Source of the DNA: Aromatoleum toluclasticum ATCC 700605
Lineage (GTDB): Bacteria; Pseudomonadota; Gammaproteobacteria; Burkholderiales; Rhodocyclaceae
NCBI RefSeq assembly: GCF_000378245.1
Contig: NZ_KB899500.1
Span: 62,001 to 126,000, forward strand
Reading direction: 5' to 3'
DNA: 64,000 nt
Shown here one piece after another: positions 1 to 64,000 of this stretch (its first letter is position 1; each line of letters opens with the position of its first letter). Both the position numbers and the translations under genes were made by a program. The notes under the pieces are model-generated. The model was not told the DNA's origin and made no database searches. It was given only the letters and a program-made list of their open reading frames with translations.

Positions 1-274
1 TCATGTGCGGGTAAAGCGCGTAGGACTGGAACACCATGCCGATGCCGCGCTCGGACGGCGTGTCGTCATTCACGCGAGTGCCGTCGATGTACATGTCGCC
101 GCCCGAGATGTCCTCCAGGCCGGCGATCATGCGCAGCAGCGTGGATTTGCCGCAGCCCGACGGGCCGACGATGACGACGAATTCGCCGCTATTGACGTGA
201 AGGTCGATGCCCTTGATGACCTGGGCCGATTCGCCGTAGCGCTTGTTGAGTTTGTCGAGAGTCAGTTGAGCCAT
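1..274 (-). CDS. Sugar ABC transporter ATP-binding protein, MalK/UgpC type (3' part beyond window)
   Basis: This is the N-terminal 91 residues of a MalK/UgpC-type ATPase that would energise the maltose/alpha-glucoside importer encoded just upstream. The reading frame is open to the left edge, so the gene is cut by the window. The Walker A motif GPSGCGKST is visible at about residues 37-45, followed by the Q-loop region [11 protein letters not shown] at the cut end, which is typical of the CUT1 family (usual length about 360 aa). It is the last visible gene of the minus-strand operon, 158 bp after the second permease gene, with a REP-like hairpin in the gap. The regulatory C-terminal domain that separates MalK from UgpC cannot be seen. 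Confidence 0.9.
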
Positions 275-329
275 GATCTTTGATCCTTGATGAGCGAGGC
301 GGTCCAGGGCAGGCACGCCGGTTCTCGTG

Positions 330-402
330 GGGCGGGAGGAGCTGAAAGCGCATGCCGCCATTCGGCCGCCCAGTAGCGGGATACGCCGCGCTCCTCCCGC
401 CC
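330..402. repeat. REP-like inverted repeat between permease and ATPase genes
   Basis: Arms of 13 bp, GGGCGGGAGGAGC (330-342) and GCTCCTCCCGCCC (390-402), are exact reverse complements. The sequence belongs to the same family as the repeats at 2323-2358 and 62722-62819. It lies within the sugar transporter operon, where a hairpin could stabilise the upstream message or reduce expression of the ATPase gene. Function is inferred; the inverted repeat is seen directly. Confidence 0.7.
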
Positions 403-432
403 TGCGGTCCCTTGCGATTGCATCGTCACTTC

Positions 433-1278
433 TCACCCCTTCACTGCGCCTGCCGTGAGTCCGCTGACGATGCGTTTCTGGAAGATCAGCACCAGCACGA
501 TGATCGGGATCGTCACGACCACCGACGCGGCCATGATGTGACCCCACGGCAGTTCGTACTGCGAGGCGCCCTGCAACATGCCGATGGCGACCGGCACGGT
601 GCGGTTCTCGTTGGAGATGATGAAGGTCAGCGCGAACATGAACTCGTTCCACGCGCCGATGAAGGCGAGCAGCCCGGTCGTCGCCAGCGACGGCCCCATG
701 ATGGGCGCGAACACCCGGGTGATGATCACCCACAGGCTCGCGCCATCGACGATCGCGGCTTCCTCCAGCTCGACCGGCAGCGAGCGCATGAAGGTCGTCA
801 GCACCCACACCGTGAAGGGCAGCGAGAAGGTCGTGTAGGACAGGATCAGCGAGCCGATCGAGTCGTACAGGCCGAGGAAGCGCACCAGCTCGAACATCCC
901 CGACAGCACCGCGACCTGCGGGAACATCGACACGCACAGGATGGTGAAGAGGATGTACTTGCGGCCGCGGAAGCGCACGCGGGCGAGCGCGAAGGCCGCC
1001 GTGATCGACACCAGCAGGCAGATGCCGACCGTCACCGTCGCGACGATGAAGGAGTTCAGCAGGCTGCGCCCGACGCCGTTCTCACCCAATGCATTGACGT
1101 AGTTCTCCCAATGGAAGGTCGTCGGCAGATAGCTCGTCAGGAAGAGGTCCTGCCCGGTGCGCAGCGAGGTCAGGATCGCGTTGTAGAAGGGGAACACGCA
1201 GATCACGCTGACGACCAGGGCCGCCAAGTAGATCCAGAACTTCTTCCCCAGCTCTCTCTGTTGGCGTGTGAGTTTCAT
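433..1278 (-). CDS. Sugar ABC transporter permease, MalG-like
   Basis: Inner-membrane permease of the alpha-glucoside/maltose importer, 281 aa, the usual length for MalG-type CUT1 permeases. The start [10 protein letters not shown] overlaps the stop of the upstream permease by 4 bp (ATGA), indicating translational coupling. A hydrophobic first segment is followed by a periplasmic loop and several more membrane segments. The EAA loop that docks on the ATPase is seen as [10 protein letters not shown] near residue 190. It pairs with the MalF-like subunit encoded by the preceding gene. The open frame continues far upstream of this start, but that extension is antisense-like low-complexity sequence over the other permease gene and is not used. 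Confidence 0.93.
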
Positions 1279-2270
1279 TCCCTGGCCTCCTTGCCTTCGT
1301 GGCTGAAGCGGTTGATCCACAGGAAGCACGCGGCGATGCCTGCGACCATCATGAACACCAGCACCGATGCGGCCGAGCCGACGCCCATCTCCTGGAAGGA
1401 CACCATCTGTTCGCGGGCGTAGCCGGAGATCGAGATCGTCGCCTCGCTGTTCGAGGTCAGCACGTAGATCAGGTCGAACACGCGCAGCGCGTCCATCACG
1501 CGGAAAATCAGCGCGACGATCATCGCCGGCATGATCAGCGGCAGCGTGATGCGGCGGAAACGTTGCCACGCGCTGGCGCCATCGACGCGCGCCGCCTCGT
1601 AGAGGTCGGACGGGATCATCTGCAGCGCGGCGAGCAGCATCAGCGCCATGAAGGGCACCGTCTTCCACACGTCGGCGATCACCACCGCCCACATCGACAG
1701 CGTCGGTTCGGCGATCCACGCGAGCGGCGTCTCGATCAGGCCGACGCGCAGCAGCAGGTCGTTCACCACGCCGTACTGGTCGTGGAACATCCAGCCCCAC
1801 ATCTTCGCCGTGACGATGGTCGGGATCGCCCAGGGCACGAGGATCGCGGCGCGCACGAGGCCCTGGCCGCGGAACTTCTCGTTCATCAGCAGCGCGAGCA
1901 ACATGCCGAAGAAAAGCTCCAGCGACACCGAGCAGGCCGTAAACCACAGCGTGTTGCCGACCGCCTGCCACCACAAGGGGTCGGCAAGCACGCCGAAGCG
2001 CTCGCCCTCGGCGAAGTCGAGGTAGTTGGCGAGCCCGACGAAGTTGTACTCCTCGGGGGTGTCCATGGCGGCGTCGGTGAAGCTGTAGAACAGCGTGCGC
2101 AGCAGCGGCCATCCGGCCACCGCGAACAGCAGGATCAGCGCCGGCGCGACCAGCAGCCACGCCGCGCGGGCACGGCGCTGCTGCAGGCTGCGTTTTCGGC
2201 CCTGCGCGCTCGCCGCAGGGGGCGGCACGACCGCGGCCGAAGGCGGCAGGGTCCGGGAATTGTGACTCAT
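1275..2270 (-). CDS. Sugar ABC transporter permease, MalF-like
   Basis: First permease subunit of the importer, 331 aa. A proline/alanine-rich cytoplasmic tail of about 30 residues is followed by a basic stretch (GRKRSLQQRRARA) and a first membrane helix (WLLVAPALILLFAV). The ATPase-docking EAA loop is seen as YEAARVDGASAWQRF near residue 225. This is the short single-core form common in CUT1 transporters, without the large periplasmic P2 domain of E. coli MalF. It lies 145 bp downstream of the binding-protein gene, with a REP-like hairpin between them, and overlaps the next permease gene by 4 bp. Confidence 0.93.
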   Translation of the reverse strand: MSHNSRTLPPSAAVVPPPAASAQGRKRSLQQRRARAAWLLVAPALILLFAVAGWPLLRTLFYSFTDAAMDTPEEYNFVGLANYLDFAEGERFGVLADPLWWQAVGNTLWFTACSVSLELFFGMLLALLMNEKFRGQGLVRAAILVPWAIPTIVTAKMWGWMFHDQYGVVNDLLLRVGLIETPLAWIAEPTLSMWAVVIADVWKTVPFMALMLLAALQMIPSDLYEAARVDGASAWQRFRRITLPLIMPAMIVALIFRVMDALRVFDLIYVLTSNSEATISISGYAREQMVSFQEMGVGSAASVLVFMMVAGIAACFLWINRFSHEGKEARE

Positions 2271-2322
2271 CGTTGTTTCCTCCTGAGGTTCGGCAAACTG
2301 CCGCGCTGGCCGGGTCGGATCC

Positions 2323-2358
2323 GTAGGGCGGGATGCGCTTCGGCTCCTCCCGCCCTAC
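2323..2358. repeat. REP-like hairpin between binding-protein and permease genes
   Basis: A 36-bp inverted repeat with perfect 11-bp arms, GTAGGGCGGGA (2323-2333) and TCCCGCCCTAC (2348-2358). It falls exactly between the binding-protein and first permease genes, the place where E. coli carries REP sequences between malE and malF. An effect on differential expression is inferred by analogy; the hairpin is seen. Confidence 0.8.
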
Positions 2359-2415
2359 AGACATTCCGCCGCGTACCCTGAACCGCCGCGCGGTCGCGTC
2401 AAACCGATATCCCGC

Positions 2416-3684
2416 TTACTTCCACTCGCGGCCCTTGATGCGCTTGAGCTTGTCCTCGAGGTCCGCGACGGCGACCTCGCCCGTCGCCCGCCCGCTCAAC
2501 ACGTCGTAACCGGCGTTGAACATCGCTTTCGACACTTTCGGGAACTGCGAGCGCGTCGGGGTCGAGGGACGCGGCACGGCGTTCGCGAACACGTCCTTGA
2601 ACTCCGCGAGATACGGCGCCCTGGCCTGCACTTCCGCGTCCTGGTAGGTATCGACGCGTGCGGGTGGAATGCCCAGCAGCATGAAGGCGCGTTTCTGCGT
2701 ATCGGCTTCCGAGAGGATGCGCACCAGCTTCACGGCCGCATCGGGATTCTTCGAGTAGGTGCTCACGCCCCACTGCCAGCCGCCCAGCGTCGCGGCATGC
2801 AGGCCGTCCTCACCGCCCTTCGGTATCGGCAGCACGCCGACCTTGCCCTTGACCGGGCTGGTGGCGTCCTGCGTCAGCAGGTAGGCGTAGGGCCAGTTGC
2901 GCATGAAGAGCGCGTCGCCGTTCTGGAACACCGCGCGCGACTCCTCCTCCTGGTAGCCCATCACGCCCTTGGGCGCGATCGTGCCGACCCAGCTCGCGGC
3001 GGTGTTCAGCGCCTTGGCGGCCCTCGGGTTGTTGATCGTCACGTTGCCGGCCGGATCGACGAAGCTGCCGCCGTTGTAGGACGCGACCCACTCCAGCACG
3101 TCGCACGAGAGCCCCTCGTAGGCCTTGCCCTGGAACACGAAGCCCCAGAAGTTCTTGTTCCCGGCGGCCCGCTCGCCCTCCTGGACGGTCCTGGCGATGC
3201 GGGTCAGGTCTTCCCAGGTCCTGGGCGGCTGCTCCTTGTGCTTCGCGAGCAGGTCCTTGCGGTAGTACATCATCCCCGCGTCGACCTGGCCGGGCACGGC
3301 CTTGATGCGGCCGTTGACGATGTTGTTCTTCCAGTTGTTGGGGAAGAAGGCCGGCTCGAGGTCCTTCACCTTGTCGGTCAGGTCGAGCATGTGCTTGTCG
3401 AGCAGGCCGACCCAGATCACGTCGATCGACAGCACGTCGACCGCGCTGCCGTCCTTCGCGGCGAAGATCTGCTGGTACAGCGCGAGTTTTTCGTCGGAAG
3501 CCGCCGGCATCTCCACGAATTCGAGCTTGTGCGGCGTTTCCTTCTCGAAACGCTGCTTGATGTGCTCGCAGAAGGGCTTCATCGCCCCGGAGACGTTGCA
3601 CGCCATCTTCAACGTGTCGGCATGCGCAGCGGGTAGTGCCCCGAACAGCAGTACGGCCAGGGCGGTAGGTAGCCGTTTTTTCAT
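2416..3684 (-). CDS. Sugar ABC transporter periplasmic binding protein, MalE-like
   Basis: Periplasmic solute-binding protein of the CUT1 importer, 422 aa. A Sec signal peptide (MKKRLPTALAVLLFGALPAAHA) is followed by the mature protein starting near DTLKMACNVSG. The fold family is SBP_bac_1 (extracellular solute-binding family 1), which takes maltose, trehalose or other alpha-glucosides. It is encoded between the alpha-glucosidase (53 bp upstream) and the permeases. Ligand specificity cannot be read from the sequence, but an alpha-glucosidase and a LamB-type porin in the same cluster argue for maltose, trehalose or sucrose. An AGGAG-type ribosome site (GGAGACATC) precedes the ATG. Confidence 0.92.
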   Translation of the reverse strand: MKKRLPTALAVLLFGALPAAHADTLKMACNVSGAMKPFCEHIKQRFEKETPHKLEFVEMPAASDEKLALYQQIFAAKDGSAVDVLSIDVIWVGLLDKHMLDLTDKVKDLEPAFFPNNWKNNIVNGRIKAVPGQVDAGMMYYRKDLLAKHKEQPPRTWEDLTRIARTVQEGERAAGNKNFWGFVFQGKAYEGLSCDVLEWVASYNGGSFVDPAGNVTINNPRAAKALNTAASWVGTIAPKGVMGYQEEESRAVFQNGDALFMRNWPYAYLLTQDATSPVKGKVGVLPIPKGGEDGLHAATLGGWQWGVSTYSKNPDAAVKLVRILSEADTQKRAFMLLGIPPARVDTYQDAEVQARAPYLAEFKDVFANAVPRPSTPTRSQFPKVSKAMFNAGYDVLSGRATGEVAVADLEDKLKRIKGREWK

Positions 3685-3737
3685 GATGATGTCTCCTCCG
3701 TAATCTTCAGTTTCGGTAGTGTGTGTTCGGTGCCGGA

Positions 3738-5432
3738 TCAGCTCACGCGGTACACGCGTGCTTCATACGGGCGCAGCGTCAGCCGGCGGGTATCCGCGTG
3801 AGGGGCGACCTCGCCGTTCGCCAGCAGCAGGTCCGCATGCCGCAGCGCGAAGCCGTCATGCTCGACGCGCGCGTCCTTGCCCGACAGGTTCGCCATCACG
3901 ACGATCTGCTCGCTGCCCAGCGTGCGCGTGTAGGCATAGACCTGCGCATCGTTCTCCAGCAGCAGCGCGTAGCGGCCATGCACCAGCGCCGGCTCGGCCT
4001 TGCGCAGGGCGATCAGGCGGCGGTAGAAGTTCAGGATCGAGCCGGAGTCGGCTTCCTGCTGCGCGACGTTGATCTGCGGGAAGTTGGGGTTCAGCTTCAG
4101 CCACGGCGTGCCGCGCGTGAAACCGGCGTTGGTCGTGGCGTCCCACTGCATCGGCGTGCGCGAGTTGTCACGCGAGGTCACCGCCAGCCCGGCGATGATG
4201 TCGTTGGCCGGCACGCCCTGCGCCCGCTGCAGCGCGTATTCGTTCTTCGCGAACACGTCGTTGAAGTCCTCGATGCGCTCGAAGCGGGTATTGGTCATCC
4301 CGATCTCCTGCCCCTGATAGATGAAGGGCGTGCCTTCCATCAGGAAATACATCGTCGCGAGCGAGGTCGCGCTCTCGCGCCAGTAGTGCCCGACGTCGCC
4401 CCACTTCGACACGATGCGCGGGATATCGTGGTTCTCGAGGAACAGCGCGTTCCAGCCGACCTGATGCAGCGTGCCCTGCCAGCGCGAGAAGACTTTCTTC
4501 AGCGCAACCACGTCCAGCGCCGCCGTCGGATCCTGCGCCCACAGGTGCAGGTGCTCGAACTGGAAGATCATGTCGAGGCGGTTGCGGTCCGAGCCCACCC
4601 AGTCGCACGCCTGCTCGGCCGACACCCCATTGGCCTCGCCCACCGTCATGATGTCGTAGTCGGCGAAGCTGTTCCGGCACAGGTCGTCCATGTAATCGAG
4701 CACGCCGTCGACGTTCATGTGCATCGGCAGGCAGGAGACGTGGTCGAGCCCTTCCGGGTTGGGCATGTCGGGCAGCCCGGCGACCTTCTTCATGTGGCTC
4801 ACGGCGTCGAGACGGAAGCCGTCTATGCCCTTGTCCAGCCACCAACGCACCATGTCGTTGATCGCGGCGCGCACCTCCGGATTCTCCCAGTTGAGGTCCG
4901 GTTGCTTCGTCGAGAACAGGTGCAGGAAGTACTGGCCCGTGGTCTCGTCGTACTTCCACGCCGAGCCCTTGAAGATGCTTTCCCAGTTGTTCGGCTCGTC
5001 ACCCGGCGTGCCGCCGCCTTTGCCAGCTTCACCGCCCTTGCCCTCGCGCCACACATACCAGTCGCGCCTGGGGTTGTCCTTCGATGAGCGCGACTCGACG
5101 AACCAGGGGTGCTCGTCGCTGGTGTGGTTCACCACCAGGTCAAGGATCAGGCGCATGCCGCGGGCGTGCACTTCCGCCAGCAGGCGGTCGAAGTCGGCCA
5201 TCGTGCCGAACTCGTCCATGATCGCGTGGTAGTCGGCAATGTCGTAGCCGTTGTCGTCGTTGGGCGACTTGTACATCGGGCAGATCCAGATCACGTCGAT
5301 GCCGAGCGACTTCAGGTAGTCGAGGCGCGCGGTGATGCCGTTGAGGTCGCCGATGCCGTCGCCGTTCGCGTCCATGAAGCTGCGCGGGTAGATCTGATAC
5401 ACCACTGCGTCGTGCCACCACTTCGTTTCCAA
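3738..5432 (-). CDS. Alpha-glucosidase, glycoside hydrolase family 13
   Basis: Cytoplasmic enzyme that would hydrolyse imported alpha-glucosides to glucose. I choose a TTG start at 5432 because GAGGAG lies 8 bases upstream and the protein then begins ETKWWHDAVVYQIYPRSF, the normal GH13 beginning; this gives 564 aa, typical for oligo-1,6-glucosidase/MalL/AglA enzymes. An ATG-started form 34 residues longer is less likely. Catalytic regions are intact: DLVVNHTSD (region I), DGFRLDAVSH (nucleophile Asp), TVGEANG (acid Glu) and FLENHDIPR (transition-state Asp). It is the first gene of the transporter operon, directly downstream of the operator-covered promoter. Trehalose-6-phosphate hydrolase is a less likely alternative because no PTS is seen. 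Confidence 0.93.
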   Translation of the reverse strand: METKWWHDAVVYQIYPRSFMDANGDGIGDLNGITARLDYLKSLGIDVIWICPMYKSPNDDNGYDIADYHAIMDEFGTMADFDRLLAEVHARGMRLILDLVVNHTSDEHPWFVESRSSKDNPRRDWYVWREGKGGEAGKGGGTPGDEPNNWESIFKGSAWKYDETTGQYFLHLFSTKQPDLNWENPEVRAAINDMVRWWLDKGIDGFRLDAVSHMKKVAGLPDMPNPEGLDHVSCLPMHMNVDGVLDYMDDLCRNSFADYDIMTVGEANGVSAEQACDWVGSDRNRLDMIFQFEHLHLWAQDPTAALDVVALKKVFSRWQGTLHQVGWNALFLENHDIPRIVSKWGDVGHYWRESATSLATMYFLMEGTPFIYQGQEIGMTNTRFERIEDFNDVFAKNEYALQRAQGVPANDIIAGLAVTSRDNSRTPMQWDATTNAGFTRGTPWLKLNPNFPQINVAQQEADSGSILNFYRRLIALRKAEPALVHGRYALLLENDAQVYAYTRTLGSEQIVVMANLSGKDARVEHDGFALRHADLLLANGEVAPHADTRRLTLRPYEARVYRVS

Positions 5433-5528
5433 GTCTCTACTCCTCGCTTTGCGTTCCCCGCACGCCGCACGTGCCGGAAGTATCGAAAATCGGCTCTTGA
5501 TGAATATTCCTGATGAAGCCATAAAATC

Positions 5529-5568
5529 ATCCAAAGCGGTTTGGATCGTAATCCGAAGCGCTTTGGAT
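5529..5568. promoter_or_regulatory. Tandem LacI-family operators
   Basis: Two 18-bp near-palindromes with the GCGC/GCGG centre typical of LacI-family sites: ATCCAAAGCGGTTTGGAT (5529-5546) and ATCCGAAGCGCTTTGGAT (5551-5568). Their centres are 22 bp apart, about two helical turns, so two repressor dimers would bind on the same face of the DNA. The second lies in the -35/-10 spacer of the operon promoter and the first starts at its -10. They lie in the divergent gap next to the LacI-family gene, which supports local control and possibly autoregulation. Confidence 0.85.
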
Positions 5569-5573
5569 GTAAA
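5545..5573 (-). promoter_or_regulatory. Sigma-70 promoter of the alpha-glucoside operon
   Basis: On the minus strand TTTACA (5573-5568) and TACGAT (5550-5545) are separated by exactly 17 bp. The pair sits about 110 bp upstream of the alpha-glucosidase start and is overlapped by both LacI-type operators. Promoter strength is inferred. Confidence 0.65.
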
Positions 5574-5682
5574 CTGTTTTTGTCCGTAAGAACCCGCTCC
5601 CGAAAATTCGCTAGACTGCGGTCATAGCGCGGGCCGTCCGCAAACGGCCCTTGGATGCCCGATACGGGCGGAAGGAACACCG

Positions 5683-6735
5683 ATGAAGGTCAATCTGAAA
5701 ATGCTGTCCGAGTCGCTCGGACTGTCGCAAACCACTGTAAGCCGGGCGCTCAACGGATACTCCGACGTCAGCGAAGCCACGCGCCAGCGTGTCAGCGAGG
5801 CGGCAAAGAAACTCGGCTACCAGCCCAACCCGCAGGCGCGTCAGCTCGCCACGGGCCGGGCCGACGCGATCGGCATCGTGTATCCCTTCGGCGCGAGCGA
5901 CATCGGCGACATCCGCTTCGGCGAGGTCGTGTCCGGCCTTACCGAGCGCCTGGCCGAACACAACATCGACCTGCTGATCCATTCGTCGCGCCCCGATGTC
6001 GAACTGGACACCTACCGCCGCCTGATCGACGGCCGGCGTGTCGATGCGCTGATCGTCGCACGCACCCGCGTCGATGACCCGCGCATCCGCTTCCTGCAGG
6101 AACGCAACTTCCCCTTCGTCGCTTACGGGCGCACCAACAGCCGCCTTCCCTACGCCTGGTTCGACTTCGACAACGAAGGCGGCGGGCGGATGGCCGTGGA
6201 GCGACTGCTCGCGCTGGGCCACCGCCGCATCGCGCTGATCCACGCCCCGCTCGAACTGAACTTCGCGATGCAGCGCCACCGGGGGTTCGTCGCCGCGCTG
6301 CGCGACGCGGGGATCGAACCCGACCCCGAACTGATCCTCGAAGCACCGCTCAACCGCATCGGCGGCTACGAGGCGGTGGGCAAACTGCTTGCGATGAAGA
6401 AGCCGCCCACAGCCCTGCTCGTAGACAACAACGTCGCCGGCGTCGGTGCACTGCGGGCGCTGGGCGACAACGGCTGGAAATCGGGCAGCGGCCTGTCGCT
6501 GATCGTCTATGACGGCATTCCCACCGAGATTCCGCTGACCTACCGGGTGACCGGCGTGGTCCAGCCAACCGGCGAGCAATCCGGGCGCACGATGGCGGAT
6601 CTGGTCCTGGGCGTGCTGGCAGGGAAGCCTGTGGCGGATCTGCACATGCTCGGGCAGCCGCACATCGGCGAAGGCGACACGGACGGTCCGCCACCCGCCG
6701 CCGCCCGCCGTCCGCGCGCGAAAGCCATCGGCTGA
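5683..6735 (+). CDS. LacI-family transcriptional regulator of the alpha-glucoside cluster
   Basis: DNA-binding repressor, 350 aa. The N-terminal LacI helix-turn-helix is visible: LKMLSESLGLSQTTVSRALN, then the hinge helix region NPQARQLATGRADAIGIV. The periplasmic-binding-like effector domain follows to about residue 330, and the tail PPPAAARRPRAKAIG is low complexity. It is transcribed away from the alpha-glucosidase operon, with two matching operators between them, so it is most likely its sugar-responsive repressor. The effector (maltose, trehalose or glucose) cannot be read. The closest families are the alpha-glucoside repressors AglR/ThuR-type; identity is inferred. Confidence 0.92.
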   Translation: MKVNLKMLSESLGLSQTTVSRALNGYSDVSEATRQRVSEAAKKLGYQPNPQARQLATGRADAIGIVYPFGASDIGDIRFGEVVSGLTERLAEHNIDLLIHSSRPDVELDTYRRLIDGRRVDALIVARTRVDDPRIRFLQERNFPFVAYGRTNSRLPYAWFDFDNEGGGRMAVERLLALGHRRIALIHAPLELNFAMQRHRGFVAALRDAGIEPDPELILEAPLNRIGGYEAVGKLLAMKKPPTALLVDNNVAGVGALRALGDNGWKSGSGLSLIVYDGIPTEIPLTYRVTGVVQPTGEQSGRTMADLVLGVLAGKPVADLHMLGQPHIGEGDTDGPPPAAARRPRAKAIG

Positions 6736-6825
6736 GCCCGCCCCGGCAGCGCCCGGGAAGGTCTCGCGCGAAGGCCATGCGCCCTGCGCGGATTGCATGT
6801 GATCGCCCCGGTCAGGCAAAGCCGC

Positions 6826-8412
<1,587 letters not shown>

Positions 8413-8509
8413 TCACCACGCCTCTGCGGGCATGTGCACCGGTCGGAAAACGTTTGTCGATTTGCTCTCCGTACGCAGACCGGGCTTGCCGGGTCCGTGT
8501 TACGCGAAG

Positions 8510-8524
8510 TGTAGTATTACTACT
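8510..8524. promoter_or_regulatory. HexR-like palindrome upstream of the porin gene
   Basis: TGTAGTATTACTACT has arms GTAGTA/TACTAC around the centre and differs by one end base from a complete TGTAGT...ACTACA site. It lies 143 bp upstream of the porin start. HexR (RpiR family) sites recalled from other proteobacteria have the form TGTARTNNNNYTACA, so a HexR-like repressor is the best guess. Confidence 0.55.
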
Positions 8525-8722
8525 TTTCGAGCGCAAATTTTTTGTTGCTTTTATACCTAACGAACGAAAAACAGACAGCCTTCCCTATTCCGCAATATGT
8601 GCTAGTTATTTGTTTATATGTGTTTTTCTCGATACGCGCCGAAGCACTCTGGAACAGGAAGGCGACATGTTAAATATGTTCTTTTAGCTCTTTCTTAACT
8701 TTATTAATTGACACTTTTCTCC

Positions 8723-8736
8723 CGAAAGCGCTTTTG
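8723..8736. promoter_or_regulatory. LacI-type palindrome in the porin/glucokinase gap
   Basis: CGAAAGCGCTTTTG contains a symmetric AAAGCGCTTT core, as in LacI-family operators, but its flanks differ from the ATCC...GGAT arms of the operators at 5529-5568. It may bind the same or another LacI-family protein; assignment is weak. Confidence 0.4.
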
Positions 8737-8837
8737 TTTCGGCAAACGGAAGCTGCGCGTAAGGGCGTCACCCCTGCTGGCGAGGAATGCCGACACCGAG
8801 ACTGCGGGATTGCATGGCGGCGTGGGCTCGGTGCATC

Positions 8838-8852
8838 TGTAGTTTTACTACC
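8838..8852. promoter_or_regulatory. HexR-like palindrome, middle copy
   Basis: TGTAGTTTTACTACC matches the other two sites in this gap with one end mismatch. It is about 370 bp upstream of glucokinase and 470 bp upstream of the porin. Confidence 0.5.
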
Positions 8853-9047
8853 TTCCTTGCGACAAAGCTTCGCCGGACCGAAACACTTCGCCGCGGCGCC
8901 CCGCAAGCTCTGCAGCGCATTGAATCTGCCACGCTTCGCCGCTGTTTCCGCGCAAACCACGAATTATCGCGCCCCTCGTCACACAAGCGTCGCATGGCAG
9001 TCGGCAGCACTGGTGTAGCGCCGACAAGCTTTTTTACTTGCATCTCA

Positions 9048-9062
9048 TGTAATTTTATTACA
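9048..9062. promoter_or_regulatory. HexR-like palindrome upstream of glucokinase
   Basis: TGTAATTTTATTACA is a perfect palindrome apart from its central base (arms TGTAAT/ATTACA). It lies 160 bp upstream of the glucokinase start. Glucokinase is a standard HexR-regulon member in proteobacteria, which supports the assignment; the regulator gene itself is not in the window. Confidence 0.65.
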
Positions 9063-9221
9063 TTCTATTTACGGCGACGCATGTTCCGCCCCCCCTTGCG
9101 AAGAGGCCCTCACGGCTGCAACCCGCCCCTCGGCCCGGACATCTTCGGCAGCGCGGGCGACCGGGCGCGGCGCAAGCTCCTCCGCGCCCTGCATGAAACG
9201 AACCGATTCGAGGATCACCCG

Positions 9222-10214
9222 ATGTCTTCCGCTCCCCATGACACCTACCCGCGCCTCGTCGGCGACATCGGCGGCACCAATGCGCGCTTCGCGCTGATCC
9301 GCACGCCGGGACAGGAGATGGAGGCGATGCGCACGTTGCCGTGCGCCGGCTTCCCCGGCCCGGCCGAAGCGATCGAGCGCTACATCGCCGAAACCGGAGC
9401 GCCCCGTCCGCGCTGGTGCGCGTTCGGCATCGCGAACCCGGTCGACGGGGATTTCGTGAAGATGACCAACCACCACTGGGCGTTCTCGATCCGCGAACTG
9501 CGGACCCGGCTCGACCTCGAGCACCTGCAGGTCATCAACGACTTCACCGCACTCGCGATGGCCTTGCCGGCCCTGCCGGTATCGGAGCTCCTACAGGTCG
9601 GTGGCGGCACGGCGGTGGCACGGCGCGCGATCGGGCTCCTGGGCGCGGGCACGGGGCTGGGCGTCTCGGGTCTCGTCCCCTGCGGCGGCGACTACGTCCC
9701 GCTGGAAGGCGAAGGCGGCCACGTGACGCTTGCCGCCTCCGATGCGCACGAAGCCGCGATCATCGCGTGGCTCGCGGAGCGGCATCCGCATGTCTCCGCC
9801 GAACGCATCCTCTCGGGTCCGGGATTGGTCACGCTGCATGAAGCCGAAGCTGCCCTTGCCGGCCAGCCTGCGCCTGCATTGACCGCGGCGGAGATCAGCC
9901 GACACGCGCTCGACGGCAGCTCGCCGTTATGCGCGACGACCGTCGACACCTTCTGCGCCTTCCTCGGCACCGTCGCCGCGGACCTCGCGTTGACGCTGGG
10001 GGCACGCGGCGGGGTGTATATCGGCGGCGGAATCGTGCCGAAGCTGGGAGCCGCCTTCGCCCGCTCGCGCTTCCGCGCACGCTTCGAACAGAAGGGACGC
10101 TTCAGCGATTACCTCGCGCGGATCCCGACCTGGGTGATCGACTCGCCCTACCCCGGTCTGGTCGGTGCGGCGCGGGCGCTCGAACGGGCCGCGGGCGGCG
10201 CGCCGGGCGTTTGA
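9222..10214 (+). CDS. glk: Glucokinase
   Basis: Phosphorylates cytoplasmic glucose with ATP to glucose-6-phosphate, taking up the glucose released by the alpha-glucosidase. 330 aa, close to the 321 aa of E. coli Glk. The phosphate-binding motif GDIGGTNARFAL stands at about residues 13-24, and the second ATP motif GAGTGLGVSGL is near residue 140. The C-terminal GGVYIGGGIVPKLG motif is also that of the bacterial glucokinase family, not of ROK kinases. The ATG at 9222 follows a GAGGAT ribosome site; the open frame extends far upstream but through the AT-rich regulatory gap. A HexR-like operator lies 160 bp upstream. Confidence 0.95.
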   Translation: MSSAPHDTYPRLVGDIGGTNARFALIRTPGQEMEAMRTLPCAGFPGPAEAIERYIAETGAPRPRWCAFGIANPVDGDFVKMTNHHWAFSIRELRTRLDLEHLQVINDFTALAMALPALPVSELLQVGGGTAVARRAIGLLGAGTGLGVSGLVPCGGDYVPLEGEGGHVTLAASDAHEAAIIAWLAERHPHVSAERILSGPGLVTLHEAEAALAGQPAPALTAAEISRHALDGSSPLCATTVDTFCAFLGTVAADLALTLGARGGVYIGGGIVPKLGAAFARSRFRARFEQKGRFSDYLARIPTWVIDSPYPGLVGAARALERAAGGAPGV

Positions 10215-10244
10215 TCGCGCTTTCGCACGCCCGGCCGCACAGCT

Positions 10245-10268
10245 CTATTCCTATTTCTATCCCTATTC

Positions 10269-10274
<6 letters not shown>
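10245..10274. repeat. Degenerate hexamer repeat (five units)
   Basis: Five consecutive 6-bp units CTATTC, CTATTT, CTATCC, CTATTC, TTATTC lie between the convergent glucokinase and acetoacetyl-CoA synthetase genes. The last unit includes the stop codon of the latter. It is a simple-sequence tract, unlike the GC-rich surroundings. Confidence 0.8.
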
Positions 10275-12236
<1,962 letters not shown>

Positions 12237-12291
12237 GCTGTCTCGCTCGCTTCGTCTTGTTGATGCGCCATCATAAAACTCCGTGCGCCCC

Positions 12292-12364
12292 GAGCCTATC
12301 GAAGGACGTCGGCAGGGCCTCGACAAGCCTGTCCTGAACCCGCCGAAGGGCTCAGCCCGAACGG
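12292..12364. repeat. Degenerate intergenic repeat of the CTTCGACAGGCTCAG family
   Basis: A region of diverged copies of the dispersed repeat (for example GAAGGGCTCAGCCCGAACGG at 12345-12364 and CTCGACAAGCCTGTCCTGAA at 12319-12338). Cleaner copies are at 18761-18788 and 44433-44499. It lies in the 154-bp gap between the aacS start and the isomerase stop. Confidence 0.5.
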
Positions 12365-12390
12365 CTTGCGGCTGCCAGGTTCAGACCCGC

Positions 12391-13035
12391 CTACTCCGCG
12401 TCCGGCTGGTTCTCCGGCGCCGCCAGGCGGAAAGCCTCCAGCGTAGCGCAACGCTCCGCGATGCGCCGGACGGTTGGCATCGCAGAGAGGTCGCAGCCGA
12501 AGCGGCGCGCGTTGAAGACCTGCGGCACGAGGCAGCAGTCTGCTAGCGTCGGCGCATCGCCGTGGCAAAACGTGCCCGTGCGCTTGTCGCGCGCGAGCAG
12601 TTGCTCGACGCCCGCGAGGCCAACCTCCACCCAATGACGATACCATGCATCCCGCTGCGCGTCGCTAATGCCGAACTCGCGCTTCAGGTACTGCAGCACG
12701 CGCAGGTTGTTGATGGGGTGGATGTCGCAGGCGATGGCCTGAGCGATCGCCCGCACACGGGCGCGATCGGCCGCGCCGGCGGGCAGCAGCCCCGGCTCCG
12801 GATGCGTCTCGTCGAGGTATTCGATGATCGCGAGCGACTGCGTGAGCAGCTGCCCGTCGTCATCCAGCGTCGGCACCAGGCCGACCGGGTTGAGTTCCAG
12901 GTAGGCGGGCTGGCGCTGCTCGCCGCCGTCGCGCACGAGGTGCACCGGGACGGCGTCCCACGCGAGTCCCTTCAGGTTCAGCGCGATGCGCACACGGTAG
13001 GCGGCGGAGCTGCGGAAATAGGTGTAGAGCTTCAT
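12391..13035 (-). CDS. Glutathione-dependent maleylpyruvate/maleylacetoacetate isomerase (GST zeta class)
   Basis: Cis-trans isomerase that converts a maleyl ring-cleavage product to its fumaryl form with glutathione, before hydrolysis. 214 aa, start MKLYTYFRSS with a GGAG site upstream. The zeta-class signature SSAAYRVRIALNLKG is at residues 9-23, and the early sequence VPVHLVRDGGEQ strongly resembles NagL-type maleylpyruvate isomerase. It is the last gene of the minus-strand aromatic island, 28 bp after the TRAP large permease and downstream of the FAH hydrolase, the enzyme expected next in the pathway. MaiA (maleylacetoacetate isomerase) is the alternative; homology alone does not separate them. 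Confidence 0.88.
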   Translation of the reverse strand: MKLYTYFRSSAAYRVRIALNLKGLAWDAVPVHLVRDGGEQRQPAYLELNPVGLVPTLDDDGQLLTQSLAIIEYLDETHPEPGLLPAGAADRARVRAIAQAIACDIHPINNLRVLQYLKREFGISDAQRDAWYRHWVEVGLAGVEQLLARDKRTGTFCHGDAPTLADCCLVPQVFNARRFGCDLSAMPTVRRIAERCATLEAFRLAAPENQPDAE

Positions 13036-13063
13036 CGTTCGGTTCTCCGGGCAGGGCGGCAAC

Positions 13064-14389
13064 TCAGCCGCCGAGCAGATGGACCAGCCATAGCGACAGG
13101 CCGGGGAAGAGCGCGAGCAGCACGATGCGCAGGCCGTCGGAGGCGAGGAAGGGCAGCACGCCGCGGAAGGTTTCGCGCATCGGGATGTCCTTCGCCAGGC
13201 TGTTGATGATGAACACGTTCATGCCGACGGGCGGCGTGATGAGGCCGATCTCGACGACCATCAGCGCGAGGATGCCGAACCAGATCGCCTTGTCGGTGTG
13301 CTCCAGGCCCCAGTAGTCCAGCCCCATGACAATGGGCAGGAAGATGGGGATCGTGAGCAGGATCATCGACAGGCTGTCCATCACGCAGCCGAGCACCACA
13401 TACACGACTATGATGCCCGCCAGCACGAGCATCGGCGACAGGCCGCTGCCGAGCACCCATTCGGCGAGCGCCTGCGGCATCTGCGACATCGCAAGGAAGG
13501 CGTTGAGCACGTCCGCACCGAGCAGGATGAGGAAGATCATCGCGGTCGATTCGGTGGCGCTCAGCACGGCCGACACGAAGGCGCGCAGGTTCATCTCGCG
13601 CGACGCGAAGGCCAGCGCGGTAGTCGCGAGGGTGCCGACGGCGGCGCCTTCGGTCGGCGTGAAGATGCCGCCGTAAATGCCGCCTATCATCACGACGAAG
13701 ACCGTGACGATCGGCCACACGCGGCGTAGCGCCGTCATGCGCGCGCTCCAGGCCAGCCGCGGCGCGGCCGGGCCCGCGCCGGGCACGACTCGGGCGACGA
13801 TGGCGACGACCGTCATGTAGCCGAACATCGCGATCAGGCCGGGGATCAGCGCGGCCATGAACATCGCGGCGACGTTCTGCTCGGCAAGGATCGCGTAGAT
13901 GACCAGCACGACCGAGGGCGGGATCAGGATGCCCAGCGTGCCGCCCGCGGCGAGCGCGCCGGTGGCGAGTGCCGGCGAGTAGTTGTGGCGGCGCAGCTCG
14001 GGCAGTGCGACCTTGCCCATCGTCGCGGCGGTCGCGAGCGAGGAGCCGCAGATCGCGCCGAAACCGGCGCAGGCGCCGATCGCGCTCATCGCGACGCCGC
14101 CGCGCCAGTGCCCGATGAAGGCGTTGGTCGCTTCGAACAGGCGCCGCGACAGCCCGCCGTGCGAGGCGATGTTGCCCATCATCAGGAAGAGCGGCACGAC
14201 GGACAGGTCATAGACCGAGAAGCGGCCGTAGGCGAGGTTCTTGAAGTAGCTCAGCAGCGGGTCGAGGCCCGACACCGCGATGTAGCCGATCGAGCCGCCG
14301 ACCAGCATCGCCATGCCGATGTGGAAGCGCAGCGCGAGCAGAGTCAGGGTCAGTGCCCCGACGAGGAATCCGATGGTTACGCTGCTCAT
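13064..14389 (-). CDS. TRAP transporter large permease (DctM family)
   Basis: Large membrane subunit of a tripartite ATP-independent periplasmic transporter, 441 aa, with about 12 hydrophobic segments. DctM features are visible, including GGSIGYIAVSG near the start, the GGLSRRLFEA loop and the GGTLGILIPPSVVLVIY segment. It overlaps the small-permease gene by 4 bp. It belongs to the aromatic-degradation operon, so the likely cargo is an aromatic or related carboxylate, in the manner of the 4-chlorobenzoate TRAP systems; the cargo is inferred. Confidence 0.93.
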   Translation of the reverse strand: MSSVTIGFLVGALTLTLLALRFHIGMAMLVGGSIGYIAVSGLDPLLSYFKNLAYGRFSVYDLSVVPLFLMMGNIASHGGLSRRLFEATNAFIGHWRGGVAMSAIGACAGFGAICGSSLATAATMGKVALPELRRHNYSPALATGALAAGGTLGILIPPSVVLVIYAILAEQNVAAMFMAALIPGLIAMFGYMTVVAIVARVVPGAGPAAPRLAWSARMTALRRVWPIVTVFVVMIGGIYGGIFTPTEGAAVGTLATTALAFASREMNLRAFVSAVLSATESTAMIFLILLGADVLNAFLAMSQMPQALAEWVLGSGLSPMLVLAGIIVVYVVLGCVMDSLSMILLTIPIFLPIVMGLDYWGLEHTDKAIWFGILALMVVEIGLITPPVGMNVFIINSLAKDIPMRETFRGVLPFLASDGLRIVLLALFPGLSLWLVHLLGG

Positions 14390-14928
14390 TCTTCACCGAC
14401 CTCGGTGTGGATGGAGCCTTTCCAGGCCGTGTAGAGCGCCGTCAGCGCGAGGAGCAGGAAGCCGGGGCCGAGCGTGAGGTAGGACCACCACAGCGGCCAG
14501 CCGAGGATCATGCCGGTCTCGCCGGACTGGGACGCTTCCCAGGCACCGACGAAGCTGCGCCAGGCGATCACGGCGGACGCAAAGGCGAGCACCAGCGCGG
14601 CGATGCGGTCGAGCACGCGGCGCAGCGCGGGGGAGGCGCCGTGGGTGAAGAAGTCGACGATGACGTGCGCGTTCTTCATCTGCGCGTAGGGCAGGCACGC
14701 GGCGATCGCCAGTGCGCAGCCCATCTGCACGAGCTCGACGTCGCCGAACACGGGCGAGTCGAAGAGCCAGCGGCCGAGCACGCTATATACGGACAGTCCG
14801 CACAGGCCCAGCAGCACCAGCGCGCCGCCGACGGCCGAGAGCTGCGACCAGACGAACAGGAAATGCCCGAACGCATCGCGCGGACCGGGGTCGCGCTGGT
14901 CGTCGAGCTGGGGAACGAGTTCCGCCAT
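14386..14928 (-). CDS. TRAP transporter small permease (DctQ family)
   Basis: Small membrane subunit, 180 aa, with four hydrophobic segments (about residues 25-45, 60-80, 97-117 and 140-165), as in DctQ proteins. NAHVIVDFFTHGAS is the family's typical central region. It is translationally coupled to the large permease by a 4-bp overlap, and 96 bp separate it from the binding protein gene upstream. Confidence 0.9.
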   Translation of the reverse strand: MAELVPQLDDQRDPGPRDAFGHFLFVWSQLSAVGGALVLLGLCGLSVYSVLGRWLFDSPVFGDVELVQMGCALAIAACLPYAQMKNAHVIVDFFTHGASPALRRVLDRIAALVLAFASAVIAWRSFVGAWEASQSGETGMILGWPLWWSYLTLGPGFLLLALTALYTAWKGSIHTEVGEE

Positions 14929-15024
14929 GGGGAGTACTCCAGGGAGTTACCGGCGCGCGGGCACCGCCTCCCGTCTGCGGGGAGGAACGCGGTGCCCGTG
15001 CAGGGCCGGCCTGATCGAAGGGGA

Positions 15025-16050
15025 TTACTTGCTGTACTTCGCGATCAGCGCGCGGGAGCTGTCGAGCATCTTCTGGCCGGGGTAGCCCTTGGCGGTGACT
15101 TCGTTGACCCACTCGCCGGCGAGACGGTCGCCCACCGCAACCCATTCCTTCGCTTCGCTCGCGGGGATGGTGTAGAACTGGTTGCCGTGCGCGACGGCCT
15201 GCTGGCGCGCGGCGGGCGCCGATTCGTCCCATACGCGGCCGATCGAGGCGGAGAGATCCGCACCCGAGTTCGCGTCGATGACCTTCTTGAGATCGTCGGG
15301 CAGGCTGTCGTACTTCGCCTTGTTCATCGCGATCGTGAAGAAGGTCGTGTACAGCGACGGCTGCGAGGGGTCCATTTCGGTGTGGTACTTGGTCATCTCG
15401 TGCAGTTTCATGGTCGGAATCACCTCCCACGGCAGCACGTAGCCATCGACGACGCCCTTCGATACGGCCTCCGGCGTCTGCGGCATCGGCATCGCGACGG
15501 GGGTCGCGCCGAGGTGGGCGAGCATGCGGTTGGTGAGCCGCGTCGGCGCGCGCATCTTGAGGCCGCGGAAGTCCGCCACCTTCTTGATCGGGTGCTTGTT
15601 GTTGTGGATGTGACCGGCGTCGTGCACGTGGAAGGCGAGCGGCTTGACCGACTCGAAGTCCTTCTTGCCGAACTGCTCGTAGTACTCCCACGCGGCGCGG
15701 CTCGCGCCTTCGGCGTTCTTCGTCATGAAGGGCAGTTCGAAGACCTCGACCGACGGGAAGCGGCCCGCGGTGTAGCCCGGAAGCGTCCACACGATGTCGG
15801 CGACGCCGTCGGCGGCCTGCTGCATCAGCTGCGGCGGCGTGCCGCCCAGCTGCATCGCGGGGAAGATCTGGCACTTGAGGCGGTTCTTCGACTCGGCGGC
15901 GATCTTCGCGCACCAAGGCTCCAGCACCTTCTGCTGGCTCAGCGCGGTCGCGGGCCAGAAATGCGCGACCTTCAGCGTGATCTCCTCGGCGTGGGCGACG
16001 GTCGCGCACAGGGCGGTGGCTGCGGCGGCGATCAGGGCCTTCTTGAACAT
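15025..16050 (-). CDS. TRAP transporter periplasmic binding protein (DctP family)
   Basis: Periplasmic substrate-binding subunit, 341 aa. It has a signal peptide MFKKALIAAAATALCATVAHA and mature start EEITLKVAHFWPA. The conserved DctP region GLKMRAPTRLTN carries the arginine that binds the substrate carboxylate, so the ligand is probably an organic acid. A GAGGAGACACAC ribosome site precedes the ATG. It lies between the FAH hydrolase gene and the two permease genes in one operon. Confidence 0.92.
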   Translation of the reverse strand: MFKKALIAAAATALCATVAHAEEITLKVAHFWPATALSQQKVLEPWCAKIAAESKNRLKCQIFPAMQLGGTPPQLMQQAADGVADIVWTLPGYTAGRFPSVEVFELPFMTKNAEGASRAAWEYYEQFGKKDFESVKPLAFHVHDAGHIHNNKHPIKKVADFRGLKMRAPTRLTNRMLAHLGATPVAMPMPQTPEAVSKGVVDGYVLPWEVIPTMKLHEMTKYHTEMDPSQPSLYTTFFTIAMNKAKYDSLPDDLKKVIDANSGADLSASIGRVWDESAPAARQQAVAHGNQFYTIPASEAKEWVAVGDRLAGEWVNEVTAKGYPGQKMLDSSRALIAKYSK

Positions 16051-16148
16051 GTGTGTCTCCTCGTATTGGCGGAAATATCGTTATGCAAGCATCAAGGCGC
16101 CCGCCGCAGACCTTCTTCGGGCTGTCGGCGGGGCGAAAAGGGTTCGAC

Positions 16149-17159
16149 TCAGCCCGGCAACGCCGCGACCCGGTTCTCGATCGTGCCGAAGACGCTTTGC
16201 CCGTCGGCGTCGAACATCTCGACGCGCACGGTGTCGCCGTCGCGCATGAAGGGGGTCGCGGGCTGGCCCTGCTCGATGGTCTCCCAGGTGCGGACCTCGG
16301 CGAGGCAGCAGTATCCGACGCCGCCGTGTTCGATCGACGAGCCGTAGAGGTCGCCGGCCTTGTTCGACACCGTGCCCGAACCGATGATGGAGCCGGCTTC
16401 GAGCTCGCGCGTCTTCGCGACGTGGGCGACGAGCTGGCCGAAGTCGAAGCTCATGTCGACGCCGGCGTTGGGCTTGCCGAAGAGCTTGCCGTTGAGATGG
16501 ACGACGAGCGGCAGGTGCACTTTGGCATCCTGCCACGCGCCGCCCAGCTCGTCCGGGGTCACGGCGACCGGGCTGAAGGCGCTCGCGGGCTTGCTCTGGA
16601 AGAAGCCGAAGCCCTTCGCGAGCTCGTTCGGGATGAGGTTGCGCAGGCTGACGTCGTTCACCAGCATCACGAGGCGGATCGCCTTCGCGGCCTCGGCGGG
16701 GGTCGCGCCCAGCGGGACGTCGCCGGTGACGACCGTGACTTCGGCCTCGAAGTCGATGCCCCAGGCTTCGGCAGCGACGACGGCGTCGCGCGGCCCGATG
16801 AAGCTGTCCGAGCCGCCCTGGTACATCAGCGGGTCGGTGTAGAAGGACGCGGGCACTTCGGCGTTACGCGCGCGGCGCACCAGCTCGACGTGGTTGAGGT
16901 AGGCCGAACCGTCGGCCCACTGGTAGGCGCGCGGCAGCGGCGAATGGCAGGCGGCCTGGTCGAAGGGATCGCCCTCGACGGCGCCGCTGTTGAGCGCTTC
17001 ATACACCTGGCGCAGCTGCGGCTCGATCGCCGCCCAGTCGTCGAGCGCGGCCTGCAGCGTGCGGGCGATGGCCGGCACGGCGCGGCAGCGGGCGAGATCA
17101 CGGCTGACGACGACGAGGGCGCCGTCGCGGCCGCCCTGCTTCAGGGTGGCGAGTTTCAC
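16149..17159 (-). CDS. Fumarylacetoacetate hydrolase family protein (fumarylpyruvate/fumarylacetoacetate hydrolase)
   Basis: Predicted C-C hydrolase of a fumaryl ring-cleavage product, giving fumarate plus pyruvate or acetoacetate. 336 aa, start MKLATLKQGGRDGALVVVS, like the one-chain bacterial FAH-type hydrolases. The FAA-hydrolase core shows metal-ligand acidic residues in DFEAEVTVVTGDVP, then VMLVNDVSLRN and SGTVSNKAGD. Its ATG overlaps the stop of the VOC gene by 4 bp, which ties the two functionally. With the GST-type isomerase in the same operon it supports a gentisate- or homogentisate-type route; 2-hydroxy-acid hydratase activity is a less likely alternative. Confidence 0.88.
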   Translation of the reverse strand: MKLATLKQGGRDGALVVVSRDLARCRAVPAIARTLQAALDDWAAIEPQLRQVYEALNSGAVEGDPFDQAACHSPLPRAYQWADGSAYLNHVELVRRARNAEVPASFYTDPLMYQGGSDSFIGPRDAVVAAEAWGIDFEAEVTVVTGDVPLGATPAEAAKAIRLVMLVNDVSLRNLIPNELAKGFGFFQSKPASAFSPVAVTPDELGGAWQDAKVHLPLVVHLNGKLFGKPNAGVDMSFDFGQLVAHVAKTRELEAGSIIGSGTVSNKAGDLYGSSIEHGGVGYCCLAEVRTWETIEQGQPATPFMRDGDTVRVEMFDADGQSVFGTIENRVAALPG

Positions 17160-17707
17160 TTGAACATCTCCTTGTAGCTGCCGTCATGCATCCAGGCGGC
17201 GTGCTTGGGCGCCTTCTTGGTCTTCGCCCATTCTTCCAGCATCTCCCACTTCACCTTGTCGAGCGCTTCGAGCATCTTGTCGGTGGAGGTGTCGGCGGCG
17301 AGTTCCAGGCGGTGGCCGTTGGGGTCGAAGAAGTAGATCGACTGGAACAGCGCGTGGTCCGTCGGGCCGACGACTTCCAGGCCTTCGGCTTCGAGGCGCG
17401 CCTTGGTCGCCATCAGCACGTCCATCGACTCGACCTTCATCGCCAGGTGCTGCGTCCAGGCCGGGGTGTTCGGGTCGCGGCCCATCGGCGCGCGGGTCGG
17501 CAGCTCGAAGAAGGCGAGAATGTTGCCCATGCCGGCGTCGAGGAAGATGTGCATGTACGGGTCGGCTTCGCCGGTCGAGGGCACGGCGTCCTCGGCGATC
17601 GACAGCACCAGCTTCATGCCCAGGTGCTTTTCGTACCAGCGCGCGGTCTCGAGCGCGTCCTTGCAGCGGTACGCGACGTGGTGGATGCGTTTGATGAGTT
17701 GCGTCAT
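17156..17707 (-). CDS. VOC-superfamily protein, possible small ring-cleavage dioxygenase
   Basis: 183-aa vicinal-oxygen-chelate protein (glyoxalase/extradiol dioxygenase superfamily). Two beta-alpha-beta modules are visible: IHHVAYRCKDALETARWYEKHLGMKL and, after TPAWTQHLAMKVESMDVLMATKARLE, the end FFDPNGHRLELAAD. The possible metal ligands are His in IHHVAYR, His in WTQHLAMKV and Glu in HRLELA, a 2-His-1-Glu set compatible with Fe(II) or another divalent metal. First gene of the operon, coupled to the FAH hydrolase. Since no cupin gentisate or homogentisate dioxygenase is present, it is the only candidate ring-cleaving enzyme here; a lyase or isomerase role is equally possible from sequence. 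Confidence 0.85.
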   Translation of the reverse strand: MTQLIKRIHHVAYRCKDALETARWYEKHLGMKLVLSIAEDAVPSTGEADPYMHIFLDAGMGNILAFFELPTRAPMGRDPNTPAWTQHLAMKVESMDVLMATKARLEAEGLEVVGPTDHALFQSIYFFDPNGHRLELAADTSTDKMLEALDKVKWEMLEEWAKTKKAPKHAAWMHDGSYKEMFK

Positions 17708-17750
17708 GTCTGTCTCCGTCCTCCTGTTTTGTGAGATGTATTAGAGACCA

Positions 17751-17796
17751 AGGTGATCTATCATTCAAACGGCTTTTTCAGATCCATTTATCACCT
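17751..17796. promoter_or_regulatory. Inverted repeat in the LysR/VOC divergent region
   Basis: AGGTGAT (17751-17757) and ATCACCT (17790-17796) are exact reverse complements 32 bp apart in the short divergent gap. This is a plausible pair of LysR-type half sites covering both promoters. Low specificity, so tentative. Confidence 0.35.
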
Positions 17797-17802
17797 GAGC
17801 TC

Positions 17803-18714
17803 ATGAATATCACCCTGCGCCAGCTGCGCGCCTTCATCGCCGTCGCGCGCACCGGCAGCTTCACGCTCGCCGCGGAGAGTCTCTTCGTCACCCAGTCGGC
17901 GCTGAGCGGGCTGATCAAGGAGATGGAGCAGTCGCTGGGCGTGCGCCTGTTCGACCGCAGCACGCGGCGCATCCAGCTCTCGGACATCGGCCGCGAGATC
18001 TTCCCGCTGATCGACAAGACCCTGCTCGACCTCGACGGCGTGCTCCACGAGGTCGCGAACCTGAAGGCGCTGAAGAAGGGACTGGTGCGCGTGGCGGCGC
18101 CGCAGCTGATGTGCAGCACGCTGCTGCCCGAGGTGATCGCGGCCTACCGCGAACAGCATCCCGAGATCGAGATCCGGCTCGTCGATTGCGCCGTCGAGAG
18201 CGTGGTGTCGCGCGTATTCTCGGGGGAAGTGGATTTCGGCATCGGCCCGGAGCGCGACCCGAACTCGGAGATCCGGTCGGACGAACTCTTCACGCTGCCG
18301 TTCCATGCGGTATTCCCGCCGCGGCACGCGCTCGCGGCGAAGAAGGAAATCCGCTGGGCGGAGCTGATCGACTACCCGCTGATCACGCTGGAAGGGCAAT
18401 TCACCGAGCGGCTGTCGATGGACCTGCACGAGGGCAAGCGCGAGTTCGACCTCGCGCCGCAGGCGACGGTGACCTTCATGTCGACGGCCCTGTCGATGGT
18501 CAGCGCCGGGCTGGGCGTGACGATCTGCATCCCCTACGCGGCATCGCTGGTGCGCCTGTACGGGCTGGAGATGCGCCCGCTGCTCGCACCCGTGGTGTCG
18601 CGGCGCTTCTACGTCTTCACGCGCACGGGGCGATCGCTGACGCCGGCGGCGGAAAGCCTGCGGGCGTTCGTGCTGAAGTTCATTGCGGGGCATCCGGATT
18701 TGCAGGGGCGGTAG
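17803..18714 (+). CDS. LysR-family transcriptional regulator of the aromatic island
   Basis: LTTR, 303 aa. Start MNITLRQLRAFIAVARTGSFTLAAESLFVTQSALSGLIKE shows the N-terminal winged helix-turn-helix of LysR proteins; the effector-binding domain follows from about residue 90. The frame is open 24 codons further upstream, but the ATG at 17803 gives the normal LysR beginning. It is transcribed divergently from the VOC/FAH/TRAP operon and convergent with the monooxygenase operon, so it probably controls both or at least the former. The co-inducer is unknown. Confidence 0.92.
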   Translation: MNITLRQLRAFIAVARTGSFTLAAESLFVTQSALSGLIKEMEQSLGVRLFDRSTRRIQLSDIGREIFPLIDKTLLDLDGVLHEVANLKALKKGLVRVAAPQLMCSTLLPEVIAAYREQHPEIEIRLVDCAVESVVSRVFSGEVDFGIGPERDPNSEIRSDELFTLPFHAVFPPRHALAAKKEIRWAELIDYPLITLEGQFTERLSMDLHEGKREFDLAPQATVTFMSTALSMVSAGLGVTICIPYAASLVRLYGLEMRPLLAPVVSRRFYVFTRTGRSLTPAAESLRAFVLKFIAGHPDLQGR

Positions 18715-18760
18715 GCGGGAACCCGTTTACCGCCCTTGCAACCGCGTACCGTGCGGGATG

Positions 18761-18788
18761 AGCCCTTCGACAGGCTCAGGGCGAACGG
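18761..18788. repeat. Dispersed intergenic repeat, single copy
   Basis: A copy of the CCTTCGACAGGCTCAGGGCG-type sequence followed by AACGG, which also occurs twice in inverted orientation at 44433-44499. It lies just after the LysR stop codon between convergent genes, typical of REP-like elements. Confidence 0.7.
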
Positions 18789-18821
18789 CCATGATTCGCC
18801 CGACCCCGCGTCAATAACTGC

Positions 18822-19073
18822 TTACTGTCCGCCGCCTGCCGCAGGCGCGTCGACGCCTTCGCGGGCGATGCGCATCGCTTCGCGCAGCACCGAGATGTCG
18901 CCGATGTGGTTCGCGAGCAGCAGGATCAGGCGCGCGTTCACCATCGCGCTCTGCTCGTCCGTCAGGTCGCGGTGGGTTTCGATCAGCGCCTCGTAGAAGT
19001 CGTCGCCGGGCGAGAAGGCGCGGAAGTGGCGCTTGCCGGGTTCGTGCAGGTTCGGTTGCGTGTTGAGTGCCAT
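18822..19073 (-). CDS. DUF2783-family small protein
   Basis: 83-aa soluble protein without signal or membrane segment (start MALNTQPNLHEPGKRHF, preceded by GGAG six bases upstream; an in-frame ATG four codons earlier touches the stop of the monooxygenase gene). It resembles the uncharacterised DUF2783 family, which I know to be encoded next to flavin-dependent monooxygenases. No catalytic motif is visible: it is helical with many acidic and leucine residues (FYEALIETHRDLTDEQSAMVNARLILLLANHIGD). A chaperone, subunit or regulator of the monooxygenase is the natural guess, but function is unknown. Confidence 0.8.
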   Translation of the reverse strand: MALNTQPNLHEPGKRHFRAFSPGDDFYEALIETHRDLTDEQSAMVNARLILLLANHIGDISVLREAMRIAREGVDAPAAGGGQ

Positions 19074-19084
19074 GGCGGTCTCCA

Positions 19085-20788
19085 TCAGGCGTTGCAGGTG
19101 GCGCGCGCCACGGCGGCACGCACTTGGGCGACATCCAGCGCGCGCCAGCGGGCGGCGACGTGCTGGTCAGGACGCACGAGGTAACTCGTGTCTTCGCGCA
19201 GGTCGTAGCGCTCGCGCACACGGCCCTTCGCATCGATCAGGGTCTTGAGGCCCGCAGGCGCGGCGCCGCGTTCGGTGACGATGATCGCCTCGACCGGGAT
19301 AGTCGCGTCGATGAGGCTGCGCAGCGCCTGGGCGGTGACGGCATCGAGGGAACTCGCATCCGGGACGTAGTGCAGCAGCTGGAAGCGGTTGCCGACCGCA
19401 CCGAGCAGCCACTGCGTGCCGTCGGCGGCCTGCACCGGGGCATCGTCCATCGGCGCGCCGGGGATCATGCTGCCGGCGAAGACGTCGCTGTCCGCGGTGT
19501 TGAGGCTCGAGTCGGCGAGGAAACTGGGCACCGACAGCCGCCCGGAATTCACCAGCGCGCGGGCGAAAGCATGGTTCTCGGCCAACCCGAGCACCGCGTT
19601 GCGGAAGGTCTTGCTGACTGCGCTCTTGGGCGTGATGAAGTCGGTCGAACGGGTCGAGTTCATGATGTTCTCGTCCGCCGCATGGCAGCGCTCGTCCGAG
19701 TAGGTGTCGAGCAGGGTCGCCGGCGCCTTGCCGTCCATCACGAGCTTGAGCTTCCACACGAGGTTGTCGGTGTCCTGGATGCCGGAGTTCGCGCCGCGTG
19801 CACCGAAGGGCGAGACCTGGTGCGCGGCGTCGCCGACGAAGAGCACGCGGCCGTGGTTGAAGCGGTTCATGCGCCGGCACTGGAAAGTGTAGACGCTGAC
19901 CCACTCCAGTTCGAATTCCGGCCCCTCATTTCCGTCGTTTGCCAACATCGCCTTGATGCGCGGGATGACGTTCTCGGGCTTCTTCTCCTCTTCCGGGTCG
20001 ACGTTCCAGCCGAGCTGGAAATCGATGCGGAAGACGTTGTCGGCCTGGCGATGCAGCAGCACCGACTGGTTGCGATGGAAGGGCGGATCGAACCAGAACC
20101 AGCGCTCGGTCGGGAAATCCGCCTTCATGACGACGTCGGCGATCAGAAAGCGGTCCATGAAGATCTTGCCGTCGATGTCGAGGCCCAGCATGGTGCGGAT
20201 CGGGCTGCGCGCGCCGTCGGCGACGATCAGCCAGTCGGTGTTCACGGTGTAGGCGCCGTCCGCGGTCTCGACACGCAGGGTCGCACGGTCCTCGACCTGC
20301 GTCACGCCGATCACCGTGTTCCTGAACCGCATCTCGAGGTTCGGCAACTGGCGTGCGCGCTTGATCAGGTCGTCTTCGAGGTAATACTGTTGCAGGTTGA
20401 TCATGCCCGGCCGGTGGTGGTCCGGCTCGGGGCAGAGGTTGAAGTTGAACACTTCCTCCTCGCGGAAGAAGGTGCGGCCGACGTTCCACGACACGCCCCT
20501 CTGCACCATCTCCTCGGCGCAGCCGAGGCGGTCCAGCACTTCCAGCGTGCGCTTCGCGTAGCACACGCCGCGCGAGCCGATCGACACGGTGTCGTCGTTG
20601 TCGAGCAGCAGCACGCGCTGCCCCTGCTGGGCGAGGTCGATCGCGGCGGTGAGGCCGACCGGACCGGCGCCGACGATCACCACGGGGTAATGCCCCTCTC
20701 TCCCCTCCCGCCCTTCGGCGATCTCGGGCGGGCGGACGTACTCGAACTTCGGGTATTTGAACGTGCTCAGCACGGGTGTCTCCTCCAT
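19085..20788 (-). CDS. FAD-dependent aromatic monooxygenase (PheA/TfdB/MhpA family)
   Basis: Predicted NAD(P)H- and O2-dependent flavin hydroxylase of an aromatic substrate, 567 aa. The dinucleotide-binding motif VVIVGAGPVGLTAAIDLAQQG stands near residue 36, the second FAD motif DGARSPIRTMLG near 195, and GRVLFVGDAAHQVSPFGARGANSGIQD near 305. The C-terminal thioredoxin-like domain expected in this family covers about residues 430-560. It is encoded between the MBL-fold protein (143 bp upstream) and the DUF2783 protein. It probably introduces the hydroxyl group before ring cleavage, but the substrate (a hydroxybenzoate, phenol or phenylpropanoid) cannot be assigned. Confidence 0.9.
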   Translation of the reverse strand: MEETPVLSTFKYPKFEYVRPPEIAEGREGREGHYPVVIVGAGPVGLTAAIDLAQQGQRVLLLDNDDTVSIGSRGVCYAKRTLEVLDRLGCAEEMVQRGVSWNVGRTFFREEEVFNFNLCPEPDHHRPGMINLQQYYLEDDLIKRARQLPNLEMRFRNTVIGVTQVEDRATLRVETADGAYTVNTDWLIVADGARSPIRTMLGLDIDGKIFMDRFLIADVVMKADFPTERWFWFDPPFHRNQSVLLHRQADNVFRIDFQLGWNVDPEEEKKPENVIPRIKAMLANDGNEGPEFELEWVSVYTFQCRRMNRFNHGRVLFVGDAAHQVSPFGARGANSGIQDTDNLVWKLKLVMDGKAPATLLDTYSDERCHAADENIMNSTRSTDFITPKSAVSKTFRNAVLGLAENHAFARALVNSGRLSVPSFLADSSLNTADSDVFAGSMIPGAPMDDAPVQAADGTQWLLGAVGNRFQLLHYVPDASSLDAVTAQALRSLIDATIPVEAIIVTERGAAPAGLKTLIDAKGRVRERYDLREDTSYLVRPDQHVAARWRALDVAQVRAAVARATCNA

Positions 20789-20931
20789 ATGATTCGTTGT
20801 TCCGGCGCCGCATCTTGGGGTGCGTTGGCCCGGAGTTCGGCGCCTGCAGGGGGCACGACTCTGATCGGCCGCTTGCTCAGCCGGGGAAATCGGAAATCGG
20901 AGCCGTCAGGAAGCCGACGGCTCCGGCAGGA

Positions 20932-21894
20932 TCACTCCTGCAGCGAATGCCACATCTGCTGGTCGCGCTCCGCAGTCCAGATGCGCGGATCACGGAGGCC
21001 GCTCGCCTCGTCGTGCGCGCGCGTCACGTCGAAGGGCAGGCAGTGCTCGTAGATGAAGACCTGGCCGAATTTCGGATCCATGTTCTTGCGCGTGTGCGCC
21101 ATCGTCGCCTTCAGGTCGAAGCCCTGCGCGACGGCTTCCTGCGCGCTGCGGTACAGCGTCGAGACGAAATCGCGCGTGTAGGCGAGACCGGCATCGACCG
21201 CCTCGCGACCGATCAGCGCCGGGCCGCGGCCCGGGACGAGCTTGTCGAATTTCATCGCGGCGAGCTTGTCGAGCGTCTGCGGCCAGTCGGCGAGATAGGC
21301 GTCGCCGGTGTAGCAGGCAGCGTCGGCTTCGACCAGGTCGCCGGAGAAGCAGATGTTCTGCGACGGCAGATAGACGATGGTGTCGCCCTTCGTGTGGCCG
21401 CGGCCGAGCTGCTTGATCTTCACTTCGAGCTTGCCCAGCCACAGGGTCATCTCCCCTTCGAAGGTCAGCGTCGGCCAGGTCAGGCCCGGCACACTCTCGA
21501 CGGCCTGAAAGAGGCGCGGGAAGCGGCCGATCTCGGAGTCCATGTCCTGCTGGCCGCGCTCGACGATCAGGTCCCGGGTGTCGCGGCTGGCGATGATCTG
21601 CTCCAGGCCCTCGTCCTTGTAGCCCGAGGCGCCGAGCACGCGCACGGCGTGGTAATGGGTCAGCACGACGTACTTGATCGGCTTGTCGGTGATCTCGCGC
21701 ACCTTGGCGATCACACCCTGCGCGGCGACCGGCGTCGCGGTCGCGTCGATGATCATCACGCCGTCGTCGCCGATGATCACGCCGGTGTTCGGGTCGCCCT
21801 CGGCGGTGTAGGCATACGCGTTGTCGGAGAGCTTGTCCCAGCTGATCTTCTTTTCTTCGAGGTCGGCTTGCGAGGCGAATTTTTTGGCGGTCAT
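20932..21894 (-). CDS. Metallo-beta-lactamase-fold protein with incomplete metal site
   Basis: 320-aa MBL-fold protein, first gene of the monooxygenase operon. The fold is recognisable (GVIIGDDGVMIIDATATP, THYHAVRVLGA, LGRGHTKGDTIVYLP, CFSGDLVE, VPGRGPALIG), but motif 2 is HYHAVR instead of HxHxDH and the usual PGHG is PGRG. The first-site residues (two His in HYH, His in RGHTKGD, Asp in SGDL) remain, whereas the Asp-His pair and the last His of the second metal site are gone. It may be mononuclear or non-hydrolytic. Placement suggests a role in activation, detoxification or lactone hydrolysis in the same pathway; this is inference. Confidence 0.88.
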   Translation of the reverse strand: MTAKKFASQADLEEKKISWDKLSDNAYAYTAEGDPNTGVIIGDDGVMIIDATATPVAAQGVIAKVREITDKPIKYVVLTHYHAVRVLGASGYKDEGLEQIIASRDTRDLIVERGQQDMDSEIGRFPRLFQAVESVPGLTWPTLTFEGEMTLWLGKLEVKIKQLGRGHTKGDTIVYLPSQNICFSGDLVEADAACYTGDAYLADWPQTLDKLAAMKFDKLVPGRGPALIGREAVDAGLAYTRDFVSTLYRSAQEAVAQGFDLKATMAHTRKNMDPKFGQVFIYEHCLPFDVTRAHDEASGLRDPRIWTAERDQQMWHSLQE

Positions 21895-22283
21895 GATCTT
21901 GCGTCTCTATTGGTGGGGTGGACGATTCGAATCCTAGACACAAATTCGTCTTTGGTAAACTATTTCGTTATTATCGAATTATGAAACCAGACGCCGCCGG
22001 CTCGTGGCCTCACTGCCCGATCGTGAACGTACGAACGCCGATCACTGTTGCGACGTGATCGGCGGTATCGGGTAACACAAAAAAAAAGGATGGAGCGCCT
22101 CTCACCGACTGGCGGCAGGACGCTGCACTGGACGCGGTCACGACCTTCGTCGCGGCAGTCCGGGCGAAACGATGTGCTTTTCACCTCCGCAGGCGCGGAA
22201 GGAAGGCAGAGGATGTTGCGTGCGCGTTTGTGGCCTCGACCGCGGCACGATCCAGGAACGGATCGTGCCGCGCAAAGTCCGGC
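21895..22283. other. Gap upstream of the MBL gene and downstream of phasin
   Basis: 389 bp with no supportable gene. The part next to the MBL gene (21930-21980) is AT-rich and holds the palindrome ATTTCGTTATTATCGAAT (21962-21979), a likely operator for the minus-strand operon. A run of nine A is seen at 22078-22087. A strong hairpin next to the phasin stop is listed separately. Confidence 0.6.
22241..22272 (-). terminator. Hairpin downstream of phasin gene
   Basis: Arms CGCGGCACGATCC (22241-22253) and GGATCGTGCCGCG (22260-22272) form a perfect 13-bp stem with a 6-base loop, beginning 12 bp after the phasin stop on the minus strand. There is no clear T-run, so it is a terminator-like or mRNA-protecting stem. 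Confidence 0.6.
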
Positions 22284-22772
22284 TTATGCTGCCTTGTTCA
22301 GGTGACGATACTTCGCAACGGACGACGTCCAGGCGTCACCCGCTTCGCCGAACGATCCCGCCGCGGCTGCGGAAAGGTCCCGCAAGGTGCGCTCGAAAAG
22401 ACTGAACGCCCCCTTCCAGGCTTCCGGAGTCGGCAACGCCATCGTCGGGACGGCAAGCTGATTACCGAGCAGACGTGCAGCCTCGACTTGTGCGGCCGCG
22501 ACTGTCTCGTAGCTATCCTTGGCATACGCAAGCGACTTCTCCAACAGCGACTGACCTAACGCCAGTGGCAAGGCTGCCGGATCAGCGGAAGGTTTGCCGC
22601 TTGCTGCGGTTTTCGTTGCCGCAACACACTCTTCGAACGCTGCACGCGAAACCGCAAAGGTGCTGTGAGTGAGATGCTCGGTGCAATCCAGATATACGCG
22701 GGACGATGCCATGAAGGCGTCGATGGTGTTCGAGAAGGATCGCTCAATGCTGGTGTGGGGTTTGGTGGTCAT
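22284..22772 (-). CDS. Phasin-family protein
   Basis: PHB-granule-associated or phasin-like protein, 162 aa. Start MTTKPHTSIERSFSNTIDAF, preceded by AAGGAA; a longer frame to 22829 lacks a better ribosome site. It is all-helical and amphipathic, with alanine-rich segments (DSYETVAAAQVEAARLLGNQ) typical of the phasin family, which coats polyhydroxyalkanoate granules. No PHA synthase is nearby. Acetoacetyl-CoA synthetase elsewhere in the window is compatible with PHB turnover. Confidence 0.75.
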   Translation of the reverse strand: MTTKPHTSIERSFSNTIDAFMASSRVYLDCTEHLTHSTFAVSRAAFEECVAATKTAASGKPSADPAALPLALGQSLLEKSLAYAKDSYETVAAAQVEAARLLGNQLAVPTMALPTPEAWKGAFSLFERTLRDLSAAAAGSFGEAGDAWTSSVAKYRHLNKAA

Positions 22773-22966
22773 GATGATTCCTTTCGTAAATCCTCGGGCA
22801 ACAAGCAACTCTGACATCGGGCGTGTCATTGGTCCTGCTGCTCGAGGTGTGCCGCTCGTTGGCGAATGCCCGCGGCGGAATTGGGAGTAAACTGAGTATG
22901 GCCCCTCACGGCGGTGAGTCGACCATTACTTTGTAACGCTTGCGAGGGCCCGAATCCGCTCCAGTT

Positions 22967-24055
22967 TCAGATATCGGAGAGGCGGTTCCGCTTGTGCTCG
23001 TACATCAATTGATCTGCTCGCAGGAGATACTCCGACAGGCTCAGTTCGGAGACCGGATCACACTGCACGATCCCGGTGCTGAACGAGATCCGGTAGGGAC
23101 AATCCGGCCGCGGCGTGAAGTCTGCGTGGCTTTGCCGTATCCGGGCCAGGAGCACGTCCGGCTGCGGCGTATCGATCGTGAACACGGCAAACTCGTCGCC
23201 ACCGATGCGGGCAACGACGTCGGCATCGCGAAAGCACTGCTGCAGTATGTGCGCCATGTCCTCGATGAGATCATCTCCGGCATCGTGCCCATCCGCGTCG
23301 TTGATCGACTTCAAGCCGTCGATATCGATGAAGACGAGGGCGCCAGGCACCCGTTGGCGTCGGGCAAGCTTGAGACTGCGTTCGGCGTGAAGAAAGAAGC
23401 CTCGCCGGTTCAGGAGGCCGGTCATCATGTCGGTCACCGAGATCCTGCGGATCTCCTCTTCCACGGAGTCCCGCCTCAGCAACTCGACCTCGTGAAGACG
23501 GGCGGCTTCTGCAATCTCGCTCGACTTTGTCTCGATCCGGGCTTCGAGCGACTTCCGGAAGCTGACATTGCCGAGTGCGGCTCCCGTGATCTCGCCGAGC
23601 AGGCGCAAGGTCGGAACTAGCCGGGCGAGTTCCTTGCGGTACCCCTGCCGATACCACACCGACACCAGCACCCCCATGGCCCTGACCGGCGGGAACGGAT
23701 ATGCAATCAGGCTTGCGATGCCAAGCGCAGCGAGTTCGTCCTCGCGCATGCCCGAATCCGGTGCAATCCCGGGAAGCAGGATCGGCGTCCGGTCGGCCAT
23801 TGCACGTCGCGCAATCCGCAGCAAGGCGGACGCTTCCTGCGTTGGCATGGGCCGTTGGTGATGGCCGAATTCCGTGACGAACTCGCGCTCGCCGTCATGA
23901 ACGACCAAAAGGCTCCCGTCCGAATGGAGAAGATCGGGGATGGCCTGCCCCGCAAGTTCGAGGACTTCGCCCAGGTCGGATGCCTGCAGGAAATCACGCG
24001 CAAGGGCAAGGAGGCGTCGCAGCACCACGGAGCTCTCCGCCGGTCCCTGTGCCAT
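22967..24055 (-). CDS. Diguanylate cyclase with GAF-like sensor domain
   Basis: 362 aa. Residues about 10-165 form a GAF-like sensory domain (DLLHSDGSLLVVHDGE; LIAYPFPPVRAMGVLVSVWY); a helical linker about 175-200 leads to a C-terminal GGDEF domain. The domain begins VTDMMTGLLNRRGFFLH and carries the intact catalytic RIGGDEFAVF motif near residue 285. The inhibitory I-site RxxD is present as RDAD, with the normal five-residue spacing before GGDEF, so product inhibition by c-di-GMP is expected. No signal peptide or membrane segment is seen, so it is cytoplasmic. GAGGGAG precedes the ATG by 8 bases. Confidence 0.9.
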   Translation of the reverse strand: MAQGPAESSVVLRRLLALARDFLQASDLGEVLELAGQAIPDLLHSDGSLLVVHDGEREFVTEFGHHQRPMPTQEASALLRIARRAMADRTPILLPGIAPDSGMREDELAALGIASLIAYPFPPVRAMGVLVSVWYRQGYRKELARLVPTLRLLGEITGAALGNVSFRKSLEARIETKSSEIAEAARLHEVELLRRDSVEEEIRRISVTDMMTGLLNRRGFFLHAERSLKLARRQRVPGALVFIDIDGLKSINDADGHDAGDDLIEDMAHILQQCFRDADVVARIGGDEFAVFTIDTPQPDVLLARIRQSHADFTPRPDCPYRISFSTGIVQCDPVSELSLSEYLLRADQLMYEHKRNRLSDI

Positions 24056-24135
24056 CGCAGTTCTCCCTCAATGATTGCCCCTCGACGTCGAGCGACAAAG
24101 GCCGGTCCGGACTACCCGCCTGCGGCTGCAATGGT

Positions 24136-24867
24136 TCAGGACTTGATCAACGTTAGCAGAATATCCGCGTACCAGGCGCAATTCAGGCCGAGCGCCTCGT
24201 CCTGCGCGAGATCGCGCGTCCCGACGTCGAGTCGCGCTGAATGCACACCGAGCAACATCCACGGCAGATCGCCGTAGCTGGGTGGAGGATGCGCCACTCG
24301 CATCACCACCGGCGCGCCGCTGGTGCCGCGGTGGGTGCGCGCATCGGTCAGGAAATAGCCCTCGCCATTGAAGCGCAGTCCGAACGAGGATGCGACGACG
24401 GCCTGGCGCACCACCGGCATGTGGTGCAGGGTGTCGTGAAAACCGAGCGGAAAGCCCACAACCAGCAGCGAAGTGCCGATTTCGACGTGGTCGAGCTGCC
24501 CCGGCAGATGCGCAGGCGTGAAGGCACGGTAAACCAGCTTCGCGGGGAGTGCCCCGCGATCGACTTCGAGAACCGCCACGTCGATATTGCCCGCTGCGTC
24601 GAATCCCTGGCGCCACAGGCTCCGGCCATTGCGGTACAGCGGCATCGAGAAGCCCGTTGATTCCGCGAGGTTGTCCGGATTGTTGTGCAGCTCGAGTTCG
24701 ATGCGGTCCGGGAAGTGCCGGGTCGGCTTGTCGAACAGCACGTGGCGGCCGGTGACCACGAACAAGCGCTGATCCATCACGAAGAAGAACCCGCTCGCAT
24801 TCGTCAGTGGCCGCTGCCGATCGAAGGTGACGATAGGCACGGTCGTCAGGAGCAGGGATTCGATCAT
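24136..24867 (-). CDS. Trypsin-like serine peptidase domain protein
   Basis: 243 aa from the ATG at 24867; this start lacks a clear ribosome site and a TTG-started form up to 25041 is possible. The trypsin-like order His-Asp-Ser is visible: VVTGRHVLF (His about residue 42), GNIDVAVLEVD (Asp) and HRGTSGAPVVM (Ser in GTSGAP instead of the common GNSGGP). No signal peptide is seen, so the protein may be cytoplasmic, unlike DegP-type proteases, and there is no PDZ domain. It has no functional link to its neighbours. An inactive or regulatory homologue cannot be excluded. Confidence 0.7.
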   Translation of the reverse strand: MIESLLLTTVPIVTFDRQRPLTNASGFFFVMDQRLFVVTGRHVLFDKPTRHFPDRIELELHNNPDNLAESTGFSMPLYRNGRSLWRQGFDAAGNIDVAVLEVDRGALPAKLVYRAFTPAHLPGQLDHVEIGTSLLVVGFPLGFHDTLHHMPVVRQAVVASSFGLRFNGEGYFLTDARTHRGTSGAPVVMRVAHPPPSYGDLPWMLLGVHSARLDVGTRDLAQDEALGLNCAWYADILLTLIKS

Positions 24868-25048
24868 TTGCAGGGCACCGTTATGGATCCCGGCTGGCTG
24901 CCGCTGGACCCGTGCGGCGACCTCGATCGCGAAACGACCGGCGGGCGGATTTCGATCTACCACAGCATACGCCACAATGGCCGACGGGCCCGAGCGCGCA
25001 GTCTCGATCGAGTGTGCGTCCCGGGCCCGCCCGTGCAGCAAACGCGGA

Positions 25049-26188
25049 TCAGGCCGCGATCGCCTCCAGCGTCGGATAGTCGATGTAGCCTTCCGGGCCG
25101 GGCGCGTAGAAGGTCTTCGGGTTCGGCGTGTTGAGCGGCGTGTCGTGCTTCAGGCGCTGCACCAGGTCCGGGTTGGCGATGAAGAGGCGCCCGAAGGATA
25201 CCGCGTCCGCCTTGCCCGACTCGACCGCGGCGATGGCCGCCGCACCGTCGTAGCCGTTGTTCGCGATGTAGGTGCCCTGGAAGGCTTTGCGCGCCCGGGC
25301 GTAGTCGAAGCCCGGCACGTCGCGCGGACCGCCCGTCGCGCCTTCGATGAAGTGGATGAAGGCGATGCCGCGCTTGTTCAGCTCCTCGACGAGGTAACCG
25401 AACACCGCCTGCGGGTCGCTGTCCGCCACGTCGTTGAACGGGCTGACCGGCGAGAGGCGGATGCCCACGCGCCCGGCGCCGACCTCGGCGATCACCGCAT
25501 CGACGATCTCCAGTGCGAAGCGCGCACGGTTCTCGACCGAGCCGCCATACTCGTCGGTGCGTTGGTTGGCCCCGTCGCGCAGGAACTGGTCGACCAGATA
25601 GCCGTTCGCGCCGTGGATCTCGACGCCGTCGAATCCCGCACGCAGCGCGTTCGCCGCACCGCGACGGAATTCATCCACCACGCTGGCGATGTCCTCGACG
25701 CTCAGCTCGCGCGGCTGCGGCACATCGACCTTGCCGCTGCGCGTGTAGGCGATCATCTTCGGCTGGATGGCCGACGGCGCAACCGGATGCGCACCCCCCG
25801 TCAGATCGGGATGGGTGATCCGGCCGACGTGCCACAGCTGCGCGACGATCCTCGAGCCCGCTTCATGCACGGCGCGGGTGATCGTCTTCCAGCCTTCGAC
25901 CTGCGCATCCGAGTAGATGCCGGGCGTCGCCATGTAGCCCTTGCCCAGCGGGGACACCTGCGTGCCTTCGCTGATGATCAGGCCCGCGTTGCTGCGCTGG
26001 CGGTAGTACTCGACGTTCATCGCGCTGCCGGGAATGTCGCCGGCCGCTTCGTCGGCGCGGCTGCGCGTCAGCGGGGCCATGACGACGCGGTTGGCGACTT
26101 CGATGTCGCCGATGCGTGCCGGCTGGAAGAGCTTGCGGGTGTCGGATTCGCCGCCGTTGCGGGCGGCCTGCGGGTGCGGAGCGTTCAT
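25049..26188 (-). CDS. Old Yellow Enzyme family NADH:flavin oxidoreductase (NemA-like)
   Basis: FMN-dependent ene-reductase, 379 aa, reducing activated C=C bonds or nitro compounds. Start MNAPHPQAARNGG with AAGGA 8 bases upstream. Family features are present: LFQPARIGDIEVANRVVMAPLTRSRA at the FMN site, AQLWHVGRITHP, the substrate pair HGANGYLVDQFL, and NQRTDEYGGSVENRARF. The C-terminal FMN phosphate site is AVSFGRLFIANPDL. It is transcribed divergently from a LysR gene 144 bp away, with a palindrome between them, so it is probably electrophile-inducible. Confidence 0.92.
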   Translation of the reverse strand: MNAPHPQAARNGGESDTRKLFQPARIGDIEVANRVVMAPLTRSRADEAAGDIPGSAMNVEYYRQRSNAGLIISEGTQVSPLGKGYMATPGIYSDAQVEGWKTITRAVHEAGSRIVAQLWHVGRITHPDLTGGAHPVAPSAIQPKMIAYTRSGKVDVPQPRELSVEDIASVVDEFRRGAANALRAGFDGVEIHGANGYLVDQFLRDGANQRTDEYGGSVENRARFALEIVDAVIAEVGAGRVGIRLSPVSPFNDVADSDPQAVFGYLVEELNKRGIAFIHFIEGATGGPRDVPGFDYARARKAFQGTYIANNGYDGAAAIAAVESGKADAVSFGRLFIANPDLVQRLKHDTPLNTPNPKTFYAPGPEGYIDYPTLEAIAA

Positions 26189-26301
26189 GGTGGGATGTCC
26201 TTCGTTGACTGCAATCGAAAACCGGATCAGTCGCCTGATCGACTTGCTGCGATTATGTCCATGCCTGATCCGTGGGAGTAGCTCACTGCGGTGATAGCAT
26301 C

Positions 26302-26318
26302 TATTCCTTGCAGGAATA
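26302..26318. promoter_or_regulatory. Palindromic operator between OYE and LysR genes
   Basis: TATTCCTTGCAGGAATA has perfect 7-bp arms around a 3-bp centre. It lies 14 bp upstream of the LysR start and 114 bp upstream of the oxidoreductase start, as expected for an autoregulatory LysR site. Confidence 0.6.
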
Positions 26319-26331
26319 TACCGGAGCCGCA

Positions 26332-27255
26332 ATGGACCGCATGCGCCTGATGGAAACCTTCGTCCGTGTCGTCGAAACCGGGAATTTCTCGGCCGTCGCG
26401 CGCGAGGCACGCAGCACGCAGTCGGCGATCAGCAAGCAGGTGCAGGCGCTCGAAAAGCTCGTCGGCGCACCGCTCCTCGTGCGCTCCTCGCGCAGCCACT
26501 CACTCACCGAGGCGGGCCAGCTGTACTACGAGCGCTGCCGGCAGGTGCTCGACACGCTGGAGGAGGCGCACATCGAAGTGCACCGCACCGAACATGAAAT
26601 CGGTGGCGTGCTGCGCGTGGCCGCCCCTGCCGCGTTCGGAAGGCTGCACATCGTGCCGCGCCTGCCCGCCTTCTACACGCGCTACCCCAGGATCAAGATC
26701 AACCTGCAGCTCGACGACGGCTTCACGGATCTGGTCGCCGCCGGCATCGACGTCGCCTTCCGCGTCGGCGAACTCAAGGACAGCCGCCTCGTCGCCCGCC
26801 GCATCGGCACCGCACACCGCGCCACCCTCGCCTCGCCCGCCTACCTCGAAGCGCACGGCGAACCGCAGCATCCCGACGAGCTGCGAAAGCACAACTGCCT
26901 GATCTACACCGGCCTCGCGACACTCGACGAATGGAGCTACCGCGACGCCGACGATCGGCCGCACACCGTGCGCGTCGACGGCAACTTCCAGTCGAACAGC
27001 TCGGAGGCCATCCGCCAGGCGACGTGCGAAGGGCTCGGTATCAGCTACTCCCCCGTGTGGACCTTCGGCGACGACCTGCGCGCCGGCCGCGTCAAACCCA
27101 TCCTCACCCGCTACCGCCCGCCTTCCCTGCCGCTCAACGTCGTGTTCCAGCCCGCGCGACGCCCCTCGCTGAAGGTGAACAGCTTCGTTAACTACTTCTC
27201 CGAAGCGTTCAGCCGCGACCCGGACATCGCGCAGATGCTCGCCGCAACGCCGTGA
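26332..27255 (+). CDS. LysR-family transcriptional regulator
   Basis: 307 aa, CrgA-like subgroup. Start MDRMRLMETFVRVVETGNFSAVAREARSTQSAISKQVQALEKLVGAPL shows the N-terminal winged HTH; the LysR substrate-binding domain extends from about residue 90 to 295. It is divergent from the Old Yellow Enzyme gene and likely its regulator. It ends 13 bp before the convergent acyl-CoA ligase gene. The inducer is unknown. Confidence 0.92.
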   Translation: MDRMRLMETFVRVVETGNFSAVAREARSTQSAISKQVQALEKLVGAPLLVRSSRSHSLTEAGQLYYERCRQVLDTLEEAHIEVHRTEHEIGGVLRVAAPAAFGRLHIVPRLPAFYTRYPRIKINLQLDDGFTDLVAAGIDVAFRVGELKDSRLVARRIGTAHRATLASPAYLEAHGEPQHPDELRKHNCLIYTGLATLDEWSYRDADDRPHTVRVDGNFQSNSSEAIRQATCEGLGISYSPVWTFGDDLRAGRVKPILTRYRPPSLPLNVVFQPARRPSLKVNSFVNYFSEAFSRDPDIAQMLAATP

Positions 27256-27267
27256 GACGCCACTCCC

Positions 27268-28833
27268 TCACGTCCGCAACCGCTCCCGCAGCTCGCGCTT
27301 CAGCAGCTTCCCCGACGCGTTGCGCGGCATGTCCTCGACGAAATACACCCGCTTGGGCACCTTGAACGCTGCCAGATTTTCGCGCACGTGGGCGATCAGC
27401 TCGTCTGCGCTCGCCGTGGCACCCTGTTTGAGCGCAACGACCGCCGCGACGGCCTCGATCCAGCGTTCGTCGGGCAGGCCGATCACCGCGACCTCGGCCA
27501 CCGCCGGGTGCGTGTACAGGCACTCCTCGACCTCGCGGCTCGCCACCACCACCCCGCCGGTCTTGATGATGTCCTTGATGCGGTCGGTGATGTAGAGATA
27601 GCCGCCTTCGTCCAGGTAGCCGACGTCGCCGGTACGGAACCAGCCGTCGGCGAAGCTGCCTGCCGTCTCTTCCGCCTTGCCCCAATAGCCGCTCATCAGC
27701 TGCGGCGACCGATGCACGATCTCGCCCATCTCGCCGGGCGCAAGGTCCTGCATGTTCACGTCGACGATGCGCGTCTCGACATTGAAGATCGGCCGCCCCG
27801 CCGAGGCCGGGCGCTCGGCGTGCTCCTCGGGGCGCAGCACCGTCGCGAGCGGCGCGATCTCGCTCTGGCCGTAGCAGTTGTAGAGCTTCAGCGCCGGCAG
27901 GCGCGACGCGAGTTCCTGCAGCACCGGCACCGGCATGATCGACGCGCCGTAATAGCCCTTCTGCAGCGACGCGAGGCGCGCGGCGTCGAAGCCGGGATGG
28001 CGCAGGAAGGCGATCCACACCGTCGGCGGCGCGAAGAAGGATGTCACGCGCTCGCGCTCGATCAGCTCGAAGCAGCGATCCGGCTGCGGCGCCTGCACCA
28101 GCAGCGTCGTGGCGCCGACGAGCAGCTGCGGCATGAGGAAGACGTGCATCTGCGCCGAGTGGTAGAGCGGCAGCGCGGCGAGCGACACGTCGTCGCCGCG
28201 GATGTCCGTCGCGAGCAGCGTGCTCGTGTATTCGGCCAGCAGCGCGCGATGGCTCATCATCGCCCCCTTGGGCGCAGCGGTCGTGCCGGACGTGTACAGC
28301 AGCTGGGCGATGTCCTCGTCCGTCGCGTCGATGTCCGGCGCCGCATCATCCGCCTCCGCCCGCGCCCACCCCAGCACATCCCGCGCGCTGCCGCCGTGCA
28401 GCGTCCCGCGCCATTCGCAGCCCAGCGTCGGCCCGAGCGCCTCGACGTGCACCGCCATGTCGGCATCGCAGAACAGCGCGCGCGCACCGGACTGGTCGAC
28501 GATGTAGCGCAGCTCCGCGTCGAGCAGCGCGTAGTTGATCGGCACGTGGATCAGGCCCGCCCGCACGCAGCCCAGCCACAGCAGCACGTAGGCGTCGGAA
28601 TTGCGCCCGTAGGCCGCGACGCGGTCGCCGGCGACGAGGCCCAGCGCCAGCAGCCGGTTGGCGACGCGATTGGCCGCGCGGTCGAGCTCGGCGTAACGCC
28701 AGCTGCGCGCCTCGAAGCGCAGCGCCTCGCGCTGCGGGTTGCGGCGCACCGATCGCGCGAACGCATCGCCGATCAGGTTGCGCGCGGCCCGGCGCGCGTT
28801 CGGGTTCAGGTCGGCGGTTTTCACGGCACTCAT
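27268..28833 (-). CDS. Acyl-CoA synthetase (AMP-forming)
   Basis: 521-aa adenylate-forming ligase that activates a carboxylic acid to its CoA thioester. Motifs are LLYTSGTTAAPKGAMMSH (P-loop, about 180), YGQSEIAP (A5), DGWFRTGDVGYLDEGGYLYITDRIKDIIKTGG (A7-A8) and the C-terminal catalytic lysine in PRNASGKLLKRELRE. It resembles fatty-acyl/steroid-chain type ligases (FadD3-like) rather than acetyl-CoA synthetase. Last gene of a three-gene minus-strand operon with thiolase and acyl-CoA dehydrogenase; substrate unknown, probably a short or medium acid. Confidence 0.9.
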   Translation of the reverse strand: MSAVKTADLNPNARRAARNLIGDAFARSVRRNPQREALRFEARSWRYAELDRAANRVANRLLALGLVAGDRVAAYGRNSDAYVLLWLGCVRAGLIHVPINYALLDAELRYIVDQSGARALFCDADMAVHVEALGPTLGCEWRGTLHGGSARDVLGWARAEADDAAPDIDATDEDIAQLLYTSGTTAAPKGAMMSHRALLAEYTSTLLATDIRGDDVSLAALPLYHSAQMHVFLMPQLLVGATTLLVQAPQPDRCFELIERERVTSFFAPPTVWIAFLRHPGFDAARLASLQKGYYGASIMPVPVLQELASRLPALKLYNCYGQSEIAPLATVLRPEEHAERPASAGRPIFNVETRIVDVNMQDLAPGEMGEIVHRSPQLMSGYWGKAEETAGSFADGWFRTGDVGYLDEGGYLYITDRIKDIIKTGGVVVASREVEECLYTHPAVAEVAVIGLPDERWIEAVAAVVALKQGATASADELIAHVRENLAAFKVPKRVYFVEDMPRNASGKLLKRELRERLRT

Positions 28834-28902
28834 CTCTTGTCTCCTCCGTTGTACCGGGGCCTCGGCTGCGCCCCTGTTCGTCTACTTGCTTGCTTCGTCG
28901 CG

Positions 28903-30093
28903 TCAGATTCGTTCGATCACCGTCGCCGTCGCCATGCCGTGGCCGATACACATCACCTGCAGGCCGAACTGGCCGCCGCGGTGCTCCAGGCCGGCAAGCA
29001 TCTTCGCCATCAGGCCCGCGCCGCTGCCGCCCAGCGGGTGGCCGTGGGCGATCGCGCCGCCCCACGGGTTGAGCTTGTCGAGGTCCGGCGCGAACTCGCG
29101 TGCGAAGCATAGCGCGACGCTGGCGAAGGCCTCGTTCACCTCGATCCAGTCGAGGTCGCGGATCGACAGCCCCGCGACCTCCAGCGCGCGGCGCGCGGCG
29201 GGGATCACGCCGGTGAGCTGCATCACGGGGTCGGAACCGATCGCGACGCGCGCACGGAATCGCGCCCGCGGCTGGATCCCGAGCGCCTCGGCCGCCCCGC
29301 GACGCCCCACCAGCACCGCCGCCGCGCCGTCCGACATCTGGCTCGCGTTGGCCGCGGTGACGCCACCTTCGCCCGGCTGGCGAAACACCGGCGCCATGCC
29401 GCGCATCCGCTCCACGTCGATCGATGCGCGGATGCCCTCATCGTGCGCCAGCGTGATCGCTGCCCCTTCCTTGTCCACGCCCCGCACCGGCAGGATCTCC
29501 GCGTGCACGCCGGCGGCCCGCGCAGCCTCGGCGCGGCGATGGCTCTCGATCGCGAATTCGTCCATGTCCGAACGCGACAGTTTCCACTGCTCGGCGACAC
29601 GCTCGGCGCTTTCCACCTGATGCGGGATCGCGTAACGGCGCAGGATGTCCGGATGCAGGCCGTCGAAGCCGCGGAAATCGCCCTTGCCCAGCGTCAGGTC
29701 GAGGAACATCGGCACGCGGCTCATGCTCTCGACGCCGCAGCCGATCGCGAAATCCAGGTCGCCCGCCGCTACCGCCTGCGACGCGGCGTGCACCGCGAAC
29801 TGGCTGGAGCCGCACATGCGGTTCATCGACACGCCCGGCACCTCGGCCGGCAGGCCCGCCAGCAGCGCCGCCTGCCGACCGATGTTGGCACCCTGCTCGC
29901 CCGCCTGGCTCACGCAGCCCGCGAGCACGTCGCCGACGCGGTCGGCGGGCAGGCCGGTGCGCTGCAGCAAGCAGCCGATCGCCGTCGCCAGCAGTTCGTC
30001 GGGGCGCGTTTCGCGCAGCGCGCCGCCGCGGCGGCCGAAGGGGGTGCGGACGGCGCCCAGGATCAGCGCTTCGTTGGGGTTGGTTTGGGTCAT
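28903..30093 (-). CDS. Thiolase (acetyl-CoA C-acyltransferase)
   Basis: 396-aa thiolase that cleaves a 3-oxoacyl-CoA with CoA, or the reverse. The nucleophile Cys is in [14 protein letters not shown] (about residue 92), with [25 protein letters not shown] and the C-terminal CIGHGMA containing the second Cys and GHP/CxG motifs. It lies between the acyl-CoA dehydrogenase (16 bp upstream) and the ligase (69 bp downstream). Hydratase and hydroxyacyl-CoA dehydrogenase genes are missing, so the pathway needs other loci. Confidence 0.93.
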
Positions 30094-30109
30094 TCAATAC
30101 TCCTTCAGT

Positions 30110-31246
30110 TCAGGCCCGCTGCATTTCGCGGGCGATGATGTTGCGCTGGATCTCGCTCGTGCCTTCGTAGATCTGCAGCACCTTGGCGTCGCGGAAGAGC
30201 TTCTCGACCGGATACTCGGTCGAGTAACCCATGCCGCCGAAGATCTGCACCGCCTCGGTCGCGGCCCACATCGCCGCGTCGGCGGCAAAGGCCTTGGCGA
30301 TCGAAGCCTCGATCGTGTTCGGCCTGCCCTGATCGAGCAGCCATGCCGCGTGGTAGGTCAGCAGGCGCGCCGCCTCGAGCTTCATGCGCATCTCGGCGAG
30401 CTTGTGCGCGACGGCCTGATGCTCGATCAGGCGCTTGCCCATGCTGCGGCGCTCGGTGGCGTAGGCCAGCGCCTCGTCGATGCAACGCTCGACGAGGCCG
30501 ACGCCGAAGGCCGCGACCATTGGCCGCGAGTGGTCGAACACCTTCATCGCAAGCTCGAAACCGCTGCCCTCCTCGCCCAACCGCTGATCGTCAGGCACGA
30601 AGACGCCATCGAGGAACACCTCGCAGGTGGGCGCGGCACGCTGCCCGAGCTTGCCCAACGGCTCGCCGACCGACAGCCCCTTGCTTTCGCGCGGCACGAT
30701 GAAGGCCGTCATGCCGCGGTGGCCCGCGTCCGGGGCGGTATTGGCGAAGACGACGAAGAACTCGGCCACATTGGCGTTCGAGATCCAGATCTTGCTGCCC
30801 GTCAGCATGTAGCCGCCGGAAACGCGCTCGGCGCGCGTGCGGATGCCGGCGACGTCCGACCCCGCTCCCGGCTCCGTCATCGCAAAACCTGCCAGCGCTC
30901 CCTGCGCGGCTGCACCGAGATAGCGTTTGCGCTGCGCCTCCGTTCCGGCGATCGCGATCGGCTCGGTCGCCAGCGCATTCACGCACAGCGCAGTCCCGAT
31001 CCCGAGGCAGCCGCGGCAGAAGGCTTCGGTCACCAGCACCAGCTCGAGGCAGCCCAGACCGCCGCCGCCGACCACTTCGGGCAGGTTGATGCCCAGCAGG
31101 CCGAGCTCCTGCGCCCGCTGATGCACCTCGACCGGGAAGGCCTTGCTGCGGTCCGCCTCGGCCGCCCGCGGCACGATTTCACGGTCCGAGAAACGCCGCG
31201 CGAGTTCGCGGATCTCGCGCTGCTCCGGGTTCAACTGAAAATCCAT
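30110..31246 (-). CDS. Acyl-CoA dehydrogenase
   Basis: 378-aa flavoprotein that introduces a double bond into an acyl-CoA and passes electrons to ETF. Start MDFQLNPEQREIRELARRFSD, preceded by CAGGAG. The family signatures are AGFAMTEPGAGSDVAGIRTRA and KIWISNANVAEFFVVFAN. The C-terminal QIFGGMGYSTEYPVEKLFRDAKVLQIYEGTSEIQ includes the catalytic base Glu in YEGTSE. First gene of the ligase/thiolase operon, divergent from the AraC regulator. Confidence 0.93.
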   Translation of the reverse strand: MDFQLNPEQREIRELARRFSDREIVPRAAEADRSKAFPVEVHQRAQELGLLGINLPEVVGGGGLGCLELVLVTEAFCRGCLGIGTALCVNALATEPIAIAGTEAQRKRYLGAAAQGALAGFAMTEPGAGSDVAGIRTRAERVSGGYMLTGSKIWISNANVAEFFVVFANTAPDAGHRGMTAFIVPRESKGLSVGEPLGKLGQRAAPTCEVFLDGVFVPDDQRLGEEGSGFELAMKVFDHSRPMVAAFGVGLVERCIDEALAYATERRSMGKRLIEHQAVAHKLAEMRMKLEAARLLTYHAAWLLDQGRPNTIEASIAKAFAADAAMWAATEAVQIFGGMGYSTEYPVEKLFRDAKVLQIYEGTSEIQRNIIAREMQRA

Positions 31247-31477
31247 GTTTTCTCCTGGAAACCACCACCCGACGGGCGATGGACGCACCTGTGCTTTAAT
31301 TGCCAACATGCGGCGTCACTCGACGTCGATCACCGCACCGGCAACAAATCAACTGTTTCAGATGTCTTGATTTCCGATCCATACTATTGCGTATGGTCAT
31401 CACTGTGGATGACAGAAAACGCCCATCGATTGACATTTTCTGCCACTCGCCAGCTGTTACATGGAAATCACCACAGC

Positions 31478-32503
31478 ATGAATTCCCCGTCGGTCACCGT
31501 TCCGATCCGCATGATCAGCCAGCTCGTCCAGCGGCTCGGGGACCGCCAGGCGCTCGCCTGCGACTGCATCGCCCGCGCCGGCATTGCACCGGCCCTGCTC
31601 GAACAGGAATCCGCCCGCGTCACCGTCGAACAGTTCGCGCTCTTCTACCGCACGCTCGCGGTCGAGCTCGACGACGAGACGCCCCTCTTCTTCTCGCGCC
31701 CCCTGCGCGCTGGCACGCTCAAGTTCCTGTGCCTGTGCATGCTCGACGCTGCCAACCTGCGCGTCGCGCTACACCGCTACTGCGGCTTCTTTCGCCTGCT
31801 GCTGGACGACATCCATTTCGAAATGCGCGACGACGACGGCCTCACGCGCGTCGCGCTGGTCGAGCGCGCGGACCTTGGCGAGATTCGCGTGTTGATCCTG
31901 GAGCTGATGCTGATGCTGGTGCAGGGCATCGCGTCGTGGATGATCGACCGCAAGCTCCTCTTCGCCCACGTCGATCTCGCCTACCCGCCCCCGGTCCACG
32001 CCGGCGATTACATCAACATGTACGCCGGCCCCGCCCGCTTCGACCGCCCCCTCACGGCGCTTTACGTCGAACCCGCCTTCATGGACGCGCCCATCCGCCA
32101 GGACAAGGCCTCGCTCGCCGCCTTCCTGCGCAAGGCCCCGATGGACTGGATCCACGCGTCGGTGAGCGAACGCCTGGTCACCCACCGCGTGCGCGACCTG
32201 CTCGAAGCGCGCCTCGGCACGCCGCAATCGGTGGAAGACGTCGCACGCGCGCTGCACATCTCGCCGCGCACCCTCGCCCGCCGGCTCGACGCCGAAGGCA
32301 CGCACTTTCAGGCGATCAAGGACGCATTGCGGCGCGACGTGGCGATCGCACGCATCTCGCGCTCCGACGAATCGATCGCCAACATCGGCGCCGATCTCGG
32401 CTTCGACGACCCGGCGGCGTTCAATCGGGCGTTCAAGCAGTGGACGGGGACACCGCCGGGCGCTTATCGACGGCGTGGGGCGGGTTTGCGCGTGCAGGAA
32501 TAG
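31478..32503 (+). CDS. AraC-family transcriptional regulator (OruR/ToxR-like subgroup)
   Basis: 341 aa from MNSPSVTVPIRMISQLVQRL; the frame is open far upstream but only as antisense to the thiolase and dehydrogenase genes. The N-terminal about 190 residues match the Arabinose_bd-type sensor domain. The C-terminal double HTH is clear: SVEDVARALHISPRTLARRLDAEGTHF and ESIANIGADLGFDDPAAFNRAFKQWTGTPPGAYRR. Divergent from the acyl-CoA dehydrogenase operon, so probably its activator. No obvious palindrome is seen in the 231-bp gap. Confidence 0.9.
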   Translation: MNSPSVTVPIRMISQLVQRLGDRQALACDCIARAGIAPALLEQESARVTVEQFALFYRTLAVELDDETPLFFSRPLRAGTLKFLCLCMLDAANLRVALHRYCGFFRLLLDDIHFEMRDDDGLTRVALVERADLGEIRVLILELMLMLVQGIASWMIDRKLLFAHVDLAYPPPVHAGDYINMYAGPARFDRPLTALYVEPAFMDAPIRQDKASLAAFLRKAPMDWIHASVSERLVTHRVRDLLEARLGTPQSVEDVARALHISPRTLARRLDAEGTHFQAIKDALRRDVAIARISRSDESIANIGADLGFDDPAAFNRAFKQWTGTPPGAYRRRGAGLRVQE

Positions 32504-32543
32504 CTCCCGCCTTCGCTCGCCGCGGCCGGCCAACGCCCGGTTA

Positions 32544-33323
32544 TCAACGCGCGAGGCCGGGATAGAGCCTTGCCGCGAGCGCCAGCAGGGTCGCGAACAC
32601 GCCGAGCATGATGCCAAAACTGGCGCCGACCGCATGAACACTGCTGCCGCCGATGATCATCGCACCGCGCAGGACGTCGACGAGGTAGGTCAGAGGGTTG
32701 AACATCGCAATGATCTGCAGCCACGGCGGCATCAGGTCCAGCGGGTAGATGGCGTTCGACGCGAAGAAGAGAGGCATGGTCAGCACCTGGCCGATGCCCA
32801 TGAAACGCTCGCGGGTCTTCACGATGCAGGCGATCACCAACGAAAAGCTCGAGAAGATGCAGGAACCGGCAAAGACGGCGGCCGCAACGGTCAGCATGGG
32901 CAGGACTTCCCAGCGGATATCGACTTTCAACGTGATTGCGACGAGATAGACCACGACGGCCTGCACCAAGCCCCGCATCCCGGCGGCGAGCGCCTTGCCG
33001 AGCACCAGCGCACTGCGATGGGCCGGTGTGACCAGCAGCTTGTGCACGATGCCAAGGTCGCGCTCCCAGATGATGGCGATGCCGTAGAAGATCGCGCTGA
33101 ACAGGATGCTCTGGGCGAGGATGCCGGGCGCCATGAAGTCGAGGTAGCGCAGGCTGCCGGTCGCAATCCCGCGGACCTGACTGAACACCTGACCAAAGAC
33201 GCCGAGCCACAGAACCGGTTGCACCGCGCGCGACAGCAGTTCGGTCGGATCGCGCCTGAGCTTGCGCATCTCGGCATCGGCCACCGCTGCGCTTTCGAGA
33301 ACGGCGCGCCACATCCCGTTCAT
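32544..33323 (-). CDS. ABC-2 type transporter permease (DrrB-like)
   Basis: 259-aa membrane subunit of an ABC exporter, six predicted helices. Start MNGMWRAVLESAAVADAEMRKLRRDPTELL overlaps the ATPase gene stop by 4 bp. The ABC-2 signature region is NAIYPLDLMPPWLQIIAMFNPLTYLVDVLRGAMI. With the adjacent DrrA-like ATPase it forms a two-gene exporter of lipids, drugs or polysaccharide; cargo unknown. Confidence 0.9.
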   Translation of the reverse strand: MNGMWRAVLESAAVADAEMRKLRRDPTELLSRAVQPVLWLGVFGQVFSQVRGIATGSLRYLDFMAPGILAQSILFSAIFYGIAIIWERDLGIVHKLLVTPAHRSALVLGKALAAGMRGLVQAVVVYLVAITLKVDIRWEVLPMLTVAAAVFAGSCIFSSFSLVIACIVKTRERFMGIGQVLTMPLFFASNAIYPLDLMPPWLQIIAMFNPLTYLVDVLRGAMIIGGSSVHAVGASFGIMLGVFATLLALAARLYPGLAR

Positions 33324-34132
33324 CCCAGCCTCCGTATCGCGCTGCGGCTTTCGCGGATCTCGCGGTAATTGCCGCCCGACTCCAGCACGGCGCCGCTGTA
33401 GTGCGCGAAGACGTCTTCGAGCGTGGCCGCCGGGCCGACGCCGGCCTTGAGCTCTTCGGGCTTGCCGGTGACGACGAGGCGCCCCTGATGCAGGATGCCC
33501 AGTTCGTCGCACAGGACTTCCGCTTCCTCCATGTCATGCGTGGTGATCAGGATGGCCATGCCGTTGCGCTGCCGCAGTTCGAGCAGCTTGTCCCACACCG
33601 TGCGCCGCGCGACCGGATCGAGGCCGATCGTCGGCTCGTCGAGGAACAGCACTTCCGGCACATGAAGGGTCGCCTGAGCGATCTCCAGCCGCCGGATCAT
33701 GCCGCCGGAGTAGGTGCGCACCAGTCGGTCGCCCAGGTCCTCCAGGCCTGCAAACGCCAATGCATCGCGAACCCGCGCAGCGCGTGTCTTGCCGCGCAGC
33801 CCGTACAGGCGCGCGGAAAGGTTGAGGTTCTCGATAGCGGTCAGCGCGCCATCTGCGGAAAGAAGTTGCGGTACGTATCCGATCCGGCGCCGGACCTCCA
33901 CTGGATCCTTCGCGACATCGAATCCCGCCACGCGGGCGAGGCCGTCGCTCGCATCGAGCAAGGTCGTGAGAATCTTGATCGCGGTGCTCTTGCCCGCGCC
34001 GTTCGGTCCGAGCAGGCCGAAGATCGTCCCCTGCGCGACCGTCAGGGTGACGCGGTCGAGCGCGACAAGATGGTTGAAGCGCTTGCTCAGCCCTGCGGTG
34101 GCAATCGCTGCGATGGGTTCGTCGTGAGCCAT
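33320..34132 (-). CDS. ABC transporter ATP-binding protein (DrrA-like)
   Basis: 270-aa ATPase. Walker A GPNGAGKST (about residue 42), Q-loop YVPQ, signature YSGGMIRRLEIAQA, Walker B VLFLDEPTIGLDP and switch His in TTHDMEEAE. The C-terminal part (about residues 220-270) is the short DrrA-type extension. It is coupled to the ABC-2 permease by a 4-bp overlap. Together they form an exporter without a visible regulator. Confidence 0.92.
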   Translation of the reverse strand: MAHDEPIAAIATAGLSKRFNHLVALDRVTLTVAQGTIFGLLGPNGAGKSTAIKILTTLLDASDGLARVAGFDVAKDPVEVRRRIGYVPQLLSADGALTAIENLNLSARLYGLRGKTRAARVRDALAFAGLEDLGDRLVRTYSGGMIRRLEIAQATLHVPEVLFLDEPTIGLDPVARRTVWDKLLELRQRNGMAILITTHDMEEAEVLCDELGILHQGRLVVTGKPEELKAGVGPAATLEDVFAHYSGAVLESGGNYREIRESRSAIRRLG

Positions 34133-34240
34133 GAATCATCCTACACCCGCGCGTCATGGCCCGCGTGACGCCGACGACACCAACCCGTTCGACACGGCAG
34201 ACGGTTCGCGGATGCCCTTCGCCCGGCCCGTGCGCAGCGC

Positions 34241-36799
34241 TCAGGAGTGATTGGCCCGACGCCGGTAGAAGAGCCTTTTCCCTGCTTCGGTGCAGAGGAC
34301 GTAGCCGGCGACGATCAGCAAGATCACGGCAAGCAGCGGCAGCGGCAACGCGACGAAATTGAACGCGGGAGCGAGACCGGGCACGTAGGGAAGGACGATG
34401 GCGCCGACTGTGACGATCAGGGTGGAGCCGAGTAGCAACATGCTGGGCCGGCTGCGCCACATCGGCTGGGCAGTGCGCAGCACGAGCACGACGGCGAGTT
34501 CGGTAAGCAGCGAAACGACGAACCATGCCGTCTGGAAGCTTGCCTCGTCGGCATCGAACACTTTCAGCAAGACGAAGAAGGTCAGGAGATCGAAGGCGCT
34601 GCTGATCAGCCCGAAGACGATCATGAAGCGCCGCACGTCGCCGACATTCCAGCGCTGGACCTGCGCGATGTGGTCGCGGTCCACGCGATCCGTCGAGATG
34701 GCGATGGACGGGATATCGGAAAGGAAGTTGTTGAGCAGGATCTGCTTGGCGGCAAGCGGCAGGAAAGGCAGCAGGGGCGTGGCAAGCGCCATGCTGACCA
34801 TGTTGCCGAAATTGGCGCTGGTCGTGATCGAGATGTACTTCAGGGTGTTCGCGAAGGTATGGCGCCCCTCCTCGACGCCGGTGCGCAACACTCCGAGGTC
34901 GCTGCGGAGCAGGACGACGTCGGCACTGTCGCGCGCCACGTCGACCGCGTCCTGCACCGAGATGCCGACATCCGCGGCATGGAGCGCGGCCGCGTCATTG
35001 ATGCCATCGCCCAGGTAGCCCACTGCGTGGCCGGTGCGCTGCAGGGCGTGGACGATACGCTCCTTCTGTTGCGGATCGACCTCGACGAACAGATCGGTGC
35101 GCTCGGCCAGGTGCCACAGCGACTCGTCGGTGACTGCCGCGATCTGTTCGCCGGTGAGCATTGCCGTCGCATCCAGGCCGATGCTCCGGGCGACATGCGC
35201 CGTGACGTAGCGGTTGTCTCCGCTGATGATCTTGGTGTGGCACCCCAGCCGGCGCAGTTCGCCGATCGCGTGCGCGGCGTCGGCCTTGGGCGGATCGGAG
35301 AACAGCAGGAAGCCTTCGAGGCACAGGTCGCGCTCGTCCTCGTGACCGTAGCTAGGCCTGGCGGCGACCTGCCGGCTCGCGACCGCCAGCATGCGGTAGC
35401 CCTCGTCGCCGCAGCGGCGGAAGTAGGCGTCGAGCCCTTTGCGCGTTTCACCGTCGAGCGGCCCTTCGCGGCCATCGCTCCGGACCGCGGCGCACACCTG
35501 CAGGACCTGCTCGTAAGCCCCTTTGGTGACAATCTGGTGAAGACCGGACGCGCCGCTTCCTTCGGCGACGACGATCGTCAGCCGCTTGCGGCTGAAATCG
35601 TACGGAATCTCGTCGATCTTGGTCCAGCCCGTGGCGTCGAAACCGCTGCGCGTGCAGGCGTCGACGATGGCTGCGTCGAGGGGATTGGGGATGCCGGTCT
35701 CGAAGGTGGCGTTGAGACAGGCGAGGCGGCGCACCCGATCGGACTCGACCCCGCCCGGGGCGACGGCCGCGTGCAGGGTGATCGCCCCTTCGGTGAGCGT
35801 GCCGGTCTTGTCGGTGCACAGCACGTCCATGCTGCCGAGATTCTCGATCGCTTCGAGCCGGCGCACGATGACGCCCCGGCGCGCGAGTGAGCGCGCACCG
35901 TGCGACAGTGTGACGCTGACGATCGCGGGCAACAGCTCCGGCGAGATCCCGACGGCAAGCGCGACCGCATAGAGCAGCGACTCGATCAGCGGACGGCCGA
36001 GCGCCTGATTCACCACCAGCACGAACACGACCATGACGATCATGATCCGCACCAGCAGGTAGCCGAACTGGCGCACGCCGCGCGCGAACTCCGTTTCCGG
36101 CTGACGCGCCTTCAGGCGCGATGCGACGGCGCCGAATTCCGTGAGCCGGCCGGTATTGACCACGAGGACGGTTGCCGTGCCGCTGCGCACCGAGGTGCCG
36201 AGAAACACCGTGTTCGAGCGCCCGGCAAGCGACGCTCCCGCAGGAGCCACGCCCGGCCGCTTTTCCACCGGGAAGGACTCGCCGGTGAGGCTCGCCTCGG
36301 TGACGAGGAAATCCACCGCCTGCAGGATCACGCCATCGGCCGGAACGAGGCTGCCGGCCGCAAGCCGGATGACGTCGCCGGGGACAAGGCTGTTGGCGGC
36401 GATCGTCACGAGCTGCCCGCCCCGCAACGCCTGAACGGTGAGCGCAAGGCGGCGGCGCAGCGCAGCGATTGCGACAGAGGCGCGATATTCCTGCACGAAA
36501 CCGAGGATCGCGCTGCCGGCGACGATGGCAAGGATGATCGCCGCGTCCGTCCAGTCACGCACCCACAGCGAAACGCCGGCGCCGAAGACGAGGATCAGCA
36601 CGAGCGGGCTTTCGAACTGGCGCCCCATCAGGCGCAAGGCGGACAGCTCGGCCTGGTCTTCCACGGTATTGAGGCCGACCCGACGCAGCCGCCGCGCGGC
36701 CTCGTCAGCGGCGAGCCCGTCCCGCGTGCTGTCGAGACTTGCCAGCAGTTCCGGAACGGACCGGCTCCAATACGAGGTCTCCACACGTCCCTCCCGCAT
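34241..36799 (-). CDS. mgtA: Mg2+-transporting P-type ATPase, MgtA/MgtB type (P3B)
   Basis: 852-aa inner-membrane P-type ATPase for Mg2+ influx. Signature motifs are TEASLTGESFPVEK (actuator TGES), the phosphorylation site DVLCTDKTGTLTEG (near residue 330), GYLGDGINDAAAL and the KMgtA-type motif LLNNFLSDIPSIAISTDRVD in the membrane domain, typical of MgtA/MgtB. N-terminal helices and the C-terminal four-helix block are present, and the length is close to the 900 aa of enteric MgtA. It is transcribed alone, 108 bp from the ABC ATPase gene. The start is the first ATG, without a convincing ribosome site; a GTG five codons on has GGGAGGGAC just before it. Confidence 0.93.
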   Translation of the reverse strand: MREGRVETSYWSRSVPELLASLDSTRDGLAADEAARRLRRVGLNTVEDQAELSALRLMGRQFESPLVLILVFGAGVSLWVRDWTDAAIILAIVAGSAILGFVQEYRASVAIAALRRRLALTVQALRGGQLVTIAANSLVPGDVIRLAAGSLVPADGVILQAVDFLVTEASLTGESFPVEKRPGVAPAGASLAGRSNTVFLGTSVRSGTATVLVVNTGRLTEFGAVASRLKARQPETEFARGVRQFGYLLVRIMIVMVVFVLVVNQALGRPLIESLLYAVALAVGISPELLPAIVSVTLSHGARSLARRGVIVRRLEAIENLGSMDVLCTDKTGTLTEGAITLHAAVAPGGVESDRVRRLACLNATFETGIPNPLDAAIVDACTRSGFDATGWTKIDEIPYDFSRKRLTIVVAEGSGASGLHQIVTKGAYEQVLQVCAAVRSDGREGPLDGETRKGLDAYFRRCGDEGYRMLAVASRQVAARPSYGHEDERDLCLEGFLLFSDPPKADAAHAIGELRRLGCHTKIISGDNRYVTAHVARSIGLDATAMLTGEQIAAVTDESLWHLAERTDLFVEVDPQQKERIVHALQRTGHAVGYLGDGINDAAALHAADVGISVQDAVDVARDSADVVLLRSDLGVLRTGVEEGRHTFANTLKYISITTSANFGNMVSMALATPLLPFLPLAAKQILLNNFLSDIPSIAISTDRVDRDHIAQVQRWNVGDVRRFMIVFGLISSAFDLLTFFVLLKVFDADEASFQTAWFVVSLLTELAVVLVLRTAQPMWRSRPSMLLLGSTLIVTVGAIVLPYVPGLAPAFNFVALPLPLLAVILLIVAGYVLCTEAGKRLFYRRRANHS

Positions 36800-37122
36800 G
36801 CATCAACCGGCGGATGGCTGGTCGACTGCGTGGAATATGCACCTTGAGAGATGCTGCGTCGACCGCCTGCATCACAACGGCGCAATGATTCGACGTGAGC
36901 CGCGTCGCGAACGCCTCGTCCCATGCCTTCAACCGGCATCGGGACATCACCCGGATGCCGACGGTCGGTACGGAGATGACGCCCTAGCCGATACCGTAGC
37001 GACGCAGGCGGGCCGCTATCGCGATCTGACTTAAACCAACTGGCCTCCACGGAACCCGGGGCGATTCACTCCGGCGACCGTTAAGGAGCGGGGGGATTAC
37101 CACCCTTCGCCAAACTTTCCCC

Positions 37123-37151
37123 TTGACAACCCGCCGCTCGTGACATTAAAT
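37123..37151 (+). promoter_or_regulatory. Sigma-70 promoter of the ROK/ABC sugar operon
   Basis: TTGACA (37123-37128) and TTAAAT (37146-37151) are separated by 17 bp, a near-consensus sigma-70 promoter 58 bp upstream of the ROK start codon. The -10 lies inside the AT-rich inverted repeat at 37145-37172. Confidence 0.7.
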
Positions 37152-37172
37152 AAACCAAGTTGATTTATTAAT
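37145..37172. promoter_or_regulatory. AT-rich imperfect inverted repeat, likely ROK operator
   Basis: The element starts ATTAAATAAACC and ends GATTTATTAAT, with AATAAA/TTTATT half sites about 9 bp apart. It covers the -10 box of the ROK promoter, so it is a plausible autorepression site of the NagC/Mlc/XylR kind. Confidence 0.55.
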
Positions 37173-37208
37173 AAGCACCGCCGATGAGCGGGGTGGAAGG
37201 AGACAAGC

Positions 37209-38456
37209 ATGGCAACTGCTCCCATTGGGCGCGGCCGCAACTCCGTACGGCTGCGCCGCTACAACGAACGCCTGTTGCTGCAGGTGCTGCGCCGTTCCGG
37301 GGAGGCCTCGAAGGCCGACCTCGCGCGCCGGACTCACCTCACCAGCACCGCCATCGGCAGCATCATCCAGTCGCTCGAAGAGAGCGAGCTGATCGTCTAT
37401 ACGGGCCGCCGCATCGAGGGACAGCGCGGCCAGCCGGCGACGCTGATCGACCTGAACCCGAAGGGTGCGTTCGGCATCGGGGTGCGCCTGGACCGCGACA
37501 CGATCGAGACGGCGCTGCTCGACTTCGGCGGCCAGATCCTTGCCCGCCGCGTGCATGACCGCACCCTGCCCTCGCCCGACGAGACGCTGCAGATCGTGCT
37601 CGCGGATATCGGGGAGGTGCTGAAGGTGCTGACCCCGGGGGAGCGCGAGCGCCTGGCCGGGATCGGCGTCGCCCAGCCGTTCAACCTCGGGGCATGGCTG
37701 AAGGAGCTGAACCTCGCCAATCCGGACTTCCGCGCCTGGGACGACGTCGACTTCGCGTTCGAACTCGGCGAGACGACCGGGCTGCCGGTGTTCAGCGAAA
37801 ACGACGGCAACGCGGCGGCGATTGCGGAGCTGTTCTACGGCTGCGGGCGCGAGTTCGACGACTTCATCTATCTGTTCATGGGCCCTGTGATCGGCTGCGG
37901 CGTGGCGCTCAACGGCGACTGCCTGCGCGGCGTGACCGGCAACGCGGGTGACATCGCGGTGATGCCTGTGCCGCCGGGCCGTCTGCCCTCGGCACAGGCG
38001 CCCGCCGGAAAGTGGGACCTGCTGCTGTCGCGCGCCTCGCTCAATGCGCTCTCGCGCCATCTGCGCTACTGCGGTGCGGATGTGGCGAACCACGCGGACC
38101 TCGAGCGCCACATCCGCGCCCATCATCCGGCCGTCGAGGAATGGGTCGAGGACTGCGTCGACGCGCTGACGCCGGCCGTGCGCTCCGCGCTGTGCATGCT
38201 GGACGTGCCGGTGGTGGTGTTCGACGCCGACGTCGATGGCGGGCTGATCGACCTGTTGCAGCGCCGCCTCGCCCAGGCGCTGGCCGACACGGCGCCCGAG
38301 GCGCGCGGCGCACCCGATCTGGTACGCGGCTCCTTCGGTTCCGACGCCGGCGCGGTCGGTGCCGCGAGCCTGCCGATGTTCTTCAGCTTCTCCCCGCGCG
38401 CCGAGATCCTCGGCAGCGTGACCCGTTCCGTGGAGGAAATGCGCGATGCCGACTGA
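37209..38456 (+). CDS. ROK-family transcriptional repressor of the sugar ABC cluster
   Basis: 415-aa ROK repressor. An N-terminal HTH of the MarR/NagC type covers about residues 10-80 ([45 protein letters not shown]). The ROK sugar-kinase-like domain follows ([35 protein letters not shown]). Its 3' end overlaps the next gene by 11 bp, so it is co-transcribed with the transporter. By operon position it senses the transported sugar. The FrcR of Sinorhizobium fructose clusters is a similar arrangement; the sugar is inferred. Confidence 0.9.
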
Positions 38457-40005
38457 TCACCTCAATGGGCACGCTCCTCGCCCCGTGCTCGAAATGCGCG
38501 GCATCTCCAAGACCTTCCCCGGCGTGCGCGCGCTGCGCGACGTGTCGCTGACGCTCTACCCGGGCGAGGTGCATTCGCTGATGGGCGAGAACGGCGCGGG
38601 CAAGTCGACGCTGATGAAGATCCTGTCCGGTGCGTATACCGCGGACGAGGGCGGCGAGATCCGCATCGACGGCCAGCCGGTGGTCATCGACGGACCGCTG
38701 TCGTCGAAGGCGCTGGGTGTGGCGGTGATCTACCAGGAACTCACGCTGTGCGCGAGCCTGACGGTGGCCGAAAACATCTACCTCGGGCGTGAGCTGCGCA
38801 GCGGCGGGCGCATCGACCGGCGCGCGATGGAAGCGGGCTGCGCGGACATCCTGACCCGGCTCGGCGCCTCCTTCGGTCCACGCACGCTGGTCGGCGACCT
38901 GTCGATCGCGGAACGCCAGCTGGTCGAGATCGCCCGTGCGATCCATGCGAACGCACGCATCCTGGTGATGGACGAGCCGACTACGCCGCTGTCCTCGCGC
39001 GAGACGGACCGCCTCTTCGAATTGATTCGCCAGCTGCGCGCCGACGGCCTCGCGATCGTTTATGTCAGCCATCGCATGGCCGAAATCTACGAGCTCTCGG
39101 ACCGCGTGTCGGTGCTGCGCGATGGCGGCTACGTCGGCACCCTGGACCGCGCCGATCTGTCGGCCGAATCGCTGGTGCAGATGATGGTGGGCCGCGACCT
39201 GTCGGGTTTCTACAAGAAGGACCACGGCGCCTACGAACCGGGCCATGTCGTGATGGCGGTGCGCGACATGCGCGACGGCAAGCGCGTACGCGGCTGCGGC
39301 TTCGACCTGCATGCGGGCGAGGTGCTGGGCATCGCGGGCCTCGTCGGCGCCGGCCGCACGGAACTCGCGCGCCTGATCTTCGGCGCCGACGAGCGCACGG
39401 GCGGCGAGCTGGTCGTCGATGGCGTGCCGATCCGGCTCAAGACGCCGCTCGACGCGATCCGCGCGGGGGTCGTGTATCTGACTGAAGACCGCAAGGGCCG
39501 CGGGCTCTTCCTCGACATGAGCGTGCGCGACAACATCAACGTGTGCGCGTGCTCGGATGACGCCCGCACGGGCGGCGTGCTGAACGTCGCGAAAGCGCGC
39601 GACCGGGCCGCCGCCGCGATCCGCGATCTGGCGATCCGCGTGCCCGATTCGCGCGTGAACGTCGGGGCGCTGTCGGGCGGCAACCAGCAGAAGGTGCTGC
39701 TGTCGCGCCTGCTGGAGATCAAGCCGCGCGTGCTGATCCTCGACGAGCCGACGCGCGGCGTCGACATCGGGGCGAAGTCGGAGATCTACCGGATCATCAA
39801 CGACCTCGCGAAGCGCGGCGTCGGCGTGATCGTGATCTCGAGCGAGCTGCCCGAGATCGTCGGTACCGCCGACCGCGTGCTGGTGATGCGCGAAGGCGAG
39901 CTGGTCGGCGAACTCGGCGGCTATACGGGCACCCCGATCACCCAGGAAGCCATCATCGAACTGGCCACCGGCGCCACCCCCCAGACCCTGCCGCGGGCCG
40001 CGTGA
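38446..40005 (+). CDS. Sugar ABC transporter ATP-binding protein (RbsA/FrcA type, double ATPase)
   Basis: 519-aa tandem ATPase of the CUT2 (ribose/xylose/fructose) family. First domain: Walker [10 protein letters not shown] near residue 46, Walker [13 protein letters not shown]. Second domain: [18 protein letters not shown] (degenerate Walker A) near residue 310, signature LSGGNQQKV, Walker [15 protein letters not shown]. It starts within the end of the regulator gene and is followed 37 bp later by the permease. The gene set ROK-ATPase-permease-binding protein-kinase matches the FrcRACBK grouping of rhizobial fructose systems. Confidence 0.92.
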
Positions 40006-40042
40006 ACGGCGCGCGCCCATACAAGAGCAGGAGAGACACACC

Positions 40043-41074
40043 ATGGAGAAGACAATGAGCAACGCCCCCGCCACCCCCGCCCCCAGCACCCTCGCCGGTT
40101 CGCCGCGCGCCGCCGTTCAACCGACGTCCCGCGAGCGATTCCAGTCCCTGATGCGTACGGTCGGGATGCTGCCGGTGCTGATCCTGCTCGCCGCCGGCTT
40201 CGGCATCCTCGCCGAGGGCTTTTTCACCGCGCAGAACCTGTCGATCGTCGCGCAGCAGGCGTCGATCAACATCGTGCTCGCGGCCGGCATGACCTTCGTG
40301 ATCCTCACCGCCGGCATCGACCTGTCGGTGGGGGCCATCCTCGCCGCGGCGGCGGTCGTTTCGGTGATGAGCTCGACGCTGCCCGGCGGAGGCATCCTGG
40401 GCATCGCCGCGGGCCTCGCCGTGGGCCTCGCGTTCGGCCTGGTGAATGGCAGCCTGGTCGCCTTCGCGAAGCTGCCGCCCTTTATCGTTACGCTGGGCGC
40501 GCTGACGGCAGTGCGCGGCATCGCACGCCTGCTGGGCAACGACCAGACGGTGTTCAACCCCGACCTGCCCTTCGCCTTCATCGGCAACGACAACCTGCTC
40601 GGCGTGCCTTGGCTGGTGTGGATCGCGGGCGCGGTGATCGCCGGTTCGTGGTTCATCCTGCGCCGCACGGTGCTGGGCCTGCACATCTATTCCGTCGGCA
40701 GCAACCCCGAGGCGGCACGCCTGTCGGGCATCAAGGTATGGAAGGTGCTGCTCTTCGTGTATGCGATGTCGGGCCTGCTCGCCGGCCTCGGCGCGGTGAT
40801 GACCTCGGCGCGCCTGCTCGCCGCCAACGGCCTGCAGCTCGGCCAGTCCTACGAGCTGGACGCGATCGCCGCGGTGATCCTGGGCGGCACGAGCTTCGTC
40901 GGCGGCGTCGGCTCCATCCTCGGCACGCTGATCGGCGCGCTGATCATCGCGGTGCTGACCAACGGCCTGGTGCTGCTGGGCGTGTCGGACATCTGGCAAT
41001 ACATCATCAAGGGCCTCGTGATCATCGGCGCGGTGGCGCTCGACCGCTATCGCCAGAGCGGTGCGCGGACCTGA
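40043..41074 (+). CDS. Sugar ABC transporter permease (RbsC/FrcC type)
   Basis: 343-aa membrane permease of the CUT2 family. A 40-residue cytoplasmic lead is followed by about 9-10 hydrophobic segments. Conserved RbsC regions are MTFVILTAGIDLSVGAILAAAAV and ILGGTSFVGGVGSILGTLIGALIIAVLTNGL. AGGAGAGACACACC precedes the first ATG (MEKTMS); a second ATG four codons later is possible. Substrate likely fructose or another hexose, judging by the kinase downstream. Confidence 0.92.
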   Translation: MEKTMSNAPATPAPSTLAGSPRAAVQPTSRERFQSLMRTVGMLPVLILLAAGFGILAEGFFTAQNLSIVAQQASINIVLAAGMTFVILTAGIDLSVGAILAAAAVVSVMSSTLPGGGILGIAAGLAVGLAFGLVNGSLVAFAKLPPFIVTLGALTAVRGIARLLGNDQTVFNPDLPFAFIGNDNLLGVPWLVWIAGAVIAGSWFILRRTVLGLHIYSVGSNPEAARLSGIKVWKVLLFVYAMSGLLAGLGAVMTSARLLAANGLQLGQSYELDAIAAVILGGTSFVGGVGSILGTLIGALIIAVLTNGLVLLGVSDIWQYIIKGLVIIGAVALDRYRQSGART

Positions 41075-41171
41075 TCGACACCATCCCCGCCCTTCCCGCT
41101 TTCCATCTCGCTGCGTCCCCGGAATCCGGTCCCGGGTCGCGGCTCAAAAAAGACCGGTTCAGGAGACAACC

Positions 41172-42104
41172 ATGTTCATTCGCAATGCACTCGCCGCCGG
41201 CGTCGCGCTGGCCTGCGTCACCGGGGTCGCCCAGGCGCGCGAGATCAAGTCCGTCGGCGTCACCGTCGGCTCGCTCGGCAACCCCTTCTTCGTCACGATC
41301 GCCAAGGGCGCCGAGGCGAAGGTGAAGGAGATGTACCCGAACGCCAGGGTGATCACCGCGTCGGCCGACTACGACCTGAACAAGCAATTCACGCAGATCG
41401 ACAACTTCATCTCCGCCGGCGTGGACCTGATCCTGCTCAACGCCGCCGACGCGAAAGCGATCGAACCCGCGGTGCGCAAGGCGCAGAAGGCCGGCATCGC
41501 CGTCGTCGGCGTCGACGTCGCCGCGGCAGGCGCGGACGCGACGGTGCAGACCGACAACGTGCAGGCCGGCCGCATCGCCTGCGAGCACATCGTCAAGCGC
41601 CTGAGCGGCAAGGGCAACGTGGTGATCCAGAACGGGCCGCAGGTGTCGGCGGTGATCGACCGCGTCAAGGGCTGCAAGGAAGTGTTCGCCGCCGCGCCCG
41701 GCATAAAGGTGCTCTCGGACGACCAGGACGGCAAGGGCTCGCGCGAAGGCGGCATGAACGTGATGCTCGGCCACCTGACCCGTTTCCCGAAGCTCGACGC
41801 GGTATTCACGATCAACGACCCGCAGGCCATCGGCACCGACCTCGCGGCCCGCCAGCTGAAGCGCAAGGGCATCGTGATCTCGTCGGTGGACGGCGCACCG
41901 GATATCGAGAACGCGCTGAAGACCGAAACCCAGGTCGAGGCCTCCGCGAGCCAGGATCCGTGGCTGATGGCGCAGCAGGCGGTGGTGATCGGCAACGACA
42001 TCCTCAACGGCAAGAAGCCGGCGAGCCCGATGGTGCTGATCCCCTCGACGCTGGTCACGCGCGACAACGTGTCCGGCTACAAGGGCTGGTCGTCGCCGCG
42101 CTGA
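41172..42104 (+). CDS. Periplasmic sugar-binding protein (RbsB/FrcB type)
   Basis: 310-aa binding protein with signal peptide MFIRNALAAGVALACVTGVAQA, mature start REIKSVGVTV. The Peripla_BP_4 family features are present: GVTVGSLGNPFFVTIAKGAEAKVKEM, IDNFISAGVDLILLNAADAKAIEPAV, NDPQAIGTDLAARQLKRKG and VDGAPDIENALKTE. AGGAG lies nine bases upstream. The pocket chemistry cannot be read directly, so fructose as ligand is inferred from the neighbouring kinase. Confidence 0.92.
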   Translation: MFIRNALAAGVALACVTGVAQAREIKSVGVTVGSLGNPFFVTIAKGAEAKVKEMYPNARVITASADYDLNKQFTQIDNFISAGVDLILLNAADAKAIEPAVRKAQKAGIAVVGVDVAAAGADATVQTDNVQAGRIACEHIVKRLSGKGNVVIQNGPQVSAVIDRVKGCKEVFAAAPGIKVLSDDQDGKGSREGGMNVMLGHLTRFPKLDAVFTINDPQAIGTDLAARQLKRKGIVISSVDGAPDIENALKTETQVEASASQDPWLMAQQAVVIGNDILNGKKPASPMVLIPSTLVTRDNVSGYKGWSSPR

Positions 42105-42148
42105 AGGCGTCCGCTCATTCCCCCACCCCCAACGAGACGGTTCAGATC

Positions 42149-43081
42149 ATGTTCCTGGTATGCGGCGAAGCCCTGTTCGATGTCTTCATCGGCGATGAGA
42201 CCGACAACGCCCTGCATCTCGACGCGCGCCCCGGCGGCTCACCTTTCAACGTCGCCATCGGGCTGGCGCGGCTCGGCCAGCCAGTGGCCTTCCTCAGCGG
42301 CCTCGCGAAGGACATGCTCGGCGACCGCCTCGCGCGGGTGCTTGCCCGCGAGGGCGTAGACACCGCGCCCTGCCTGCGATTCGATGCGCCGACAACGCTG
42401 GGCATGATCGAACTCGACGCGGCGGGCGTGCCGCACTACGCGTTCTACGGCAACGGCGCGGCCGACCGCCTGCTGTCGGCGGCCCAGCTGCCCGCGTTCG
42501 GCCCCGAGCTGCAGGCGATCCATCTCGGTTCGTACGCGACGGTGGTCGAGCCGGTCGCCACCGCGCTCGAAACGCTCGTGCGGCGCGAGCGCGATCGCCG
42601 CCTGATCGCCTACGATCCCAACGTGCGCCTCAACGTCGAGCCGTCGATCGAACGCTGGCGCGAGCGCGCCGACACGCTCGCAGGCCTCGCGCATCTGGTG
42701 AAGATCAGCGACGAGGACGTGCGCCTGCTCTACGGCGAGACGGACGAGGCGGCGCTCGCACAGCGCTGGCTCGCGGCAGGAGCGAAGCTGGTCGTCGTCA
42801 CGCGCGGCGCGGACGGCGCGAGCGCGTGGAACGCGAACGGGCGCGCCGACGTGCCCGCCCCGCGCGTCACGACCGTCGACACGGTGGGCGCCGGCGACAC
42901 CTTCCAGTCGTCGATGCTGACATACCTCGCCGAAACCGGCCGCCTGACCCCGGGCGCGCTCGCGGCAATGGAGGCGGACGAGCTCGCCCGCCTCCTCGCC
43001 TTCGCCGCCCGCGCCGCCGCGATCACCTGCTCGCGCCGCGGCGCGGACATGCCGCGGCGGGCCGAGATCGCGATGGAGTGA
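42149..43081 (+). CDS. PfkB-family sugar kinase, probably fructokinase
   Basis: 310-aa cytoplasmic ribokinase-family enzyme. N-terminal PfkB motif in ARPGGSPFNVAIGLARLGQPVAFLSGL (GGxxxN), C-terminal motif VDTVGAGDTFQSSML with the catalytic Asp, and IAYDPNVRLNV as in fructokinases (FrcK/ScrK). It follows the binding-protein gene by 44 bp. It would phosphorylate the incoming hexose to the 6-phosphate and feed Pgi. Ribokinase is a less likely alternative because the ROK/ABC/kinase grouping is that of fructose systems. Confidence 0.88.
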   Translation: MFLVCGEALFDVFIGDETDNALHLDARPGGSPFNVAIGLARLGQPVAFLSGLAKDMLGDRLARVLAREGVDTAPCLRFDAPTTLGMIELDAAGVPHYAFYGNGAADRLLSAAQLPAFGPELQAIHLGSYATVVEPVATALETLVRRERDRRLIAYDPNVRLNVEPSIERWRERADTLAGLAHLVKISDEDVRLLYGETDEAALAQRWLAAGAKLVVVTRGADGASAWNANGRADVPAPRVTTVDTVGAGDTFQSSMLTYLAETGRLTPGALAAMEADELARLLAFAARAAAITCSRRGADMPRRAEIAME

Positions 43082-43108
43082 CGACGCGGACGCCGATCCG
43101 CTACCCCG

Positions 43109-44326
43109 TCACCACGCGAAACGCGCCCCCAGCGTCGCATAGCGGGTCTCGGTCGCGCGGCCGAACGCGGGGTTGAAATCGAAGTCGGAGCGGCCGAGTT
43201 CGCCGTACAGCGTCACGAAGCGGTTCATGCCGTAGTAGAGGCCGGCCAAGGTGCCGCGCGCCTCATGTCCGCGTGTCGCGGCGGTGTCGTCGATGCGGGT
43301 TACGCCGTGGCTCAGTCGCAGCGTCGTCTTCGGCGTCACGCGCGCGGTCGCCTGCACCCACCAGCCCTTGCTTTCGCGCTCGCGGCCGACGGCATCGAGC
43401 GCGTCGTAGTCGAACATCAGCGCCGAACCCAGTCCCTTGCCCGAGAAGGCCGACGCGAAGAGGCCGAAGGCGCCGAGCTTGAGCTGCGCGCCACCCGACA
43501 CACCGCGGCCGGTCACGCTGTCGCCCCCTACGCAACTCGCCCCGCCGGGCAAGCGGCAGTTCTGCGCACGCTGGTACACGCCGTCCGCATACACCGTGTA
43601 GCTGCCGCCCGAGAACGCCCCGTCCCAAGCCACCTCGCCCTCGACTCGGGGCTGCGTGGTCTTGCTCGCGAGGCCAGCCGAGGGCAGGAACACGTTGCCC
43701 ATCTGGCTCGGGTCGTACAGGCCGGCCGAGAACTTCAGCGGATTTGCGCGCGGGCTGTCGTAGCGCAGGCCGCTGTTGAAGTTCGCGTAGAGATAGCCCG
43801 AGTGCAGCGAACCGGCGCCGAGCGCCCCGCCGCCGTTGGCGTTGTCGTAGGCGAAGAAACCGCCGGCGAGCACCGATTCGTCGGCGAGGATGGGCCGCCC
43901 CTGAAAGATGCTGTAGTGCTTGCCGATCGTGACCTGGCCGAAGTCGCCTTCGAAACGCGCCCAGATCTCGCGCGGGTCGATGGACTTCGACGCGGTGTCG
44001 GCGACGTTGCCGCGGTTCTTGAAGTTGCCCTCGCCCGAATGCGGGTTCACGCGCAGCCCGAGGCGGCTCGACATGCGCACGCCGTCCGTTTCCGGCACCC
44101 CGAAGTTGAAGCCGATCATGTTCGGCGAGTCACCCGAGGTGATGCGGAAGGCATCGTTGGCATCGGCATCGCCGTTGGTCGAGCTGGCGTTGAGAATCAC
44201 CCAGCCATCGACGCCGAAGCGGTAGCCATCCTTGTTGTAGACCTCGATCTCGGCCTGCGCGGAACAGGCCAGCAACAGCCCGCACGCGGTGGCGGCGAGG
44301 CGGATCGGATTCATGGTCGTGTGCAT
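43109..44326 (-). CDS. Gram-negative porin
   Basis: 405-aa outer-membrane porin, start at MHTTMNPIRL (AAAGGAGACGA upstream), with signal peptide ending LLLACSAQA. The beta-barrel begins EIEVYNKDGYRFGVDGWVILNAS and ends ARFAW, an aromatic terminus. It resembles the Burkholderia-type general porin family more than LamB. It ends 28 bp from the convergent fructokinase gene and may serve the same sugar, but specificity is unknown. One pair of Cys (CRLPGGASC) is seen in a loop region, unusual for such porins. Confidence 0.85.
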   Translation of the reverse strand: MHTTMNPIRLAATACGLLLACSAQAEIEVYNKDGYRFGVDGWVILNASSTNGDADANDAFRITSGDSPNMIGFNFGVPETDGVRMSSRLGLRVNPHSGEGNFKNRGNVADTASKSIDPREIWARFEGDFGQVTIGKHYSIFQGRPILADESVLAGGFFAYDNANGGGALGAGSLHSGYLYANFNSGLRYDSPRANPLKFSAGLYDPSQMGNVFLPSAGLASKTTQPRVEGEVAWDGAFSGGSYTVYADGVYQRAQNCRLPGGASCVGGDSVTGRGVSGGAQLKLGAFGLFASAFSGKGLGSALMFDYDALDAVGRERESKGWWVQATARVTPKTTLRLSHGVTRIDDTAATRGHEARGTLAGLYYGMNRFVTLYGELGRSDFDFNPAFGRATETRYATLGARFAW

Positions 44327-44432
44327 CGTGTCGTCTCCTTTGGTATGGGATCGGCGGGGGAAGCGTCTCCTCCCTGTCCCCCGCCGTGATCGCGACGTGC
44401 CACGCAAAGCCCATTAACCCGGCAAACAATTT

Positions 44433-44499
44433 CCGTTCGGGCTGAGCCTGTCGAAGCCCAGTTACCGCAAGCGCCCTTCGACACGCTCAGGGCGAACGG
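44433..44499. repeat. Inverted pair of dispersed REP-like repeats
   Basis: Two copies of the family in opposite orientation: CCGTTCGGGCTGAGCCTGTC at 44433-44452 (continuing GAAGCCC) and CCTTCGACACGCTCAGGGCG at 44475-44494 (continuing AACGG). They form a long hairpin. The same family occurs singly at 18761-18788 and degenerate at 12292-12364. Confidence 0.75.
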
Positions 44500-44698
44500 T
44501 ATTGCCTGCTTCACTGCCGGGTTGATGTCCACGTAGCGCCGCTGGGACTGTGCATAGCAACGGCGGTGCCATGCGGCGGAGACACGGCGCCGCGACATAT
44601 ACCCAAGTCATTTCAATGCATCTGCATCCCATGAACGGCGGGTTGTTTAGTCAATGAACGCCCCCCGCGCCCCGACGGCCGGGCGCCCCGTCGGGCCG

Positions 44699-44786
44699 TG
44701 CGACAGAAGCCCGGACATGCGACAGCGACGTCGCAGCGATGCGACACCTGTAACACCCCGAGCGACGCCACTGCGACAGTGTCGCG
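44699..44786. promoter_or_regulatory. Clustered TGCGACA sites, likely activator (UAS) array
   Basis: TGCGACA occurs at 44699-44705, 44718-44724, 44740-44746 and 44772-44778; the last is half of the palindrome TGCGACAGTGTCGCG (44772-44786). Start-to-start spacings are 19, 22 and 32 bp, near whole helical turns. The array ends 105 bp before the sigma-54 promoter, the usual distance for enhancer sites of an NtrC/AcoR-type activator, one of which is encoded at 51255. Confidence 0.7.
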
Positions 44787-44890
44787 AGGCCCGCGCCGAC
44801 TCGATAACGCCACCGCAGTACACGCAACATCCACACACAATCAGTCACTTGCACGAACAATGACGAATGTCTTTTGGATTTTCTGCAGAC

Positions 44891-44906
44891 TGGCACCCCT
44901 CTTGCG
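44891..44906 (+). promoter_or_regulatory. Sigma-54 promoter of the E1/E2/GMC operon
   Basis: TGGCACCCCTCTTGCG has the -24 TGGCAC and -12 TTGC elements with the exact 5-bp spacing of the RpoN consensus. It lies 94 bp upstream of the first start codon of the operon and downstream of the TGCGACA array. Confidence 0.88.
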
Positions 44907-44999
44907 ATAAGCCCTGCACACAGCCGCCGGATCGCCCGGCACCAGATCGGGCCAACGGCGGCGATGGCACCCCACCAATCGACGAGGAGGTATGCAGCG

Positions 45000-46010
45000 A
45001 TGGACGCGACAGCCGGGCAACTGCTGTGGATGTACGAAAAGATGATCGAGATCCGGGAGTACGAGGAGACCATGGCCCGGGTCTATCTGGAGGGCAAGCT
45101 CCCGCCGAAGATCCAGAAGGGCCTCGCCTTCGACATCGGCGCGGGACCCGTGCCAGGCGAGATGCACCTCGCGGCGGGCCAGGAGCCGGTCGCGGTGGGC
45201 GTGTGCGCGCATCTGCGCCAGGACGACACCGTGGTCGGCGCGCACCGCCCGCACCACTTCGCGATCGCGAAGGGCGTCGACCTCGACGCGATGACCGCCG
45301 AGATGTTCGGCAAGGACACGGGGCTGGGCCGCGGCAAGGGCGGCCACATGCACCTCTTCGACCCGGCGGTGAAGTTCTCCTGCGGCGGCATCGTCGGCGC
45401 CGGCGCGCCGCAGGCCTGCGGGGCCGCGCTGGCGGCGAAGAAGCTCGGCCGGGATTCCGTCGCGGTGGCCTTCTTCGGTGAAGGCGCGGCCAACCAGGGC
45501 GCCTTCCACGAGGCGCTGAACCTCGCCGCGCTGTGGAAGCTGCCGGTCGTCTTCGTCGTCGAGGACAACAAGTACGGCATCTCGGTCGAGAAGTCCGCCT
45601 CGACGGCGATCGCCTCCAACGCCGACCGCGCCGCCGGCTACGGCATGCCCGGCGTGCTGGTCGAGCGCAACGACGCGCTGGCGGTGTTCAAGGCCGCCGG
45701 CATGGCCGTCGCGCGGGCGCGCCGCGGCGAGGGCCCGACCCTGATCGAGGTGAAGACCGACCGCTACTTCGGCCACTTCCAGGGCGACCCGGAGACCTAC
45801 CGCCCGAAGGGCGAGGCGAAGGAATTGCGCCAGCACGACCCCATCCCCGCGCTCGGCACACTGGTGCGCGACCTCGGGCTGCTGGATGCGAGCTCGGATG
45901 CGAGCTTGCGGGAACGCCTCGCCGCACGCGTGCAGGCCGCCTACGACTTCGGCCGCAACAGCCCCTACCCGCGGCCCGAGGACGCGCTGCTGCACGTCTT
46001 CGCCGAATGA
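45000..46010 (+). CDS. Thiamine-diphosphate dehydrogenase E1 alpha subunit (AcoA/PdhA-like)
   Basis: 336-aa alpha subunit of an E1 enzyme, acting with the beta subunit encoded 32 bp downstream. GAGGAGG precedes the ATG. The ThDP-binding motif is seen as FFGEGAANQG...VVEDNKYG: GEG replaces GDG and DN replaces the usual NN. About 17 residues near 31-48 (from LPPKIQKG to GAGP) are additional to the AcoA/PdhA plan known to me, before GEMHLAAGQEPVAVGV. Acetoin or another alpha-hydroxyketone, or a 2-oxoacid, is the likely substrate; the AcoR-like regulator favours acetoin-type chemistry. First gene of the sigma-54 operon. Confidence 0.88.
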   Translation: MDATAGQLLWMYEKMIEIREYEETMARVYLEGKLPPKIQKGLAFDIGAGPVPGEMHLAAGQEPVAVGVCAHLRQDDTVVGAHRPHHFAIAKGVDLDAMTAEMFGKDTGLGRGKGGHMHLFDPAVKFSCGGIVGAGAPQACGAALAAKKLGRDSVAVAFFGEGAANQGAFHEALNLAALWKLPVVFVVEDNKYGISVEKSASTAIASNADRAAGYGMPGVLVERNDALAVFKAAGMAVARARRGEGPTLIEVKTDRYFGHFQGDPETYRPKGEAKELRQHDPIPALGTLVRDLGLLDASSDASLRERLAARVQAAYDFGRNSPYPRPEDALLHVFAE

Positions 46011-46042
46011 AACCGGGCAACGAACAAGACAAGGAGACCACG

Positions 46043-47083
46043 ATGACCACTGCAACCCCAGCCAAGGCGCGCACGCTGACGATGGCGCAGGCGATTTCCG
46101 AAGCCACCGCACAGGAGATGGAGCGCGATCCGCGCGTCTTCGTGATGGGAGAGGACGTCGGCAAGTACGGCGGCATTTTCAGCGCGACCACCGGCCTGCT
46201 CGACAAGTTCGGCCCGGATCGCGTGATGGACACGCCGATCTCGGAGACCGGCTTCATGGGCGCCGCGCTCGGCGCCGCCGCCGAGGGCCTGCGGCCGATC
46301 TCGGAGCTGATGTTCGTCGACTTCTTCGGCGTGTGCTTCGACCAGATCTACAACCACATCGCCAAGAACCACTACATGTCGGGCGGCGCCTGCAAATACC
46401 CGCTGGTGATCACGACCGGCATCGGCGGCGGCTACAACGACGCCGCGCAGCACTCGCAGTGCCTGTACTCGATCTTCGCCCATGTGCCCGGTCTGAAGGT
46501 GGTCGTGCCGTCGAATGCCTACGACGCCAAGGGCCTGATGACGACCGCGATCCGCGACGACAACCCGGTGGTCTTCCTCTACCACAAGGGCATCATGGGG
46601 CTGTCGTGGATGTCCTACTTCGAAGGCAGCACCAACGAGGTTCCCGAGGAGCCCTACGCGCTCCCCTTCGGCGAGGCGCGCGTGGTGCGCGAGGGCAGCG
46701 ACGTCACGATCGTGACGCTGTCGCAGATGGTGCAGAAGTCGCTCGTCGCTGCGGAAGAACTGGCCGCGGAGGGCATCTCGGCCGAGATCGTGGACCTGCG
46801 CACGCTGGTGCCGCTCGACCGCGCCACCGTGCTGAAGTCGGTCGCGAAGACCGGGCGGCTCCTCGTCGCCGACGAGGACTACCTGAGCTACGGCCTCTCC
46901 GGCGAGATCGCCGCGCTGGTCGCCGAGCACCTCGACACCGTCCGCCTCAAGGCCCCCGTGCGCCGCCTCGCGGTGCCCGACGTGCCCATCCCCTTCAGCC
47001 GCCCGCTCGAACAGTTCGCCATCCCGCAGGTGGACAACCTAGTCGCCAGCGTGCGCGGCCTCATGAACGCCAAAGTTTATTGA
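46043..47083 (+). CDS. Thiamine-diphosphate dehydrogenase E1 beta subunit (AcoB/PdhB-like)
   Basis: 346 aa, start MTTATPAKARTLTMAQAISEA with AAGGAG upstream. The transketolase-like pyrimidine domain shows VFVMGEDVGKYGGIFSATTGL and DTPISETGFMGAALGAA, with the Glu that activates ThDP in SETG. The C-terminal domain (GSDVTIVTLSQMVQKSL; VDLRTLVPLDRATVLKSV) is standard. It forms an alpha2beta2 heterotetramer with the previous gene product, as in PDH, BCKDH and acetoin dehydrogenases. The lipoyl-domain gene starts 14 bp after its stop. Confidence 0.93.
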   Translation: MTTATPAKARTLTMAQAISEATAQEMERDPRVFVMGEDVGKYGGIFSATTGLLDKFGPDRVMDTPISETGFMGAALGAAAEGLRPISELMFVDFFGVCFDQIYNHIAKNHYMSGGACKYPLVITTGIGGGYNDAAQHSQCLYSIFAHVPGLKVVVPSNAYDAKGLMTTAIRDDNPVVFLYHKGIMGLSWMSYFEGSTNEVPEEPYALPFGEARVVREGSDVTIVTLSQMVQKSLVAAEELAAEGISAEIVDLRTLVPLDRATVLKSVAKTGRLLVADEDYLSYGLSGEIAALVAEHLDTVRLKAPVRRLAVPDVPIPFSRPLEQFAIPQVDNLVASVRGLMNAKVY

Positions 47084-47097
47084 CCCAGGAGACAGAC

Positions 47098-47343
47098 ATG
47101 ATCGACATCATCCTCGACGACGCCGTGTGGGCCGACGTCGACGAAGGCACCGAAGCCCTGCTGCAAGAGTGGCAGGTCAAGGCCGGCGACACGGTCGAAG
47201 CCGGCCAGATGCTCGCGGTGGCCGAGCTCGTGAAGACCAGCCACGAGATCTTCGCCCCCGCCGCCGGCCGCATCGCGGCGATCCAGGTGTCCGAGCAGGA
47301 GACCTTCGGCCGTGGCGCGGTGATCGCGCAGCTGGAGAGCTGA
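47098..47343 (+). CDS. Free-standing lipoyl (biotinyl/lipoyl-attachment) domain protein
   Basis: 81 aa, a single lipoyl-domain fold and nothing else. GDTVEAGQMLAVAELVKTSHEIFAPAAGRIAAI follows the normal hairpin, with the attachment lysine (residue 46) in ELVKTSHE instead of the common ETDKA. In ordinary complexes this domain is the N-terminus of the E2 chain; here it is a separate small gene between E1 beta and the E2 catalytic core. It would carry the acyl group between E1, E2 and an E3 encoded elsewhere. CAGGAGACAGAC precedes the ATG. Confidence 0.9.
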   Translation: MIDIILDDAVWADVDEGTEALLQEWQVKAGDTVEAGQMLAVAELVKTSHEIFAPAAGRIAAIQVSEQETFGRGAVIAQLES

Positions 47344-47346
47344 GCG

Positions 47347-48066
47347 ATGAGCGCGACAGCCTCGCTCGCGCCCGCGCCGGCCCCCGTCACCTCGGCAGCC
47401 GAACGCCGCACCGTGCCGCTCAGCGGCCTGCGCGGCGCGATCGCCCGCAACATGACGCAGGGCTGGCAGGTGCCGCGCGTCGCGCACGAAGTCGACGTCG
47501 ACCTGAGCCGCGTCGAGGCGCTGCGTGCCGAGCGCGCGGCGGCGGGCGAAAAGCTCAGCGTCAACGCCTTCGTCCTACGCGCGGTGGCGCTCGCGCTGCG
47601 CGCCCATCCGCGGCTCAACGCGCTGATGCGCGAGAAGGAGGTCGAGCTCGTCGAGGACATCAACCTCGGCGTCGCGGTCGCCCTCGACGACGGGCTGATG
47701 GTGCCGGTGATCCGCAACGCCGACACGAAGTCCGCCGCCGGGCTCGCCGACGAAACACGCCGTCTCGCCGAGGGCGCGCGTGCCGGCGCGCTCACCGGCG
47801 GCGCCTACCAGCGCGGCACCTTCACGGTGACCAACCTTGGCGCGGCCGGCATCGACCGCTTCAGCCCGATCATCAACCCGCCGCAGGTCGCAATCCTCGG
47901 CGTCGGCCGCACCGCGCTGCGCGCCGTCGTCCGGGACGGTGCCATCGTCGCCGCGCCGGTCGCGACGCTGACGCTGGTGTTCGACCATCGCGCGGTCGAC
48001 GGCCAGCCGGCGGCACTCTTCCTCGGCGAGATCGCGCGCCGCCTGGAACACGCGGAGTTCGACTGA
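47347..48066 (+). CDS. 2-oxoacid dehydrogenase-type E2 acyltransferase catalytic core without lipoyl domain
   Basis: 239 aa containing only the catalytic acyltransferase domain: it starts VPLSGLRGAIARNMTQGWQVPRVAHEVDVDLSRVEAL and ends with the active-site motif DHRAVDG (His about 214, Asp about 218). Neither a lipoyl domain nor a peripheral E1/E3-binding domain is present, so the chain is about half of a normal E2. It follows the lipoyl-domain gene by 3 bp, showing a split E2. It would transfer an acyl group from lipoate to CoA. Its stop codon overlaps the next start (TGATG). Confidence 0.9.
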   Translation: MSATASLAPAPAPVTSAAERRTVPLSGLRGAIARNMTQGWQVPRVAHEVDVDLSRVEALRAERAAAGEKLSVNAFVLRAVALALRAHPRLNALMREKEVELVEDINLGVAVALDDGLMVPVIRNADTKSAAGLADETRRLAEGARAGALTGGAYQRGTFTVTNLGAAGIDRFSPIINPPQVAILGVGRTALRAVVRDGAIVAAPVATLTLVFDHRAVDGQPAALFLGEIARRLEHAEFD

Positions 48067-48833
48067 TGCCGGCCGCCGCCCTCGCCTCTCTCGCGCCCCT
48101 CGCCACACCGGCGCCGCTCGGCGCCCCGGCGCTGACGCTGGCGCGCCCCTCCGCCGAGCAGGCGTGGAACGCGCGCCAGCTCGCCGCGCCGGTCAGCGCG
48201 CCGCGCGTACGGGTGTGGAGCTACCCCGCGCCCGGCGTCGTGTTCGGCTGCGCGCAGGCGGCGCTGCACGACGAGGCGGTGCGGGCGGCGCACACCGACT
48301 GCGAGCTCGTACAGCGGCGCGCGGGCGGCGGCGCGGTGCTCGTCGGCCCGTGGATGCTGTCTTCGTCCATCGTGCTGCCGCCCGGACACCGCCTGCTCGG
48401 CGGCGGCACGGTGTCGAGCTACCGCTGGCTGGGCGTGCTGCATGCGGGCCTGCTGCGCGACTTCGGCGTGCCGGCGCACGCGCTACCGCCCGACGAAATC
48501 GTGCGCCAGCCGGCCGACCCGGCCCTCGCGTGGGCCTGCTTCGGCGGCCTGTCGCCGTGGGAGGTCGTCGCCGACGGACGCAAGATCGTCGGCCTCGCGC
48601 AGCTGCGCGGGCGCCACGGCGTGCTGCTCACCACCGGCACCCTGCTCCACCACCCCGACTGGGCGCTGCTTTGCCGCGCGCTCGGCCGCCCGCCCGACGA
48701 CGCCGCCCGCCTCGCCGCGGTCACGACCTCTTGCGCCGAACAGCTCGGCACCGGCATCCATATCGAAACCCTCGCCGAAGCGCTGCAACAGATGCTCACC
48801 GACGTGCTCGGCGAACTCGAAGAAGCGGCCTAG
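48066..48833 (+). CDS. Lipoate-protein ligase A / BPL_LplA-family protein
   Basis: 255-aa member of the biotin/lipoate ligase fold family. Motifs are VQRRAGGGAVLVGP (like RRxSGGGAV in LplA) and GRKIVGLAQLRGRHGVLLTTGTLL, containing the conserved lysine of the KxxGxAQ motif. There is no separate C-terminal LplA accessory domain. It is translationally coupled to the E2 core, so it most likely attaches lipoate (or an octanoyl group) to the free lipoyl domain of this operon. A biotin-ligase role is less likely as no biotin protein is present. Confidence 0.82.
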   Translation: MPAAALASLAPLATPAPLGAPALTLARPSAEQAWNARQLAAPVSAPRVRVWSYPAPGVVFGCAQAALHDEAVRAAHTDCELVQRRAGGGAVLVGPWMLSSSIVLPPGHRLLGGGTVSSYRWLGVLHAGLLRDFGVPAHALPPDEIVRQPADPALAWACFGGLSPWEVVADGRKIVGLAQLRGRHGVLLTTGTLLHHPDWALLCRALGRPPDDAARLAAVTTSCAEQLGTGIHIETLAEALQQMLTDVLGELEEAA

Positions 48834-48863
48834 CCCCTTCCACACCACACCAAGGAGACCAAC

Positions 48864-49445
48864 ATGGACAACAAGATCCCACCCACCTCGATGCGCGTGC
48901 TCGGCAAGACCGTCACGCTCAGCCGCCGCGGCTTCCTCAAGGGCAGCGGCCTCACCGCGCTGGGCATCGGCGCGCTCTCCACGGGCACGCTGATGACCCC
49001 CGCGCGCCACGCGCTCGCCGCGGACTTCGCCAACCTCGGCGCGGACGTCGGCAAGACGCTGCTCGTGCTGGCGCGCGACATTTTCCCGCACGACAAGATC
49101 TCCGACCGCTACTACATGCTCGCGATCGAGCCTTACGACGCCAGATGCGCGACCGACGCGGCGCTGCGCACGCTGATCACCGAAGGCGTCGCCGGGCTCG
49201 ACCGCCTCGCGCGCACCCGCCACGACAAACCCTACGCCGAAGTGCCGACCGAGGCCGAGCGCGTGGCGCTGCTCTACACGATCGAGCACGGCGCCTTCTT
49301 CCAGAAGATCAAGGGCGACATGGTGACCGGCTTCTACAACAACAAGGCCGTGTGGCCCTTCTTCGGCGAGGAAGGCTCGGCCTGGGAAAAGGGCGGCTAC
49401 GTCAATCGCGGTTTCGACGACATCGACTGGCTCGCCAAGGCCTGA
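48864..49445 (+). CDS. Gluconate 2-dehydrogenase subunit 3 family protein with Tat signal
   Basis: 193 aa. The N-terminus carries a twin-arginine signal, TLSRRGFLKGSGLTALGIGALSTGTL, with cleavage likely near ARHALAAD. The rest resembles the gluconate 2-dehydrogenase subunit 3 / small gamma subunit family, which escorts the FAD catalytic subunit of periplasmic sugar and alcohol dehydrogenases. The partner GMC gene follows 29 bp later and itself has no signal peptide, so it would be exported folded by this protein. Confidence 0.85.
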   Translation: MDNKIPPTSMRVLGKTVTLSRRGFLKGSGLTALGIGALSTGTLMTPARHALAADFANLGADVGKTLLVLARDIFPHDKISDRYYMLAIEPYDARCATDAALRTLITEGVAGLDRLARTRHDKPYAEVPTEAERVALLYTIEHGAFFQKIKGDMVTGFYNNKAVWPFFGEEGSAWEKGGYVNRGFDDIDWLAKA

Positions 49446-49474
49446 CGCGCATAACAAGAGACGAGGAGACACAC

Positions 49475-51049
49475 ATGGACAAGAAATTCGCACTCGACGA
49501 CGACAGCGTCGTCGTCATCATCGGCTCGGGCGCGGGCGGCGGCACGCTCGCCGACGAGCTCACGCGCCAAGGCGTGGACGTCGTGATCCTGGAAGCCGGC
49601 AAGCACCACACGCAGGAGGATTTCGAGAACGACGAGTGGGCGATGTTCTCGAAGATCTCGTGGCTCGACAAGCGCATCTCCGCGGGCGGCTGGCACCACA
49701 CCCAGACCTACCCGAACCTGCCGGCCTGGATCGTGAAGGGCGTCGGCGGCTCGACGATGCACTGGTCGGGCGTCGCCCTGCGCTTCACGCCGCACGAGTT
49801 CCGCATCAAGAGCACCTACGGCGAGATCGCCGGCGCCAACCTGCTCGACTGGCCGGTCAGCTACGCGGAGCTGGAACCCTATTACGAGCGCGCCGAACGC
49901 AAGATGGGCGTGGCCGGCACCAAGGCGAGCGGCCTGCCGCCGATGCCGCCGAGCAACCACACCAAGGTCATCGAGGCCGGCGCGCGCAAGCTCGGCTACA
50001 AGGAGATCGTGCGTCCGGTCGCGTCGAACACCCAGCCCTACGACGGCCGCCCCGCCTGTCAGCAGATCGGCTTCTGCATGCAGGGCTGCAAGGTCGGCGC
50101 GAAGTGGTCGACGCTGTATTCCGAGATCCCGCGCGCGATGAAGACCGGCCACGCCGAGCTGCGCCCGCAGAGCATGGTGCTGCGCATCGAGCACGACAAG
50201 CGCGGCCGCGCGAGCGGCGTCCTGTATGCCGACAAGGACGGCCGCCAGCACCTGCAGAAGGCCCGCGTCGTGTGCGTCGCCGGCAACTCGATCGAATCGC
50301 CGCGCCTGCTGCTGAACTCCGCCTCCAGCCTGTTCCCGAACGGACTCGCGAACTCCTCCGGCCAGGTCGGCAGGAACTACATGAACCACACGACGGCCGC
50401 GGCGCTCACGATCAACAAGGGCCCCGTCTACATGTACCGCGGCTTCGACATCGCGACGGTGATCTCCGACGAGGTCGCGAACCGCCCCGAGCGCGGCTTC
50501 GTCGGCGGCTACCACCTCGAAGGACTGGCCCTGCACCTGCCCTTCACCGCCGCCTTCATGAAGCCCGGCGGCTGGGGGCGCGAAGTCACCTCGGCGCTCG
50601 AGCAGTACGATCACATGAGCTGCGTGTGGGTGTGCGGCGAGGATTTGCCGCAGGAAGAAAACGGCATCACGCTGCACCCGACCGAGCGCGACCAGCACGG
50701 CCTGCCGATCCCCATCGTCACCAAGACCGACCACACCAACGACGCCGCGATGCGCCGCCACGGCCTCGTCCAGTGGCGCAAGCTCTCCGAGGCTGTCGGC
50801 GCCACCCGCGTGATCGACATGCCGCCCTACCCGGCGAGCCACAACATGGGCACCAACCGCATGAGCGCCAAGCCGCGCGACGGCGTGCTCAACAAGTGGG
50901 GCCAGACCCACGACGTGAAGAACCTGTTCGTCTCCGACGGCAGCCAGTTCACGTCGAGCGGCGCCGCCAACCCGACCCTGACCATCGTCGCGCTGGCGAT
51001 CCGCCAGGCCGAGTACATCGCCGGCGCGATGAAGCGGCGCGAGTTGTGA
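49475..51049 (+). CDS. GMC-family FAD oxidoreductase (gluconate/alcohol dehydrogenase large subunit-like)
   Basis: 524 aa. FAD-binding Rossmann motif VVVIIGSGAGGGTLADELTRQGVDVVILEAG near the N-terminus, GVGGSTMHWSGVALRF, and the C-terminal active-site region SHNMGTNRMSA plus DGSQFTSSGAANPTLTIVALAIR. Cys195, Cys202 and Cys206 (C-x6-C-x3-C) resemble the Fe-S ligand region of the FAD-glucose/fructose dehydrogenase group. It is a predicted respiratory alcohol or polyol dehydrogenase, reading through a cytochrome not encoded here. Last gene of the sigma-54 operon. A dehydrogenase supplying a ketone or aldehyde to the E1 complex is inferred. Confidence 0.88.
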   Translation: MDKKFALDDDSVVVIIGSGAGGGTLADELTRQGVDVVILEAGKHHTQEDFENDEWAMFSKISWLDKRISAGGWHHTQTYPNLPAWIVKGVGGSTMHWSGVALRFTPHEFRIKSTYGEIAGANLLDWPVSYAELEPYYERAERKMGVAGTKASGLPPMPPSNHTKVIEAGARKLGYKEIVRPVASNTQPYDGRPACQQIGFCMQGCKVGAKWSTLYSEIPRAMKTGHAELRPQSMVLRIEHDKRGRASGVLYADKDGRQHLQKARVVCVAGNSIESPRLLLNSASSLFPNGLANSSGQVGRNYMNHTTAAALTINKGPVYMYRGFDIATVISDEVANRPERGFVGGYHLEGLALHLPFTAAFMKPGGWGREVTSALEQYDHMSCVWVCGEDLPQEENGITLHPTERDQHGLPIPIVTKTDHTNDAAMRRHGLVQWRKLSEAVGATRVIDMPPYPASHNMGTNRMSAKPRDGVLNKWGQTHDVKNLFVSDGSQFTSSGAANPTLTIVALAIRQAEYIAGAMKRREL

Positions 51050-51254
51050 GGCGCGGCCGCTGACGCTTTGCCTGCCTGTTCTCCCTCCTTCAGGCAAGTT
51101 CGCGGGCGGCGCGGCGATCGCGCCCCCGCATTTTTCTTGAGCCGGCGAGCAGGCGTGGATTAATCTGCGAGTAACGCACACAGAGACCGCCCGACGGTCC
51201 GCGCGCGGGAAAACCGCCGGCCCCGGCGCAGCCCGCTCCGCAGGAGGAGACCAG

Positions 51255-53198
51255 ATGCTGGCGCAAATCCAGCGCGACCACATCGACCATGTGCTCGCCG
51301 TATCACACTCGGACAACCCGGCCACCGATCCCATCCACCGCTCGTGGGTACGCTGCGTGCACGACTACGGCCTCGACCCGAGCCGCCCGACGCGCGCGCA
51401 TATCGTCGAGCAGGCGCAGCTGCGCGAGCACAAGGACCAGATCGAGAAATTCCTCGGCGTCGCCCGCACCGGCATGGAGCAGCTCTACAAGCGCATGGCC
51501 GCGATCGGCTACGTGCTGCTCCTCACCGACGCGCACGGCATCGCGGTCGACTTCATCGGCAACGACGCGTGGGCGAGCGAGCTCAAGCAGTCCGGCCTCT
51601 ACCTCGGCGCGGACTGGAGCGAGGAACGCGCCGGCACCTGCGCCGTGGGCACCTGCATCGTCGAGCAGACGCCGATCACCTGCCACCACACCGACCACTT
51701 CGACGCCTCGCACATCTCGCTGACCTGCAACAGCGCGCCGCTGTTCGACCCGACCGGCGGGCTGCTGGGCGTGCTCGACGTCTCCGCGCTGATCTCGCCC
51801 GCCTCGCGCGACAGCCAGCACCTCGCGCTCCAGCTGGCGACGATGTATGCGCAGATGGTCGAGGACGCGAACTTCCTGCGCTATTTCCGCGACCGCTGGG
51901 TGTTGCGGCTGAACTCGGCGTGGACGATGGTGGATGTCTCCGGCGAGATCATGCTCGCCTTCGATGCCGACGGCGTCATCGTCGGCGCCAACAACGGCGC
52001 CCGCCGCAACCTGCATCCACTCCAGGAAACCACCGGCGCGGACACGCGGCTCGTCGGGCGCCCGCTCGGTGAAGTGTTCCGCGAAGGCATCGACGCGATC
52101 TGGCGTATCGCCCGCGCGGGTTTCGTCTCGGACCGCACCGCGCTGTCGACTGCCGGCGGCGAGGTCTATTACGGCGCCGTGCTGCCGCCCCGCGTCGCCC
52201 CGCGCACCGCCGTGGCGCACGCGCCGGTCGAGCAGCCCGTTCCCGCCGCGCTCAAACGCCTTGCGGGCGACGACCCGCAGATGCAGCGCCTCATCGGCCA
52301 GGCGACGCGCCTGGTGAACCGCCCCGTGAACATCCTGATCCACGGCGAGACGGGCACCGGCAAGGAAGTGCTCGCCAAGGCCCTGCACGAATCGAGCAGC
52401 CGCACCGCCGCGACCTTCGTCGCGGTCAACTGCGCGGCGATTCCGGAATCGCTGATCGAAAGCGAGCTATTCGGCTACACGCCCGGCAGTTTCACCGGCG
52501 GCCGCAGCAAGGGCATGCGCGGCCTGATCCAGCAGTCCTCGGGCGGCACCCTGTTCCTCGACGAAATCGGCGACATGCCGCTGCAGCTGCAGACACGGCT
52601 GCTGCGCGTGCTGGCCGAACGCGAGGTGCTGCCGCTCGGCGCGGACAAGCCGGTGCCGGTCGACCTGCGCGTGGTCGCCGCCTCGCACCGCGACCTGCGC
52701 AAGCTCATCGCCGAGGGCCGCTTCCGCGAGGACCTCTACTACCGCCTGTGCGGCGCGATCCTTTACCTGCCCGCCCTGCGCGAGCGCCGCGACCGCGACT
52801 ACCTGATCGACCAGCTCCTCGCCGTCGAAGGCGCCGAGCTCGGCACGAACGCGGCGCTCACCCCGCCGGCGCGCGCCGTGCTGCACGACTACGCGTGGCC
52901 TGGCAACGTCCGCCAGCTGCGCAACGTGCTGCGCTTCGCGCTGGCCGTGTGCGACGGCGAATCGATCACGCCGGACGACCTGCCGGCCGAACTGATGGCC
53001 GCCGCCGGCCTCGACGCGGAGGAAACACCACCGGCGCCCGTGGCCGCGAGCGGCGGTTCCGAAGCCGCGCAGCTCGAATCGGCCCTGCGCCGACACCGCT
53101 GGAACGTCACCGCAGCCGCAGCCGAACTAGGCATCTGCCGCGCCACCGTCTACCGCCAGATGAAGCGCCACGGCATCGTCCCGCCCAACCAGGCGTGA
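51255..53198 (+). CDS. AcoR-like sigma-54-dependent transcriptional activator
   Basis: 647 aa. Layout: N-terminal region about residues 1-75, GAF-like sensor about 80-210 (GTCAVGTCIVEQTPITCHHTDHF), PAS-like segment about 225-330, AAA+ domain about 340-560, HTH_8 (Fis) about 600-645 (WNVTAAAAELGICRATVYRQM). Walker A GETGTGKE is at residues 363-370. The RNA-polymerase contact loop is GSFTGG instead of GAFTGA. It is encoded just after the operon it most likely controls (gap 205 bp), matching the sigma-54 promoter at 44891. The effector, perhaps the alcohol or hydroxyketone substrate, is unknown. Confidence 0.92.
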   Translation: MLAQIQRDHIDHVLAVSHSDNPATDPIHRSWVRCVHDYGLDPSRPTRAHIVEQAQLREHKDQIEKFLGVARTGMEQLYKRMAAIGYVLLLTDAHGIAVDFIGNDAWASELKQSGLYLGADWSEERAGTCAVGTCIVEQTPITCHHTDHFDASHISLTCNSAPLFDPTGGLLGVLDVSALISPASRDSQHLALQLATMYAQMVEDANFLRYFRDRWVLRLNSAWTMVDVSGEIMLAFDADGVIVGANNGARRNLHPLQETTGADTRLVGRPLGEVFREGIDAIWRIARAGFVSDRTALSTAGGEVYYGAVLPPRVAPRTAVAHAPVEQPVPAALKRLAGDDPQMQRLIGQATRLVNRPVNILIHGETGTGKEVLAKALHESSSRTAATFVAVNCAAIPESLIESELFGYTPGSFTGGRSKGMRGLIQQSSGGTLFLDEIGDMPLQLQTRLLRVLAEREVLPLGADKPVPVDLRVVAASHRDLRKLIAEGRFREDLYYRLCGAILYLPALRERRDRDYLIDQLLAVEGAELGTNAALTPPARAVLHDYAWPGNVRQLRNVLRFALAVCDGESITPDDLPAELMAAAGLDAEETPPAPVAASGGSEAAQLESALRRHRWNVTAAAAELGICRATVYRQMKRHGIVPPNQA

Positions 53199-53253
53199 GC
53201 CTGACGCGGCGCGCGCCGGTCACTGCGCGCGCCCTCGTTCGGGCGTGCGATCT

Positions 53254-53874
53254 TCAGGCAGTGCGCAGCTGTTCGCACACCCGATCGACGATCCCTTCAT
53301 CGATCATGTGCCCCACCTCGGGGAACAGGTTCATATCCACCTGCGCGCCCATCGACGCCAGCCGGTCGGCGGCCGCGATGCTGTAGCGCGGGTCGATCAC
53401 CGAGTCGTCCTTGCCGTGGAGCAGAAGCACCGCCGCCGCGGGCCGCAGCTTCGGCGGCTGCGCGAAACGTCCGGCGATGGCGATCACCTGCGAAGCGAGC
53501 CGGTCGGTGATCTGGGTGGATTCGAGGGCCATGATCGCGCCCTGCGAAAAGCCGATCAGCGTGGTCGCGTCCGGCCCGACGCCGGCCTGCCTCTGCCATT
53601 CCCGCACGGTATCGACGAACTGCGGCATTGCGGCGGCGACGCGATCGAGGCGACTTTCCTCGGTGACGCCACGCACCGAAAACCACTGCCAGCCGATGCC
53701 GAAATCGCAGGGTTCTGGCGAGCGCACGCTCACGACCCACGCAGTGGGGTCGGTTCGGGCGATGGCGTCGGCGAGCGGCAGGAGGTTCTGCGGCGTCGCG
53801 CCGACGCCGTGGAACAGCAGCACCAGCCGCCGCGCGGCGGCCGGTTTCTGGACGAGGACGGTATCGTCGTTCAT
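53254..53874 (-). CDS. Alpha/beta-hydrolase, carboxylesterase/phospholipase family (YpfH-like)
   Basis: 206 aa from MNDDTVLVQKPAAARR (GGAA upstream; an ATG six codons earlier has no ribosome site). The alpha/beta-hydrolase fold is clear: LLFHGVGATPQNL (oxyanion), nucleophile Ser in IGFSQGAIMAL, Asp in LLHGKDDSVIDPRYS and His in EVGHMIDEGI. It belongs to the small esterase/phospholipase family PF02230. It is co-oriented 31 bp after DoxX, so probably in the same short operon. Substrate unknown. Confidence 0.88.
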   Translation of the reverse strand: MNDDTVLVQKPAAARRLVLLFHGVGATPQNLLPLADAIARTDPTAWVVSVRSPEPCDFGIGWQWFSVRGVTEESRLDRVAAAMPQFVDTVREWQRQAGVGPDATTLIGFSQGAIMALESTQITDRLASQVIAIAGRFAQPPKLRPAAAVLLLHGKDDSVIDPRYSIAAADRLASMGAQVDMNLFPEVGHMIDEGIVDRVCEQLRTA

Positions 53875-53905
53875 GTTCGTTTCCAGGGTCATCGACGGGA
53901 AGGAA

Positions 53906-54364
53906 TCAGCGCTTTTCGTCCGATGGCGCCAGCACGGCGTCGAAGGACGCCCGGCCCGCGCCGCTGAACACCAGCGAAATCGAGACGGCGAGCAGCGCAA
54001 GACCGAATTCGTAGCCGTTGTTCTTCATGAATAGTCCATTGGCCGCATGCACGCTGAAGATCGCGACCAGCATCGCGAAGGCCAGCACGGCCGACGCGGG
54101 ACGCACGAGCAGGCCCACGATCAGGGCGAGGCCGCCGAAGAATTCCGCACCGCCCGCCAGCAGGGCCATCAGTTGCCCCGGCGCCAGGCCGATCGAGTCC
54201 AACCACTGCGCCGTACCCTGCAGCCCGTAGCCGCCGAACCAGCCGAAAAGCTTCTGCGCGCCGTGCGCTGCGAAGATGATGCCAACCGGAATGCGCAATG
54301 CCAGAGGACCCCAGCCGGCTTTGGTGGCGAGAAGGCGATCGACGATACCGTTGCTCATGTTCAT
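53906..54364 (-). CDS. DoxX family membrane protein
   Basis: 152-aa inner-membrane protein with four hydrophobic segments (about residues 20-38, 60-85, 90-110 and 120-142). The family region is LRIPVGIIFAAHGAQKLFGWFGGYG and GGAEFFGGLALIVGLLVRP. DoxX proteins occur in thiol and oxidative-stress contexts (some as terminal-oxidase-associated subunits). The opposite-strand neighbour is a glutathione transferase of the reductive Xi class, and the divergent gap holds two palindromes, suggesting redox-linked control. Confidence 0.85.
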   Translation of the reverse strand: MNMSNGIVDRLLATKAGWGPLALRIPVGIIFAAHGAQKLFGWFGGYGLQGTAQWLDSIGLAPGQLMALLAGGAEFFGGLALIVGLLVRPASAVLAFAMLVAIFSVHAANGLFMKNNGYEFGLALLAVSISLVFSGAGRASFDAVLAPSDEKR

Positions 54365-54465
54365 TCTCCATTGATTTGGGTCGAGGCTGGCCGGATGTCT
54401 TCGTACCGGATGCTGACCATGGAGCGGACTGTACGCGGCCAGACCGTTGAGTTAAACAGCGCGAA

Positions 54466-54493
54466 TTGCGAATTTCAGTTCCCATTTTCGCAA
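54466..54493. promoter_or_regulatory. Inverted repeat TTGCGAA-N14-TTCGCAA
   Basis: Exact 7-bp arms at 54466-54472 and 54487-54493, 21 bp centre to centre (two helical turns). This looks like a dimeric regulator site in the divergent gap. Confidence 0.5.
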
Positions 54494-54532
54494 CAATTCT
54501 CATGCACGCCCGCGGTCCGCGATGTATCCGTT

Positions 54533-54547
54533 TGCATTTGCAATGCA
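54533..54547. promoter_or_regulatory. Palindrome TGCATTTGCAATGCA
   Basis: Perfect 6-bp arms TGCATT/AATGCA around TGC, about 120 bp upstream of the reductase start codon. Candidate operator; the regulator is unknown. Confidence 0.5.
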
Positions 54548-54663
54548 CGCGCTTTGTTCCCGTTTGGGCAACAGTCATGCACCTTCGTTGCTGTTTATCT
54601 TCCACGACGCTTCCAATACTTTCTCGTCCATAGGGCAAGACCCACAACAGAGAGAGAAAGAAC

Positions 54664-55644
54664 ATGCTTGTGAATGGCAAATGGGCGGGAAAATGGCAGC
54701 CCGTGCAGAAGAGCGACCCCGACGGGCGCTTCATCCGGCAGCATTCGGGCTTCCGCGACCGGATCGGCCCGGACAGCGCGAAGGGCTTCGCTGCCGAAGC
54801 GGGGCGCTACCAGCTCTACATCGCCTACATCTGCCCATGGGCTTCGCGGACGCTGATCGCGCTGCACCTGAAGGGCCTGGCGAACGCGATCGACGTGTGT
54901 GCGGTCGACCCGCGCCTGGGCGATCAGGGCTGGGCCTTCACGGGGCGCGACGACAGCGACCTCGATCGTGCCAATGGCGCGAACTACATGCACGAGATCT
55001 ATACCCTAGCCGACCCGACGCACACCGGCCGCGCGACCGTACCTGTGCTGTGGGACAAGAAGACGCGCACGATCGTCAATAACGAGTCTTCGGACATCGT
55101 CCGTATCTTCAACAGCGATTTCGGCGCACTTGCGACCGGAAACGTCGACCTTCGTCCGGCCGAACTGGAAGCGGAGATCGACGCGGTGAACGAGCGCCTG
55201 TACATGGGCTTCAACAACGGCGTGTATCGGGCCGGTTTCGCCGGCACCCAGAAGGCCTACGAGGAAGCGGTCGCAGACGTGTTCGCGACGCTGGACTGGA
55301 TGGAGGAACGTCTGGCGCAGGCGGAATGGCTGGTCGGCGACCGGCTCACCGAAACCGACATCCGCGCCTTCGTGACGCTGGTGCGTTTCGAGCTCGCCTA
55401 CTACAGCCTGTTCAAGTGCAACCTGCGGCCGCTCGCGGCCTACCCGGCGGTTCGTGCCTACCTCGTGCGCCTGCTGGCGATTCCGGCCTTCGCTGCGAGC
55501 GTGCGTCCGGACCACATCAAGGCGGGCTATTACTCGATCAAGGCGCTCAACCCCTCGGGCATCGTTCCCGTCGGCCCCGAACTCGACTACCTGGAACCGC
55601 TGCGCGCCGCCCGTGGCGATCACCCCGTCCAGGCCGCGGCGTAA
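54664..55644 (+). CDS. Glutathionyl-hydroquinone reductase (Xi-class GST)
   Basis: 326-aa cytoplasmic enzyme that reduces glutathionyl-(hydro)quinones. The catalytic Cys is in YICPWASRTL (CPWA) near residue 60, the diagnostic Xi-class motif, and length matches YqjG/EcfG (about 320-330 aa). The N-terminal thioredoxin fold is followed by an all-helical domain from about residue 160. Ribosome site AGAGAGAAAGAAC is weak. Divergent from DoxX, so likely part of a quinone/electrophile defence pair. Confidence 0.93.
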   Translation: MLVNGKWAGKWQPVQKSDPDGRFIRQHSGFRDRIGPDSAKGFAAEAGRYQLYIAYICPWASRTLIALHLKGLANAIDVCAVDPRLGDQGWAFTGRDDSDLDRANGANYMHEIYTLADPTHTGRATVPVLWDKKTRTIVNNESSDIVRIFNSDFGALATGNVDLRPAELEAEIDAVNERLYMGFNNGVYRAGFAGTQKAYEEAVADVFATLDWMEERLAQAEWLVGDRLTETDIRAFVTLVRFELAYYSLFKCNLRPLAAYPAVRAYLVRLLAIPAFAASVRPDHIKAGYYSIKALNPSGIVPVGPELDYLEPLRAARGDHPVQAAA

Positions 55645-55770
55645 GCGCCGTATCACGGGGAGCCGCCGGCCGAGGCGGCGGCTCCGCACACAGAGTCTTA
55701 CAAAGCTATCGGGCGCGGCGGTGCACGGTGCTTGCGAGCCATGCGTTGACCACTCACAAGGAGGTCAATC

Positions 55771-55953
55771 ATGGCTCGCTCATTCACCAAATTCATCATC
55801 GCATTCCTCGTTGCCGGCCTGCTCGGCGGTTGTGTCGTGCTGCCTGTGGGCTACGACGACCATCATCACCGCTACTGGGGCGACCGTTACGACGGCGGCT
55901 ACCGCTACTGGGGCGACCGCGACGGCCACTGGCGCTATCGCGACCGTCGCTGA
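55771..55953 (+). CDS. Small histidine/aromatic-rich lipoprotein
   Basis: 60 aa with an AAGGAGGT ribosome site. Signal peptide with lipobox LLGGC (Cys21 as the lipidation site), so a periplasm-facing lipoprotein. The mature part is rich in His, Tyr, Trp, Asp and Arg and has two YWGDR copies (YWGDRYDGGYRYWGDRDGH) after a DDHHH run, which could bind metal. It ends 5 bp before the convergent pqqE stop. Unknown function. Confidence 0.75.
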   Translation: MARSFTKFIIAFLVAGLLGGCVVLPVGYDDHHHRYWGDRYDGGYRYWGDRDGHWRYRDRR

Positions 55954-55958
55954 TGCCT

Positions 55959-57095
55959 TCAACTTTCACCCGCAACAAGGCGGCGTGACGTGGCCGGATC
56001 GCGGAACACCAGCGGCACGTTCCGACCGGCCCCCGACTCGACGCGGGCCAGCGCCTCGACCACCAGCCCGTGTGCCGGCGACTTGTCGCACACGGGGTCG
56101 GCCGCCGCGGGGTCGCCCGCCAGCATGTAAGCCTGGCAGCGGCATCCGCCAAGGTCCTTTTCCTTGTCGGGACAGGTCCGGCACGGCTCCTTCATCCACC
56201 CGTCGCCGCGGTAGCGGTTGAAGCCCTCCGATTCGTACCAGATCTCCCGCACACCCATCTCGCGCACGTTGGGAAATGCCAGTCCGGGCAGCATTTTCGC
56301 CGTGTGGCAGGGCAGCGCGGTGCCGTCCGGCGTAACGGTGAGGAAGACGTTGCCCCAGCCGTTCATGCACTTCTTGGGCCGCGTCTCGTAATAGTCGGGT
56401 ACGACGAAGAAGATGCGGATGCGGTCGCCGTACTTCTCGCGGTATTCGTTGGTCACGCGCTCCGCGCGTTCGAGCTGCTCACGGGTCGGCAGCAGCTGGT
56501 CGCGGTTCAGCAGCGCCCACGAGTAGTACTGGCTGTTCGCAAGCTCCAGGTATTCCGCACCGAGTTCGACCGCCATCTCGATGATGCGGTCGATGTAGTC
56601 GATGTTCAGGCGATGGATCACGCAGTTCATCACCATCGGCCAGCCGTTGTCCTTGATCAGCGCCGCGACGCGCTGCTTGAGGTCGAAGGTGCGGGTGTGC
56701 GACAGGAAGTCGTTGAGTTCGCGCGTCGAATCCTGGAAGGAGAGCTGGATGTGGTCGAGGCCGGCGGCCTTCAGCGCCGCGGCGCGCTCCTCGGTGAGGC
56801 CGACACCGGAAGTCAGGAGATTGGTGTAGAAGCCCAGCCGGTGCGCCTCGGCGACGAGCACCTCGAGGTCGTCGCGCAGCATCGGCTCGCCGCCCGAGAA
56901 GCCGCACTGCACGCTGCCGGCGGCGCGCGCCTCGCGCAGCACCCGCAGCCAGTCGTCGGTCGAGAGCTCGGGCCCGCTCGTCGCGAAATCGACCGGGTTG
57001 TAGCAGAAGGCGCAATGCAGCGGGCAGCGGTAGGTGAGCTCCGCCAGCAACCACAGCGGCGGGCCGGGCTGGGCCGGAATGCTTGCAGCGGACAT
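55959..57095 (-). CDS. pqqE: PQQ biosynthesis radical SAM enzyme PqqE
   Basis: Links Glu and Tyr of PqqA by a C-C bond, the first step of PQQ synthesis. 378 aa, start MSAASIPAQPGPPLWLLAELTYRCPLHCAFC (frame open further upstream but family start is here). Radical SAM motif CPLHCAFC and a SPASM domain with Cys clusters in CMNGWGNVF, CHTAKML, CRTCPDKEKDLGGCRC and CDKSP. Last gene of the minus-strand pqqABCDE order, 11 bp after pqqD. Needs PqqD as peptide chaperone. Confidence 0.95.
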   Translation of the reverse strand: MSAASIPAQPGPPLWLLAELTYRCPLHCAFCYNPVDFATSGPELSTDDWLRVLREARAAGSVQCGFSGGEPMLRDDLEVLVAEAHRLGFYTNLLTSGVGLTEERAAALKAAGLDHIQLSFQDSTRELNDFLSHTRTFDLKQRVAALIKDNGWPMVMNCVIHRLNIDYIDRIIEMAVELGAEYLELANSQYYSWALLNRDQLLPTREQLERAERVTNEYREKYGDRIRIFFVVPDYYETRPKKCMNGWGNVFLTVTPDGTALPCHTAKMLPGLAFPNVREMGVREIWYESEGFNRYRGDGWMKEPCRTCPDKEKDLGGCRCQAYMLAGDPAAADPVCDKSPAHGLVVEALARVESGAGRNVPLVFRDPATSRRLVAGES

Positions 57096-57106
57096 CGCGA
57101 GTCCCC

Positions 57107-57382
57107 CTACCTTTCGATCCATTGCTGGGCGCGCGCGAGTTCGAGGAACTTCGCGACGTCGTCCGCGAGCCCGCTCGCCCCGAACGCCTGCTCCAGATCC
57201 GCGACGATCGCCGGCACCGTGCGGCTGCCGTCGCAGCGGCGCATGATCTCGCCCGCGCTCTGGTTGAGCTTCACCATCCCCTCGGGGTACAGCAGTACCC
57301 AGGCACTCTGCGCCTCCTCCCACTGCAGGCGGAAGCGGCGCGACACGCGCGGACAGGCATCGGCGGCGACCGCGGCGCTCAT
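57107..57382 (-). CDS. pqqD: PQQ biosynthesis peptide chaperone PqqD
   Basis: 91-aa small protein that binds PqqA and presents it to PqqE. Family features [40 protein letters not shown] and the helical C-terminus are intact. The start overlaps the pqqC stop by 4 bp. Separate gene, not fused to PqqC or PqqE as in some bacteria. Confidence 0.94.
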
Positions 57383-58176
57383 GACTTCGGCCCCCTGATT
57401 TCCATCTCGCACTGGCTCAGCATGATCGCGTCGGCGAGCGCCCACAGCACGTCGAGCTTGAACTGCAGGATCTCCAGTGCCCGCTCCTGCAAGGCACGCG
57501 AGCGGCTGAAGTAGTCGAGCGTGAAGCGCAGGCCGTGGGCGACGTCGCGCCGCGCCTGCGTGAGGCGGTTGCGGAAGTACTGCAGGCCCGCGGTGTCGAC
57601 CCACGGGTACTGCTGCGGCCAGGTGTCGATGCGCTGCTGGTGGATATGCGGCGCGAAGAGTTCGGTCAGGCTCGACGCGATCGCCTCCTGCCACGGCCGC
57701 TGGCGCGCGAAATTGACGTAGGCGTCCACCGCGAAGCGCGCTGCCGGCACCACAAAGCGCAGCGAGGTGACGTCGTCGCGCGTGAGGCCCACCGCCTCGC
57801 CGAGGCGGATCCACGCTTCGATGCCGCCGGGGTCCTTGATGCCACCAATCTCGTAGCCATCGTGATCGAGGATGCGCTGGATCCACTCGCGGCGGATCTC
57901 GCGGTCGGGACAGTTCGACATGATCGCGGCGTCCTTCACCGGAATCGCGATCTGGTAGTAGAAGCGGTTGGCGACCCAGCCCTGCAGCTGCGCGCGCGTG
58001 AGCTTCCCCTCGGCCATCATCACGTGAAAGGGGTGATGGATGTGGTAGCTCGTGCTCTTGCCGCGCAGGCGGGCCTCGAATTCCTCGCGGCTCAGCGGCG
58101 GCGCATCGCCCGGACAGGCTTGCAGGGCCCGCGCGGCAGCATCCTCGATCGCGACGTCGAAATCCATCTTGCTCAC
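57379..58176 (-). CDS. pqqC: Pyrroloquinoline-quinone synthase PqqC
   Basis: Cofactor-free oxidase that performs the last ring closure and oxidation of PQQ synthesis. 265 aa, near the usual 250. Conserved helical-bundle segments [43 protein letters not shown] and [27 protein letters not shown] are visible; His and Arg active-site residues fall in them. It follows pqqB after 43 bp. Confidence 0.95.
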
Positions 58177-58219
58177 TCCTTGCCGTGTTGTGCCAGCCGT
58201 CCGCGGACGGGACAGGCGC

Positions 58220-59134
58220 TCAGAACGACAGCTCCATGCCGTCGTAGGCCACCTCGATGCCGTGCGCCGCGAGTTGCGCGCGTTCGGCGCTGTCCTCGTC
58301 GAGGATAGGGTTGGTGTTGTTGATGTGGATCAGCACCTTGCGTGTGCTCGTGGGCAGGCGGTCGAGCCATTCGAGCATGCCGCCGGCGCCCGACTGCGGC
58401 AGGTGGCCCATCGCGCGCGAGGTCTTCTGCGAGGCGCCCAGGCGGATCATCTCGTCGTCGGTCCACAAGGTGCCATCGACGAGCACGCAGTCGGCCATCT
58501 GCATCGTCGCCCACACGTGCGGCTCCATCTCGCCCAGGCCGGGCGCGTAGAACACCCGCCGCCCGCTCCGGGCATCGACCAGCGTCACGCCGATGTTGTC
58601 GCCGGGCCGCGGACGGTCGCGGTGCGGCGAATACGGTGGCGCGTTGCTCGTGAGCGGCAGCGCCTCGAATCCGACGCCGGGCACGCCGTGCATCGCGAAG
58701 GCGCCGAAAAGCGGCACCTCCCTCCAGTCGAGGCCGCAGTAATGCGACAGGACGTTGAAAAGCGGATTGCCGGCGGAGAGGTCTTCCCTCACCGCGGCGG
58801 TGCACCACAGCTGATGCGCAGCGCGGTGCTCGCGCAACATCATCAGGCCGGTCGTGTGGTCGATCTGCGCGTCGATCAACACGATGGCGCGGATCGCCGT
58901 GTCGCGCAGCGCGCGCGCCGGCTGCAACGCGGGAAAGCTGCGGATCTGCTGCAGCACATCGGGCGAGGCGTTGAACAGCACCCAGTTCTCGTCGTCGCCG
59001 CTCACCGCGATGGACGACTGCGTGCGAGCCGTCGCGCGCACCGTTCCACGTCGCACGCCGTCGCAGTTGCGGCAGTTGCAGTTCCACTGCGGGAATCCGC
59101 CGCCCGCCGCCGAACCGAGCACCCTGATCTTCAC
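58220..59134 (-). CDS. pqqB: PQQ biosynthesis protein PqqB
   Basis: 304 aa, MBL-fold protein proposed to act as hydroxylase/oxygenase on the PQQ intermediate. Start [28 protein letters not shown] is diagnostic, with the CxCxxC Zn site; later motifs [16 protein letters not shown] and HINNTNPIL are typical PqqB. 58 bp separate it from pqqA. Confidence 0.95.
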
Positions 59135-59192
59135 ACCTTCACCTCCTCATGCGGCGGCACGAACCCGCACGCGCGGGCCATGCCGGGGACGC

Positions 59193-59267
59193 TCAGCGCG
59201 CCGCGATGTACATCGTGATTTCGAAGCCGAAGCGGAAATCGCAAGCCGAGGGGGTTTCCCATTTCAT
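59193..59267 (-). CDS. pqqA: PQQ precursor peptide PqqA
   Basis: 24-residue ribosomal precursor of PQQ; the conserved Glu and Tyr are in FGFEITMY, the pair cross-linked by PqqE. Start MKWETPSACDF, ribosome site CAGGAGACACATC. It is too short for usual gene finders but sits at the exact upstream position of pqqBCDE. A longer in-frame extension has no ribosome site. Confidence 0.93.
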   Translation of the reverse strand: MKWETPSACDFRFGFEITMYIAAR

Positions 59268-59981
59268 GATGTGTCTCCTGTGTCGTTGGTCGAGGTTCGG
59301 GGAAGCGACCGCGGCGTTGTTGCCCGGCCGAAGCACAGGATGCTCCACCTCCCTGCCGTGACGAATCCAAAAAGTGGGGAATTTCACCTAGCGATTTTCA
59401 TGAGATGCATGGCGCCCCTCTGGCGCGAGCTCGGCACACAGCTTTTACGCGGCGACGAATATTTCGAGCTCCGCCTGCCGCGCGATCGGTGCAGACCGGC
59501 GCGTTTCAGGACATCCTGGGCGACGGCGGCATCGAAGAGTCGTTTGCCGGGATGGTCGAGCCGGCGGCGTTGCTCGAAGCCATCGACCCGAAGGACCGGC
59601 CCTGCAGCGATCCCTGGAACGGGCCAGGCGCATTCACGGCCAGCGTCCCAAAAACAGGCACCGGCAGCAGCGCTATGCGTTGCTGAAAAGAATTTGCTTC
59701 ACGGGATCGATCGGCCCCAAGTCATGCCACGCTCCCTGAACCGCTCCTCCAATGATGCCTGTGCCGAGGCACTGGCGATCACATTCAACGACCCAGTGCC
59801 TGCGGAGAACGAGGGCGCAATAGCGGTAGTTGACCGAGTGCTCGGGACAACCAACAGCGGTGGCAAGGAGACGGCAGCCACATCTTTCACCGTGCGCGCG
59901 CGTAACCAGATTCGGAACGTCTTGCATGAGCATGTGGTCTTTATTACAAGCACGTAACCGGACGGTCTGGTGCACAACCTT
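59268..59981. other. Gap upstream of pqqA without a clear gene
   Basis: 714 bp. The first about 130 bp hold the pqqA promoter region. The rest has only short frames on both strands (for example 59405-59686 plus, about 93 aa, and a 77-codon frame from 59724). None shows a recognised family, good ribosome site or conserved neighbour, and base use is more irregular than in adjacent genes. It may be decayed sequence. Confidence 0.5.
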
Positions 59982-60779
59982 TCAGAGCGAACTTATCGCC
60001 ACCTTAGTCGCACTGCATTTCAACGCAACCATCCGTCTCAATTGCTCCTCTTCGGAAACGAACAGCTCAATCGCCTCAGGATCGAACTGGCTACCGCTCA
60101 TGTGCAATATCTCCGATTTCGCCGCATCGAACGACAAACCCCGGCGGTAGGGGCGATCGGATGTCATCGCATCCAGCGTGTCGATGACGCCAAACAGACG
60201 GGCGCCGAACGGAATTTCATGGCCGCACAGACCGCGCGGATAGCCGGTGCCGTCAAAGCGCTCCTCGTGGCAAAGGACGATGGCGGCGGCGTCCGCCATG
60301 CCGGGGAGGCGGCTGACGATCCGATAGCCCTCGTCGGTATGCCGGCGCATCAGCGCCCAGTCGTCGGCGCTCAGGGGACCCTGCTTGAGGAGGACACGAT
60401 CCGGGACGCCGATCTTGCCGATGTCGTGCAGCAAGGCCCCCCAATAGATCTGCCGCAGCCTGGATTCGTCAGCGATACAGCGCTTCGCCATGACGAGTGT
60501 ATGGCATGCGACACGACGCGAGTGCTGGCCGGTTTCGTGCTCACGCAGGTCCAGCACATCGACAAGCGTTTCGGCGAAGTTCGCGTAGGCATCCTGCTCG
60601 CCCTCGCGGGCGGCGCACTGCTTGTCGAGAAAGCAAGGTTCGCACAGCCGCTCTCCGTTTTCCTGTACCGGCAGGGGCGCCGCAACGGTCTGCCCACAGC
60701 AATCGCAGCGGCGCGGGCCTGCTGCTATCTGGTCGACCGTCTCTTTACTGCCGTGATCGCTCGCGTCATGAGGCTGCAT
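59982..60779 (-). CDS. HD-GYP domain protein with N-terminal zinc-ribbon-like segment
   Basis: 265 aa. A Cys-rich N-terminus (RCDCCGQ...LCEPCF, about residues 24-50) looks like a small zinc ribbon. The HD-GYP c-di-GMP phosphodiesterase domain follows: HSRRVACHTLVMAKRC, LLHDIGKIGVPD, HTDEGYRIVSR, EERFDGTGYPRGL with the GYP motif, FGVIDTLDAMTSDRPYR. It likely hydrolyses c-di-GMP. No response-regulator receiver domain is present. The ATG follows immediately on the TAG of a short upstream frame. Confidence 0.88.
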   Translation of the reverse strand: MQPHDASDHGSKETVDQIAAGPRRCDCCGQTVAAPLPVQENGERLCEPCFLDKQCAAREGEQDAYANFAETLVDVLDLREHETGQHSRRVACHTLVMAKRCIADESRLRQIYWGALLHDIGKIGVPDRVLLKQGPLSADDWALMRRHTDEGYRIVSRLPGMADAAAIVLCHEERFDGTGYPRGLCGHEIPFGARLFGVIDTLDAMTSDRPYRRGLSFDAAKSEILHMSGSQFDPEAIELFVSEEEQLRRMVALKCSATKVAISSL

Positions 60780-60971
60780 CTAGCGTACCCGATACTCGAA
60801 GAGGGCCTCGACAGAGATGCAAGGGGCCGAAGTGCGGATTGCTGCGCAGCCCAAGGTGCGCCAGTCGCGCGGTGGGCGAGGTTTGAAGAAGCTCGCGGCG
60901 AAGAAGATGAAGACCGCGGAGTTGATCGCGACGAGCGGCCACAGGCCATAAGCGGTGTCGGATTCGCTCAT
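60780..60971 (-). pseudogene. Truncated isoprenylcysteine methyltransferase-like membrane protein, or small coupled ORF
   Basis: 63-codon frame. Its first 41 residues (from MSESDTAYGLWPLV through a hydrophobic helix to KPRPPRDWRTLG) resemble the beginning of the ICMT-type phospholipid/isoprenylcysteine methyltransferase family. After position 60849 the similarity stops and an unrelated 22-residue tail runs to a TAG directly next to the HD-GYP start. GGGAGACGGGAA precedes the ATG. I interpret it as a 5' remnant left by a deletion that joined it to the HD-GYP gene. A genuine small membrane protein is the alternative. Confidence 0.5.
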
Positions 60972-61288
60972 TTCCCGTCTCCCGCGTCGCGATCGCGCTC
61001 CTGCCCGTGATGCGCGCCAGGTCGAATGATCGTGCGATTGCATGATGCGTTCCCCCTCGGAAACCAGATTAACGATAGGCCGCGGGGACCAACGGCAGAC
61101 TGACGTCGCCATTACATTGCTGTCATGTTCCGACAGTGGCGGTCGAATCTGACATTCGAATGACACAAACGTAATGCCATGGTCATCCTGGTGTTTAGTG
61201 AAACCTCCTAACATGAGCACGTGGTCGCTCACGAATGAGCGCTCAACACCGCACATTTCTGCGGCGTCAAATCTCATAGGAGTCAATC

Positions 61289-61570
61289 ATGTTGACGAAA
61301 ATTGCCAGCGCTACCGCCGCCATCCTGATCGCCACCACGGCGTTTGCCGTTGATCAGGGCAAGGTTGAAAAGTCGTACGAGTTGAAGGACGGCTCGACCG
61401 TATACGTCTTCAAGGACGGCAAAATGGCCATGGAGAACAAGGCTGGCCAAGTGGTTTCCATGAAGGATGGACATGCGATGGAAACCAAGGACGGAAAGCA
61501 GATCATGATGAAGGGGAACGAGATCTGGCGGCTCGATAGCGTGCTCCACCGCGAACATCAGACGAACTGA
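61289..61570 (+). CDS. copK: Periplasmic copper-binding protein CopK family
   Basis: 93 aa with signal peptide MLTKIASATAAILIATTAFA. The mature protein has the CopK layout of beta-strand repeats KVEKSYELKDGSTVYVFKDGKMAMENKAGQVVSMKDGHAMETKDGK and QIMMKGNEIWRLD. It keeps the scattered methionines (in KMAMEN, SMKDGHAM, MMKG) that form the Cu(I) site in Cupriavidus CopK. A role in periplasmic copper binding is expected. It has no copABCDRS neighbours here. AGGAG precedes the ATG. Confidence 0.88.
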   Translation: MLTKIASATAAILIATTAFAVDQGKVEKSYELKDGSTVYVFKDGKMAMENKAGQVVSMKDGHAMETKDGKQIMMKGNEIWRLDSVLHREHQTN

Positions 61571-61596
61571 AGCCGAGCGTTCGCCGGGAGAATAGG

Positions 61597-61638
61597 GCGA
61601 ATCGGCCCGTCTGCCGTACGGCAGACGGGCCGATTCGC
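61597..61638 (+). terminator. 42-bp perfect palindrome, copK terminator-like
   Basis: Two exact 21-bp arms (61597-61617 and 61618-61638) starting GCGAATCGGCCC with centre GTAC. Followed by TTTCT, a weak T-run. It lies 26 bp after the copK stop and 42 bp before the next gene start. It is likely a terminator, though a protein-binding role or repeat origin is possible. Confidence 0.75.
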
Positions 61639-61680
61639 TTTCTATGGGCGCGCGACACACGATTCGCTAGTATTCCGCAC

Positions 61681-62655
61681 ATGCCCGTTACCGTGCCGCC
61701 CGCGAGGACCCCCTGTCCGTTGCCATTCCCCACCATCGAGCCGTGGCAATCCGGCTGGCTCGAGACCGGTGACGGCCATGCGCTCCATCACGAGCAGTGC
61801 GGCAATCCGCAAGGCCTGCCGGTGTTGATCCTGCATGGCGGACCGGGGAGCGGCTGCTCGCCACGCATGCGACAGCTGTTCGACCCCGCGCGCTTCCGCA
61901 TCGTGCTCTTCGACCAGCGCGGCTGCGGACGCAGCACGCCGCGCGGGGAATGCGCGCACAACACGACCGTCGATCTCGTCGCCGACATCGAACGCCTGCG
62001 CAGGCATCTGGGAGTGGAACGCTGGCTGGTCACGGGCGGCTCATGGGGCGCGGCGCTCGCCGTCGCCTATGCCGCGGCGCATCGCGAAGCCTGCGTCGGC
62101 GCGATCCTGCGCGGCATCTTCCTGACGGGGCCTGCGGATCTGGAATGGTTCTTCGTCGGCGCAGGCGAGTTGTTCCCGCAAGCGTGGCAGGCGCTGGACG
62201 AGGCAGCCACCGGCGACCGGCGTCGTGCCCTCCCCGATCGCCTGTTCGACGCTGTGCTGGGTCATGATGCGATCGTCGCTACCGAAGCGGTGCGCCGCTG
62301 GATGCAGTGGGAGGCGACGCTGGACGGAGGCTCCCCTGCCCCGCTGCCGGAGTTTCCGGACGCAGGGACGCAGACGGCACTGCTGGCGAAATATCGGGTG
62401 CAGGCGCACTACCTGCGCCACCGATGTTTCCTCGGCGAGACGCATCTCCTCGAACTCGCCGCGACGCTAGGCTCCCTGCCCGTGGCGATCCTGCACGGCG
62501 AGAAGGATCTCGTCTGCCGGGTCGACAATGCCCGGCGCCTGCATCGCGCCGTGGCGGGCAGCCAGCTGCGGATCGTCGCGGAGGCCGGGCACAATCCTTT
62601 CGCGCCATCCATGCTGCAGGCGCTGGCCGAGGCGGCGGCGCCCTTCAGCGACTAA
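61681..62655 (+). CDS. pip: Proline iminopeptidase
   Basis: 324-aa alpha/beta hydrolase that removes N-terminal proline from peptides, cytoplasmic. Motifs: LILHGGPGSGCSP (oxyanion), FDQRGCGRSTPRG, nucleophile Ser in VTGGSWGAALAV, Asp in LHGEKDLVCRV and His in AEAGHNPFA. All are typical of PIP. Length near the usual 310-320. Starts 43 bp after the palindrome. No partner genes. Confidence 0.93.
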   Translation: MPVTVPPARTPCPLPFPTIEPWQSGWLETGDGHALHHEQCGNPQGLPVLILHGGPGSGCSPRMRQLFDPARFRIVLFDQRGCGRSTPRGECAHNTTVDLVADIERLRRHLGVERWLVTGGSWGAALAVAYAAAHREACVGAILRGIFLTGPADLEWFFVGAGELFPQAWQALDEAATGDRRRALPDRLFDAVLGHDAIVATEAVRRWMQWEATLDGGSPAPLPEFPDAGTQTALLAKYRVQAHYLRHRCFLGETHLLELAATLGSLPVAILHGEKDLVCRVDNARRLHRAVAGSQLRIVAEAGHNPFAPSMLQALAEAAAPFSD

Positions 62656-62721
62656 AGAGATCCACGGGGCGACGCGGCGCCGGAGGGGCATGGCGGGAAA
62701 CCGAGGGGGCTGATCTGATTC

Positions 62722-62819
62722 GTAGGGCGGGAGCAGCGCAGCGTATCCCGCCAATCCAGCCGCCGGAATTTGCCCGACCGCCGCGTGGCGGGATGCGCCT
62801 TCGGCTCCTCCCGCCCTAC
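62722..62819. repeat. REP-like double repeat
   Basis: Begins GTAGGGCGGGAG (62722) and ends CTCCCGCCCTAC (62819), exact reverse complements. The inner part repeats the GGCGGGATGCGC...TTCGGCTCCTCCCGCC form of the copy at 2323-2358. It lies between convergent pip and pgi, where it may act as bidirectional hairpin. Confidence 0.75.
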
Positions 62820-62877
62820 ACCATCGTGCGAACGCCGCGACCGAATCCGCGCCTCCCGCCCGTTCGAACCCGCGGGC

Positions 62878-64000
62878 TCAACCTGCCGCGCGCACCGCGG
62901 CGATCAGCCCTGCCGTCGATGCGTCGTGCTCGCCGCGAGCCCCGCCCGCAAGCTCGCCGGCGATGCGGGTGGCGATCTGCTTGCCCAGTTCGACGCCCCA
63001 CTGGTCGAAGGCGTTGACGCCCCAGATCACGCTCTGCACGAAGACCTTATGCTCGTAGAGGGCGATCAGCGCGCCTAGCGAGCGCGGCGACAGGTCGGGC
63101 AGCAGCAGCGTGTTGCTCGGGCGGTTGCCGGGGAACACACGGTGCGGTACCAAGGCTTCCAGCGCATCGCCCGACAGGCCGCCGGCGGTGAGTTCGGCAC
63201 GTACCTCGTCGGCGGTCTTGCCGACCATCAGCGCCTTGCTCTGCGAGATGCAGTTCGCCAGCAGCAGGCGGTGGTGTTCGGCCAGCGCGTGACTCGCCCT
63301 GAGCGGTGCGATGAAGTCGACCGGAATCAGGTCCGTGCCCTGGTGCAGCAACTGGAAGAAGGCGTGCTGGCCGTTGGTGCCGGGTTCGCCCCAGATCACC
63401 GGGCAGGTCGCGGTTTCGACCGGCTGGCCGTCGCGCGTCACGGACTTGCCGTTGCTCTCCATCTCGAGCTGCTGCAGGTAGGCCGGCACGCGCGCGAGCG
63501 CCTGTGCATACGGCGCGATCGAGATGCTCGCCGAACCGAAGAAGCCGCGGTACCACACACCCAGCAGGCCCAGCACGACCGGCATGTTCTGTTCCAGCGG
63601 CGCCTCGGCGAAGTGGCGGTCCATCGCGTGCGCACCGTCGAGCAGCGCCTCGAAGTTGCCGCGGCCGACGTAGAGCGCGACCGGCAGGCCCACGGCCGAC
63701 CACATCGAGTAGCGCCCGCCGACCCAGTCCCAGAAGCCGAACATGTTGGCGGTGTCGATGCCGAAGGCGGCGACGCGCTCGGCGTTGGTCGACACGGCGA
63801 CGAAGTGCTTCGCGATGTCGGCTTCGGTGCCGCCGTTGGCGAGGAACCACGCACGCGCGGTGGCGGCGTTGGTCATCGTCTCGACGGTCGTGAAGGTCTT
63901 GGACGCGATGATGAACAGCGTGCGCGCAGGCTTCACCTTCGCCAGCACGCCGGCGAGGTGGTCGCCGTCGATGTTGGAGACGAAGTGCATCGTCAGGCGT
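62878..64000 (-). CDS. pgi: Glucose-6-phosphate isomerase (5' part beyond window)
   Basis: Interconverts glucose-6-phosphate and fructose-6-phosphate. C-terminal 373 residues of a roughly 550-aa protein; the frame is open at the right edge ([15 protein letters not shown]). Signatures are [43 protein letters not shown] (family signature 1) with ANMFG, the catalytic His in [18 protein letters not shown] and QWGVELGK near the end. It processes glucose from the maltose and glucokinase route and fructose-6-P from the fructokinase above. Confidence 0.97.

Follow-up and report, generated by a model that had tools for sequence, protein, structure and literature searches.

Closest described systems

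In the textbook account of channelling in 2-oxoacid dehydrogenases, the lipoyl domains are tethered on a giant E2 core. The operon described here, which lies in a 64 kb stretch of DNA (the window), shares E1_dh, 2-oxoacid_dh, and lipoyl domains and the E2 His-Asp motif with the pyruvate and branched-chain 2-oxoacid dehydrogenase complexes. It differs from them in the lack of a fused multidomain E2, with no docking domain matched, in a shorter E2 C-terminus, and in its sigma-54 control.

The acetoin system (aco, AcoR) has E1alpha and E1beta subunits of the same superfamily and an activator similar to that of the window. Sigma-54 sites lie 5′ of three of the five reference operons scanned, and two of the five have no E3 gene. 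In contrast, the window operon has its lipoyl domain and E2 core as separate proteins, its E1 belongs to its own clade, and it adds an attachment enzyme, a Tat subunit, and a GMC enzyme, whereas AcoC of the NF011457 kind is absent on the window side.

In sulfur oxidisers, the free lipoyl carrier LbpA is a small protein whose gene lies near that of an attachment enzyme (PMC6067878). The window carrier resembles LbpA and the glycine cleavage H protein in these features, but it adjoins E1 and, in most loci, an E2 acyltransferase core. The Msil_1641-type GMC enzymes (gmcAB) likewise comprise a large GMC subunit and a small gluconate-2-DH-3-like subunit. The operon GMC, however, is on its own branch and inside an E1/E2 operon, and the window operon contains neither VOC nor cytochrome c.

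The 2-oxoacid dehydrogenase operons of Haloferax volcanii (oadhAB2, oadhAB3) are described as having an unknown substrate (PMC8305020). The comparison covers two haloarchaeal relatives rather than the HVO genes themselves; both have separate E1alpha, E1beta, and lipoyl genes, one of them also E2. In contrast to the window, neither an attachment enzyme nor a GMC or sigma-54 activator is annotated alongside these two. A search of the open-access literature found neither a description of the module nor a test of its function.

Gene content and control of the operon

The operon comprises seven genes on the + strand (45000-51049), followed on the same strand by a sigma-54 activator gene. The gene coordinates and the Pfam and NCBIfam profiles, applied to all operon proteins, confirm the seven-gene set of the original prediction, including a ThDP enzyme of the acetoin/pyruvate dehydrogenase superfamily and a GMC enzyme of the respiratory type (Table 1). 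The proposed Tat/GMC enzyme stands in part, as the Tat signal is in the small subunit and NCBIfam finds none in the GMC chain.

Table 1. Features of the operon and its upstream region, in window coordinates.
Feature	Position	Strand	Details
Probable upstream activator sites	44592..44785		GCGACA at 44592, 44700, 44719, 44741, 44773; TGTCGC at 44780
Sigma-54 (-24/-12) promoter TGGCACCCCTCTTGC	44891..44905	+	exact match
E1alpha, ThDP-dependent dehydrogenase subunit	45000..46010	+	336 aa; Pfam E1_dh 5.7e-74
E1beta	46043..47083	+	346 aa; Transket_pyr, Transketolase_C; NF006667 subfamily over cut-off
Free-standing lipoyl carrier protein	47098..47343	+	81 aa; Biotin_lipoyl 2.4e-12; predicted lipoyl lysine K46
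E2 catalytic core only	47347..48066	+	239 aa; 2-oxoacid_dh 9.6e-72, residues 19-236
Lipoyl-attachment enzyme, LplA/LipB superfamily	48066..48833	+	255 aa; LplA-B_cat 8.7e-13
Small subunit, gluconate 2-dehydrogenase subunit 3 family	48864..49445	+	193 aa; Gluconate_2-dh3, TAT_signal_seq
GMC flavoenzyme large subunit	49475..51049	+	524 aa; GMC_oxred_N and GMC_oxred_C
AcoR-like sigma-54-dependent activator	51255..53198	+	647 aa; GAF, Sigma54_activat, HTH_8

The search for the seven-gene order in other genomes, as originally proposed, shows that it recurs in betaproteobacterial relatives, and the order is also kept in Phaeobacter and Gemmobacter. This recurrence indicates a real module. Shorter forms of the operon are found in Alphaproteobacteria, Rhodococcus, and haloarchaea.

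The claim of a single sigma-54 operon is borne out by the exact promoter match and by its kept position in relatives. The pattern TGGCAY-N5-TTGC has two copies in the 64 kb, against 0.25 expected, the second at 44557-44571 on the minus strand. A site with at most one mismatch lies 79-131 bp 5′ of E1alpha in 24/24 betaproteobacterial operon rows (22 distinct loci) and in 0/22 other rows of the E1 clade. Upstream of the operon, six GCGACA/TGTCGC sites fall within 360 bp, the densest place of the window for this hexamer, which was derived from the window itself. At least two such hexamers are present 5′ of the operon in 20 of the 22 betaproteobacterial loci (window included), compared to 2 of 10 other loci.

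The small subunit has invariant R21 and R22 (11/11), and its Gluconate_2-dh3 match is barely above the cut-off (24.7 vs 23.4 bits). Its structural model has a mean pLDDT of 71.6 and no fold match at E <= 0.001, and phmmer against the PDB gives no match.

Separate lipoyl carrier and E2 core

The E2 is split, as originally described. The lipoyl gene is separate, 2-oxoacid_dh is the sole match in the E2 chain, and neither a lipoyl nor a subunit-binding (docking) domain is matched there by Pfam or NCBIfam. The operon thus has neither the multidomain E2 with a docking domain that marks pyruvate dehydrogenase nor the E2 chain with its own lipoyl domain that marks the acetoin system. The split is not peculiar to this operon, contrary to what had been supposed. 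It is a trait of the clade, as a stand-alone lipoyl gene follows E1beta in 43/43 clade loci tested versus 0/13 outside loci, and three archaeal loci outside the E1 clade also have split E2 cores.

K46 of the lipoyl protein is invariant (21/21 aligned). A stand-alone protein with a lipoyl lysine is what a free carrier of the glycine-cleavage kind would be expected to look like. The E2 chain combines the acyltransferase domain match with the DHRxxDG motif of an acyltransferase catalytic domain, and its residues D213, H214, R215, D218, and G219 are invariant (18/18 aligned). The E2 of locus L171, which is not part of this alignment, carries N at the second D of the motif. The C-terminus of the split E2 is shorter, and a hydrophobic C-terminal tail is found in 1/36 split rows versus 32/61 fused rows. 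This count is descriptive only, as the tail pattern was written for this analysis; 1/37 split and 7/68 fused rows are left out because their motif is not exact or their end not closed, and two of the split loci are duplicates.

The absence of E3, which the original prediction treated as a distinguishing trait, is not diagnostic, since two acetoin operons viewed are also without E3 in the stretches shown. Three annotated E3 proteins used as queries have no match in the window nor in 43/45 clade rows. At the L044/L163 locus, a protein 37.5% identical to E3 is encoded on the opposite strand, some 1.6 kb upstream. Outside the window, the own genome has seven Pyr_redox_dim places, three of them near E2 genes.

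The LplA-like protein has a model with pLDDT 88.7, and its best fold match is LplA (2art), whereas phmmer finds no match in the PDB. R84, G87-G89, C158, and K173 are invariant (15/15). C158 aligns with a Cys of BH3822 (2p5i); 2ars has a gap at this position. A catalytic Lys and, for LipL/LipM transferases, a catalytic Cys are the features that bear on the choice between ligase and transferase. Because of this alignment of the invariant Cys, the "LplA" may be a transferase of the LipL/LipM type.

Proposed function

The best reading, with close to an even chance of being right, is a catabolic sigma-54 operon for a small alpha-hydroxyketone or its parent vicinal diol, most likely acetoin/2,3-butanediol, with a GcvH-like diffusing lipoyl carrier. 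The AcoR-like activator would sense the compound, bind the repeated TGCGACA-type sites, and switch on transcription from the sigma-54 promoter. The GMC flavoenzyme, carried to the periplasm together with its Tat-bearing small subunit, would oxidise the alcohol there and pass the electrons on to the respiratory chain. The cytoplasmic steps would begin with E1alpha/beta, which would use thiamine diphosphate to cleave the C-C bond next to the ketone and transfer the acyl group to the lipoyl arm of the 81-aa protein. Like GcvH in glycine cleavage, this separate carrier would diffuse, first to the E2 core, where acyl-CoA would be made, and from there to an E3 of the housekeeping kind. The lipoyl group would be put on the carrier by the LplA/LipL-like enzyme. 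It is plausible that the GMC enzyme would feed the ThDP enzyme; versions without GMC exist.

This reading is supported by the gene content and its recurring order, the conserved promoter, the repeated sites, and the likeness of the activator to acetoin-operon regulators. The stand-alone lipoyl genes with the invariant K46, the E2 chain with its shorter C-terminus and no docking domain, and the missing E3 match also speak for it. An AcoR-type activator with a sigma-54 promoter is a mark of the acetoin system. Compared with the regulator encoded next to the acetoin operon of Chelatococcus, the activator shows 48% full-length identity (46% in its sensor half); for the partial regulator of Paracoccus kondratievae the values are 46% and 37%. 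The Enterococcus acetoin-operon regulator is more distant (28%, and 22% in the sensor half). Further support is the neighbourhood in Rhodococcus opacus 1CP, where some 8 kb separate the four-gene core with lipA from tpdB, a gene of tetramethylpyrazine breakdown; that route runs via acetoin-like C4 intermediates (PMC4647570). The own genome also has no match to an acetoin-type AcoC (NF011457) at E <= 1e-60. Among the 199 genomes of the family, 16 have this E1beta and 19 have AcoC, with an overlap of 0 against 1.5 expected; mutual exclusion is not significant (P = 0.19).

The same reading is weakened by the separate E1 clade, apart from acetoin E1 in a 46-taxon tree, which makes the transfer of a substrate by homology weak. 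Identities to five acetoin E1 references are 41-44% for E1alpha and 48-53% for E1beta; four of these have acetoin/butanediol genes annotated alongside, and Klebsiella is assigned by similarity only. The activator is not common to the whole clade, as the Phaeobacter, Gemmobacter, Roseibium, and Paracoccus seriniphilus versions are flanked by regulators 25-28% identical to it. At the Chelatococcus acetoin operon the upstream hexamers are absent, and at that of Paracoccus kondratievae one is present. The versions without GMC or E2 and the acetol-oxidising relative of the GMC, both considered below, also count against it.

Alternative readings

The nearest tested relative of the GMC (via L143) points to acetol. 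The GMC is 62% identical to an enzyme of Methylocella tundrae, a likely orthologue of the acetol-oxidising Msil_1641, for which it stands in here as its neighbours match those given for Msil_1641. Deletion of Msil_1641 in Methylocella silvestris leads to acetol accumulation and loss of growth on acetone (PMC7364539). A VOC/glyoxalase-family gene adjoins the small subunit in 7/8 of the viewed GMC clusters of the group that lack E1 and in 12 of the 22 distinct betaproteobacterial operon loci, and an AceE-like ThDP protein adjoins the M. tundrae GMC. These features argue for a pathway, unlikely on balance, in which the GMC would form methylglyoxal from acetol in the periplasm, and hydrated methylglyoxal would be cleaved to formate and acetyl-CoA by the ThDP enzyme, replacing the glyoxalase route. 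However, the operon GMCs form a separate branch in the GMC tree, beside or within the Msil_1641-like group, with several deep nodes at 31-61 support. The GMC is 55-62% identical to seven Msil_1641-type enzymes and to the own C22 copy, and 50% to an Arthrobacter one. C22, a second GMC of the own genome, shares 70% identity with that of M. tundrae and has a small subunit and a VOC gene, so that ordinary acetol oxidation seems covered. There is no VOC match beside the window GMC, where the gap to the activator gene is 205 bp, and in its sensor half the activator is closer to two acetoin-operon regulators than to the M. tundrae regulator (30%).

An accessory 2-oxoacid dehydrogenase for pyruvate or branched 2-oxoacids, with an E2 simply broken in two and an unrelated GMC, is improbable. 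Both E1 and E2 are within the PDH superfamily, E1beta passes the cut-off of a subfamily model named PDH E1 beta, and the best PDB match of E1alpha is mitochondrial PDH. In contrast, E1alpha is far below both PDH equivalog cut-offs (286.6 vs 393.85 bits and 212.5 vs 411.35), and the E1 clade is apart from the sole PDH sequence in the tree. The sigma-54 control and the patchy distribution (16/199 genomes) also speak against this function.

The variants of the module bear on whether the GMC pair and the ThDP module share only a promoter, the ThDP substrate coming from another source. The module occurs without GMC in Pseudomonas, Roseibium, and Paracoccus, seven loci consist of E1alpha-E1beta-lipoyl-ligase only, and eight plasmid loci have GMC with no E1 in the stretch. 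Such independence is nevertheless very improbable, as 22 distinct betaproteobacterial loci (two end inside GMC) keep the seven genes and the promoter as a unit, and four loci at the alpha- or gammaproteobacterial level (L136, L137, L171, L172) combine the GMC pair with E1/E2. In the E2-less loci, three genes 3′ and one 5′ of one locus and the genes beside two others appear unrelated. That the carrier and E1 use a resident PDH or OGDH E2, the small E2 being redundant or regulatory, is scarcely credible, for although six of the seven E2-less genomes hold E2 domains (13/15 in frames of at least 391 aa; one genome has none), the split E2 keeps its catalytic residues throughout the alignment, with L171 outside it as the exception.

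Significance

A tentative interpretation, rather less than evenly probable, is that a disassembled 2-oxoacid-dehydrogenase-type system extends across bacteria and haloarchaea, with a freely diffusing lipoyl arm and no large E2 core, in which GcvH-style shuttling replaces tethered-arm channelling and even the E2 gene is lost in some bacteria. A conserved, patchily distributed module with the same chemistry but an untethered lipoyl arm would allow a direct test of the purpose of tethering. It would also provide a function for proteins whose annotation goes no further than lipoyl domain-containing protein, E2 subunit, or GMC family oxidoreductase.

Operon anatomy

The reading frames of the operon (E1alpha, E1beta, lipoyl protein, E2 core, LplA-like attachment enzyme or ligase, Tat small subunit, GMC oxidoreductase) lie where the original prediction placed them, and every part is identifiable by Pfam and NCBIfam. 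These profiles also bear out the predicted division of E2: the lipoyl protein is a separate chain of 81 aa, and the catalytic domain is the sole match in the E2 chain (239 aa, residues 19-236). A gap of 3 bp separates the lipoyl gene from the E2 gene, and the E2 and ligase genes share 1 base. Among named relatives Azoarcus sp. Aa7 comes closest (proteins at 93-98%), and the window is therefore treated as betaproteobacterial.

Features of the operon, its surroundings and related loci
Feature	Position	Strand	Basis or remark
Sigma-54 -24/-12 promoter TGGCACCCCTCTTGC	44891-44905	+	exact match
E1alpha	45000-46010	+	reading frame, Pfam/NCBIfam
GMC	49475-51049	+	reading frame, Pfam/NCBIfam
Activator	51255-53198	+	downstream of GMC; reading frame, Pfam/NCBIfam
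pqqE, pqqC, pqqB (PQQ biosynthesis)	55959-59134	-	over NCBIfam cut-offs; 5-8 kb past operon end
Second GMC cluster, own genome (contig C22)	L128 5793-10501 = C22:15792-20500		symporter, small subunit, GMC, ribbon-helix-helix, VOC
AceE-like ThDP protein, M. tundrae	L143 10344-12737		adjoins acetol-type GMC
VOC-family protein	L035 11810-12421		straight after GMC

The split in the clade

The tree of joined E1alpha and E1beta (46 taxa, 646 columns) groups the window with the module loci, with support of 81 for the clade including haloarchaea. The five acetoin-type references lie outside this clade, as does the single PDH. Loci outside the tree were assigned to it by E1beta identity. A lipoyl profile, built from 21 clade rows (entries scored), was searched up to 700 bp after E1beta. 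A closed lipoyl frame of 78-131 codons follows E1beta in 43/43 clade loci, the hits in the 21 profile-building rows being by construction and the frame closure not; in 13/13 outside loci the lipoyl domain lies in a frame that runs off the stretch. Judged by these frames, the split is a trait of the whole clade.

In an E2 scan of genome contigs, the best 80 loci among the matches listed comprise 16 split cores by frame analysis, 61 fused to a lipoyl domain, and 3 undecided. The split cores are loci L035-L047 (stretches of related genomes or plasmids) and the archaeal L067, L076, and L083. The three archaeal cores fall outside the window's clade; L067 has a lipoyl-like frame of 92 codons nearby, and none was found at the L076 or L083 loci. 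Separate lipoyl proteins are reportedly known from the Haloferax operon literature. No description of the module was found in open-access literature.

Lipoyl carrier, E2, and attachment enzyme

The predicted lipoyl lysine K46 is invariant (21/21), as are D213, H214, R215, D218, and G219 of E2 (18/18). The E2 of L171, outside that 18-row alignment, has N in place of the second D of the motif. The median distance from motif to chain end is 20 residues in split and 24 in fused E2, and a hydrophobic tail is present in 1/36 split versus 32/61 fused chains, a descriptive comparison. In structural work, hydrophobic C-terminal tails link trimers of E2 to one another to build large cores. Since split E2 mostly lacks this core-joining tail, it would stay small.

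The modelled attachment enzyme has an LplA fold (pLDDT 88.7; best match 2art), with K173 and C158 invariant in 15/15. In the alignment, BH3822 (2p5i) has a Cys opposite C158 and 2ars has a gap, which suggests that the enzyme may use LipL/LipM-type chemistry. Relatives of it (47-52% identical) occur at L121, L123, and L125-L127, stretches in which the window's lipoyl protein is unmatched.

Control region

The proposed sigma-54 promoter is confirmed as an exact -24/-12 match, conserved upstream of E1alpha in 24 rows (window, L035-L044, L047, L153-L164). The site lies 79-131 bp upstream with at most one mismatch, and the rows represent 22 distinct loci (duplicates L035/L156 and L044/L163); L154/L155 and L158/L159 are near-identical by E1beta (97-99%). 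When the pattern is relaxed a little, the window contains two copies, with 0.25 expected. No site was found within 400 bp upstream in the remaining 22 clade rows, including the GMC-bearing L136, L137, L171, and L172.

Upstream of the operon, GCGACA/TGTCGC has six copies within a stretch of 360 bp, its densest spot in the window. Two or more copies are present at 20/22 betaproteobacterial loci (the window, from which the motif was derived, being a non-independent case) versus 2/10 others; mononucleotide shuffling gives an expectation of 0.17-0.32. These hexamers are absent from the acetoin operon of Chelatococcus, and P. kondratievae has one.

Substrate and mechanism

The operon is tentatively read, at close to even chances, as an acetoin-type C-C cleavage system whose lipoyl carrier would be free and whose E3 would be borrowed. 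Its anatomy, conservation, promoter, and split are shown by the data, and we infer the substrate, carrier diffusion, and electron route. Pyr_redox_dim occurs at seven places elsewhere in the own genome. E3 has no match within the window, nor in 43/45 clade rows.

The activator favours an acetoin-like substrate through its identity to the regulator at the Chelatococcus acetoin operon (48%, sensor half 46%) and to the partial P. kondratievae regulator (46%, sensor half 37%), compared with 30% in the sensor half for the M. tundrae regulator. The P. kondratievae acetoin locus also holds a 2,3-butanediol dehydrogenase. The tetramethylpyrazine-breakdown neighbours of the Rhodococcus opacus module (PMC4647570, PMC6099782) count for the same substrate. 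AcoC was absent from the own genome at E <= 1e-60, and none of the 199 genomes of the family sample holds both AcoC and window-type E1beta, though this lacks significance (P = 0.19). Against an acetoin-like substrate stand the Enterococcus acetoin regulator (28%, sensor half 22%) and the regulators of the alphaproteobacterial versions (25-28%). These misfit the AcoR argument, which slightly weakens the acetoin reading and slightly strengthens that of an acetol pathway, in which GMC would make methylglyoxal from acetol and the ThDP enzyme would cleave it.

The acetol pathway is nevertheless unlikely. In its favour, the operon GMC is akin to acetol-oxidising GMCs, and a VOC gene is present in 12/22 distinct betaproteobacterial operon loci, one with a signal-peptide-like start. 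Deletion of Msil_1641 in Methylocella silvestris leads to acetol accumulation (PMC7364539), and the M. tundrae GMC neighbourhood agrees with the published description of that of Msil_1641. The same role is proposed for verrucomicrobial GMC enzymes (PMC8630023, PMC12235487). Against it, contig C22 of the own genome encodes a second GMC, which shares 70% identity with that of M. tundrae, in a cluster that includes a sodium:solute symporter and a nearby VOC gene scoring below the glyoxalase I cut-off. Given this copy, the operon GMC probably acts on another substrate.

The best solved relatives of the operon GMC are the large subunits of fructose and glucose dehydrogenase. GMC identities drop from 50% to 36% with none between (50 of 661 plasmid records sampled). 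The E1-operon GMCs form one branch beside, or perhaps within, the acetol-type group, with support of 61 where the alpha- and betaproteobacterial ones join. In the upper GMC group, and leaving out the more distant L187, eight clusters that lack E1 were inspected: a VOC/glyoxalase gene adjoins the small subunit in seven, a c-type cytochrome is present in five, and a multicomponent monooxygenase in three. The AceE-like protein of M. tundrae (797 aa) scores far below the aceE cut-off. The VOC protein of L035 has a signal-peptide-like start, which suggests a periplasmic enzyme. PQQ-dehydrogenase relatives of two different kinds lie upstream in 12/22 betaproteobacterial loci; none is beside the window operon.

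Layouts and distribution

The seven-gene order recurs in L035-L044, L047, L154-L161, L163, L164, and plasmids of Phaeobacter inhibens and Gemmobacter fulvus. L039 has extra genes ahead of the GMC pair, and L153 and L162 keep the order as far as the sequence end inside GMC. The GMC pair precedes E1alpha in L171 and follows E2 after a gap in L172. The module is without GMC in Pseudomonas (L045/L046), Roseibium, and Paracoccus seriniphilus, has no adjoining ligase annotated in Sphingomonas, and comes with lipA in R. opacus 1CP. Haladaptatus has E1alpha-E1beta-lipoyl, and Halobaculum the same plus E2. Seven loci (L122, L124, L165-L169) have E1alpha-E1beta-lipoyl-ligase without an adjoining E2; E2 domains were found in six of their genomes and none in one, 13/15 in frames of at least 391 aa and 2 at contig edges.

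At E <= 1e-120, and with the own genome counted in each sample, E1beta has matches in 16/199 family, 6/399 order, and 6/398 phylum genomes, and in 0/5 same-genus genomes of the family sample. The module is patchy and accessory.
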